Source of the DNA: Nitrospirota bacterium
Lineage (GTDB): Bacteria; Nitrospirota; Thermodesulfovibrionia; Thermodesulfovibrionales; JdFR-86
DNA length: 43,284 bases
Direction: 5' to 3'
Assembly: GCA_016207905.1 (NCBI GenBank)
Contig: JACQZC010000036.1
Location: 1 to 43,284 of the forward strand
Part shown: piece by piece, positions 1-43,284 of the stretch
Layout of the letters: every line of letters begins with the position of its first letter
Position numbering within the stretch: the first letter of the stretch is position 1
The notes under the pieces: model-generated
The model's input: only the letters and a program-made list of their open reading frames with translations
What the model was told of the DNA's origin: nothing
Database searches by the model: none
Made by a program: the position numbers and the translations under genes

Positions 1-101
1 AAAATCTCAGGGTGCTTCAGTTTTGTAATAAGCTCCCAGTGGCTGTATGTAGTCCTGATGGTTTTTCCAAAAACAGTTTTAACCTCAAAAAGGATGTCCA
101 T
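1..101 (-). CDS. Start of a small hypothetical protein, possibly PBECR-like nuclease family (partial, runs off the window)
   Basis: An ATG at 101 on the minus strand opens a frame that stays open to base 1, giving 33 residues that begin MDILFEVKTVFGKTIRTTY. A later stretch reads SHWELITKLKHPEI. The pattern of a strand, then 'HW..I...KHPE', recalls the short phage-barnase-like and toxin-like nuclease proteins that are common as accessory genes. That resemblance is from memory and only the N-terminus is visible. An AGGTG lies just upstream of the ATG, with short spacing, and a TATAAT-like hexamer lies a few bases before it. The protein continues to the left of the window. Confidence 0.5.
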   Translation of the reverse strand, partial: MDILFEVKTVFGKTIRTTYSHWELITKLKHPEI

Positions 102-270
102 TTCACCTAATTATAACATTTCCAAGAGTGTCGCCTTGGGCTTAAAGGTAAAATGGTTTAAAGTGAAGCCTGTAAGACAGAAACTTATAATATACATGAG
201 AAATTATAACACAGGGAATAGGGCTTTTCTCATAAGGCTTAAGTGACCAAGCCACGCCTCTTCTCATCTG
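102..270. other. Intergenic stretch upstream of the partial gene
   Basis: AT-rich spacer between the stop of the 1000-residue membrane protein gene and the partial gene. Two TATAAT-like hexamers can be read on the minus strand, but neither has a clear -35 box at proper spacing. No convincing gene was seen; an open frame at 58-246 on the plus strand overlaps the partial gene antisense and looks like chance. Confidence 0.4.
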
Positions 271-3200
271 CTATCTACAGTACTGCCGAATCCTTTTTTC
301 AATCACGGCTTTTCTTTCTTCCTCTACGAGCCTAAGGGCATCTTTATAGAGCCTGCACACAGGCTCTGTATTTTTAGTGAGTAGGTAGGAGTCTGCAAGT
401 GTAAAAAGGGATTCGCCGTTAAATGGATTTGCCTCAACGGATGCCTTAAGGTAATGAACTGCCTCGTCGTAGCTTTTGAGTTTCATATAACATACTCCTA
501 TCTTATAGAAAAGACTGCTGTCTTCGAGAATACCATGGGGCGATTCGACTGCTTTGAGGAAATACCCCAATGCTTCCTTGAGGTTTCCGTTAAAGAGCTT
601 AAAATTTCCTGTCTCGGAAAGAAAGACAAACTCATTGCCATCGAGGCTGACTGCCTTTTGAAAATAAGCATCTGCCTTTTGTCTGTCGATATTCCTCATG
701 AGCATTGCCATTTCAAAGTTTGCATGGGCATTGTTTGGTGCAAGGCTCAGTGCCTTTCTGATAAGTGTCTGTGCCTCCTTTGTCTTCTGATTTGCCTCTA
801 AAACCTTTGCATGCCGAAGGATATAGTTTGGGTTTTTTGGCGAGATAGAAAGTGCATCTTCTATCCATTTAATGTTATAGAGCATTCCTATATACATATA
901 ATTTGTGCATTTCCTATAAAAAAGCTCTGAAACGATATCATTGGTCATTTTTGTCCCTACTATAGGGGGAAGTTCCATATGTCTAAACAAAGTCGTAATG
1001 TTTTGCATAGTGGTATCTGCATAAATAGAAAGAGGCGCATTGAACTCAAGAAAGGGGATATCATCCGTATTTAAGGGCGCTCCATCCGAGAGCTTCTCTA
1101 TACCTGTTTTACCTACGAGGAAAAAAGAGAAAAAGTCCAATGGCTCCGAGATATTAAAGTATGCCTTGAGTTTCCATGCCATTTTGCCCCTGAGCTTATC
1201 GGAGACAGCCCTATAGTCTAATCTAAGTGGCTTTTTTGAACCTATAACTAATATGTCGCCTGTTTTTGAGTTCCATATGGAGCATTCGGGGAAAACAGAA
1301 GAAAATGTTCTGAGTATCATCTTTAGGTCTTCTTGGCGCAAAGAGTAAAGCTGAACCCACTGGCAGAAGATGCCCTCTTCATCAAGAAGCCGCGATGCAG
1401 TTTCATAGAATTCCTTTGAAAAGAGGTTTCCTATTCCGCTTATCCATGGGTTTGAGGGCTCAGAGATTATGATATCGTATTTTTTCTTTGAAGAGACTAT
1501 ATAGCTCCTTGCATCCTCTATAAATAGACTCAGTCTTGGGTCATGGAGGGCTTTCTCGCTTGCCCTTTCAAAGAACCTTCCTGCCTCTATAACCGCAGGC
1601 TCTATCTCTATGCAGTCAACATGAGAGATTTTCGGATAATCGAGTACTGCCCTTACAGTAGCTCCCGAACCAAATCCTATTACGAGGGCATCCTCAGGCT
1701 CTGGATGAAGGAGAACAGGAAAATACCCCAAGGCAAGCTGTGTGGGCATATCATAAAAGCTTGCATCTGTTTTCCCATTTGTCCTCAGGCTTATATTTCC
1801 TTCCGCATTAGCCCTGACCGATATTGTTGCATTAAGTCCTTCTTTTTGATAAAGGTAGAATACATTTTTCTGATTCAGGGAATAGTCGCTTCGTTTTCCA
1901 TAAATAGAAACCCCTGAATCCAAATACTCGTTTGGAATGCTTATGGGAATAAAAGGCACGATAAATAAGACCGTAGATGCCGCAAGGAGATACCTTCTGC
2001 CTAAGACCGCCAATCCCACGATACCGATTGCTATATTAATAGCCACTGCTATTTTCACTGACATGACACTGCCCAGCGAAGGAAGAAGGAGGAATGCAGA
2101 AACAGCTGACCCCAGGATACAGCCTGTGGTATTTACTGCATAGATATTTCCAATACTTTTCCCTGTATGACCCTCTTTACTATAAACCCCTGCTATTATC
2201 GGAAATGTGGCTCCAAAAAGTATTGTCGGAACGAGGATAAAAACAAGCACAAGGAGAAACTCCAATGTAAGCACAGTGTTATACGACTCGGTAAGCTGGA
2301 GTCCTTTAAGCATTAAAGGAGGCAGAAGGTTAAAGAGAAAAAGCGTTGAGAAACATGTAATTCCAATCAAAAGCTCTATGGCGGAGAAATGAAAAAGTCC
2401 GGGCTTATGCCTGTCTGAGACCCTCGAAACAATCATGCTTCCAATGCCAATGCCTGAAAGAAAGCCCATCAGTATGAGGCTGAACGAATAAGTAGCACTG
2501 CCTATGATAGCTACGAGCTGCCTGCTCCACGCAACCTCATAGAGCATTGCCGAGAAGCCTGAAAAGAAAAATGCAAAAATAGCGTATCTATATCCTGAAG
2601 GTCTTTCCTCAGAGAGCATTCTTATGGGGATACCTTCAGTCATATCGGCTTTTGGTATTGTTGTGCCCAAATAAAATGTAATAATGCCGATGCCTATATT
2701 AAGGAATGCAGTAAGCATCAGGCTAAAGCTCAAGCCAAAGAATCTGATAAGGATAAACCCTGCAAGGAATACTCCAATAACGCCTCCTATGGTGTTAATC
2801 GCATAAAGCCTGCCAACCCTTTTTTCGAGCTCTCCATGGGAACGGATAAAATATCTGCTTAAAACAGGCAGGGTGCCTCCCATTAATGTGGTAGGAATAA
2901 GAAGTGCCATAATGCTCAGGCTGTATCTTAAGCCTTGTAGCATCCATAAAGGCATTCCCAATGGAGAGACACTAATATAAAATGAGGTCATAGAGCTGAT
3001 GAGCTCAGGCGAAACGAGGGCATAGACTCCAATCCCAGCCTCGAGTATAGCGTAAGCCTTAAGCAGGTTTATATCTCTGTCTGCCCATCTGCCGAGCAGA
3101 AAACTTCCAAGAGAAAGCCCACTCATAAATGCAGTAAGAACTACTCCAACTGCATAGACTGTATTGCCAAAGGTAAGCGTAAAAAGCCTTACCCATATCA

Positions 3201-3273
3201 CCTCGTATATAAGGGCAGTGGCTCCTGAAAGGAAAAAGCATAAGCTTAAGAATCTAAAAAATCTGTTTTTCAT
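271..3273 (-). CDS. Polytopic membrane protein fused to a spermidine-synthase-like methyltransferase-fold domain and C-terminal TPRs
   Basis: A 1000-residue fusion. Residues 1-445 contain about twelve hydrophobic segments in two similar halves; the motif ATALIYEVIWVR at 18-29 is echoed by FSAMLYEVAWSR at 240-251, as in the fused MFS/spermidine synthase family. Residues 470-750 form a spermidine-synthase-like Rossmann domain: GFGSG at 533-537 as the nucleotide-binding loop, EIEPAV at 556-561, EDARSYI at 586-592 and SEPSNPW at 604-610. Residues about 800-990 are tetratricopeptide repeats. The substrate is unknown; family members are annotated as polyamine synthases, but the membrane part makes a soluble polyamine role doubtful. 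It begins one base after the next upstream gene ends, so the two are probably cotranscribed. Identity of the fusion is secure; function is not. Confidence 0.85.
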   Translation of the reverse strand: MKNRFFRFLSLCFFLSGATALIYEVIWVRLFTLTFGNTVYAVGVVLTAFMSGLSLGSFLLGRWADRDINLLKAYAILEAGIGVYALVSPELISSMTSFYISVSPLGMPLWMLQGLRYSLSIMALLIPTTLMGGTLPVLSRYFIRSHGELEKRVGRLYAINTIGGVIGVFLAGFILIRFFGLSFSLMLTAFLNIGIGIITFYLGTTIPKADMTEGIPIRMLSEERPSGYRYAIFAFFFSGFSAMLYEVAWSRQLVAIIGSATYSFSLILMGFLSGIGIGSMIVSRVSDRHKPGLFHFSAIELLIGITCFSTLFLFNLLPPLMLKGLQLTESYNTVLTLEFLLVLVFILVPTILFGATFPIIAGVYSKEGHTGKSIGNIYAVNTTGCILGSAVSAFLLLPSLGSVMSVKIAVAINIAIGIVGLAVLGRRYLLAASTVLFIVPFIPISIPNEYLDSGVSIYGKRSDYSLNQKNVFYLYQKEGLNATISVRANAEGNISLRTNGKTDASFYDMPTQLALGYFPVLLHPEPEDALVIGFGSGATVRAVLDYPKISHVDCIEIEPAVIEAGRFFERASEKALHDPRLSLFIEDARSYIVSSKKKYDIIISEPSNPWISGIGNLFSKEFYETASRLLDEEGIFCQWVQLYSLRQEDLKMILRTFSSVFPECSIWNSKTGDILVIGSKKPLRLDYRAVSDKLRGKMAWKLKAYFNISEPLDFFSFFLVGKTGIEKLSDGAPLNTDDIPFLEFNAPLSIYADTTMQNITTLFRHMELPPIVGTKMTNDIVSELFYRKCTNYMYIGMLYNIKWIEDALSISPKNPNYILRHAKVLEANQKTKEAQTLIRKALSLAPNNAHANFEMAMLMRNIDRQKADAYFQKAVSLDGNEFVFLSETGNFKLFNGNLKEALGYFLKAVESPHGILEDSSLFYKIGVCYMKLKSYDEAVHYLKASVEANPFNGESLFTLADSYLLTKNTEPVCRLYKDALRLVEEERKAVIEKRIRQYCR

Positions 3274-3274
3274 A

Positions 3275-3943
3275 TTATGCCTTGAGCAAAGAAACTACCC
3301 AGATAAGAAAAAAAAGCATAAGTGTTAGAACTGCCTTTCTAAGGGCATTTCTTCGAACCTTGCCTTCTTTGTTAAATCCCCTGAATATAATGAAGATAAC
3401 GGATGCCAACCACCCAAAAAACCCCAGAGCCGCCAGCAAAGTCCAGAGGGGCTTTGGAGCCCTATCAACCTTAAGCGTATAGAGATGTTTTGCCCTTTCG
3501 GAGTTTGCATCCTCTATCTTTATAGAGCCTTCCTTTAGAAGCATTCTTACATTCAAGTCAGCAAGTTTTTCATCGCATTTTTCAATCCACTTTTTGCTTG
3601 GTGTGAAGAGGCTTCTTACACCATAAAGAGAGCTTCTTATGGATGAGTAAGCCATATGAGCCCACTCATTCTTATCTTCCTTTTCAAAGCCTTTTGCCAT
3701 GTCCCAGAGCCTCTGCCTTGCCTTTTCGGCATATGGTGAAAATGGAACATAGAAATGCATTGAAGTGTCATACTCCCTTATTGCAAGTTTGTAGTTTGAG
3801 GCTTTGTAATATTCTTCTGCTTTAAGGAAATGGCTTCTCTGGAGATAAAGGACCCTGCCTCCAATAATGGCAATCAGGATGAGGAAGACAGCCAGAGTCT
3901 TAATCAGATTTTTTGGCATCCCTTGATCCATTATGGAGGGCAT
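3275..3943 (-). CDS. Small membrane protein of unknown function
   Basis: 222 residues with one hydrophobic segment near the N-terminus (about 14-30), a soluble helical middle with a TPR-like stretch (AEEYYKASNYKLAIREYD), and two hydrophobic segments near the C-terminus (about 167-188 and 204-220). No family was recognised. It lies between cysM and the large fused membrane protein and overlaps the end of cysM by 13 bases if the first ATG is used. Two other in-frame ATGs follow at codons 5 and 9; the ninth (base 3919) has AAGGG directly upstream, so the start is uncertain. It may work with the downstream membrane/TPR protein, an inference from the one-base spacing. Confidence 0.7.
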   Translation of the reverse strand: MPSIMDQGMPKNLIKTLAVFLILIAIIGGRVLYLQRSHFLKAEEYYKASNYKLAIREYDTSMHFYVPFSPYAEKARQRLWDMAKGFEKEDKNEWAHMAYSSIRSSLYGVRSLFTPSKKWIEKCDEKLADLNVRMLLKEGSIKIEDANSERAKHLYTLKVDRAPKPLWTLLAALGFFGWLASVIFIIFRGFNKEGKVRRNALRKAVLTLMLFFLIWVVSLLKA

Positions 3944-4839
3944 TTACTACATACGGATGTGAATAGAGATGTAGAAAGATACCTATCTCCCCTATCAGGA
4001 AGGATAACGACTAAAACTCCTTCTTTAAGCTCACTTGAAAGCCTGAGTGCAATATGCATTGCCGCACCCGATGACATGCCCACAAATATTCCCTCTTTGA
4101 CTGCAAGCCGTCTTGTTGTATCGAATGCCTCATCGTCATTAACAGTGTATTTTTCATCGAGCCTCACAGGGTCGAATATCTTTGGAACGATTGACTCAGC
4201 CATGTTTTTAAGCCCCTGAATCCTGTGGCCTAAGACAGGCTCGACACCGATTATCAATATATCCTTATTGAATTCTTTAAGCCTTCTTCCTGCACCCATG
4301 AGGGTTCCTGTTGTCCCCATTCCTGAAACGAAGTGTGTAATGGCTCCGTTTGTCTGCTCGATTATTTCTTTTCCTGTTGTCTCGTAATGGGCAAGGACGT
4401 TTGCAGGGCTATCGAACTGATTTGGCATGAAGTATTTATCGGGCTCCTCAGAGAATATGCTATGTGCAAGTCTTATTGCACCATCTGTGCCTTCCTCTGA
4501 TGGGCTAAGGATAAGCTCAGCGCCCAGTGCCTCCAGAACCCTTCTTCTTTCGATGCTTACGCAGGCAGGCATTGTAAGCTTTACCCTGTATTTTTTTGCG
4601 GCTGAAACCATGGCAAGCCCAATGCCTGTGTTTCCGGATGTTGCCTCAAGTATTATCTTGTCATTTGTAAGTGCCTCATTTTTTTCAGCCTGCTCAATCA
4701 TGTAAAGGGCAATCCTGTCTTTGACAGACCCACCCGGGTTATTGCCCTCGAGCTTTGCATAGAGTTTTACTTTTGGGTTTGGATTTATGCCCTCTATTCG
4801 TGCAAGAGGTGTGTTTCCTATGCAGTCAAGAATACCCAT
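3931..4839 (-). CDS. cysM: Cysteine synthase B-type (O-acetylserine or O-phosphoserine sulfhydrylase)
   Basis: PLP-dependent enzyme of 302 residues making cysteine from an activated serine and a sulfur donor. The PLP lysine is K40 in EGNNPGGSVKDR, a CysM-like version of the motif; TSGNTG (68-73) binds substrate and GMGTTGT is the phosphate-binding glycine loop. The ending PDRGDRYLST is also typical of CysM. CysM enzymes in mycobacteria take sulfur from the thiocarboxylate of the carrier CysO; a CysO-like gene lies 4.5 kb upstream in the same cluster, so a carrier-dependent reaction is plausible here. An extra C-terminal tail ends in CSKCPP. It follows lysC with a 6-base gap. Confidence 0.92.
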   Translation of the reverse strand: MGILDCIGNTPLARIEGINPNPKVKLYAKLEGNNPGGSVKDRIALYMIEQAEKNEALTNDKIILEATSGNTGIGLAMVSAAKKYRVKLTMPACVSIERRRVLEALGAELILSPSEEGTDGAIRLAHSIFSEEPDKYFMPNQFDSPANVLAHYETTGKEIIEQTNGAITHFVSGMGTTGTLMGAGRRLKEFNKDILIIGVEPVLGHRIQGLKNMAESIVPKIFDPVRLDEKYTVNDDEAFDTTRRLAVKEGIFVGMSSGAAMHIALRLSSELKEGVLVVILPDRGDRYLSTSLFTSVCSKCPP

Positions 4840-4845
4840 ATAGCC

Positions 4846-6060
4846 TCAGCCTGAAAGCCCGAATGAATCGTGAAGAACCCTTACTGCAAGCTCTGTGTAT
4901 TTTGCATCTATAACGCATGATACCTTTATCTCCGATGTGCTTATCATCATGATATTTATGTTGTGTTTTGCAAGGGTCTCAAACATCTGTGCCGCAACCC
5001 CCGAATGTGTTCTCATTCCCACGCCTATTATGGAGACCTTCGAGATGTCCTCTCTCATGTCAACACATTTTGCCTTAAGTTCCTTTGCAATCGTGTTTGT
5101 CAGTTTCAGTGCCTTTTTGCTGTCTGTTCTTGGAACTGTAAAGGATATATCGGTTGCCAATCCATCGGGGCTAATATTCTGCACAATCATGTCAACCACT
5201 ATATTGGCTTCTGCAACGGCATTAAAGAGCTTTGCGGCTATGCCGGGCCTGTCAGGGACCCCTATGACCGTAATCTTTGCTTGGTTTTTGTCGTATGCAA
5301 CTCCAGAGACCACGACCTTTTCCATGTCCTTATCCTCCTTGGTAACAAATGTTCCGGGGTTATAGTTAAAAGACGACCTAACAACAATAGGGACATTGTA
5401 TTTCTTTGCAAACTCCACTGACCTCGTTTGAAGTACCTTTGCACCCAAGCTTGCAAGCTCAAGCATCTCCTCATATGAGACCTTATCGAGCTTTTTTGCC
5501 TCTGGCACTATATCTGGGTCCGTTGTGTAGACCCCGTCCACATCGGTGTATATCTCGCAAAGGTCAGCCTTGAGTGCGGCAGACACTGCAACTGCAGTAA
5601 GGTCAGAGCCACCCCTTCCGAGGGTTGTTACATCCTCTGTCTCTGTAATTCCCTGAAACCCTGCTATAACAGGAATAATCTTTCTTCCTATAGCATCCTT
5701 GACCCTTTTGGCAGTAACCTTCTCTATCTTTGCCCTTGTGTGTGCAGTGTCTGTGATAATGCCTACCTGTCTTCCTGTAAGGGCTACGGATTTCTTTCCC
5801 AATGCACTTATCGCCAGAGCTGTAAGTGCGCTTGTAATCCGCTCTCCAGAGGAAAGGAGCATGTCCATCTCCCGCTCCGATGGCGAAGTGGAGAACTCAT
5901 GTGCAAGTGAAATGAGCTTGTCTGTTTCTCCTGCCATGGCTGAGACAACCACAACAACCTTATTACCCTCATTTACAGTCTTTACGACACGCTCTGCAAC
6001 TGCCTTGATTCTTTCGGCATTTGCAACTGATGTGCCTCCATATTTCTGGACAATAAGCAT
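4846..6060 (-). CDS. lysC: Aspartate kinase with two C-terminal ACT domains
   Basis: 404 residues. It phosphorylates aspartate, the first step toward lysine, threonine and methionine. The kinase signature KYGGTSV is at 6-12, SSGERI lies near 70, GRGGSDLTA near 148-156 and the substrate-binding region [11 protein letters not shown] near 176. Residues about 265-404 hold two ACT domains, the usual site of feedback inhibition by lysine and/or threonine. Length matches single-function Bacillus/Corynebacterium-type enzymes. The ATG directly abuts the stop of the upstream HEPN gene, and its likely ribosome-binding site (GGAG) lies inside the end of that gene, suggesting coupled translation. Its presence beside thrC and cysM fits an aspartate-family cluster. 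Confidence 0.96.
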
Positions 6061-6477
6061 TTAAGTTAAAATCTCCTTTATAACTCTAAGAATATCTTCT
6101 GCCCTATCAATACATGTCCTCGCATCATCCTCATCATATGCCATATCAGGTGTTATGTCAGGTAAGCCATTGGGGTATCGGGTAGGGATATAGTGTTTAT
6201 CTAAGTATTTAGCACCCTTTAAAAAATATTTTAACTTTTCATAGATATCCGCATTGACATATTTTAAATCCGCAATAAGCTTTAGAATCGAATGCCCCCA
6301 TGGTTCTTCATCATTAAAATACCATAGTGCCTTTACTGCCTTTTCAACTGCTTGATGAGAGAAAAAACACGAATGCGCAAATCTGCTATTATTGCTCAAT
6401 AGTTTTGCAGTATCAATGTCACTTATAGCTGTCTCAAGCCATAAGGTAGCCTTCTTTTTATCTTTTTCCTTGCTCAT
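6061..6477 (-). CDS. HEPN-domain protein, partner of the MNT nucleotidyltransferase
   Basis: 138 residues, all helical, with the features of the HEPN superfamily: LETAISDIDTAKLL, then CFFSHQAVEKAVKALW at about 37-52, GHSI near 62, and TRYPNGLPD near 98. Such proteins pair with minimal nucleotidyltransferases, and some pairs act as toxin and antitoxin, the HEPN partner being an RNase. The RX4-6H active-site motif of RNase-active HEPN proteins is not visible here, so toxicity is doubtful. It overlaps the MNT gene by 20 bases and its stop abuts lysC. The pair sits inside a biosynthetic gene cluster rather than on an obvious mobile element. Confidence 0.85.
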   Translation of the reverse strand: MSKEKDKKKATLWLETAISDIDTAKLLSNNSRFAHSCFFSHQAVEKAVKALWYFNDEEPWGHSILKLIADLKYVNADIYEKLKYFLKGAKYLDKHYIPTRYPNGLPDITPDMAYDEDDARTCIDRAEDILRVIKEILT

Positions 6478-6808
6478 ACAATATCTTTCCTTCTTTTAAT
6501 GCCCTGAGAATAAACTTATTCCCATCTGCTTTCATCTTCTCAAATTCCCGTAGTGTATAAACCAGCACATCTATACCAAACGACTTTAATGCATCTTTAT
6601 CCCAGAGGTCATCAAGATACCTGCCGATTCTATCAATAAATCTTTCTTTCGTATCCTCAATAAATATAACATCTATATCGCTTCTTCTGGAGTAGTCACC
6701 TTTTGCAAATGAGCCAAAGACAAGGGCCAACATTGCATTATGAGCCTTGGCTACCTCAACTATAGACGAGTAAATCTTATTAATATCTATAGCCTCTCTA
6801 CTTATCAT
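6458..6808 (-). CDS. Minimal nucleotidyltransferase (MNT) domain protein
   Basis: 116 residues of the polymerase-beta fold. The catalytic signature GSX10DXD is complete: G32-S33, ten residues, then D44 and D46, within FGSFAKGDYSRRSDIDVI. A third acidic residue is likely in GIDVLVY. In MntA/HepT-type toxin-antitoxin systems the MNT protein adds AMP to the HEPN partner and silences it; other MNT/HEPN pairs have no known role. It is translated ahead of the HEPN gene with a 20-base overlap. It lies downstream of the phosphoglycerate-mutase-type gene by 47 bases. Family assignment is firm; toxin-antitoxin function is unproven. Confidence 0.88.
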   Translation of the reverse strand: MISREAIDINKIYSSIVEVAKAHNAMLALVFGSFAKGDYSRRSDIDVIFIEDTKERFIDRIGRYLDDLWDKDALKSFGIDVLVYTLREFEKMKADGNKFILRALKEGKILYEQGKR

Positions 6809-6855
6809 AATCTTTATCAGGGACTTCTAAATTCGCCGATTTTATGCTGTCCATC

Positions 6856-8067
6856 TTACTTTTCTTTTATAAAATAATCCATGAGCTTATAGCCTTCTTC
6901 TATAACCATAATGTTGTCTCTGTCTTTGATTGTCTCATCGAAAGCCGCACCCTCGTTTTTCCTTTTGCTCCTACTATCGTATATAACGAAGGGCACTGGC
7001 TCAGGCGTATGGGTTTTCACCTCTACTGGGGTTGCATGGTCCGGAAGAAAAAGGATTTTATACTCATCGAATGCCTTCATACCCCTCAGAACCGTTCCAA
7101 CAACAAGGGCATCGATGTCCTCGATTGCCTTTATCTTGTCATTATAATTACCCGAATGCCCTGCCTCATCAGGTGCCTCTACATGTATATATGCAAGGTC
7201 TACTCTTTCAAGTGCCTTAAGTGAGTACTCTGCCTTTCCAACATAATTTGTATCGAGATAGCCTGTAACATTAGGGACATCGAGTATCTCAAAACCTGCG
7301 TATATGCCCAATCCTCTTGTAAGGTCTACTGCTGATACAAGTGAGCCTTTTATTCTGTATTTTTTATTGAAGGTTGGAAGCTTTGGCTTTTTCCCCTGAC
7401 CCCAGAGCCATATACTGTTGGCAGGCTTTTTACCCTGTCTTACTCTTTCTTTATTCAAAGGATGCGGCTCGAGGATATCCACAGAATTAAGCATTAAGTT
7501 TCTGAGGACATCTTCTCCTTGCCCAACAGGGAGGTAGCCGAAAATTTCTTTTCCTGTGATATCGTGTGGTGGAGTGCATTCAGGCTGTAGCAATCCCTTT
7601 GACCATACCATAAGGTTTCTGTAGCTTACGCCAGAATAAAAGGCAATGTCTTTTGAGCCCAATTTTTTGTTTAACTCATCTATAACCGCAGATGCCTCGG
7701 CAGTGGATATATGCCCTGCGCTATAGTCTTCCATGTATGCCTTTGTCTTTGTTTTGTTAAATCTCAGGGTGACGAGATTACATCTGTATGCCGCATCCTC
7801 ATCTTTAAGCTCGATTCCCATGCTTACTGCCTCAAAGGGCGCCCTTCCTGTGTAAAACTTAAGAGGGTCATATCCTAAGATACTCATGTTTGCCACATCA
7901 GAGCCTGGAGAGAAACCATTTGGTATAGTCTTTACCATACCGATGGTGCCTTCCTTTGCGAGCTTGTCCATATTTGGAGTGAATGCCTTTTGAAGGGGGG
8001 TCCTGCCTCCGAGCTCCTTAAGGGGCCAGTCAGCCATGCCGTCTCCTACTATGACAACATATTTCAT
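6856..8067 (-). CDS. Phosphoglycerate-mutase-type protein, probable homoserine kinase
   Basis: 403 residues of the alkaline-phosphatase superfamily, archaeal ApgM type: VGDGMADWP at 7-15 provides a metal ligand (D9), and [17 protein letters not shown] (52-68) carries the nucleophile region with S56. [13 protein letters not shown] and FLPDHATP supply further metal ligands. Many bacteria that lack ThrB encode an ApgM-like protein beside threonine synthase, and such proteins were proposed, then supported genetically in Bacteroides and Desulfovibrio as I recall, as the homoserine kinase. Here it overlaps thrC by four bases (ATGA), so homoserine kinase is the better call; glycolytic phosphoglycerate mutase remains possible. 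Confidence 0.85.
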
Positions 8068-9134
8068 ATTAGCTCTTCTATTACCCTTTCCACTGCGTCC
8101 AAATCAGCATCCACCTTCATTGGCTTTTTAGATACCTTAAACACTGTATCAGGGTCTTTAAGTCCGTGTCCTGTAAGTGTGCAGACAACCTCAGCGCCAT
8201 GCTTAAAAAACCCCTTTTTGTATAATTTTATCACACCTGCGAGGGATGCAGAGGATGCAGGCTCACAAAATATGCCTTCTTTCGATGCTATAAGCCCATA
8301 CGCCTCGAGGATCTCATCGTCTGAGACTGCATCTATCCTTCCGCCTGATTCATCCCTCGCAGTGATTGCACCTGTCCAGCTTGCAGGGTTTCCAATCCTT
8401 ATGGCAGTTGCAATGGTCTCGGGCTTCTCTACAGGCTTTCCGAGCACTAAGGGTGCGGCGCCTGATGCCTGAAACCCAAGCATAATGGGCAGTGAAGCTA
8501 TCCTTCCTGAGCTTCTATATTCCTTATAGCCCATCCAGTAGGCAGTAATATTTCCTGCATTTCCAACAGGCAGGGCATGGTATTTAGGGGCATGCCCGAG
8601 GGCATCTACAACTTCGAATGCGGCTGTCTTTTGTCCTTGAATTCTGAATGGGTTTATAGAGTTCACAAGGGTCATTGGATACTTCTCGACGATTGCCTTT
8701 ACTATGGATAGGGCTTTGTCGAAATTTCCCCTGACCTGAATCACATGCGAGCCGTGTATGATAGCCTGTGCAAGCTTTCCAAGTGCGATTTTCCCCTCTG
8801 GTATAAGCACGATGCATTTTATTCCTGCCCTTGCGGCATATGCGGCCGCAGAGGCAGATGTATTGCCTGTGGAGGCGCATATAACTGCCTTTGAGCCTGC
8901 CTCGAGTGCCTTGGAAATGGCAACCGCCATTCCCCTGTCTTTGAAAGAGCCTGTTGGGTTTGCGCCCTCGAATTTGAAATAGACCTCAAGCTCCGGAAAA
9001 AGCTCCTTTTTGAGATTGCCTGCCCTAATAAGAGGTGTATTGCCTTCTTGTAAAGATACAATCGGAGTTTTATCGGAAATAGGTAAGAACTCTTTGTAAT
9101 GCTCTATGACCCCACTATATATCGTTTTACTCAT
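8064..9134 (-). CDS. thrC: Threonine synthase
   Basis: 356 residues, PLP enzyme converting O-phosphohomoserine to threonine. PLP lysine K65 sits in [19 protein letters not shown] near 86 is the substrate-binding loop; [11 protein letters not shown] is the phosphate-binding loop; [10 protein letters not shown] near the C-terminus is typical of the compact bacterial and archaeal enzymes. Length is normal for the class without an N-terminal extension. It overlaps the downstream kinase-like gene by four bases and follows the NIL gene by two, so they share a transcript. A second, divergent threonine-synthase-like gene lies upstream in the same cluster. Confidence 0.93.
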
Positions 9135-9136
9135 TG

Positions 9137-9373
9137 TTATTCAATGATGTCTCCTTCGACAAGCTCTACTTCTATGCCCTGCTGTCTGAGCGATTGAATG
9201 CCTTTGTCGAGGTTTTCCTCTGTGCCCTCAAGCTCAAGCACCATCTCGCCAACGGTGTCGGTAACCCTTGCCCTTCTGATATTAGGCATCAAATCATACT
9301 TTTTTGCCATTGTGAATATCACAGGCTCTCTGATAAGATGCGTCGGGAAGGTCAATTTGACTCGCTTTTTCAT
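9137..9373 (-). CDS. NIL-domain protein
   Basis: 78 residues forming one ferredoxin-like ACT-type NIL domain: KRVKLTFP at the start, then [16 protein letters not shown], a GEMVLELEG strand and an alternating C-terminal strand. NIL domains occur at the end of methionine ABC transporter ATPases, where they sense methionine, and as free proteins in sulfur amino acid gene clusters of anaerobes. A strong ribosome-binding site GGAGG lies 4 bases before the ATG. Position between thrC and the sulfur-carrier gene suggests a role in sulfur amino acid synthesis or its control, which is inference. Confidence 0.85.
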
Positions 9374-9396
9374 CTATCCTCCTTATCTACTAAATT

Positions 9397-9687
9397 TCAA
9401 ATCTCATAGAGGTTTATTCCTCCTGCGATTGCAGGCACTATAGATACCTCATCTCCGTCTTTTACGGTTGTGTTTTCTGCCTGAAGAAAGCGAATGTCTT
9501 CTTCGTTGACATAGATATTTACGAATCTCCTGACCTTGCCTTCCTCGGAAATCCTTTCGCCGATTCCAGGAAACCTACCATCGAGGTCGGCAATGAGCCC
9601 TATTATAGTGCCTGCCTTGCCTTCAACTTCTTCCAATCCGCCAGTGAGCCTCTGAAGCGGAGTTGGAATCTTTACTTTCACAGCCAT
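9397..9687 (-). CDS. MoaD/ThiS-family sulfur carrier, CysO-like
   Basis: 96-residue ubiquitin-fold protein. IPTPLQRLTGG near the start, RRFVNIYVNEEDIRFLQ in the middle and DGDEVSIVPAIAGG at 77-90 match CysO-type carriers, which carry sulfur as a C-terminal glycine thiocarboxylate for cysteine or homocysteine synthesis. Unusually the protein does not end at Gly-Gly: six more residues, INLYEI, follow before the stop. In Wolinella a related carrier has an extra residue that a JAMM-type protease removes before activation; something similar would be needed here, but no such protease or E1-like activating enzyme is in the window. GGAGGTGA upstream is a near-perfect ribosome-binding site. Confidence 0.88.
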   Translation of the reverse strand: MAVKVKIPTPLQRLTGGLEEVEGKAGTIIGLIADLDGRFPGIGERISEEGKVRRFVNIYVNEEDIRFLQAENTTVKDGDEVSIVPAIAGGINLYEI

Positions 9688-9713
9688 TTTTTTAAATCAC
9701 CTCCACCTAAATC

Positions 9714-10949
9714 TCAGATTGAAATGCCCTTGAGTGCCTCTTCAAAGGATGCCATATTAGGCTTTATATGATGGACACTCCGTGTATGACCAAAAAGTGC
9801 CTCCTGAGTCTTTAGCCCATTGCCTGTTATGCATAATATAGTAGTCTCACCACTTTTTATCCTGCCTGCTTCTATGAGTTTTCGTGCAGATGCTAAGGTC
9901 ACACCTCCTGCTGTTTCTGCAAATATGCCTTCTGTCTTAGCAAGAAGTAGGATTGCTTCGATAATCTCCCTATCGGAGACATCCTCGGCATACCCATGGG
10001 ATTCCTTTATGGACTGCACTGCGTAAAAGCCATCTGCTGGGTTTCCTATGGCAAGGGATTTGGCAATGGTATCGGGTTTTACAGGACGGATGACATCGGT
10101 GTTCTGTTTTATGGCAGTGGATATTGGACAACAGCCAGTTGCCTGTGCCCCAAAGAGCTTAGAGGGAAGCTCCTCAATCAAGCCAATATCCTTAAACTCC
10201 TTAAAGCCCTTCCATATCTTTGTAAGCAAAGAGCCGCTTGCACATGGCACAACCACATTGTCAGGTGCCCTCCAGCCAAGCTGTTCTATTATCTCAAACC
10301 CATGGGTCTTAGAGCCCTCTGCATAAAATGGCCTAATGTTAATGTTGACGAATGCCCACTTGTATTTGTTTGCTATCTCGGAGCAGAGCCTGTTGACATC
10401 GTCATAGCTTCCGTCAACTGCCATGAGATTCGGCTCATAAACTATGGATGCAACTATCTTTGATTGCTCTAAGGTCGCAGGGATGAATATAAACCTTTTG
10501 AAATTAGCCCTTGCGCCGTTTGCAGATACCGAATGTGCGAGGTTGCCAGTGGATGCACATGCCACTGTGTCAAACCCAAACTCCCTTGCCTTTGTCAGGG
10601 CAACAACAACGACCCTATCTTTAAACGAAAGTGTTGGATGAGCCACGGTATCGTCCTTTATGTATAAGTCTTTAACACCAAGCTCTCTGGCAAGGTTCTC
10701 TGCGCGCACAAGTGGCGTATAACCCGAATCCAAGCCTATCAGAGGCTCTCCGTCTATTGGAAGAAGCTCTCTGTATCTCCAGAGATTCTTCCTTCTTCTC
10801 TCTATGTTTTTTTTGGTGAGGACCTTTTTTATGCCTTTGTAGTCATAGACTACTTCAAGAGGACCAAAGCAAAACTCGCAGACATATATGGGCTCAGTCG
10901 GATAGTCCCTGCCACACTCTCTGCACCTTAACCCCTTTACATAGCCCAT
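9714..10949 (-). CDS. Threonine-synthase-like PLP enzyme with N-terminal zinc ribbon
   Basis: 411 residues. An N-terminal zinc ribbon has C9, C12, C24 and C27, followed by a fold-type II PLP enzyme: K110 in TLSFKDR, CASTGNLAHS as the substrate loop, PCASGSLLTK as the phosphate loop, and CITGNGLKTQE near the C-terminus. It resembles the longer threonine synthase class. With a second thrC nearby, it may use O-phosphohomoserine with a different nucleophile (for example carrier-bound sulfur), but that is inference; simple redundancy is equally possible. The start is fixed by GGAGG seven bases upstream (10957-10961). It is the first gene of the leftward cluster and is divergent from smc. Confidence 0.88.
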   Translation of the reverse strand: MGYVKGLRCRECGRDYPTEPIYVCEFCFGPLEVVYDYKGIKKVLTKKNIERRRKNLWRYRELLPIDGEPLIGLDSGYTPLVRAENLARELGVKDLYIKDDTVAHPTLSFKDRVVVVALTKAREFGFDTVACASTGNLAHSVSANGARANFKRFIFIPATLEQSKIVASIVYEPNLMAVDGSYDDVNRLCSEIANKYKWAFVNINIRPFYAEGSKTHGFEIIEQLGWRAPDNVVVPCASGSLLTKIWKGFKEFKDIGLIEELPSKLFGAQATGCCPISTAIKQNTDVIRPVKPDTIAKSLAIGNPADGFYAVQSIKESHGYAEDVSDREIIEAILLLAKTEGIFAETAGGVTLASARKLIEAGRIKSGETTILCITGNGLKTQEALFGHTRSVHHIKPNMASFEEALKGISI

Positions 10950-11020
10950 GTCATTACCTCCAGAATATGGGAATATGATATTTTACTTGAAATCGATGAG
11001 AATTTAAAGAAGAAGTATTC

Positions 11021-11049
11021 TTGCCATAACTTTATCCTTATGGTTATAC
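11021..11049 (+). promoter_or_regulatory. Likely sigma-70 promoter for smc
   Basis: TTGCCA at 11021-11026 and TTATAC at 11044-11049 are separated by 17 bases in the 130-bp space between the divergent threonine-synthase-like gene and smc. Transcription would begin near 11056, leaving a short leader before the ATG at 11080. No clear ribosome-binding site is visible before that ATG. Confidence 0.5.
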
Positions 11050-11079
11050 TACTGCATCTAAAAATTACTTACATTCGTT

Positions 11080-14000
11080 ATGCGCGTAGAGAAAATAGAA
11101 CTCATAGGTTTCAAATCATTCACGGATAAGACTGCCTTTAACCTTCACCCTGGCATTACCTGCATTGTTGGGCCAAATGGCTGTGGGAAAAGTAATGTGG
11201 TGGATGCCTTCAAGTGGGTCCTTGGAGAGCAGTCCGCAAAGAGCCTGAGGGGAGATAAGATGGAGGAGGTCATATTCAACGGCTCTCAGACAAAAAAACC
11301 AAAGGGCATGGCAGAGGTAACGCTTTATGTGTCAGGGTTGGGCGAGTCGGACAACGGAGAGCCAGAGACTACGACGGTCACAAGAAGGCTTTACAGGTCA
11401 GGGGACAGCGACTATATGCTTAACAGAGACATCTGCAGGCTGAAGGACATAAGGGATTTGTTCTTAGATACAGGGCTTGAGGTAAAAAGCTACTCCATAC
11501 TCGAGCAGGACAGGATTTCTGCCATACTCAGTGCAAAACCCGAGGAAAGAAGATTCCTCATAGAGGAAGTGGCAGGCGTGGTCAAATATAAGGTAAGAAG
11601 GGCTGAGGCACACTCAAAGCTTGAGTCCTCCACAGCAAACCTCCAGAGGATAAATGACATTATAGCTGAGGTCAAAAGGCAGATAAATTTCCTCGACAGG
11701 CAGGTTAAAAAGGCAGAGCGGTATAAAAAACTCATGGAAGAAGTGAAACTGATAGAGCTTAAAACAGATAAGAATAATTATAGCCTGCTCAATGCCTCCT
11801 TTAACGAATTAAACGAGCAATACGATAGCCATAGAAAAGAGGATATAGAGCTGAGGACGGAGATGACAAAGACAGAGGTAGAAATAGAGGTAGCAAAGAC
11901 AGCATATCTTGACAAGGAAAAACACCTCGATACACTACAATCCGAGCAGATGACAAAAGAAAAACAACTTTCCGAGATAGAGCGCACCATAGCTGTCCTA
12001 ATGGCAGACAGAGATAATCTCAAGGATTACCTATCCAGGCTTTCAACGGAGAATGAGACATCCCTTAGAAAGATTAAAGAAGCAGAGGAAAGGGGCAGAA
12101 ACCTAAAGGAGCTTAAAGAAAGCCTTATAGATGAGATTAGCTCCCTTAAAGATGAGCTTGGGGCAAAGAACGAGGCATTGGACATCAACGAGGATGAGAT
12201 GTCCGAAAAAGAAGGGCTTCTCGACTCAAAAAGGAAAGAGATATTTGCAATTGCCCAAGAGCGAAGCTCTATTAAAAATGAGCTTCTCATTCAGGAGTCG
12301 ATTCTTGAAAACTTAAATAAAAAACAGGACAGGATAGGACTTGAATATGAGGACTCTAAAAAACTCCTCGATGAGCTAAACTCCATGCTCGCCCAGATTG
12401 AGTCTTTGACTAACTCAAAAAGAAATGAACTCCTTAGCCTTAAGGAAAAAAAGGATTCCATTGTCGAGGAGGTCAACTCCCATAAGCAGAGGCTCGATGA
12501 TTTAAGGGCATCTCTTACAAGTGCAAAGGAGGAGCTTGCAGGTGTAACATCGAGGCTTGAATCCCTGAGGGAACTCGTAGAAGGCGAGCAGGTTGTCGAG
12601 ATTAGCCATATAGCCTCTGTCACGGACATAATAGATGTTCCCCCTGAATATGAAAAGGCAATTGAAAGTGGATTAAGGGAAGCCATAAAAGGGTTTATAC
12701 TCAAAAGCCTCGAGGATGTAGAGCCTGCTGCAAAGCTCATCAGGGAGAAAAACTCAGAAAGGACTGCACTGATACCTATAAATAGCCCGAGCCTACATAT
12801 ACAAGACAAAGACCTGCCCCCGGGCTCGCTCGGAAGGGCATTGGATTTCGTAAGGACAAAGGAAGACTTCTCCGGGATAATTAAAAATCTCCTCGGTAAT
12901 GTGATTGTCGTAAAAGACCTGAAGACCGCTATCAGGATGAACTCTATAGGAATGAATGAGACCCATCTTTGCATGGTGACCCTCGAAGGCGAGGTTCTGG
13001 AGCCCTCTGGTGCTGTCATTGTTGGTAGGGGCAAAGGGCTTCTGAAACTTAAAAGGCAGATAAGAGAGATTGCCTCTGAGGTAGAGGCGAAAAAAAGCCG
13101 TATACCTTCGATACAGTCCGAGATGAACCATATCCTGACATCTATCAGGGAAAAAGAAGACAGCCTCCATGAACTCGATGAAGGCATCCTTAATTGCGAT
13201 AAGGAACTTGAGGCATCTAAACTTAGGTACGAAAAATGTATGGAGGACAAAGAGCGCACAGAACGGAAACTCTCCTACTTAGAAGCCGAGGCAGAGGGGA
13301 TAGAAAGGGAAAAGGAAGACATAAAAAAAGCCATTGCCATTAAACAGGAAACCCTAAACCATGTGGATGAAAGAAAGAGGCAGAGCGATGAGCGAATATC
13401 TGCCCTTCAGGAGGAGATTGCAAGTCAGCTTTCCTTGAATTCGTGTAACGAAAGACTGAATTCGTTTGACAGGGAATTTAAGGAAGTAAGTAGGCTTTGC
13501 GAAGAGGTATCGCAAAAAATTCGGTTCATCGAAGAGGAATCCTCCCTGACAGAATCAAAGACAGCGGATAAAGAAACAGATCTCAGGCAAAAAGAAGCCA
13601 TCCTGAAAGAAATCGCATTAAAGACAAATGATTTAACAAAAGATATATCTCTGCTACAGGAAATCATCTCCGGGGGTCTCGAAGAGGTCGATGTTAAGGA
13701 GCAGACCCTTAAGGCAATGCGGGGTAAGATAGATGCCCTTTCACACAGTCTCTCGGGGCTTGAGGTAGCAAGGGCAGAGCATAAGCTCAGGATAGAAAAC
13801 CTCAGGGAAAATGCCAGGGCTAACTACGGCGTGTCTTTAGATGACCTTGTGCTTGACCCACCATTGCCCGAAGATGAGGAAAGATTAGAAAGCCTGAGGT
13901 CGAAGATTCAGGAGCTTGGCACTGTAAGTATGGGAAGCCTCGATGAATATGAGGAACTGAAAAGCCGATATGAATTTCTGATAAAACAGAAAAACGATAT

Positions 14001-14514
14001 AGAGCAGTCCATTTCGGAGCTCGAGGAGGCTATAGTAAAGATAAACTCTACGACACGAAAAAGGCTGAAGGATGCCTATGATGCACTGAGAGCTAAGTTC
14101 GAAGAGATTTTTACCCTTCTTTTTGGAGGCGGAAGGGCAGAGCTTAATCTGACGAATGAAAACAATATTCTTGAGTCCGGCATCGATATAGTTGTTCAGC
14201 CACCTGGCAAGAGGCTTCAGAACATAAACCTGCTTTCAGGAGGAGAGAAGGTACTTGCGGCACTGGCACTTCTTTTTGGAAGCTTCCTCATAAAGCCGAC
14301 CCCGCTTTGTATACTTGACGAAGCAGACTCGGCATTGGACGAAGCCAATACAGAGAAGTTCTCAAAGATGCTCAAGGAGCTTGCAATGGATACCCAGTTC
14401 ATTGTGATTACGCACAACAAGATAACCATGGAGTCTGCCGACTACATCTACGGCATAACAATGGAAGAGCCCGGCTCATCGAAGGTCATCTCATTGGAGC
14501 TTATAGGGGATTAA
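11080..14514 (+). CDS. smc: Chromosome segregation ATPase SMC
   Basis: 1144 residues with the full SMC plan. The Walker A loop GPNGCGKSN is at 31-39; two long coiled coils (about 170-500 and 680-1000) flank a hinge at roughly 500-680 that contains GAVIVGRGKG; the ABC signature LSGGEK starts at 1052 and Walker B is LCILDEADSALDEAN at about 1076-1090. SMC homodimers with ScpA and ScpB organise and separate replicated chromosomes. Length is slightly below the usual 1170-1190. The Walker B follow-up reads DEADSALDEAN where most bacterial SMCs have DEVDAPLDDAN, a mild variation. It overlaps the converging gene at its 3' end by four bases. Confidence 0.96.
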   Translation: MRVEKIELIGFKSFTDKTAFNLHPGITCIVGPNGCGKSNVVDAFKWVLGEQSAKSLRGDKMEEVIFNGSQTKKPKGMAEVTLYVSGLGESDNGEPETTTVTRRLYRSGDSDYMLNRDICRLKDIRDLFLDTGLEVKSYSILEQDRISAILSAKPEERRFLIEEVAGVVKYKVRRAEAHSKLESSTANLQRINDIIAEVKRQINFLDRQVKKAERYKKLMEEVKLIELKTDKNNYSLLNASFNELNEQYDSHRKEDIELRTEMTKTEVEIEVAKTAYLDKEKHLDTLQSEQMTKEKQLSEIERTIAVLMADRDNLKDYLSRLSTENETSLRKIKEAEERGRNLKELKESLIDEISSLKDELGAKNEALDINEDEMSEKEGLLDSKRKEIFAIAQERSSIKNELLIQESILENLNKKQDRIGLEYEDSKKLLDELNSMLAQIESLTNSKRNELLSLKEKKDSIVEEVNSHKQRLDDLRASLTSAKEELAGVTSRLESLRELVEGEQVVEISHIASVTDIIDVPPEYEKAIESGLREAIKGFILKSLEDVEPAAKLIREKNSERTALIPINSPSLHIQDKDLPPGSLGRALDFVRTKEDFSGIIKNLLGNVIVVKDLKTAIRMNSIGMNETHLCMVTLEGEVLEPSGAVIVGRGKGLLKLKRQIREIASEVEAKKSRIPSIQSEMNHILTSIREKEDSLHELDEGILNCDKELEASKLRYEKCMEDKERTERKLSYLEAEAEGIEREKEDIKKAIAIKQETLNHVDERKRQSDERISALQEEIASQLSLNSCNERLNSFDREFKEVSRLCEEVSQKIRFIEEESSLTESKTADKETDLRQKEAILKEIALKTNDLTKDISLLQEIISGGLEEVDVKEQTLKAMRGKIDALSHSLSGLEVARAEHKLRIENLRENARANYGVSLDDLVLDPPLPEDEERLESLRSKIQELGTVSMGSLDEYEELKSRYEFLIKQKNDIEQSISELEEAIVKINSTTRKRLKDAYDALRAKFEEIFTLLFGGGRAELNLTNENNILESGIDIVVQPPGKRLQNINLLSGGEKVLAALALLFGSFLIKPTPLCILDEADSALDEANTEKFSKMLKELAMDTQFIVITHNKITMESADYIYGITMEEPGSSKVISLELIGD

Positions 14515-15137
14515 TGCACATATTTTTCGAACCTGCGAAGAACATCTATATGCAATTGCTCCGAAGGGACAATCATGAACTTTACTATATTTTTATCTTC
14601 GCTCATGGGGTCAACATACATGGAAGTAGCCGCAAAGTAGGTGTTGAAATTCCTCTTAAGCTCTGGCTCGGCATCGTAAAGGGAGAATAGGATTTCCTCA
14701 GAGAAGTGCTGTGTCTTAGACAATCTCTTTCGATTTATCTCTGTATCGGTGCTCAAATCAGCCTCTGTAACGATAATGATAGAGTCGACATAGTTCTTCA
14801 TGGATGGGTCTTTCAGGATTCCGAGGAAGACCTGACTTAGCTTTCTGATGTTGTCATGTCCTTTTATGCTCGAAAGCAGGGATTTTTCGACGAGTATAAA
14901 GTCCTTTGTAACCTTTATGCCCTTGGTTTTTTTATCGCCAAATTCCTTTTCTATGTGCAGGGTTAGATTCTCCGCAAACTGCATCTTTGGTTGTGAGATT
15001 GCAAGTGCAGGCTCGAGGAACCTCTGGTTTTTTACTGCTCTGTAATAGAGGACTCCGCTCAGAAGTAAAAGACCGATAAGGGTTATGCCCAGCATAGGCC
15101 CGGAAGGAATCAGCTCTCTTATGCGACATGTCTTCAT
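14511..15137 (-). CDS. Membrane-anchored protein with a degenerate OmpA/MotB-like domain
   Basis: 208 residues. One hydrophobic segment at about 13-32, then a soluble domain that would be periplasmic. The stretch IIIVTEADLSTDTEINRKR followed by LSKTQHFSEEIL resembles the OmpA/MotB peptidoglycan-binding pattern, in which a 'GHTD' strand is followed by 'N..LS..RA..V'. The key acidic and Arg residues are only partly kept, so this is a suggestion. It overlaps the upstream response regulator by one base (TAATG) and is the third gene of a kinase-regulator-membrane protein unit, so it may be an effector or a sensor partner. Confidence 0.6.
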   Translation of the reverse strand: MKTCRIRELIPSGPMLGITLIGLLLLSGVLYYRAVKNQRFLEPALAISQPKMQFAENLTLHIEKEFGDKKTKGIKVTKDFILVEKSLLSSIKGHDNIRKLSQVFLGILKDPSMKNYVDSIIIVTEADLSTDTEINRKRLSKTQHFSEEILFSLYDAEPELKRNFNTYFAATSMYVDPMSEDKNIVKFMIVPSEQLHIDVLRRFEKYVH

Positions 15138-16024
15138 TAAAAATCAGCCTCAAGTAGTTTCAGATTCTTAAATGCAGAATCGAAGTCAGCCTCAGACACT
15201 GCCATAGGATGATGTATTGCCTTGTTTCTTAACTTCAGTACCTGCCGAAAAAGGCTTTTCTTATATTGGCTGATGCGGTGAGTGCGCTCAAGATTTTTAA
15301 GGCACTCCTGAAGTCCTTGAAATGACTTACCTAATGCCTTCCATGTAAATGTCTTAAGCCTGCTTTCGAGGTGATGCCCTAAAAGAAGAGCCGCCACAAC
15401 CGTTTCGCCCTTTCTCAGATACTCTACTGCCTGCTCAGCAGAGGCGGGGGTTTTGAAAATCAGGATATTTTCCCGGGATTCGGTCTCTTCTGGAGCTATG
15501 CTTTGAATCTTCTGATAGACCTCCAGACACTTGTCAATCTCACCCCTATCAAGATGGGATTCAGCCAGAATAAAGAGGTCACGGACCTCTCTAACTGCTT
15601 CTTTCTGCTTTAATGCAAACAGATAGGCACGAAGGATTGCCTCTGTCTTGTCGTCCTTTTTATCGAGGATGTCAAAGTGTCTCAGCCAACGCTTGCCTTT
15701 GAGAAAATTATCCTTTGTAAAGCGGAAAAGCTCCTCTAACACCTCTGACTTATTAAGCTTTCCGCTTATGACAATAATGTTTAGCGTTGGGTGGCTCTCG
15801 AAAATCCCAGGCAGGGAATCGATACCCTCGTTTAGCTTGTCAAACTGAATGTCCAAGGTCATAAGGTCAAAAGGCTGTGTCTTGAGAAGCTTTAGGGCGT
15901 CTTTTATGTTTGATGCCTCGTAAAACTTAAGCTCTTTGTCTTTCTCTTGAAGTGACTTCTCTATCTCGAGCCTCAAAAGCTCTCTATCCTCGAAATCGTC
16001 ATCTGCTATGAGCACCCTAAACAT
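15137..16024 (-). CDS. Response regulator with receiver, helical linker and C-terminal HEPN-like domain
   Basis: 295 residues. The receiver domain (1-125) has the acidic pocket ADDD at 7-10, phospho-acceptor D58 in LMTLDIQ and a conserved lysine in ISGK. Residues about 140-190 look like a TPR-type linker (LAESHLDRGEIDKCLEVYQKI). The last 100 residues are helical and contain ALLLGHHLESRLKTFTW and RNKAIHH, with R266 and H271 forming an RX4H motif as in RNase-active HEPN domains. This output domain is unusual for a response regulator, and no DNA-binding domain is seen. It overlaps the upstream kinase gene by eight bases, so that kinase is its likely partner. Confidence 0.78.
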   Translation of the reverse strand: MFRVLIADDDFEDRELLRLEIEKSLQEKDKELKFYEASNIKDALKLLKTQPFDLMTLDIQFDKLNEGIDSLPGIFESHPTLNIIVISGKLNKSEVLEELFRFTKDNFLKGKRWLRHFDILDKKDDKTEAILRAYLFALKQKEAVREVRDLFILAESHLDRGEIDKCLEVYQKIQSIAPEETESRENILIFKTPASAEQAVEYLRKGETVVAALLLGHHLESRLKTFTWKALGKSFQGLQECLKNLERTHRISQYKKSLFRQVLKLRNKAIHHPMAVSEADFDSAFKNLKLLEADF

Positions 16025-17051
16025 TTAACGTCTCCTCGACATATGGTAGATGAATTATAATTTCAGTGCCTGAGTTAGGCGCAGTGTGCTCTTTACCCAC
16101 CCTGATTTTCCCTGCATGAAGCCCAATGACATACTTTGCAAAATAAAGTCCCTCACCCCAGCCACTAATCGAGATACCCTTATAAAAGCATTTATCAGCC
16201 TGCAATTCATCCATCCCTATTCCCTCATCCTTGAAAGACAAAGAGACATATCTGCGTCTGCCATCGAAATCCATTCCATAAGACAGTGTAATGCAGGCAC
16301 GCTCATCCCCGGGCTTTTTGTATTTGATGGCATTGTCTAATAGGTTATCGAAGACTGTTTTTAACAGGGGCTGGGAGGCAAAAATAGTTGAGGGCGCATC
16401 TGTCTCTTTCAATTCGATATCGGCAAAGTCGGCATACTGAGATTTCAGTCCTTTCAGCATTTCCTTGAGATTGACCATTGTGAAACTTATCAGGCTTGCT
16501 TCTCGCTCATCGGAGATTTTCTTAAAAATATCTATATCGGCAAAAAGCTTACCGAGATTGCCATCGAGTCGCTCCCTGACCACAGGCGAGATGCTATCGA
16601 GAAGGTCAATCCTTCTTTTAATCCTTCCTAAGTTATTTTTGAATTCATGGCTGATTGTAGCAGATATGTAACGGATGAACTCTCCTCTCCTGGAGATCTC
16701 CTGATTCTTTATGCGGAGCATCCGATTCTCCTCTGCCCTCCTCTGTCTTTGCTGATACACATATGTCAGGTATCCGCTAAATGCCGTAAAGCACATTACC
16801 AGCACTAAAAGAGATATCTCTGCCACCCTGCCTGAGGCATCGAGGATTCCCTGCATCAAAGACAGACTCTCTGACAGGGTTGCGGTATAAGGGATTTTAT
16901 AAAGCCCTTCCCACGGCATAAGATAAGGACTTAGGCTGTCAAATGGAGGGATAAACTTTCTGAAATATGTCATGACCAATAAAAGCCAGACAAACACCAT
17001 TAAGCAAAACATTAATAAATTCCTGATAACTCCAATAACCTTGTGAGCCAT
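16017..17051 (-). CDS. Membrane sensor histidine kinase
   Basis: 344 residues. Two hydrophobic segments (about 9-29 and 77-98) enclose a short periplasmic loop. The phospho-acceptor is H135 in ATISHEFKNNLGRI. The ATPase domain has the N box FDNLLDNAIKYK, G1 DEGIGM and G2 GWGEGLYFAKYVIG. It should phosphorylate the overlapping response regulator. No Shine-Dalgarno sequence is evident before the ATG. Upstream (17052-17153) is a 102-bp AT-rich gap shared with the divergent TMTC-like gene; no clear promoter could be assigned there. Confidence 0.9.
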   Translation of the reverse strand: MAHKVIGVIRNLLMFCLMVFVWLLLVMTYFRKFIPPFDSLSPYLMPWEGLYKIPYTATLSESLSLMQGILDASGRVAEISLLVLVMCFTAFSGYLTYVYQQRQRRAEENRMLRIKNQEISRRGEFIRYISATISHEFKNNLGRIKRRIDLLDSISPVVRERLDGNLGKLFADIDIFKKISDEREASLISFTMVNLKEMLKGLKSQYADFADIELKETDAPSTIFASQPLLKTVFDNLLDNAIKYKKPGDERACITLSYGMDFDGRRRYVSLSFKDEGIGMDELQADKCFYKGISISGWGEGLYFAKYVIGLHAGKIRVGKEHTAPNSGTEIIIHLPYVEETLNV

Positions 17052-17153
17052 AATTTTATTTTAACCTATTTAAATGCATTAATGCCTTAAAGTCTTAAAG
17101 TGGAGGAAGGGAATTTAGAAGTTTGTCTCTGCTTTGATGATTTGTTAAAATAA

Positions 17154-18998
17154 ATGCCTATGAAATCTATCTTCAATAAACCTCTCCTTCACCTCATCCT
17201 TATAGCCCTCATTGGCATTCTTTCATACTCAAACACCTTCAATTCGCCCTTTCAGTGGGATGAGGAGTTTTTTATAGCCAAAAACCCTATTATCAAAGAC
17301 CTCTCTTACTTTCTTGAGCCATCAAAGGCAAAAGGGCTTGAACTTTACCCCGCACTTAAAAGCAGATATATTGGTTACCTCACATTCGCACTAAACTATA
17401 AACTTCACGGTCTTGATGTCAGGGGCTATCATATCTTTAATCTTACAATTCACATCCTCAATGCCATGCTTGTGTATTTTCTTGTTGTATTGACTTTCAG
17501 GACTCCGTTTCTGTCATTGCGATGCCGAAACATCGGCAGAAGCAATCTCATCGCCCTTTTCTCCGCCCTTGTTTTTGTCTCACATCCTATTCAAACAGAG
17601 GCTGTAACATATATATTTCAGAGGCTTGCCTCGCTCTGTGCATTTTTCTATCTTTTTTCGCTTGTGCTTTATATTAAGTGGAGGCTTGCCTCCTACAACC
17701 CCCTCCCTCGAGGGGAGGGGGCGAGGGGGAGGGTGATACCTCTATTACTCTACCTTGCCAGCATTCTTTCAGCTATCCTTGCAATGAAGACAAAGGAAAA
17801 TGCATTTACACTTCCTCTTGTCATTGCCCTTTATGAGTTCTTCTTCTTTAAAGGCTCTTTAGGTAAGAGAGTTCTTTATCTTATTCCCTTACTTCTGACA
17901 ATGCTTATTATTCCCCTCACTCTTATAGGCATCGATAAGCCTGTTGGAGAGATAATAAGCGGGCTTGGAGATGTCACAGAAGGATATGGAGGAATATCGA
18001 GATGGGATTATCTTTTAACCCAGTTCAGAGTTGTGGTTACATATATAAGGCTTTTATTTCTACCGATAAACCAGAACATTGGTTATGATTACCCTATATC
18101 CAATTCATTTTTAAATCCACAGGTGTTTTTGTCCTTTCTTTTTCTAATTTTTGTTTTTAGCTCTGCTTTTTATTTTCTTATAAGGTCTAAGTTCTCTCCT
18201 GTATTAAGGTTTATTTCCTTTGGAATCTTCTGGTTTTTTATAACCCTTTCAGTTGAGTCCTCCATTATACCAATACCAATGTGGATTAATGAATACAGGG
18301 TTTATCTGCCTTCCGTGGGAGTATTTATAGTATTTGTCGTGGGAGCATCCATATTTCTGCAAAAAATTAAAAAACGATATCTGCAAATAGGAGTAGTTTT
18401 CTTTTTAGCTATCATAACAGTTTCTCTTTCATATGCCTCATACAGCAGAAACAGCGTATGGACAAGCAAGATAAGCCTCTGGGAGGATACTGTAAGGAAA
18501 TCTCCCCGGATGGCAACAGCGCATAACATCCTTGCCCTCGCCTACAGTTCCAATGGCTTGGTTGACAAGGCAATAGAGCATTTTCAGAAAGCATTAAGGC
18601 TTGAGCCTTTTTTTGCAGATGCATACAATAATCTCGGTATTGAATTTTATAAGAAGGGTTTTGTTAATCAGGCAATAGAGCATTTTCAGAGTGCCTTAAA
18701 AGTGAAGCCCGATTTTGAAGAGATACATAATAACCTCGGTAACGCATACTATAAGAAGGGCTTATTCAATCAGGCTATAGAACATTTTCAGTCTGCCTTG
18801 AGACTAAAGCCTGATTATTCAGAAGCACATTTTAATCTTGGGCTTCTTTACCTTGACATAGGGGAACAGAGAAAAGCATATGAAGAATTTGAAAAAACAT
18901 TACAAATAAATCCCAACTTCTATCAAGCCCGAAAATACTTAATGGATATAAATAAAACTAATTCCCCTTATCCTGCAAATTATCCTACAAAGCAGTAG
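17154..18998 (+). CDS. TMTC-like polytopic membrane protein with C-terminal TPRs
   Basis: 614 residues. About ten hydrophobic segments occupy 1-425, with SNTFNSPFQWDE near 27-38 and HPIQTEAVTYIFQR near 145, the pattern of the TMTC (GT-C fold, O-mannosyltransferase-related) family; FRVVVTYIRLLFLPINQN fits the conserved middle region (DUF1736). Residues about 450-600 hold four TPRs (IEHFQKALRLEPF, IEHFQSALKVKPD and so on). It may transfer sugar to exported proteins, which is unproven. Two short segments, RCRNIGRSNL and NPLPRGEGARGRV, are translated from palindromic repeats lying in frame. A decayed paralogue starts with MKSIS, so the second ATG (17160) may be the true start; neither has a clear ribosome-binding site. 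Confidence 0.82.
   Translation: MPMKSIFNKPLLHLILIALIGILSYSNTFNSPFQWDEEFFIAKNPIIKDLSYFLEPSKAKGLELYPALKSRYIGYLTFALNYKLHGLDVRGYHIFNLTIHILNAMLVYFLVVLTFRTPFLSLRCRNIGRSNLIALFSALVFVSHPIQTEAVTYIFQRLASLCAFFYLFSLVLYIKWRLASYNPLPRGEGARGRVIPLLLYLASILSAILAMKTKENAFTLPLVIALYEFFFFKGSLGKRVLYLIPLLLTMLIIPLTLIGIDKPVGEIISGLGDVTEGYGGISRWDYLLTQFRVVVTYIRLLFLPINQNIGYDYPISNSFLNPQVFLSFLFLIFVFSSAFYFLIRSKFSPVLRFISFGIFWFFITLSVESSIIPIPMWINEYRVYLPSVGVFIVFVVGASIFLQKIKKRYLQIGVVFFLAIITVSLSYASYSRNSVWTSKISLWEDTVRKSPRMATAHNILALAYSSNGLVDKAIEHFQKALRLEPFFADAYNNLGIEFYKKGFVNQAIEHFQSALKVKPDFEEIHNNLGNAYYKKGLFNQAIEHFQSALRLKPDYSEAHFNLGLLYLDIGEQRKAYEEFEKTLQINPNFYQARKYLMDINKTNSPYPANYPTKQ
17513..17549. repeat. Intragenic palindromic repeat ('GTCATTGCGA...GAAGCAATCTC' family)
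   Basis: An outer inverted repeat ATTGC/GCAAT (17516-17520 and 17542-17546) encloses TGCCGA/TCGGCA (17523-17528 and 17533-17538). This is the common bacterial interspersed palindrome that yields LRG.E.RSN-like peptides. Here it is read in frame inside the TMTC-like gene. A different version sits at the matching place in the paralogue at 42551-42586. Confidence 0.75.
17699..17735. repeat. Intragenic GC-rich palindromic repeat (CCCTCCCTCGAGGGGAGGG family)
   Basis: A pyrimidine-rich arm followed by a purine-rich arm around a central CTCGAG, then a GAGGGGGAGGGTG tail. It is translated in frame as PLPRGEGARGRV between two hydrophobic segments of the TMTC-like protein. Related copies are at 32474-32510, 32528-32562, 41301-41339 and 42371-42408. 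Confidence 0.8.
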
Positions 18999-19021
18999 TT
19001 TTCACTAATGTCTTAAGACCT

Positions 19022-19050
19022 TTCAAAACGATTGCCTCCATTGTTATAAT
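19022..19050 (+). promoter_or_regulatory. Putative promoter of the propeller/CHAT/cyclase gene series
   Basis: A perfect TATAAT at 19045-19050 is preceded 17 bases upstream by TTCAAA (19022-19027), a moderate -35 match. It is followed by the ribosome-binding site AAGGGAGG at 19063-19070 and the ATG at 19076. This is the best promoter candidate for the plus-strand genes to 27269, which have short gaps between them. Confidence 0.5.
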
Positions 19051-19075
19051 AACCTGTGTTTGAAGGGAGGATGTA

Positions 19076-20194
19076 ATGTTAAGGCCAAAAATGGCAATCG
19101 TAGTGGTTGCCACGATTGTTGGCATCGGGGGTTATTCGTCCTATGGCATTACCCAGCAAAAAGACACTTCTTATGCAGTAATGTTTCGGGCAGACATCCA
19201 GCATACAGGCGTTTATGACACAAATGCCGTGTCATCCTTTGGAGGGCTAAAGTGGCGTTTTAGGGCAAGAGGCGGAGTTCACTCCTCGCCTATCTCAACC
19301 GATAGGGCGGTTTATTTTGGAAGTAAGAATGGAAACCTCTATGCAGTTGACATAGGAACTGGTAAGGAGCTCTGGAGGTTTAAGACAGGCGGCGCTATAA
19401 TCTCCACGCCTGCCATGGCAGATGAAGTGCTCTATTTTGGAAGCAGTGATGGAAACCTTTATGCAGTTGACATAAGGGCTGGTAATGAGCTCTGGAGGTT
19501 TAAGGCAGGTGCTCCTGTGATTTCCTCTCCTGCCATTGACAACGGAGTGATTTTTTTTGGGAGTAACAACGGAACATTCTATGCAGTAGACATTAAAACA
19601 AAAAGGGAAATCTGGATATTCGAAACAGGAGACGAGGTGAATTCCTCTCCTGCCATAGCTAATGGAATAGTCTACTTTGGCAGCAGCGATGGAAATCTCT
19701 ATGCAGTTGACATAAAAAGCGGTTTAGAGAAATGGAAGTTCAGGACAAAAGGCCGTGTATGTTCCTCACCTGCTATTTCAGGAGGGGCAGTGTATTTCGG
19801 AAGCTGGGATGGAAACCTCTATGCAGTTGATGCAATCACCGGGGCTGAGATATGGAGATTCCAGACAAGGGGCTGGGTGAATTCCTCGCCTGCTATTTCA
19901 GGAGGGGCTGTGTATTTCGGAAGCTTCGATAGAACCCTCTATGCAGTGGACATAAGGGCTGGAAAGGAAAGGTGGCGGTTCAGAACGAGGGACTGGGTGA
20001 ATTCCTCGCCTTCTATAGCCGAAGATATAGTTTACTTTGGAAGCTACGACAGAAACCTCTATGCAGTGGATGTTACAACCGGACAGGAGAAATGGAGATT
20101 CAGGACAAGGGGACTCGTGTATTCTTCCCCTCTAATAGCCAATGGGATAGTCTACTTTGGCAGTAATGATGGATTCCTCTATGCAGTTCACTGA
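19076..20194 (+). CDS. Exported PQQ-type beta-propeller repeat protein
   Basis: 372 residues. A hydrophobic N-terminus (about 7-24) would direct export or anchor the protein. The body is eight repeats of about 40 residues with the core YFGSxDGNLYAVD followed by GxExWRF, the PQQ-binding-like (BamB/quinoprotein) propeller motif. The repeats are also regular in DNA, with a 120-bp period, showing recent internal duplication. FRADIQHTGVYD before the first repeat is typical of the family. No catalytic dehydrogenase residues are seen, so a protein-binding or scaffold role is more likely than enzyme activity. AAGGGAGG five bases before the ATG supports the start. It is the first gene of the series ending in the CHAT, CHASE2 and FecR proteins. 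Confidence 0.9.
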   Translation: MLRPKMAIVVVATIVGIGGYSSYGITQQKDTSYAVMFRADIQHTGVYDTNAVSSFGGLKWRFRARGGVHSSPISTDRAVYFGSKNGNLYAVDIGTGKELWRFKTGGAIISTPAMADEVLYFGSSDGNLYAVDIRAGNELWRFKAGAPVISSPAIDNGVIFFGSNNGTFYAVDIKTKREIWIFETGDEVNSSPAIANGIVYFGSSDGNLYAVDIKSGLEKWKFRTKGRVCSSPAISGGAVYFGSWDGNLYAVDAITGAEIWRFQTRGWVNSSPAISGGAVYFGSFDRTLYAVDIRAGKERWRFRTRDWVNSSPSIAEDIVYFGSYDRNLYAVDVTTGQEKWRFRTRGLVYSSPLIANGIVYFGSNDGFLYAVH

Positions 20195-20219
20195 GTCCCT
20201 CGTTATGCCGTAAGCCATA

Positions 20220-21203
20220 ATGAAGACAGCCTGCACATGCGTCCTGATTATCGCCCTTGCTAATACATCAGCTTTTGCAGGCTCTTCTGCCGAAGAGCTC
20301 GAAAACAGGATTTACAATGCATATGGCAAAACCGGCATTAAGATTTTTAGGAACATGGACGGCATTAAGAGTGCACAGGATGTCATGGAAGATGCAGGTT
20401 TTTCTGAGTCCGAGATGGCTGAAATGCTCAAGTGGTTCGAGAAAGAAGCAGGCTCGCTCAACCAAAAGGCATTGGCATTTTATAACGGAGGCGATGTCCC
20501 TTCCGCAATCCCATACATAGAGACTGCCTTAGAGATAACCTCAAAGGTCTTAGGTAGAAAACACCCTGCAGTGGCAAAGGCACTTAATTTTCTCGCAGAG
20601 CTTTATAAACTGACAGAAAGGCATGCAGATGCAGAGCCACTTTATAAATGGGTATTAGAGATAAATGAAGCAAGATACGGCAAAGACCATCCAGCAGTAG
20701 CAGCAGGCATCATAAACCTTGCCCTCCTTTATAAATCGATGTCAAGACACTCAGAGGCAGAGCCCCTCCTTTTGAGGGCACTCGATATATGCGAGACTAC
20801 ATATGGCAAAGACCATCAGACAGTCTCTGCAGTCATTACAAACCTTGCACTGCTTTACGACGAAAAAGGTAGGTACCAGGAGGCAGAGCCTCTTTATCTA
20901 AGGGCACTCACGATAGATGAAAAGGCATTGGGAGGAGAGCATCCCCAGCTTTTCACTACGCTCAATAACCTTGCCAGCCTTTATTTGTCAACAGGCAGAT
21001 ATGTAGATGCAGAGCCCCTTTATCTAAGGGCAATAAAGATAATGGATAAGGCATTGGGAGGAGAGCATCCCCAGCTTTCAACTACGCTCAATAACCTTGC
21101 CAGCCTTTATTTGTCAACAGGCAGATATGTAGATGCAGAGCCCCTTTATCTCAAGGAGATCGGAAGAGCAAAGAGGCAGAGGACTCCTATCTCAAGGCAC
21201 TGA
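20220..21203 (+). CDS. N-terminal part of an exported TPR-CHAT protein, broken by a frameshift
   Basis: 327 residues as read. A signal peptide covers 1-20 (cleavage after AFA), followed by about six kinesin-light-chain-type TPRs of 42 residues (consensus HPxLxTTLNNLAxLYxxxGRYxxAEPLYLRAL). The frame ends with a non-TPR tail after LYLKEIGRA. Inserting one A at about 21171-21172 (GCAAAGAGG to GCAAAAGAGG) restores KEAEDSYLKALNI and joins it to the downstream frame, which continues the TPRs and ends in a CHAT domain. The gene was therefore once (or still is, if this is an assembly error) a single protein of roughly 970 residues at 20220-23128. Confidence 0.85.
   Translation: MKTACTCVLIIALANTSAFAGSSAEELENRIYNAYGKTGIKIFRNMDGIKSAQDVMEDAGFSESEMAEMLKWFEKEAGSLNQKALAFYNGGDVPSAIPYIETALEITSKVLGRKHPAVAKALNFLAELYKLTERHADAEPLYKWVLEINEARYGKDHPAVAAGIINLALLYKSMSRHSEAEPLLLRALDICETTYGKDHQTVSAVITNLALLYDEKGRYQEAEPLYLRALTIDEKALGGEHPQLFTTLNNLASLYLSTGRYVDAEPLYLRAIKIMDKALGGEHPQLSTTLNNLASLYLSTGRYVDAEPLYLKEIGRAKRQRTPISRH
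20925..21176 (+). repeat. Two nearly identical 126-bp tandem repeats encoding TPR units
   Basis: Units start at 20925 and 21051 with GCATTGGGAGGAGAGC. They are exactly 126 bases (42 codons) apart and differ at only a few positions. A third, more diverged unit begins near 21218, 41 bases later than the period predicts, which would be 42 bases (14 codons) if the lost base were restored. The near identity suggests recent duplication or gene conversion and makes the area prone to slippage or assembly error. Confidence 0.85.
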
Positions 21204-21316
21204 ATATACTCGAGCGAGCATATGGCAGAGAGCATCCCCAGCTTTCAACCACGCTCAATAACCTTGCTCTCCTTTATTACTCAACAGGCAGATATGTAGA
21301 TGCAGAGCCGCTTTAT

Positions 21317-23128
21317 TTGAGGGCAATCGAGATCGGTGAGCGGACACTCGGCAAAGAGCATCCTGACCTGTCGGTATGGCTAAACAACCTTGCACTCCTT
21401 TATGCGGCAACAGGCAGACACGCCGAAAGCCAGAGGCTTTTTAGCCAGGCACTATTGATAGAGGACAAAAAAAGAGAAAATGTCTTTGCCGTTTTATCCG
21501 AAAAACAAAAGCTCTCCTACATGAAAAGAACCGAAGACAATATATATGCCTTCATCAGCCATTCAGCCCAGAATAAAGGAGACCCTGAAGTTACGCTGGA
21601 TGCATGGCTCAGATGGAAGGGCGCTGTTCATGAGGCACAAGGCAGGTATCTGAGTGCACTCATCGAGTCCCCTAATCCTGAGATAAAGCAGAAATTCGCC
21701 GAGCTTATCTCTATAAGGCGTATGCTTGCAAAAATAGGATTCTCCGACAAAGGTAACCTAACCTTAGAGGATTATAGAGGAAAGATAGAAAATCTGGAAA
21801 AGGAAAAGCAAAGATTAGAGATAGAGCTAAGCAGACTGAGCAAAGACTTTTCCCTCGAAAACCTCTCAGGCAAGGCTGATACAAAAAAAATAGCAGAACT
21901 CCTTCCTCTGGATGTCGCATATATAGATTTCGCAAACATATATTTCTATGACTTCCAGAAAAGAAATCGGGGCAAAGAGCATTACCTCGTCTTTATCCTT
22001 ACAGGAGGAGATAGCATCCATGTGAATCTTATCGACATTGGAGAGTCCGAAAAAATAAACAGTCATATCAATGCCTATTTAAGTGAGATGAAAAGTCCGT
22101 TAATCTTTGGAGCACTACCAAACAACGAGATACTAAAGAAAGACTCAAGGGCACTGTATGATGCACTCATAACGCCCATAGCAGGCTACCTCAAAGACAA
22201 AAAAAAGCTCTATATCAGCCCAGACAGTAACCTTAGCCTCATGCCATTTGAGGTCTTAACAAGCCCTTCTGGGGAATACCTCATAGAGGATTACCTTATA
22301 ACATATATAACTGCAGGCAGGGACATCGTCAGGTTCTCCGATACCACCCTTGCCGAGGGGATTGTGCTGATAATGGCAGACCCAGACTTTGACATGGCAG
22401 AGGCACTGCCAAAGGCAAAAGGGGTTAAAAAGCCCTTGCCTCTTTTATCTAAAGAGGCATCCACATTAAGATTTCAAAGGCTTCCTGATACAAAGGAGGA
22501 GGCAGATGAAATACAAAAGACCCTGAGGACGAGATACACGGTATTTAATTATCAGGACAAAAAGGCAGTCGAGGAAATGCTTTTTGGCAATAAAACTCCA
22601 CGCATCATTCATCTTGCCACACATGGGTTTTTCCTAAAAGATGTTGAGGTTAAAGAAGACGCACAGAGGCTTGGAATGCTCTCTGAGAGCTGGATTGGAA
22701 AAGAACCGCTATCAATAGAAAACCCGATGCTCCGTTCGGGAATAGTCTTTGCAGGAGCTAATACTTCCCTGAAGGAAGGAAAAGACGAGGGCATTGTGAG
22801 TGCCGAAAAAATATTAGGCTTGAGGCTCAATGGCACAGAGCTTGTCGTGCTTTCTGCATGCGATACAGGCACAGGGGATGTCAAAAAAGGCGAGGGAGTC
22901 TTTGGCTTGAAAAGGGCATTCATACTTGCTGGTGCAAAGACCCTGCTCATGAGCCTCTGGAGTGTTCCAAGTAAAGAGACAAAAGACATAATGATCGAGT
23001 TTTACACCTCGATGGCAAAAGGTAAGACAAAGGCCGAGGCACTGAGAGAGGCTAAATTAAATATGCTAAAGGGAGAAAATCCAAATCCATTTTTCTGGGC
23101 TCCATTTATACTCGTGGGGAAACCATAA
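21317..23128 (+). CDS. C-terminal part of the TPR-CHAT (caspase-like) protein
   Basis: 603 residues from the first ATG after the frameshift, though the coding frame extends back to about 21173. Residues 1-60 are TPRs, 60-170 a helical linker, and about 290-603 a CHAT domain, a caspase/separase-related protease fold. The catalytic pair is visible: H436 in HLATHGFF and C515 in VLSACDTGTG, and the C-terminus ends NPFFWAPFILVG as in other CHAT proteins. Coupled to the N-terminal part, the product would be exported, so it would act in the periplasm or at the surface. Without the first part, the ATG at 21317 lacks a signal peptide and a good ribosome-binding site. Confidence 0.85.
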   Translation: MRAIEIGERTLGKEHPDLSVWLNNLALLYAATGRHAESQRLFSQALLIEDKKRENVFAVLSEKQKLSYMKRTEDNIYAFISHSAQNKGDPEVTLDAWLRWKGAVHEAQGRYLSALIESPNPEIKQKFAELISIRRMLAKIGFSDKGNLTLEDYRGKIENLEKEKQRLEIELSRLSKDFSLENLSGKADTKKIAELLPLDVAYIDFANIYFYDFQKRNRGKEHYLVFILTGGDSIHVNLIDIGESEKINSHINAYLSEMKSPLIFGALPNNEILKKDSRALYDALITPIAGYLKDKKKLYISPDSNLSLMPFEVLTSPSGEYLIEDYLITYITAGRDIVRFSDTTLAEGIVLIMADPDFDMAEALPKAKGVKKPLPLLSKEASTLRFQRLPDTKEEADEIQKTLRTRYTVFNYQDKKAVEEMLFGNKTPRIIHLATHGFFLKDVEVKEDAQRLGMLSESWIGKEPLSIENPMLRSGIVFAGANTSLKEGKDEGIVSAEKILGLRLNGTELVVLSACDTGTGDVKKGEGVFGLKRAFILAGAKTLLMSLWSVPSKETKDIMIEFYTSMAKGKTKAEALREAKLNMLKGENPNPFFWAPFILVGKP

Positions 23129-23134
23129 ACTTTA

Positions 23135-24913
23135 ATGGGCAAACGAAAACCATATAGCTACATGATTGCAGTAGGAGTAGCAGTCCTTCTCCTCATAAGT
23201 TATAACTTATGGGAAGGCATCGAGCTAAAGGCATATGATTTCAGGCTTAGGACACTGGAATCCTTAAGCCTGAGTAAGGACACATACACAGGCAATGTGG
23301 TTATAGTTGGCATGGAGGAGGACTCCATGATTAAGGAAAAGCCTCTAATCTTCTGGTATCCTGACATCGGCTTATTCCTCGAGAGGATGAAAGACTATGG
23401 CGCCTCTGTCATAGGGATTGACCTCATAGCAGTGCATTCGCTTGGCGAAAAGATAAATTCCGCTTTTGAATCGGTAACCGACGAATCCGACAAACAGCAC
23501 ATAGGCTTTCTCAAAGATTTAGGCGAAAGACTCGATAACTCCCTTCTTAGGAATATCCTTTCAGCCTCAGAGAAGCTCTGCATCATACAGGCAGTGGCAG
23601 AGGGAACCGTGCCATACTATTTCCCCTCCATGGCATTCATGAAAAATGTCCATCCTGCCTCTGTTAGACTCACCCCGGATATAGACCATATCATAAGAAG
23701 GCAGAGGTTTCCCGAGGAAAACAAGACAGGTCATTTTGCCTATGCCATATACAACGCCATTGGAGGGAAAAAAGACCCAAGCGAGATAATGCTTAATTAT
23801 TCCCTGAGAAAAAGCATCCCATATTATTCTTTTAAGGATGTTATGGAAGGCAAACTGACGAGGACCCTGTTTTCAGGGAAAACGGTTGTTCTTGGATACA
23901 TGACCCGATACGAGGATGTTCATTCCACGCCCATTAAAGAGCGGATTTCAGGGACAATGCTGCATGCACTGACAGTCGAGACGATGCTAAGCGGCACATC
24001 CCCGAGGAATGTCCCTTTTGGTATCGATGCAGTCATACTCGTTGTCTTAACAGCAATGGGTTTAGCACTATCCTTGAGACTGAGACCTTTTTCAGCCATA
24101 CTGGGAACACTCATCCTTATGGCAGGGTTTTTTTTGATAAACCTGAGTCTTTTTTATGCAGGCTATAGACTAACTCTTCTGCCTCATATCCTTTCTCCGC
24201 TCCTTGTGCTTACATTTATTTACCCATATAGATATATCGTAGAAGAAAGAAGCAGAAAAAAAATATATAAAACCTTCAGCTACTACATAGACAGAAAGGT
24301 CATAGATTCCCTCATAGAGAAAGACCCATCGGCACTTCTTAAGGGAGAATACAAGGACATCGCAATACTTTTCATTGACATCAGGGATTTCACCTCCATG
24401 TCCCAACAGCAGAAAGCCGAAAATATCGTAAGCCTTCTGAATGTATATTTTGGTAAAATAACCGATATAATCCAGAGACACAGTGGCTTTGTAAATAAGC
24501 TGATTGGAGACGGCATGATGGCTTTCTTTGGGACCGAGGAGCCTGTGGCTAATGCCCTCAGGGCATCAGTAGAAATCCTGAAGGAGACCGAGAGGATGAA
24601 TAACAATGGGCTTACGGCATCCCATATCGGCAACTGGACACTCAACATCGGCATAGGCATTCATTACGGAAGGGTTGTTATGGGTAATATCGGCTCCGAA
24701 AAGAAAATGGACTTTACGATAATAGGCGACCCTGTAAACATAGCATCTCGAATAGAGGGGCTTACGAAACAGCTCCAAAGAAAACTGCTCCTGAGTGGCT
24801 TTGCATATGAGATGGTTAAAGAAGAATTTAGTTTCAAATACCTCGGAGACTTTACTGTTAAGGGCAGCCAAGAGCCCCTAAGCATATATACGATAGAAGA
24901 AATGGGTCATTGA
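23135..24913 (+). CDS. CHASE2-domain membrane adenylate cyclase
   Basis: 592 residues. TM segment at 8-24, an extracytoplasmic CHASE2 domain (about 30-290), three TM segments (298-314, 319-341, 346-365) and a class III cyclase domain (about 400-590). Metal-binding aspartates are D415 (FIDIRDFT) and D459 (LIGDGMMAFFG). KKMDFTIIGDPVNIASR contains the lysine and aspartate that specify ATP and the Asn/Arg pair for catalysis, so cAMP is the expected product. CHASE2 senses an unknown external signal. The gene starts six bases after the CHAT gene ends, which points to a shared function: an envelope signal passed to cAMP, perhaps through the protease. Confidence 0.92.
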   Translation: MGKRKPYSYMIAVGVAVLLLISYNLWEGIELKAYDFRLRTLESLSLSKDTYTGNVVIVGMEEDSMIKEKPLIFWYPDIGLFLERMKDYGASVIGIDLIAVHSLGEKINSAFESVTDESDKQHIGFLKDLGERLDNSLLRNILSASEKLCIIQAVAEGTVPYYFPSMAFMKNVHPASVRLTPDIDHIIRRQRFPEENKTGHFAYAIYNAIGGKKDPSEIMLNYSLRKSIPYYSFKDVMEGKLTRTLFSGKTVVLGYMTRYEDVHSTPIKERISGTMLHALTVETMLSGTSPRNVPFGIDAVILVVLTAMGLALSLRLRPFSAILGTLILMAGFFLINLSLFYAGYRLTLLPHILSPLLVLTFIYPYRYIVEERSRKKIYKTFSYYIDRKVIDSLIEKDPSALLKGEYKDIAILFIDIRDFTSMSQQQKAENIVSLLNVYFGKITDIIQRHSGFVNKLIGDGMMAFFGTEEPVANALRASVEILKETERMNNNGLTASHIGNWTLNIGIGIHYGRVVMGNIGSEKKMDFTIIGDPVNIASRIEGLTKQLQRKLLLSGFAYEMVKEEFSFKYLGDFTVKGSQEPLSIYTIEEMGH

Positions 24914-24936
24914 CCCAATAAGAGGAGGTTTTAGAA

Positions 24937-25770
24937 ATGAAAAGGATTACTCTAATAGTCGTTTTCCTTCTTATGCCGCTCGTTGCCCATGGCAATGAGA
25001 AATTCGGCATGGTCTTTGATATCCAGGGCACTGTGGAGGTAAAGACCTCTGATGGAAGACTCATAAAATTAAGGAAAGACAGGCATGTCCTTTACCCAAT
25101 AAAAGATGGAGACAGGATTAATGTCATGGCAGGCGGAAGGGTCGTAATAGTGTCCATTAAGGGAAAACAAGGCTATGAAATCCTATCCAACTCATCAGTA
25201 GAAATCACCGAAGGCAGGATAAGGACAATCAAAGGGACTGTAAATATAAAAGAAGGCTTTCATGCACCCGAGGAAGGTGCTGGCGGACAAATAGGAGCGG
25301 TTGTCTTAAGAAGTTCAATCAAAGAGCCCTGCATAAGGACAGTGTCACCTGTAAATACTTCGATTCTCGACCTGACCCCTGAGCTCGTATGGAGGCTCGA
25401 CTGTAAGGGTATTAAGAAGGTCTCTGTTAGAATCCTTACTGGGAAAGATGTAATATTCAGCAGAGACACCGAGGTGAATTCCATGAAAGTCCCAGAAGGT
25501 ATTCTCAAATACGGAGAGACCTACAGGTGGCTTGTGGATGGAGGACCTGTCGGCATATTTGGCGGAACATTCTTAATTCCCGAAGAACAGGAAGTCAAAA
25601 ACATCAATGAGAAAATAGCCTCCCTAAAGGCAGGCAAAGACCTCTCGGAAAGGCTCTCTTATGTGTTTTACCTTCTCGGCAACGGGCTGAATGAGCATGC
25701 AAAATCCGAGATTGAACTTCTCGAAAGGGAGTTTCCTGAAAACGAATATATAAGGGAGCTGAAGAAATAA
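24937..25770 (+). CDS. Exported FecR-domain protein
   Basis: 277 residues. Signal peptide 1-19 (MPLVAHG-N), then a FecR-type beta-rich domain at about 20-130 (GTVEVKTSDGRLIKL, then VLYPIKDGDRINV and GGRVVIVS), a second beta domain (about 130-220, LTPELVWRLD) and a helical C-terminal tail. FecR domains classically relay outer-membrane signals to sigma factors, but free exported versions are common beside CHASE2 cyclases. No sigma factor gene is present here. AGGAGG lies 9 bases upstream of the ATG, supporting the start. Confidence 0.87.
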   Translation: MKRITLIVVFLLMPLVAHGNEKFGMVFDIQGTVEVKTSDGRLIKLRKDRHVLYPIKDGDRINVMAGGRVVIVSIKGKQGYEILSNSSVEITEGRIRTIKGTVNIKEGFHAPEEGAGGQIGAVVLRSSIKEPCIRTVSPVNTSILDLTPELVWRLDCKGIKKVSVRILTGKDVIFSRDTEVNSMKVPEGILKYGETYRWLVDGGPVGIFGGTFLIPEEQEVKNINEKIASLKAGKDLSERLSYVFYLLGNGLNEHAKSEIELLEREFPENEYIRELKK

Positions 25771-25793
25771 GATTTGATTGGGAGATACTATCT

Positions 25794-26633
25794 ATGAGGG
25801 AACTAAAGATTGCATACTCTCCCTGTCCTAACGATACATTCATATTCTATGGGCTCGTTCATGGACTGATAAAAACAAAAGGGCTCTCTTTTTCCGAGAC
25901 GCTAATCGATATAGATGCCCTTAACAAGAAGGCATTAAAGGAGGAGTTCGATGTTATAAAGGTCTCATACCACGCATTTGCCTTACTCAGGGACAAATAC
26001 TGTCTTATACGCTCAGGAGGGGCAATGGGTAGAGGATGTGGCCCACTCGTCGTTGCGAGACATAAATGCTCTATGAAGGATTTACAAGGCAAAAGGATTG
26101 CCATACCCGGAAGACTTACAACTGCATACCTTCTCCTTGAGCTTTATGACCCTCGGTTCAAAGGCAATGTATTGGTCATGAGGTTTAACGAGATTATGCC
26201 TGAAGTTGAAAGCGGTGAGGTAGATGCAGGGCTTATTATTCACGAGGGAAGATTTACATACAGGCAGTATGGCTTAAAATGCGTCAAAGACCTCGGTACA
26301 TGGTGGGAGAAAAAAACCGCTCAGGCTTTGCCTCTCGGAGCAATTGCAGTTAGAAGGTCACTCGGTAAAGACCTTATAGGTAAAATACAGTCCCTTATAC
26401 GGGAAAGCGTTCTTTACTCGCTAAGACATCCCTCGGAGCCAATGAGGTATATAAAAAGGCATTCAGAGGAGCTAAGCGACTCGGTCATTAAGAGGCATAT
26501 CAGCCTTTATGTAAATGACTACTCGATAGATATAGGAGAGGAAGGCATAAAGGCAGTCAGGGAGATGTTCAGGTTAGCAGGTGAGGCAGGGCTAATAAAA
26601 GGGTCACAGGAATTGTCCTTCGATGTGTTATAA
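25794..26633 (+). CDS. mqnD: 1,4-dihydroxy-6-naphthoate synthase (futalosine menaquinone pathway)
   Basis: 279 residues with the periplasmic-binding-protein fold of the MqnA/MqnD family. SPCPNDTFIFYGLVHG at 9-24, GRGCGPLVVARH near 78-89 and IHEGRFTYRQYGL near 146-158 are characteristic of MqnD, which converts cyclic dehypoxanthine futalosine to 1,4-dihydroxy-6-naphthoate. It implies menaquinone made by the futalosine route and a respiratory lifestyle. No other mqn gene is in the window. It follows the FecR gene by 23 bases, probably on the same transcript, though the functions appear unrelated. Confidence 0.92.
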   Translation: MRELKIAYSPCPNDTFIFYGLVHGLIKTKGLSFSETLIDIDALNKKALKEEFDVIKVSYHAFALLRDKYCLIRSGGAMGRGCGPLVVARHKCSMKDLQGKRIAIPGRLTTAYLLLELYDPRFKGNVLVMRFNEIMPEVESGEVDAGLIIHEGRFTYRQYGLKCVKDLGTWWEKKTAQALPLGAIAVRRSLGKDLIGKIQSLIRESVLYSLRHPSEPMRYIKRHSEELSDSVIKRHISLYVNDYSIDIGEEGIKAVREMFRLAGEAGLIKGSQELSFDVL

Positions 26634-26660
26634 TAAAAAATTACATCTGAAGGAGACGAA

Positions 26661-27269
26661 ATGAAAAGACTTTTATTTTTAGTGGTTGCGTTTGTGTTTG
26701 TGATATCCTGCTCTAAGGGCATGACAGAAAAGTCCACTCAAAAAGGAGGAGATTACCTTGCAAAGGTAAATGACTCTGTTATAACGGATGAGACCCTGAA
26801 GAGGGAGATGAATGCCCTGCCGCCTGAGGTCAGAGACTTGTTTCTTCAAGAGGCAGGCATAGAGGGCCTTATAGAGGAACTCATTAAGAAAGAGCTTCTC
26901 TATCAGGAGGCAAAGAAAAAAGGGTATGAGAGGTCAGGCGAATTAAAAGACAAGATAGAGAATTTCAAAAAGCTCATGATGATCGAGCTACTGCTTAACG
27001 ATATGGTCGATAAAAAAGTAACTGTCTCTGAAAATGATGTCAGGGGCTATTACGAAAAGAACAAGGCTGATTTCGTCATGACAACTGGAAAGAAGAAAGA
27101 GCCTGTTTCCTTTGACATGGTAAAGGAGATTTTAAGGCAGAGGCTAACTGCCGAAAAACAGAAAAAGGCATTCGAGTCATATTTAAGTTCATTGGAAAAT
27201 GCATATACGATTCAACGCAACAAGGAGCGGATTTCTAATTTAGTCAACATGCCAAAGCCTAAACCTTAG
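26661..27269 (+). CDS. SurA N-terminal-like lipoprotein
   Basis: 202 residues. A lipobox (FVISC, C17) marks it as a lipoprotein. The body resembles the SurA/PpiD N-terminal chaperone domain: LAKVNDSVITDETLKREM, then LIEELIKKELLYQEAKKKGY and VSENDVRGYYEKNKADF. The usual parvulin prolyl isomerase domain is absent; after residue 150 only a short helical C-terminus (MVKEILRQRLTAEKQKKAFESYL) remains. It probably acts as a chaperone or holdase for exported proteins. AAGGAG precedes the ATG. It overlaps the converging regulator by 11 bases. Confidence 0.82.
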   Translation: MKRLLFLVVAFVFVISCSKGMTEKSTQKGGDYLAKVNDSVITDETLKREMNALPPEVRDLFLQEAGIEGLIEELIKKELLYQEAKKKGYERSGELKDKIENFKKLMMIELLLNDMVDKKVTVSENDVRGYYEKNKADFVMTTGKKKEPVSFDMVKEILRQRLTAEKQKKAFESYLSSLENAYTIQRNKERISNLVNMPKPKP

Positions 27270-27903
27270 GGATGATATAGATGCATGAGGAGGCTCCATC
27301 GTGCTGGCAGAGTTCCAAAGAGACTTTTTTATGAATGAGCCCCCTATAAAGTTCAAGCTCGTGTTTGCAGGGGTCTTTGAATTCCCTGACTATTCCGGAT
27401 AAAGGGCAGTGGGATTTCTTTAATCTGAACTCCTTTTCCGTTTCCTCGACCTCTACCATATAGCCTTCCTGATTAAGCATCTCTGCCAATGCAAAGACCC
27501 TTGCTCGGAGATTCTTTCTGTCTGGAAGATCCCTTTCTTTTTCCCTTAGGAGCTTTTCCTTCCGCATTTTGAATAACTCATCTACCCCTGTTTTTCCACC
27601 CCTGATTCTCAGAAACTTAAGAATATCCGTCAGAAGCTTGTCGTATGAATGGGGCAGGATTTCGGATGCCTTCTCAGTCAGGGTGTATAGGAATTTAGGT
27701 CTTCCCCGCCCATGCTTTTTAATTGTATATTTTATAATCCCTTTTCTTTCAAGGGTATTGAGATGCTGTCTGACGCCCATGGATGTCATCTCCATGTGCC
27801 TACTTAAGTCATCCACGCTTGCAAAGCCAGCCCTCTTGATTGCCATTATCAGCTTGAGCTTAGTAGAGGTCTCAGTAGGTAAAAACATATGAGAAGGTAT
27901 CAT
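27259..27903 (-). CDS. SufR-like iron-sulfur or metal-responsive transcriptional regulator
   Basis: 214 residues. An N-terminal winged helix (about 10-75) has the recognition stretch MTSMGVRQHLNTLERKGII and a wing (GRGRPKFLYTLT). The C-terminus carries four cysteines in a CX12C, X19, CX7C arrangement (from HCPLSGIV to SSCIYII). SufR, which represses suf genes while holding a [4Fe-4S] cluster, has a similar C-terminal layout, although its cysteine spacing as I recall it is CX12CX13CX14C. An iron-sulfur-sensing role is plausible but unproven. It is divergent from the transaldolase gene, with a repeated site between them. Confidence 0.8.
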   Translation of the reverse strand: MIPSHMFLPTETSTKLKLIMAIKRAGFASVDDLSRHMEMTSMGVRQHLNTLERKGIIKYTIKKHGRGRPKFLYTLTEKASEILPHSYDKLLTDILKFLRIRGGKTGVDELFKMRKEKLLREKERDLPDRKNLRARVFALAEMLNQEGYMVEVEETEKEFRLKKSHCPLSGIVREFKDPCKHELELYRGLIHKKVSLELCQHDGASSCIYIIPKV

Positions 27904-27927
27904 AATGCGAAGAATTTGTAAAGAAAG

Positions 27928-27953
27928 TTCTTTAGGAAAGATTCTTTAAGAAA
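27928..27953. promoter_or_regulatory. Two direct copies of a TTCTTTARGAAA site, likely operator
   Basis: TTCTTTAGGAAA at 27928-27939 and TTCTTTAAGAAA at 27942-27953 are 14 bases apart. The second contains a perfect inverted repeat, TTCTT-T-AAGAA; the first is an imperfect version. They lie between the divergent SufR-like regulator and the transaldolase gene, the expected place for autoregulation and for control of the transaldolase operon. Confidence 0.5.
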
Positions 27954-27998
27954 TGATAAAATAACCAATAACCTTGAGTATTCATAAAAGGAGGTCTT

Positions 27999-28646
27999 AT
28001 GAAGATTTTTATTGACACTGCAAACTTAGATGAGATTAGAAAGGCAAATGACTTAGGAGTCATTGACGGTGTAACGACAAACCCATCGCTTATCTCGAAG
28101 GAAGGGAGAGAGCCGATAGAGCTTTTAAGGGAAATCTGCGGGATTGTCGATGGGCCTATAAGTGCCGAGGCAATAAGCATGAAGGCAGATGAGATGACAA
28201 AAGAGGCAGAGACTCTTTCTAACATACATAAAAACATAGTAGTAAAAATCCCAATGACAGAGGAAGGCTTAAGGGCAGTTAAAAGGCTTTCAGCCAAGGG
28301 GATAAAGACGAATGTAACACTTGTGTTTTCCCCAAGCCAGGCACTCCTTGCCGCAAAGGCAGGTGCAACATATGTAAGCCCGTTTGTCGGAAGGCTCGAC
28401 GATATAAGCTCTGTTGGAATGGACCTCGTAGCAGACATACTTCAGATATACGAAAATTATGCCTTTGGCACAGAGATCATAGTGGCAAGCATAAGAAACC
28501 CGCTTCATGTTGTCGATGCCGCAAAGATAGGAGCACATGTTGCCACAATACCTTATTCCGTCATACTTCATTTGACCAAACATCCACTTACCGACATAGG
28601 CATAGAAAGGTTCCTTAAGGACTGGGAAAAGGTTCCAAAGAAATAA
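27999..28646 (+). CDS. Transaldolase/fructose-6-phosphate aldolase (TalC/Fsa family)
   Basis: 215 residues, a short TIM-barrel aldolase. [10 protein letters not shown] opens the protein, [13 protein letters not shown] is at 24-36 and the Schiff-base lysine is K83 in [19 protein letters not shown] is the phosphate-binding area. Members of this short family are mostly transaldolases, with fewer fructose-6-phosphate aldolases, so the exact reaction is open. AAAGGAGG is a strong ribosome-binding site seven bases upstream. The HMA and TPR genes follow directly. Confidence 0.92.
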
Positions 28647-28862
28647 ATGCACCAGGAAAAGATTACTGCCAAGATAAAAGGCTTAAATTGCCCGGGATGT
28701 GCAGAAGACCTGAGGTCAGTGCTCATGGGCTATGATGGGGTCTTGAGGGTTGAAGTTTTCTACGCCGACGATGTCCTCAGCATAGAATACGACTCCGATA
28801 AGATTAAAGACAGGCAGATTCTCTCTGCCATAAACGCAATGGGCATTAAGACAAAGCCCTAA
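28647..28862 (+). CDS. Heavy-metal-associated (HMA) domain protein
   Basis: 71 residues forming one ferredoxin-like HMA domain with the metal-binding motif GLNCPGCAEDL (C14 and C17). Its ATG abuts the stop codon of the transaldolase gene, implying translational coupling. Small proteins like this act as copper chaperones, but no copper ATPase is nearby, so the metal and partner are unknown. Confidence 0.85.
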   Translation: MHQEKITAKIKGLNCPGCAEDLRSVLMGYDGVLRVEVFYADDVLSIEYDSDKIKDRQILSAINAMGIKTKP

Positions 28863-28873
28863 GAGGGGATGAG

Positions 28874-29317
28874 ATGTCTCAGAGACCTGCTGATTTGCTC
28901 TTTGAGAAAGGCTTAAAAACCCTTAAGGAAGGCAATGTGCCCTCTGCACTCAGTTTTTTTGAAAAATCAGTGAGCCTCGATGAGAATCCCATAAATTCTT
29001 CTTATCTTGCCTACTGTATTGCGAGGGAAAGAGGTCAGTTTAAAAAGGCAATCTCCATGTGTAATGAGGCAATAAAAAAAGAGCCTGAAAACTCGGTCAT
29101 TTACCTTAATCTGGCCAGGGTCTATCTGCTTTCAGACAAAAGAGCAGATGCAATAGAGGCACTGAGAAAGGGGATGAGCTGTGAAAAGAATCAGGAGATT
29201 CTAAATGAGCTAAACAGCTTAGGAATAAGAAAACCGCCTATTTTCAGGTTCCTAAACAGAGCAAATCCTGTTAACAAATATCTTGGAGTCGTCTTGAAAA
29301 GACTGGGGCTGAGATAA
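28874..29317 (+). CDS. Small TPR protein
   Basis: 147 residues with about three tetratricopeptide repeats (LLFEKGLKTLKEGNVPSAL; AISMCNEAIKKEPENSVIY; ADAIEALRKGM), no signal peptide and a basic C-terminal tail. GAGGGG lies just before the ATG. It is the last gene of the transaldolase group and ends six bases before the converging ArsR gene. Probably an adaptor; no specific role can be assigned. Confidence 0.8.
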   Translation: MSQRPADLLFEKGLKTLKEGNVPSALSFFEKSVSLDENPINSSYLAYCIARERGQFKKAISMCNEAIKKEPENSVIYLNLARVYLLSDKRADAIEALRKGMSCEKNQEILNELNSLGIRKPPIFRFLNRANPVNKYLGVVLKRLGLR

Positions 29318-29323
29318 AGGACA

Positions 29324-29668
29324 CTACCGCCTTTTTCTTTTGCCCGGGTATTCTCCCTTTTTTGTCAGAGGACAGCATGCAGGACGAGGAAGGGGCTTTC
29401 TATAATCCTTCTCGATTACCTTAAGCAGCTCAGGCACAGAAGGCTCTACAAGGAAATAGCACCTGAGCCTTCCATCCATGTAGTAATCTATGATACCGTG
29501 GGTTCTGAGAAGCGTAAGGTGCTGTGATATGTTTGGCTGGGATATGTCTAAAAACTCCTCAAAATCGCTTACGCACTTAACGCCTTTCTTTAGCTCCTCA
29601 AGGATTTTAAGCCTTACAGGATGTGCAATCACCCTGAGTGTCTCTGCCCACTGCCTGAATTGCCTCAT
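29324..29668 (-). CDS. ArsR-family transcriptional regulator
   Basis: 114 residues from the ATG at 29668, which has AAGGTGG five bases upstream. A GTG three codons earlier (29677) overlaps that ribosome-binding site and is less likely. The winged helix has HPVRLKILEELKKG and the recognition helix ISQPNISQHLTLLR. Cysteines occur in GVKCVSDF, RLRCYF and PACCPL, so metal or thiol sensing is possible, but the classical ELCVC arsenic motif is absent. The end is basic (GKRKRR). A 14-bp inverted repeat upstream is a probable operator. Confidence 0.88.
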   Translation of the reverse strand: MRQFRQWAETLRVIAHPVRLKILEELKKGVKCVSDFEEFLDISQPNISQHLTLLRTHGIIDYYMDGRLRCYFLVEPSVPELLKVIEKDYRKPLPRPACCPLTKKGEYPGKRKRR

Positions 29669-29682
29669 GTATGCCACCTTTT

Positions 29683-29696
29683 ATACTTGATAGTAT
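29683..29696. promoter_or_regulatory. Inverted repeat upstream of the ArsR regulator
   Basis: ATACT-TGAT-AGTAT at 29683-29696 is a perfect 5+5 inverted repeat in AT-rich DNA, 15 bases before the regulator's ATG. It lies in the 52-bp gap between the regulator and the end of the upstream ferredoxin-ASKHA gene. ArsR proteins usually bind such sites and repress themselves. Confidence 0.5.
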
Positions 29697-29720
29697 TATT
29701 ATATAAAAATCCTTAAAGGA

Positions 29721-31589
29721 TTATTGGTTAGTAAGCCTTCTTACTGTTGGGAACTGGTTTATATCGGTATGTGGAAGGAAAAGCGAAGCCATGTATTCAT
29801 CCATGAACCCTCTTGACACGGAAAGCTCCATATAGGTCATTTTCCTTGCTATGTCTTCTGCCTCTTTTCTCATGTCTCCTGAAAGAAGGCACAGGTAGGC
29901 GCCTGCAATGGATGTATTTCCTAAGAATGAGAATCTCTCCCTTTCGATGTCAGGTAGCATACCAATGATAATAGCTTTCTCTATATTCAGATAATTTCCA
30001 AACCCGCCTGCTATATAGACCTTCTGGATGTCATTGATAGTAAGGTTTACTTCCTTAAGTAAAAGCGAAAGTCCTGCATATATTGCGGCTTTTGCTCTCA
30101 GGATGTTTTCGATGTCTGCATGTGTAAGGGTAATCTCTCTGATGGGGTCTTTATAAATGACAAACTCAAGCCCTTCTTCTGTGTGCCTGATTCTTTCGGC
30201 AAGGCTCGTATCCAGTTTCAGCCCTCCTTTTTGGTCTATTATGCCTTTCAGGAACATCTCTGATATTGCATCAATCATACCTGAGCCGCAGATGCCTATT
30301 GGCACAACATTGCCTATAACGGCTATTTGTGGCTCATAGGTTTCTGGATTTATGGTTACTGCCTCTATTGCACCTTCTGTTGCCCGCATGCCACACTTTA
30401 TCCCACTTCCCTCAAAGCAAGGTCCTGCCGAGCATGCGGCTGTAAGAAGCCATTCATTATTGCCAACTGCTATCTCTCCATTCGTTCCAATATCCATAAA
30501 AAGCGAAATTTCTGGGTTTCTGTGCATCTTTGAGGCTAAAACGCCTGAGACGATGTCTCCGCCAACATAGCTTGCAGGTGCCGGCATCGTATAAACCGGA
30601 GCCTGTGGATTAATCTTAAGTCTTGCAGTGCCTGCCTGCCACATGGGAAAGAAATTCAAAGACGGAATATAAGGCTCCTCCCTTATGTATTTAGGGTCAA
30701 GCCCCCAGAAAAGATGAGACATTGTAGTGTTGCCTGATATGACTACTGAGTCGATCTCCTGCCTGTTTATGCCATGCCTTTCAACTATTGCATCGAGAAG
30801 GTCATTAATATCCTCTAAAACCAGTTCTCTCAACTCCTCGATGCCTCCTCCTTCTACTGCATAGATTATCCTCGTGATGACATCATCCCCATGTCTTATC
30901 TGGGAGTTATAAGTAAAGCCAACATCTATAAGTCTTCCGTCAGTGAGATTAATAAGGTAAAGGACTACGGTTGTCGTTCCTATGTCAACTGAAATCCCGT
31001 ATCTGTCTTTGGACTCGGTGGATGATATAAATATAGCCTCTGAAGCCTCGGAATACGATAGGATTATGTCCCAGCCCGAATCCCGAAGCGTCTTTGAAAG
31101 GGATGAGGAAAAGGCGTGTGAGAACCTCATATCCTTTAAGCCCTTTTCCTCGAGTGCCCTCTTTAATCTCTCGAGGTCGCTTATATTGTCCTCTATAGTA
31201 GGTTGTGGAAGATCCAGCTCTATTGTCTTTGCGATTGGGCTTACCTCTGTCTTTAGGGATTTAAGAAGCTCAAAAAGGTCTCTTGAGCGGGCTATGGCTA
31301 TTTTTTCTCCGACAACGAGTCTCGATTCCTCCGGGATTTCCAAAAGCACATCGCTAAGTGGGAATGTCTGACATGCAAGTGTAAGCGACTTCTTTTTTTC
31401 AGCCTGTGTAAGCTTTCCATATGATGCTATATCAGCCTTGCCATCGATGAGCTTGACCCTGCATTTGCCGCATGTGCCTTTGCCTCCACATGAAGATACA
31501 AGATATATCTCATGCCTTTTAAGGGCATTCAGTATGCTTTCTCCTTTTGACAAAGGAAGGCTTTTGCCTGTTGTCAGTCTGATGTTCAT
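29721..31589 (-). CDS. RACE-type ferredoxin-ASKHA protein (reductive activator of corrinoid enzymes)
   Basis: 622 residues. The N-terminus is a plant-type [2Fe-2S] ferredoxin with C34, C40, C43 and C73 (SSCGGKGTCGKC ... LACQ). A linker (about 95-195) leads to an ASKHA ATPase (about 198-600): VDIGTTTVVLYL as phosphate 1, then MDIGTNGEIAVG, GICGSGMIDAI and IAGGFGNYL. Proteins of this build use ATP to reduce inactive Co(II) corrinoid proteins. No corrinoid protein or methyltransferase gene is in the window, so its target lies elsewhere. Family is firm. Confidence 0.92.
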   Translation of the reverse strand: MNIRLTTGKSLPLSKGESILNALKRHEIYLVSSCGGKGTCGKCRVKLIDGKADIASYGKLTQAEKKKSLTLACQTFPLSDVLLEIPEESRLVVGEKIAIARSRDLFELLKSLKTEVSPIAKTIELDLPQPTIEDNISDLERLKRALEEKGLKDMRFSHAFSSSLSKTLRDSGWDIILSYSEASEAIFISSTESKDRYGISVDIGTTTVVLYLINLTDGRLIDVGFTYNSQIRHGDDVITRIIYAVEGGGIEELRELVLEDINDLLDAIVERHGINRQEIDSVVISGNTTMSHLFWGLDPKYIREEPYIPSLNFFPMWQAGTARLKINPQAPVYTMPAPASYVGGDIVSGVLASKMHRNPEISLFMDIGTNGEIAVGNNEWLLTAACSAGPCFEGSGIKCGMRATEGAIEAVTINPETYEPQIAVIGNVVPIGICGSGMIDAISEMFLKGIIDQKGGLKLDTSLAERIRHTEEGLEFVIYKDPIREITLTHADIENILRAKAAIYAGLSLLLKEVNLTINDIQKVYIAGGFGNYLNIEKAIIIGMLPDIERERFSFLGNTSIAGAYLCLLSGDMRKEAEDIARKMTYMELSVSRGFMDEYMASLFLPHTDINQFPTVRRLTNQ

Positions 31590-31650
31590 AAGGATTTAAT
31601 TTTAACACACTTTAAGGAAGGGGGGCAGGCATTTTAGCCTCTTACTGATT

Positions 31651-32193
31651 TCAAGGTAGCCTCTCAAACTCTCTTTTGAAATGTCCTGAAGTGGCATCGT
31701 CAAAAACGCAGAACTCAACAACATCCAGACTGCTATTGGGGTTTTCCTTTAAATACTTATATGACTCGGTAACTAATATCCCTGCACATCTGTCCTTTGG
31801 GAAGCCAAAGATTCCCGAGCTTATTGCAGGCATTGAGATGCTCTTAAGACCTTTCTCCGATGCAAGAGAAAGTGTGCTTATGACAGCAGATTTTAGTTTA
31901 TTGTCCTCGTCTCCTTCGCCCATTCTTGGGCCAACTGCATGTATGACATATCTTGCTTTTAGTTTTCCTCCTGTTGTAATAACTGCAGTGCCAACTGGTG
32001 TAAAGCCAATTTTATCGCTTTCTGCCTGTATGATGTCTCCACCTTTTCTAACGATTGCTCCTGCAACTCCACCTCCATGCTGTAGTGAGCTGTTTGCGGC
32101 ATTTACGATTGCATCTACATCCCTTTCTGTTATATCTGCCTGAATAAGTCTCAAGGTCTTTGTGCCGACCTTATGCTCTGAAATAGTCTTCAT
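31651..32193 (-). CDS. Macro-domain protein (probable ADP-ribose hydrolase)
   Basis: 180 residues, one macro domain. ADIT is at about 19-22, DAIVNAANSSLQHGGGVAGAI (about 27-47) is the ADP-ribose-binding region with the catalytic asparagine and glycine-rich loop, and SSGIFGFP near 125-132 is the second phosphate-binding loop. This matches MacroD/YmdB-type enzymes that remove ADP-ribose from proteins or hydrolyse O-acetyl-ADP-ribose. No ADP-ribosyltransferase is nearby. It appears to have its own promoter. Confidence 0.92.
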   Translation of the reverse strand: MKTISEHKVGTKTLRLIQADITERDVDAIVNAANSSLQHGGGVAGAIVRKGGDIIQAESDKIGFTPVGTAVITTGGKLKARYVIHAVGPRMGEGDEDNKLKSAVISTLSLASEKGLKSISMPAISSGIFGFPKDRCAGILVTESYKYLKENPNSSLDVVEFCVFDDATSGHFKREFERLP

Positions 32194-32225
32194 GATTTGC
32201 CTCTAATAATTCTTAGTTAACATAT

Positions 32226-32254
32226 ATTATAGCACTCTACACCTTTTGTTTCAT
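32226..32254 (-). promoter_or_regulatory. Extended -10 promoter of the macro-domain gene
   Basis: Read on the minus strand, TGCTATAAT (complement of 32226-32234) is an extended -10 box, with ATGAAA (complement of 32249-32254) 17 bases upstream as a weak -35. It lies 33 bases before the macro-domain ATG. Confidence 0.5.
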
Positions 32255-32288
32255 GGTCGGATGTCTTTTCTCCCTTTCCCTTCCTAAG

Positions 32289-32469
32289 TTTAGTTTATAG
32301 GGTAGGGGGGGTGTCTCATAACCCCTTGATTTTTAACGATTCACAAGTTGATTAAGTTGATATTTATCAACCTTACCCCTTTTTCCAGACTCACCTATTC
32401 TACAAACCATAGTTAATATGATAACCTATTAAATCCCTTTTGTCAAGAAAAAAATGAACTATGGTTTTC
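32289..32469 (-). repeat. Copy A of a promoter-bearing interspersed repeat
   Basis: On the minus strand it starts GAAAACCATAGTTCATTTTT, has a promoter (32418-32446), then AACTATGGTTTGTAG, a variable stretch of about 70 bases, and a conserved end: AAAATCAAGGGGTTATGAG, then CACCCCCCCTACCC, then TATAAACTAAA. The same blocks occur in the same order at 42984-43176 on the plus strand. The ends TAGTTTATAGGG and CCCTATAAACTA form inverted repeats. In this copy no open frame follows the promoter beyond a short GTG-started stretch. Confidence 0.75.
32418..32446 (-). promoter_or_regulatory. Near-consensus promoter in repeat copy A
   Basis: On the minus strand TTGACA (complement of 32441-32446), 17 bases, then TATCAT (complement of 32418-32423). 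It is flanked by AACCATAGTT upstream and AACTATGGTT downstream, which are reverse complements of each other and could bind a repressor. Output runs toward the macro-domain gene. Confidence 0.65.
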
Positions 32470-32473
32470 TTTT

Positions 32474-32562
32474 CCCCTCTCCCCTTGCGGGAGAGGGCGA
32501 GGGTGAGGGGTGATTGGACTTTTCTGTTCACCCTCCCCCAACCCCTCCCGTCAAGGGAGGGG
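32474..32562. repeat. Two GC-rich palindromic repeats, inverted relative to each other
   Basis: CCCCTCTCCCC-TTGC-GGGAGAGGG with a GAGGGTGAGGGG tail (32474-32510), then CACCCTCCCCCAACCCCTCCC with the hairpin CCCCTCCC-GTCAA-GGGAGGGG (32542-32562). They belong to the family also found at 17699, 41301 and 42371. With copy A they fill most of the 487-bp space between rtcB and the macro-domain gene; the remaining part (32563-32680) shows only a degenerate GTCATTCTGAA-type repeat near 32576 and no gene. Confidence 0.75.
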
Positions 32563-32680
32563 ATTTTTAGAGAGGTCATTCTGAATCATGCCCTGAACTT
32601 GTTTCATGGGTACAATTACCTTAATATGGACACGTGAAGGCATATATAAAAAGGCAAAGAGGCGACGATAGTAAATAAAC

Positions 32681-34123
32681 CTATCCCTTCACAACTCCCA
32701 TTGGTCTTAATCTCGCAACCTTCCTTGAGATTCCTGCCTTATGGACGACATCTACTACATTGGATACATCCTTATATGCCTCGGACATCTCCTCTGCCAA
32801 GGTCTCTCTTCCTGAGGACCTAACGAAAATCCCTCTATCTTCAAGCTCTCTTCTTATAGACCTTCCCTTTGCCTGTCTGATTGCCTGATGCCTTGACATG
32901 ACCCTTCCTGCGCCATGGCATGTAGAGCCAAAGGTAAGGTGCATTGCTTTTTCTTCACCAGCAAGAACATACGAACACCGACCCATATCACCGGGTATAA
33001 TGACAGGCTGTCCTGTCTTTTTATAGACAGGAGGCAGTTCAGGATGCCCCGGGGGGAATGCCCTTGTTGCGCCCTTTCTATGGATAATGAGTTTCATCTT
33101 TTTTCCTTCTACAGTATGCTCCTCTATTTTTGCAATGTTATGTGCAACATCATAAACCAAAGACATGCCCAGTTCCAGTGGAGACATATTTAGGCTTGTT
33201 AGCAGTGCCTGTTTTGTCCAGTGCATGATGCACTGTCTGTTTGCCCATGCATAGTTAGCAGCCGCCCTCATAGAAGAGAGATACTCCTCAGCCTCAGGAG
33301 ATTCATATGGTGCGCATGCAAGCTCTTTATCAGGAAGCTCTATGCGATATTTTAAGACAGCCCTTTCCATTACCTCGAGAAAATCTGTGCAGACCTGATG
33401 CCCAAACCCTCTTGAGCCTGTATGAATCATGACTGTAAACTGGTCTTTGAATAAGCCAAATATACCTGCAGTCTCGTTATCGTATATCTCATCCACATAC
33501 TGTAGCTCTAAGAAATGATTACCCGAGCCCAGAGTGCCTTGTTGAGCCCTTCCCCGCTCGTATGCCTTCTGGCTTATAAGAGATGGCTCTGCGCCCTCTA
33601 TAAATCCACCTGATTCTGTTTTTTCTAAGTCAGAGGCATCTCCATAGCCCTGCTCCACAGCCCATTTGGCGCCATAAAGGAGAAGTCTTCTTTCCTCATC
33701 AGAACTCAGACGGATTCTGCCTTTTGAGCCGACCCCTGCTGGTATCTCGTTATAAAGGACATCAACGATGTCCTTTACCTTCGGTTCGATCTCCCACTTT
33801 CTCAAGTTGCTTCTTAGTAGCCTCACTCCACAGTTTATGTCATAGCCCACTCCTCCTGGAGAGATGATGCCTTCTTTGAGGTCAAATGCAGCAACCCCTC
33901 CAATGGCAAACCCATATCCTGTGTGTATATCAGGCATTGCCATAGATGCCATTACTATTCCTGGAAGGGTCGCTACATTTGCCACCTGTGCTATGGACTG
34001 TGCCTCCAAGTCTTTCTCTAAAACACTATCTACATAGATTATCCCTTTTACCCTCATGCCCTCTTTGTAAGCCAAAGGAACCTCTAATCTTATGTCATCG
34101 AGCCTTCTAAGACCCTCTACCAT
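32681..34123 (-). CDS. rtcB: RtcB RNA ligase (RNA repair/splicing)
   Basis: About 480 residues. RtcB joins 2',3'-cyclic phosphate (3'-phosphate) RNA ends to 5'-OH ends using GTP and manganese. PDIHTGYGFAIGG and SPGGVGYDINCGVR carry metal ligands including the conserved cysteine; GSGNHFLELQ and HTGSRGFGH follow; the guanylated histidine is in STCHGAGRVMSR. GGGAGG lies five bases before the ATG at 34123 (protein starting MVEGLRRLDD). A second ATG at 34138 overlaps the archease stop (ATGA) and would add five residues; in that numbering the conserved cysteine is C103 and the guanylated histidine H408. The upstream gene is its activator archease. Confidence 0.95.
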   Translation of the reverse strand: MVEGLRRLDDIRLEVPLAYKEGMRVKGIIYVDSVLEKDLEAQSIAQVANVATLPGIVMASMAMPDIHTGYGFAIGGVAAFDLKEGIISPGGVGYDINCGVRLLRSNLRKWEIEPKVKDIVDVLYNEIPAGVGSKGRIRLSSDEERRLLLYGAKWAVEQGYGDASDLEKTESGGFIEGAEPSLISQKAYERGRAQQGTLGSGNHFLELQYVDEIYDNETAGIFGLFKDQFTVMIHTGSRGFGHQVCTDFLEVMERAVLKYRIELPDKELACAPYESPEAEEYLSSMRAAANYAWANRQCIMHWTKQALLTSLNMSPLELGMSLVYDVAHNIAKIEEHTVEGKKMKLIIHRKGATRAFPPGHPELPPVYKKTGQPVIIPGDMGRCSYVLAGEEKAMHLTFGSTCHGAGRVMSRHQAIRQAKGRSIRRELEDRGIFVRSSGRETLAEEMSEAYKDVSNVVDVVHKAGISRKVARLRPMGVVKG

Positions 34124-34134
34124 TTGCACCTCCC

Positions 34135-34563
34135 TCATATATCGAATATGACATCTACCTGATAGAGACCGCCTTTATCTTCTAAAACAAGGTCATGATA
34201 TGTTGCGGCTTTTACGAGAAGCCTTTTTTCGTGTCTCAGAGGGTCAAAGTCCTCTCCTTCTACAACTGCATCTATCTTACTTTGGGTAAGCTCATTTATG
34301 ACAATTCTTTTTCCTATAAAATAATATGTATCGAAATAAAATATAAGCTCATTAAGCCATGCTACGAGAAGTCCTTCGTGACTATAACTTGCAACCGTAA
34401 CCTTTATGTGTTTTTTGACATCTACTTTATCTATATCGGTTATAAGGCTGTACATCCCCTCTGCGGCTGAGACGAAAACCTCTTTAAGGTCAGAGCCCTT
34501 TGCCCTGATTCCAACATCTCCTGAGATATCTAAGACCTCAAACCCCATAGGAAAGCCTAACAT
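34135..34563 (-). CDS. Archease, RtcB cofactor
   Basis: 142 residues. Archease speeds guanylation of RtcB and allows multiple turnover. The fold is recognisable from GDVGIRAKGSDLKEVFVSAAEGMYSLI, HEGLLVAWLNELIFYFD, GEDFDPLRHEKRLLVKAATYHDL and the C-terminal YQVDVIFDI with the metal-binding aspartate. The usual HTAD at the first active-site position reads ISGD here, keeping only the aspartate. An in-frame ATG at codon 6 (34548, MGFEV) is another possible start. It overlaps rtcB or ends just before it, depending on the rtcB start. Confidence 0.9.
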   Translation of the reverse strand: MLGFPMGFEVLDISGDVGIRAKGSDLKEVFVSAAEGMYSLITDIDKVDVKKHIKVTVASYSHEGLLVAWLNELIFYFDTYYFIGKRIVINELTQSKIDAVVEGEDFDPLRHEKRLLVKAATYHDLVLEDKGGLYQVDVIFDI

Positions 34564-34609
34564 GCATAAAGAGGTAGGTCAATAAGGAATAATATTTTTG
34601 TGGGCAGGC

Positions 34610-34963
34610 TTAAGAAACGCCTACGAGCTTAAGTATGTTTTCCAGCTCTGTGAGTTTGAATGGCTTTTTAAGGGTAAAAATTCCCCTTTCATTAAAGTCC
34701 CTAATCATCTCATCAGTTATAAAAGCCGAACAAACAACAACCTTCATATTAGTGGGCAATTCACGCACTTTTTTTATAAGGGATGTGCCATTTCCCCCAG
34801 GCATCCTCAGGTCGGTAAACAGGAGGTCAACGCCCTTATTGGCAATGATTTTCAAAGCCTCATCAATGCTTGACACTGTCTGAACCCCATAACCAAGCCT
34901 TTTCAGAGCCCTTTCTAAGAACCACCTTACGAGCTGTTCATCGTCTACAACTAAAACCTGCAT
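34610..34963 (-). CDS. Single-domain response regulator
   Basis: 117 residues from the ATG at 34963, chosen because AAGGGG lies six bases upstream and MQVLVVDDE is a natural receiver start; an ATG 15 codons earlier has no support. Acidic pocket DDE, phospho-acceptor aspartate in LLFTDLRMPG and lysine in LKKPFK are all present. With no output domain it probably works by phosphotransfer or protein contact. It follows the sigma-54 activator by 53 bases and may share the neighbouring heme-type kinase. Confidence 0.88.
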   Translation of the reverse strand: MQVLVVDDEQLVRWFLERALKRLGYGVQTVSSIDEALKIIANKGVDLLFTDLRMPGGNGTSLIKKVRELPTNMKVVVCSAFITDEMIRDFNERGIFTLKKPFKLTELENILKLVGVS

Positions 34964-35016
34964 ATAACCCCTTATAGCACCTTGTAGTAACTTTGTAAAT
35001 ATATGCAAAAATCGTG

Positions 35017-36408
35017 CTAAGTATCACCCTTTTCAGGAAGGAAACCAAATTTCTGCATCCTATATCTTAAGGTATCCCTTGTAAGGTTCAAGAGTCTTGC
35101 AGCTTTTGTCTGATTGCCCCTCGTTGAATCCAGTGCCTGTCTTATAAGTTCTTTTTCGACCTCTTCTATGTCTATGCCTCTCGGTGGAATACGGATATTA
35201 ATGGTTTTTGCGGTTTGTATTGCCTGTGTCTTATAGGTAAGCTCTACTGGCAGGTGGTCGGGAAGGATATAGTCTTCTGACTCTAATATCATTACCCTTT
35301 CTATGACATTTTTAAGCTCCCTGACATTCCCAGGCCATGAATACTCAAGAAAGCACTTCTCTGTCTCTTTCGAAAGGCCCTTGAAGTTTTTCTTAAATTC
35401 CCTATTAAGCTCATGGATAAAGTATTTAGCCAGAATCAATATATCTTCTTTTCTTTCCCTGAGAGGTGGCATAACGAGGGGGATAACCTTTAGCCTGTAG
35501 TAGAGGTCTTCTCTGAAGTTTCCCTTTCTAACATCCTCGGCAATGTCCTTGTTCGTTGCGGCTATAATCCTTATGTCAACCTCTATATCCTTTGTGCCTC
35601 CGATGTGCTTGAAGACCTTGCTTTCTATCACCTTAAGGAGTTTTGCCTGTGTATTTGGCTTCATATCGCCTATCTCGTCGAGATATATGGTTCCTCCATC
35701 TGCAAGCTCGAAGAGTCCCTGCTTCATTGTCTTTGCATCTGTGAATGCACCTTTTTCGTGTCCAAAAAGCTCTGACTCTATAAGGGTCTCTGGCAATGCA
35801 GTGCAGTTTATCTCCATAAATGGCTTGTCAGCCCTTTTACTCTGATAGTGGATGACTTTTGCGGTGAGGTCCTTCCCTGTACCAGATTCTCCCTGAAGAA
35901 GAATTGTCGTTGCATCAGATTTTGCTATCTTTGTTATCATCTCGAAAACCCTTTTTATTTCCTCGGACTTTCCGACTATGCTGTCAATGCCGTATCTTGC
36001 CGAAAGATGAGACCGAAACTGAAAGACCTCTTTTCTCAGGGAGACCGTCTCGAGGGCTTTCTGAACTAAAATCTTCAGTTTATCCATATTAAAGGGTTTC
36101 TCCAGAAAGTCGTATGCCCCCAGTTTTATCGTCTTAACAGCAGTCTGTATGTCCCCGAATGCAGTAATCATTACAACGAGGGCATCTCCTCTTATCTCCT
36201 TTATGCCTTCAAGGACAGTTATACCGGAGACATCTGGAAGGTGGATGTCGAGGAATGTAATATCAGGCATCTCTTCCCTGAAGGCTGCAAGCCCCTCGAG
36301 CCCTTTCTCGGCAGTGAATACAGTGTAGCCTTCTTTTGTGAAGTTTTGCTCTAAAGACCACCTTAAAAGTTTCTCGTCGTCAATAACGAGTATTTTTGCC
36401 TCAGACAT
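35017..36408 (-). CDS. Sigma-54-dependent response regulator (NtrC family)
   Basis: 463 residues from the ATG at 36408 (MSEAKILVIDDE); a longer frame from 36468 would add 20 residues that do not fit a receiver. Receiver domain with phospho-acceptor aspartate in ITFLDIHLPD; AAA+ domain with Walker A GESGTGKD, Walker B TIYLDEIGD and the sigma-54 contact loop as GAFTDA instead of GAFTGA; C-terminal Fis helix-turn-helix NQTKAARLLNLTRDTLRYRM. It activates sigma-54 promoters. The gene overlaps the end of the kinase gene by eight bases, so the kinase is its cognate partner. Confidence 0.95.
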   Translation of the reverse strand: MSEAKILVIDDEKLLRWSLEQNFTKEGYTVFTAEKGLEGLAAFREEMPDITFLDIHLPDVSGITVLEGIKEIRGDALVVMITAFGDIQTAVKTIKLGAYDFLEKPFNMDKLKILVQKALETVSLRKEVFQFRSHLSARYGIDSIVGKSEEIKRVFEMITKIAKSDATTILLQGESGTGKDLTAKVIHYQSKRADKPFMEINCTALPETLIESELFGHEKGAFTDAKTMKQGLFELADGGTIYLDEIGDMKPNTQAKLLKVIESKVFKHIGGTKDIEVDIRIIAATNKDIAEDVRKGNFREDLYYRLKVIPLVMPPLRERKEDILILAKYFIHELNREFKKNFKGLSKETEKCFLEYSWPGNVRELKNVIERVMILESEDYILPDHLPVELTYKTQAIQTAKTINIRIPPRGIDIEEVEKELIRQALDSTRGNQTKAARLLNLTRDTLRYRMQKFGFLPEKGDT

Positions 36409-37837
36409 CTTTAACACCCAGAGGGAGTATAACACGGAAATTAGAGCCACCCCCGACCCTGCTTTCAAGCTCTATTCTTCCACCATGTTTTTCGACGATA
36501 TTCTTGCTTATAGCCAGACCCAATCCTGTGCCCATATGCCTTGTAGTAAAAAATGGCTTAAAGACATTCTTTATATTTTCCTCTGTGATGCCATGCCCTG
36601 TGTCAGAGATAGATATCTCTGCCTCTTTAGTTTCCTCCCTAAGGTAAGTCGCAATAGTTATAGAGCCTTCTTCTAACATCGAATGTAGGGCATTGAGCAT
36701 GATATTTAAGAATACCTGTTGCATCTGTTCGGGGTCAATATAGACCTCTTTTATATCTTGCATTACGACAGTATTGATATCGACATTCTGTTTTTTTGCC
36801 TGTGCACCGAGGAGCCTCACTGCCCGCTCGATTACAGGCATGATATGGGTTTTTATGCGGTAGGGCTCAGGAGGCTTTGCGAAATTAAGGAGGTCCCTTA
36901 CTGCCTTATCCAGCCGCTCTATCTCGGTCAGCACCTCGTTTATTATAGTCTTTCGAGGGTCCTCCTCGGAGAAATCCTCTGCAAATACCTGAATAGCTCC
37001 GCTTATCCCTGCAAGTGGGTTTTTTATCTCATGGGCAATGGCAGATGCAAGCTCTCCTATGGTTGCCATTTTTTCCACCCTCTGCATCGACTCTATGTGG
37101 CATTTATCTGCATCCTGTCTTACACGGCTCATCTCGTCGAGCATAAAATTCAGGCTTCCGGCAAGTCTTCCTACCTCGTCTTTTCTCTCCTCAACAAATC
37201 GGGTGCTGATGTCTCCTCCTTCAATCCGTTTTATAGAGCTTATTATATTTTCGATAGGCCTCGTTACAAAAAATGCCGTGATTAACGAAAGGCAAACAGG
37301 AATAATAACGAGCACTCCTAAAAATGTAAGGATAATCGTTTCTAAGTTCCTGCTTTTACTTTTCTCAATGATAAATTCCACATCCAAAATGCCCATCATC
37401 TCCTTATCAATGCCATGACACCTCTTGCATGGCATTTCATTGAATATGGGCACCTTCATGCTGTATATAAGCCTGCCTGCTTGCTCATAAGAGTTTAGCT
37501 CCGGCTGGGAAATGCCTACTTTCTCGGCAGAAAGCTGAACATCTATCTCTGAGGGCTGAGTTGAGCATGCGATAGTGCCATCTGCCTTAAAAAGCCTGAC
37601 TGCATTTATCTCCGGAACACTAAATGTCCTGAAGAAACCCTTGAACTCCGTGCCTTTGCCCTCAAGCATCATGCTTATCAGAGCATTTTTCACAATCCTT
37701 GTTATAAGGGATACCTTTTCGGTGTTTTCCGCAGATATTCTTTCATTTTCGGAGTCGAGGGTCTTATATGCCAGCACGCATGCCATAGCTATCAGAATGG
37801 TAGTTACCGTTAGAATATATTTACTTTTAATGCTCAG
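36401..37837 (-). CDS. NtrB-like sensor kinase with a periplasmic CxxCH heme-type motif, probable CTG start
   Basis: From the first ATG (37786) the protein would lose most of its first membrane segment. The in-frame CTG at 37837 has AGGAG six bases upstream (37844-37848) and adds residues that complete a TM helix (YILTVTTILIAMACVLAY); an in-frame TAG lies just before it, so no ATG start exists upstream. The result is 478 residues: TM1, a periplasmic domain with CKRCHG (C137, C140, H141), TM2, HAMP, and kinase with H269 in IAHEIKNPLAG, N box NIMLNALH, DTGHGI and GTGLGL. The CxxCH suggests covalent heme c and redox or gas sensing. ccsA and resB, which attach heme c, lie just upstream. Confidence 0.85.
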   Translation of the reverse strand: MSIKSKYILTVTTILIAMACVLAYKTLDSENERISAENTEKVSLITRIVKNALISMMLEGKGTEFKGFFRTFSVPEINAVRLFKADGTIACSTQPSEIDVQLSAEKVGISQPELNSYEQAGRLIYSMKVPIFNEMPCKRCHGIDKEMMGILDVEFIIEKSKSRNLETIILTFLGVLVIIPVCLSLITAFFVTRPIENIISSIKRIEGGDISTRFVEERKDEVGRLAGSLNFMLDEMSRVRQDADKCHIESMQRVEKMATIGELASAIAHEIKNPLAGISGAIQVFAEDFSEEDPRKTIINEVLTEIERLDKAVRDLLNFAKPPEPYRIKTHIMPVIERAVRLLGAQAKKQNVDINTVVMQDIKEVYIDPEQMQQVFLNIMLNALHSMLEEGSITIATYLREETKEAEISISDTGHGITEENIKNVFKPFFTTRHMGTGLGLAISKNIVEKHGGRIELESRVGGGSNFRVILPLGVKDV

Positions 37838-37884
37838 ACTTTTCTCCTATCCCCTGCTTCAGTGGGCGCATGCCATTTCGCTTT

Positions 37885-39402
37885 TTATTCTATTGCTCCA
37901 TATGCATGAAGCCCGCTAAGAAGCATATTTACTCCAAGGTAAGTGAATATTACTATTGCAAACCCTAAGACTGCCACAACGGATATCTTATGTCCCCTCC
38001 AGCCCCTCAAAAGTCTTGCATGGAGGAAAAATGTATAAACGAGCCATGTTATAAGCGACCATGTCTCTTTTGGATCCCAGCTCCAGTAAACTCCCCATGC
38101 CTGGTCAGCCCATATAGCACCAAAGATGAGCCCACCTAAGGTAAATATAGGAAACCCAATGGTTATGCTTTTATATGTAATCTCATCTAAAGTCTCGGAT
38201 GAAATATTGAAGCCTGAGATTATTTTTTTTAAGACCTCTCCGTATCTCCAGACTGCATATAAGAGTGCAACTGCCATTGCATAGCTAACCACCGAAATGG
38301 CTGGAGAATGGCTGAGGAATGTTGCCTTGAGCACACTGCTTTCACCCTTAGAGATAGCCGAACCCATTACCTTGAATTTAAGGAAATCCAGTCCCATTGC
38401 CGAAAGTATGGCTATGAAGAGCCCTGAGGTCAATGTCCAGAAAAGGTAATATCCCTTATCGAGGATTAAATACTTAATGAGAACAAGGCACACAAAAAAC
38501 ATCAAGCCAACAACTCCCATTGCAGTGCCTTTGAATGCACCTGCCTCTATCTGAGTGCCAAGCTGTTTCATCATAGCGGCTTCCTCAGCCTTTATGAGCT
38601 GAAACTTAACGAGCTGGATAAATATGAATATAGCTGATATGCTGACTAATGACAGTCCAATGGTGGTTAATATACTCTTAAATATACTGCCACTGTCTTT
38701 CTTTAGAAATATCCTTCTTGTAATATCTATATTCAATTTTATGTCCACTGCCAAGACAAAACCGAAACTAATTATCCAGAGAAGCACTGTCTCGGGGCTT
38801 TGTGTAGTTATGCCAAAGAGAAGGGCAAAAATGACAAGTATAGCCCAGAAAGCAGTCTTTTTCTCCTGCCTTTCTGTGTTGACCGAAAGAAACATAAGAG
38901 CTGTTACGAATGAAAGGGCAAAGCAGGCATAAGATATAAAGCTCATGAGCACATGAACTAAAAGCCAGTTAGACTTAAGAGCTGGCACGAGAGGGCTTAT
39001 CTCCTTTGACATTCCTGATAGGTTGATAAATGCTAAGGCAAGCCCTGCAACAGGCGTTACGAATGCTCCAAATGAGCGGTTTTTGTATTTAAACTCCACT
39101 ATAAGATACCCAAGAATCAGGCACCATACAAAAAATATGAGGGACTCATAAAGATTGGTAAGAGGTGCGGACCTCAGAATGTCCTCGAACAAGCCCTCTT
39201 TCTGCCCAAGCCTTGCATTAAGGTCATAGAACTCTGCCCAGCGTGAAATCAGGGCTATGCTCTGGGAGATGAAGCCTGCTATGGTGACTGAAGTGGCGGC
39301 ACGGCCTACATTCTGGTTTTTGAAGGCTATATAAGTTATATAGGTCATCATTGCAACGATATAAGCCACAGTTGAAAATCCAAAGAAAAACGAGCTATCC
39401 AT
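37885..39402 (-). CDS. Cytochrome c biogenesis protein CcsA/ResC, long form
   Basis: 505 residues. Integral membrane heme-handling protein of cytochrome c maturation system II. The tryptophan-rich heme motif is at 431-449 ([18 protein letters not shown]), with H150 (NWLLVHV) and H461 (FFLHARLL) as candidate heme ligands. Typical CcsA/CcsB proteins are about 270-350 residues; here the segment from about 175 to 385 adds roughly 200 residues with four or five extra hydrophobic stretches. The start overlaps the resB stop by one base. Together with ResB it moves heme outward and attaches it to CxxCH motifs. Confidence 0.92.
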
Positions 39403-40952
39403 TATTTACCCCCTTCCCGCAAAACAGACTCTATTTTATCAATCCTTCTTTCGAGTGATGGACGATTTTTATTGACAGATGCGGCAATATCAGCCTTTGT
39501 ATTGCCTTTTTCCTGAGTGAGCCTTAGCCAGAGCTTTCTATGACTCATAAAGAAAGCTACATAAAGGCCTATGCTCATTATAATACAGCCTAAGTAAACC
39601 ATCCAGACACCAGGGTCTTGCCTGACCTGTAGCCCTGTATACTGAGCACCCCAGATGTCAATAAGCTCGATTGCATGACCTCCTTTAATGAGCCATGTAT
39701 CTGGACGCCTTTTAAAGGACCACTGCATATATGTATCTTTGCCATCTTTGATTTTTAAAAGAGCCGCTGGGTTTTGCATCATCTCCGCATATGTAAATGC
39801 CCTTCCAGTTGCATCCATACTGAGGGCAGGGCTAAAGTCCATAACCTCTACCTCTATGTTAGTGTTAGGAATGGAAAACTTATCTGCTTGATGTAGACTA
39901 AGGGTCTCTGATAAGCCTGCGGCTGATGTAACCTTGAACTTAAATTGCATATTAAGTAGGTTATCCATTGCACCATAACTTGACTGATAGAAACTGACAC
40001 CTTTGTATTTAAGCGGGTCATTTACGGTTATCCATTTCTTTACTACTTCCTTCCCTCCATCGATGATGGTGAGAAGGCTTTTAAACTCCTTGGGCATATC
40101 CGAGTTGCCATAAAACTCCACATCGAAGTCCTCACATCTTACGGCAAAATCGAGGGGCATTATGCCAACCCTCTTCATCCTCGTCCTTAGATGTTCCTCT
40201 GAAACTCTTAGTTTTTGTGAAGCCTGGGATATGCTTCCATTGGATGCCTCCATTGCGGTAAGTATGGTGTTTCTCTCCTTTATCTCTATTTCACTAAGAG
40301 AAGTCCTTACATAGGCAACCGCACTGTCAGTGCCCTCAGGAAGGTTCAGTCCGCCCTTAAAGCCAAAGTATACTCCGATAACTGCACCAATAAATATCAG
40401 GAGTACGCTTAAGTGGGTTATATAGACTCCAAGCCTGCTGAACTTACCTTTCTCTGTATAAATCTGATAGCCATGAGCCTCTTTTGACTCTGAGAAATTA
40501 AATCCGGCTGACTTAAAAGCCTTCACTACCTTATCCTTAGCCTTTTCAAGATTACCCTTGATTGTAAGAGCCCGTCTTATTTGTGCGCTTTTGAAATGTT
40601 CCTCCTCAAGCGGTCTCTGAGGCTCTCTAACAGTCTTCCAGATTCTTGGAAACCTATCGAGAGAACATATGAGGATATTTGCCGAGAAAAGCCCAAGCAG
40701 TGCTACAAACCACCATGAGTGATACATGTCCATAAAGCCGAGAGTCTCAAAAACCCTATAAAGGGTCGGTGCAAGGAATTTGCCAAAGAGCTTCTCTATG
40801 ACCAGTATGTTTTTCTCAAAAGGTGCCTGCTGCTCGATAATTGTTCCAACAATGGATGTCAGTGCAATGAGAGCAAACAGGACAACTGCCAGTTTAACGG
40901 ATGCAAGAAAATCCCATATGCGGTCTAAAACCGTTTTTGACTTTTTTTCCAC
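39402..40952 (-). CDS. resB: Cytochrome c biogenesis protein ResB with an internal Fis-like helix-turn-helix segment
   Basis: 516 residues from a GTG start with GGAGG four bases upstream. TM segments near 17-39, 78-95 and 173-198 precede a large periplasmic loop, with the last TM at about 460-480. Family motifs include [27 protein letters not shown]-like [14 protein letters not shown] (269-282), [17 protein letters not shown] and [16 protein letters not shown]. Residues 209-267 look inserted relative to other ResB proteins: this segment holds [18 protein letters not shown] followed by RTRMKRVG, a pattern like the Fis-type DNA-binding helices of NtrC regulators. Works with CcsA. Confidence 0.92.
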
Positions 40953-41050
40953 TTTTCCTCCAATGAACTTATTATTATAATACTTTTCATAGCATAATAT
41001 ACAAGCCTGCGCATTGTTAGAATATTTACCACTGTCCCGCCAAAATGATA

Positions 41051-41089
41051 ATGTCCTATTGAGAGGCTATAATTTTCCTTATAGGACAT
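41051..41089. repeat. 9-bp perfect inverted repeat with 21-base loop
   Basis: ATGTCCTAT at 41051-41059 and ATAGGACAT at 41081-41089. The loop contains a TATAAT. It could be an operator, an RNA hairpin or the remains of a mobile element end. It lies about 100 bases upstream of resB. Confidence 0.55.
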
Positions 41090-41214
41090 TTCTAAATTGA
41101 CTTGAAAATGCAGCAAAAATCTCTGAATAAGTTCAGATACATGTGAGACTGAAATGTTGTATAAAAAGTTATTTTATTTTTTATTTTCCCACCCACCCGC
41201 CCAATTTTTAAGGT

Positions 41215-41339
41215 ATGGGGGCTTTGCCCCCATGCCCCCGGAAAAGAATCTTCTTTACAGAATAGGGGATAAGGGGACTTTGTCCCCTTATAAAAAATAA
41301 TTCCCCTCCCTTGATGGGAGGGGATAAAGGGGAGGGTGG
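41215..41339. repeat. Cluster of three strong hairpins, the last a GC-rich interspersed repeat
   Basis: ATGGGGGC-TTT-GCCCCCAT (41215-41233), TAAGGGGAC-TTT-GTCCCCTTA (41270-41290) and CCCCTCCC-TTGAT-GGGAGGGG (41303-41323) followed by a GGGGAGGGTGG tail to 41339. The first two share the plan of a G-rich arm, a TTT loop and a perfect complement. The third belongs to the family at 17699, 32474, 32528 and 42371. No U-run follows the first; the second is followed by TAAAAAATAATT. Confidence 0.8.
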
Positions 41340-42370
41340 AATTGTCAGTGAGAAAAACAATTAACTTGTCTCATATGTGTTGAACCCATACAAGGTCTTG
41401 ATAGGAAGGAGGTGGCGAATTAATATAATGCAACTGTCCCGATGCTTCGGGATTCCTACTTCAATGAAGGGAAGGGACAACATACCCTCAGGATTAAGGT
41501 CATTCTGGCTTGTTCAGTATCTTTATTTTTATTTAGAGAGTGCTTCCTCATATCTGCCGAGTGTAGAGAGCGTAGTTCCTTTGTTATCCCATATATCTGC
41601 ATTATTCGGGGTTAGCTGTAAAGTGATCAGAAATTGTTCTATCGCCTTATCATATAAACCTTTAGCAACATAAGCAAAACCAAGATTGTTATGCCCTATT
41701 GCTTTGTAAGGGCTTTTCCTTACCACATCTTCCCATAAACTTATTGAGCTTTTCCACACAGTATTTCGTGCATATGTAACAGATGAAAGTGCAAGGGAAA
41801 TAAGAATTAAAAATGCTCCTATGACTTTCTGCGTCTTCTTATTCTTAAGCCTTCCTATAAATAGAAATGCCCCTGTCACTATGGCAGTAAACACTCCTAT
41901 TGACGGCAGATAAACCCTGTATTCGTTTATCACCATTGGTATCGGTATGATAGATGACTCAACAGAAAGGGTTATGAAGAACCAGAGGATTCCAAAGGAG
42001 ATAAACCTTAATATTGGAGAAAACTTAGACCTTATAAGAAAATAAAAAGCAGAGCCAAAAACAAAGATTAGAAAAAGAAAAGACAAAAATACCTGTGGAT
42101 TTAAAAATGAATTGAATACAGGGTAGTCATAATCTATATTCTGGTTTACAGGCAAAAACAAAAGCCTTAAGTATGTTACGACCACTCTGAATTGGGTTAA
42201 AAGATATGTTTTCTTTGCGGTATCCTCATAACCACCTACTATAGTAGTTATATCTCCTATTATCTCTCCAACAGGCTTATCAATGCCTATAAGAGTAAGA
42301 GGGATTATAAGCATTGTAAGAAGGCTAAGATAGCTGAAAGAATGCTGGCAAGGTAGAGTAGTAGAGGTAT

Positions 42371-42408
42371 CACCCTCCCCCTAACCCCCTCCCCTCGAGG
42401 GAGGGGGA
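42371..42408. repeat. GC-rich palindromic repeat inside the decayed paralogue
   Basis: CACCCTCCCCCTAACCCCCT followed by CCCCTCGAGGGAGGGGG. It lies at the position matching the repeat at 17699-17735 in the intact gene, and on the coding strand reads PLPRGEGVRGRV. Confidence 0.75.
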
Positions 42409-42550
42409 AAGCAAGCCTCCATTTTATATAAAGAACAATTGAAAGAAGATAGAAAAATGCACAAAGAGAGGCAAGCCTCTGAAATATATATGTAACTGCC
42501 TCTGTTTGAATGGGATGTGAGACAAAGAGAAGGGCGGAGAAAAGGGCAAT

Positions 42551-42586
42551 GAGATTGCTTCGGGACTCTGTCCCTCGCAATGACAG
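42551..42586. repeat. GTCATTGCGA-type palindromic repeat inside the decayed paralogue
   Basis: GAGATTGCTTCGGGACTCTG followed by TCCCTCGCAATGACAG. The inner arms GGGAC and GTCCC and the outer arms ATTGC and GCAAT pair. It lies at the position of 17513-17549 in the intact gene but has a different central sequence. Confidence 0.75.
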
Positions 42587-43006
42587 ATAAGGCGTCCTGA
42601 AAGTCAATACAACAAGAAAATACACAAGCAAGGCATTAAGGATATGAATTGTAAGGTTTACAATATGATAGCCCCTGACATCAGTGCCGTGAAGTTTATA
42701 GTTTAGTGCGAATGTGAGATAACCAATATATCTGCTTTTAAAGGCACCATAATATTCAAATCCCTTTGCCTTTGATGGCTCAAGGAAATATGAAAGGTCT
42801 TTTACAATAGGATTTTGTGCTATAAGAAAGTCTTCATCCCACTGAAAAGGCGAATTGAATGTATTTGAGTATGAAAGAATGCCTAAGAGGGCTATGAGGA
42901 TAAGATGAACTGTAGGCTTGTTGGAGATAGATTTCACACATTTATTTTAACACATAAAGATTGAGCGGGGGATGGCAGGCAATGAAAACCATAGTTCATT
43001 TTTCCC

Positions 43007-43035
43007 TTGACAAATAGGGTTTAATGTGTTATTAT
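43007..43035 (+). promoter_or_regulatory. Near-consensus promoter in repeat copy B
   Basis: TTGACA at 43007-43012, 17 bases, TATTAT at 43030-43035. Flanked by ACCATAGTT (from 42989) and AACTATAGTT (from 43038), inverted relative to each other. One of the best promoter matches in the window; it drives a possible 28-codon frame and reads out of the window. Confidence 0.7.
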
Positions 43036-43062
43036 CTAACTATAGTTTATAGGGGGTTGGGT

Positions 43063-43149
43063 ATGAAAAGAGAGGAAGTAAGGATGGTGATTTGGTTCAA
43101 TAGTGAAGCAAAATTGAAGCAGGAATCATTTAAAATCAAGGGGTTATGA
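43063..43149 (+). CDS. Possible 28-residue peptide in repeat copy B
   Basis: ATG at 43063 with AGGGGG six bases upstream and 27 bases after the -10 box; TGA at 43147-43149. The peptide begins MKREEVRMVIWFNSEAKLKQ and has no recognised family. Copy A lacks an equivalent frame, so this may be chance or the remains of a gene once driven by the promoter. Confidence 0.3.
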   Translation: MKREEVRMVIWFNSEAKLKQESFKIKGL

Positions 43150-43188
43150 GGCACCCCCCCTACCCTATAAACTAAAGCAAAAACATTA

Positions 43189-43232
43189 GACCCTGAATCG
43201 AGTTCAGGGTGACGGTTAGGGTTCAGGGTGAC
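43189..43232. repeat. 'CCCTGAA...TTCAGGGTGAC' interspersed repeat
   Basis: CCCTGAA-TCGAG-TTCAGGG (43191-43209) followed by GTGAC and a second half-copy TTCAGGGTGAC (about 43222-43232). On the minus strand this type reads RHPELDSGS, a peptide often mis-annotated as protein. The remaining bases to 43284 show no clear gene. Confidence 0.75.
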
Positions 43233-43284
43233 AGGATTGAAGGAGGTAGAATGAAAAGAGGACAAGGCACACATGAGGCAAAGA

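Follow-up and report, generated by a model that had tools for sequence, protein, structure and literature searches.

In magnetotactic bacteria, the mtxA gene precedes the gene of a CHASE2 adenylate cyclase (PMC4439547). Deletion of mtxA in Magnetospirillum produced no visible phenotype. In S. meliloti, the outer-membrane barrel protein NsrA mediates the response of CHASE2 cyclases to a plant protein (PMC13001267). A CyaD1 construct of the same species without the CHASE2 domain synthesizes cAMP constitutively (PMC5498481), so that in this case the enzyme seems to be held back by its CHASE2 domain. The cyaK gene of S. meliloti is overlapped by a FecR-domain gene whose product resembles a TPR protein combined with a barrel; no linked protease was seen in the surroundings of cyaK. 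Neighborhoods containing CHASE2 and FecR genes are already known (PMC5192318, PMC9239204), and the recognition targets of CHASE2 domains are largely unknown (PMC5192318).

The window considered here is a stretch of 43,284 nucleotides, contig C36 of a Nitrospirota genome assembly (2.03 Mb, 98 contigs). The reading of positions 20220-25770 that we prefer, tentatively and at close to even chances, is that of a three-part envelope signaling module, in which a protease would act via an MtxA-like partner on a cAMP receptor. The features of the locus are listed in the table. The four genes of the earlier note, from the propeller gene to the last one, are on the same strand and indeed closely spaced, with gaps of 25, 6 and 23 bases. 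The co-directional run is not limited to these four: a TPR gene precedes it, and it continues past 25770 into the VitK2_biosynth and SurA/PPIase genes. Promoter-like sites in the window are no more frequent than in shuffled sequence, and therefore no transcript start is claimed. PADLOC gave just a generic class III cyclase (PycC) and TPR similarity, and a reading as anti-phage defense was rejected.

Table. Positions of genes and sequence features at the locus (numbered from the first base of the window)
Feature	Position	Strand	Comment
TPR gene	17154-18998	+	77 bases ahead of the propeller gene
PQQ/BamB-type propeller gene	19076-20194	+	neighbor, outside the conserved module
TPR-CHAT gene, whole	20220-23128	+	two frames as sequenced
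TPR-CHAT gene, N-terminal part: signal peptide and TPRs, 327 aa up to the frame break	20220-21203	+	
126-bp tandem repeat, near-identical, 2.2 copies, within the TPR region	20883-21156	+	ends at the frame break
13-mer AGATCGGAAGAGC	21157-21169	+	at the frame break
TPR-CHAT gene, remainder in the other frame: last TPRs and CHAT domain	21158-23128	+	
CHAT His codon CAT	22622-22624	+	
CHAT Cys codon TGC	22859-22861	+	
CHASE2 adenylate cyclase gene, 592 aa	23135-24913	+	
MtxA-like exported protein gene (beta domain, linker, Ig-like domain, TPR)	24937-25770	+	FecR protein of the earlier note
Arg125 codon, linker of the MtxA-like protein	25309-25311	+	candidate cut site (hypothesis)
VitK2_biosynth gene	25794-26633	+	23 bases after the MtxA-like gene
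SurA/PPIase gene	26661-27269	+	27 bases after the VitK2_biosynth gene

Three kinds of genes are found together much more often than expected by chance. With the cyclase as the query, relatives were found in Burkholderiales, Sulfurimicrobium and Desulfobulbaceae. For most of the full-length relatives, an MtxA-like gene adjoins the cyclase gene, and a gene of one of two different caspase-fold families, CHAT or Peptidase_C14, is situated nearby. The nearest relative, locus L037, has the same three-gene order. For a blind test, three other genome sets were searched with the MtxA-like profile alone, and the surroundings of the 27 new loci were then examined. A CHASE2 gene was found within 500 bp of the MtxA-like gene at 26 of them. 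Independent Pfam searches identified a CHAT or C14 gene within 10 kb at 19 of the 27 loci, compared to 0.5 expected from the 81 such genes in 92 Mb; when one locus per genome is considered, the numbers are 16 of 22 and 0.39, respectively. The P value of the protease linkage, 2e-28, is an overstatement, since some loci come from related genomes and are thus partly dependent on each other. At the remaining eight of the 27 loci, some of which lie at contig ends, no caspase-fold gene is closer than 10 kb. Over the window, the relatives found first and the blind loci together, the protease is linked at 29 of 40 loci, and at all linked loci except L131 and L148 it is on the strand of the cyclase. 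Thus conserved linkage in relatives, a check named beforehand, holds in several phyla for the CHAT, CHASE2 cyclase and MtxA-like genes. It does not hold for the propeller gene, which was rejected as a fourth component: it does not adjoin the module in L037, where the upstream neighbor is on the opposite strand and is unrelated to the propeller by search. In the phylum of the window, a full-length MtxA-like match was found in two of 396 genomes, a sparse occurrence that fits a possible horizontal spread.

The cyclase has a CHASE2 domain between the first membrane helix and three further helices, followed by a class III cyclase domain. Both metal Asp residues, Lys455, Thr528, Asn535 and Arg539 are retained in the window protein; we take these to be the ATP-type set of class III cyclases. 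The earlier description of a cyclase with an outside CHASE2 sensor and an ATP-type active site agrees with this complete set of residues and with the predicted topology. Some linked cyclases differ at the Lys position, and the CHASE2 protein of L147 has no recognized cyclase domain. In the cyclase tree, the window protein groups with those of L037, L148 and L149 (support 100/100). Possible readers of the cAMP signal are seven cNMP-binding domains encoded in the genome of the window.

The last gene had been described as encoding an exported FecR protein. The FecR identity fails, as neither the product (P0005) nor ten of its relatives match Pfam FecR (PF04773) at E up to 1, and the product has no match in NCBIfam. 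Judged from its model, the product is MtxA-like in architecture, with a hydrophobic N-terminus and thus predicted export, a beta-rich N-terminal part, an Ig-like domain and a C-terminal TPR; as at nearly all blind loci, its gene adjoins a CHASE2 cyclase gene. The AlphaFold2 model (mean pLDDT 80) consists of a beta domain, a low-confidence linker at residues 108-129, the Ig-like domain and TPR-like helices. Residues 133-277 of the model align with PDB 4z29, the C-terminal domain of MtxA (Z 9.6, rmsd 3.7, 135 residues, 14% identity). The other structure matches with a comparable Z are to fibronectin-type domains some 80 residues long, and among the matches listed only 4z29 spans the Ig-like and TPR parts up to residue 277. 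A PDB sequence search with the MtxA-like profile gave no match; MtxA is represented in PDB by its C-terminal part only. The N-terminal beta domain matches the "Cell surface anchoring domain" 5ix9 (Z 10.8, 71 residues); the LapG-like reading prompted by this match is retained as an analogy alone.

The linker of the MtxA-like proteins is variable except for Arg125, which is kept in 40 of 41 proteins and is usually preceded by Met. The exception is L151, also the sole locus without CHASE2. Cleavage after basic residues is common among caspase-fold proteases of organisms other than animals. As the crystallized MtxA fragment starts at residue 142, trypsin cleaves MtxA ahead of the Ig-like domain, and thus this stretch is accessible. 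Arg125 is suggested as a candidate protease cut site, a hypothesis for which the conservation pattern is suggestive only. The same residue is kept at loci with no protease gene nearby, and thus it may be structural.

The possible mode of action is as follows. The CHAT protease on its TPRs and the MtxA-like protein would be exported, and the CHASE2 receptor in the inner membrane would make cAMP. The MtxA-like protein may bind the CHASE2 ectodomain outside the cytoplasm or present a signal to it. The protease would act on the MtxA-like protein, perhaps in the linker with the near-invariant Arg125, and the altered protein would change the state of the CHASE2 receptor and hence the cAMP output, which CRP-type proteins may then read. 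In its sharpest form, the proposal is that an exported caspase-fold protease, CHAT or C14, the two being evolutionarily interchangeable, cuts the MtxA-like protein outside the cytoplasm and so switches a transmembrane cAMP receptor; we regard this statement as somewhat unlikely. Counted in favor of the module are the linkage, the CHAT/C14 exchange, the dyads, the export-like N-termini, the cyclase residues, the MtxA-like fold, the mtxA and NsrA/cyaK precedents, and the seven cNMP-binding domains. Counted against it are the eight blind loci with no protease, the conservation of Arg125 at loci with no protease, the variation at the cyclase Lys, L147, the mtxA deletion, and the broken CHAT gene of the window. 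The earlier note had offered a periplasmic protease-like switch controlling cAMP. As a sequence-based prediction, an exported switch of this kind is now better supported, because the linkage of the three genes held in several phyla and the active-site residues are kept; the propeller, the FecR identity and the unbroken CHAT frame did not survive.

An alternative to be taken seriously, and a possible one, gives the MtxA-like protein a co-receptor role beside the CHASE2 cyclase that involves no proteolysis. The linked caspase-fold protein would then be co-regulated and leave the receptor complex uncut, serving either as an output or as a separate enzyme for envelope processing (acting, for example, on surface adhesins). 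Indeed, the MtxA-like gene is tied more tightly to CHASE2 than to the protease. ShlB-type genes occur between or beside the genes of the set at L066 and L068, and L066 also has a TPS adhesin by profile. In other systems, NsrA or FecR-type proteins act as partners of CHASE2 proteins or are encoded in their vicinity, with no protease described. However, at least four switches of protease type, between CHAT and C14, are seen among the labelled rows of the cyclase tree, a number that is a best-tree count with several deep forks unresolved. Such repeated exchange of caspase-fold families at one place suggests that the module needs proteolysis as such, whatever the substrate.

The TPR-CHAT gene of the window is split into two frames. 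The frame encoding the signal peptide and the first TPRs stops at 21203, with the break near 21157. The CHAT-bearing frame is open from 21095, its first listed start codon is TTG at 21317, and no hydrophobic segment is encoded in it. Reading of both frames suggests that a part of one TPR unit is missing at the junction. The earlier claim of an exported TPR protein with an intact CHAT dyad thus stands for the His and Cys residues and not for one continuous exported protein, as the signal peptide is in the first frame only. If the break is genuine, the protease gene has recently turned into a pseudogene, which leaves a two-gene module, the pair of the MtxA-like protein and the CHASE2 cyclase. 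This is unlikely. The break is present in the assembly as given, tandem repeats are prone to genuine slippage, and loci L058, L061, L065, L128 and L129 have no protease gene nearby. However, the 126-bp repeat array ends exactly before the 13-mer AGATCGGAAGAGC, identical to the Illumina adapter core, which has a single copy in the genome, precisely at the break, and arose in none of 100 shuffles of the window. Moreover, the CHAT-bearing part, 656 codons, is free of stops and is 48% identical to the protein of L037 (genome G004, same family), an intact single frame of 1017 aa that aligns to both halves, with 40% identity over 303 aa for the N-terminal one. The break is most likely due to an assembly error, given its position where the near-identical repeats end and the genome's sole copy of the 13-mer lies.

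The CHAT protein of the module is a predicted exported caspase-fold protease carried on TPRs. The CHAT profile (PF12770) is matched over its full length (positions 2-289 of 289, 248 bits). The dyad of the window protein, H436 and C515 of the 603-aa frame, is kept in every linked CHAT protein examined. By simple hydropathy, an export-like N-terminus is present in all 16 linked CHAT proteins other than that of the window and in 13 of 14 linked C14 proteins. The second CHAT protein of the window's genome also has an export-like N-terminus, as judged by eye, and thus export alone is no mark of the module. A single-sequence structure model of P0003 had a mean pLDDT of 37 and was left unused. That the CHAT domain is no protease, and instead serves as a scaffold for binding or is an inactive relative, is very unlikely: no activity is known for these CHAT proteins and the long TPR part suits protein binding, but the His/Cys dyad is present in 17 of 17 linked CHAT domains despite an overall identity of 20-25%, and the C14 proteins that replace CHAT keep it as well (13 of 14). 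Finally, a chance or hitch-hiking association of the three genes, with which their sparse occurrence in the phylum would agree, is hardly credible given the outcome of the blind test, a linkage that exceeds the expectation about 40-fold in separate taxa, and the exchange of the protease type.

No report of an exported caspase-fold protease accompanying a CHASE2 cyclase and MtxA-like pair turned up in the open-licence literature, where combinations of CHAT with CHASE2, FecR, DUF928 or adenylate cyclase were looked for. Thus the protease component of clusters of CHASE2 and MtxA-like genes appears to be undescribed. In the module, one group of CHASE2 cyclases has a caspase-fold protease and a defined exported partner as neighbors, and a candidate cut site is suggested. 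The module is present in named cultured strains, for example of Massilia, Pseudoduganella and Undibacterium, with an intact set in Massilia glaciei (L059) and Pseudoduganella ginsengisoli (L060), and two questions become directly testable, the role of exported bacterial relatives of caspases and the switching of CHASE2 cyclases. If the proposal is true, a caspase relative passes a proteolytic signal through the inner membrane and on to a second messenger.

Several described systems share parts of this arrangement. In the mtxA-CHASE2 pair (PMC4439547; PDB 4z29), as here, the gene of an exported protein with beta, Ig-like and TPR parts adjoins that of a CHASE2 cyclase; however, no caspase-fold protease is mentioned there, and the likeness to MtxA here is one of fold, with no PDB sequence match. 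The CHASE2 cyclase clusters of Campylobacterota (PMC9239204) also combine an exported partner with a TPR protein and show horizontal spread, but they encode a FecR-domain outer-membrane protein and a phosphodiesterase, and no caspase-fold protease is mentioned. In the S. meliloti system of CyaD1, CyaD2, CyaK, NsrA and Clr (PMC13001267, PMC5498481), an envelope protein feeds CHASE2 cyclases and a CRP-type regulator reads cAMP, similar to the scheme proposed here; in contrast, the partner is an outer-membrane barrel, and no linked protease was seen beside cyaK. The BiofilmReg operon of Burkholderia (PMC5192318) encodes a periplasmic LysM-FecR protein beside a CHASE2 receptor, whereas its output is a histidine kinase and a response regulator, with no cyclase and no protease mentioned. 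Lastly, the CHASE2-metacaspase fusion of the cyanobacterium Trichodesmium (PMC3501461) ties a caspase-fold domain to a CHASE2 sensor, as the present locus does. There, both domains are in a single membrane protein, whose protease part is predicted to be cytoplasmic, whereas here the protease is a separate protein, predicted to be exported, and the output is a cyclase.

At two of the loci compared with the window, L066 and L068, the CHAT gene adjoining the module is flanked by a gene for an outer-membrane protein of the ShlB type and by another, large gene. The large gene contains a TPS secretion domain in L066. Since such genes flank the CHAT gene at both loci, an adhesin is hinted at as the target or output.

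Features at the frame break and at the compared loci
Locus	Positions	Feature	Remark
Window	21157-21169	AGATCGGAAGAGC	TPR-CHAT gene frame break
L066	1563-8802	ShlB-type protein, large gene with TPS domain	around CHAT gene
L068	1484-8912	ShlB-type protein, large gene	around CHAT gene
L147	4649-11794	MtxA-like gene, CHASE2 protein, WD40-propeller-C14 fusion	
L039	6390-9541	second CHASE2 cyclase, overlapping upstream gene	own genome, contig C77
L155	9018-12221	CHAT gene, DUF928 gene	distant family, window's phylum

The sequence AGATCGGAAGAGC, the Illumina adapter core, occurs once in the genome, and its position coincides exactly with the TPR-CHAT frame break. It is possibly an adapter remnant left in the assembly.

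The MtxA-like gene is tandemly duplicated in L140, L141 and L143, the copies being located between the CHASE2 cyclase and C14 genes. In L147 it adjoins a CHASE2 protein without a recognised output domain, and the same stretch encodes a C14 caspase fused to a WD40-propeller, in which a motif scan found no dyad. The exported gene overlapping the second cyclase gene of the window's genome was judged FecR-like by eye.

The DUF928 gene of L155 directly adjoins the CHAT gene. Weak matches to DUF928 also occur in four sequences aligned as MtxA-like, and thus the two families may be related.
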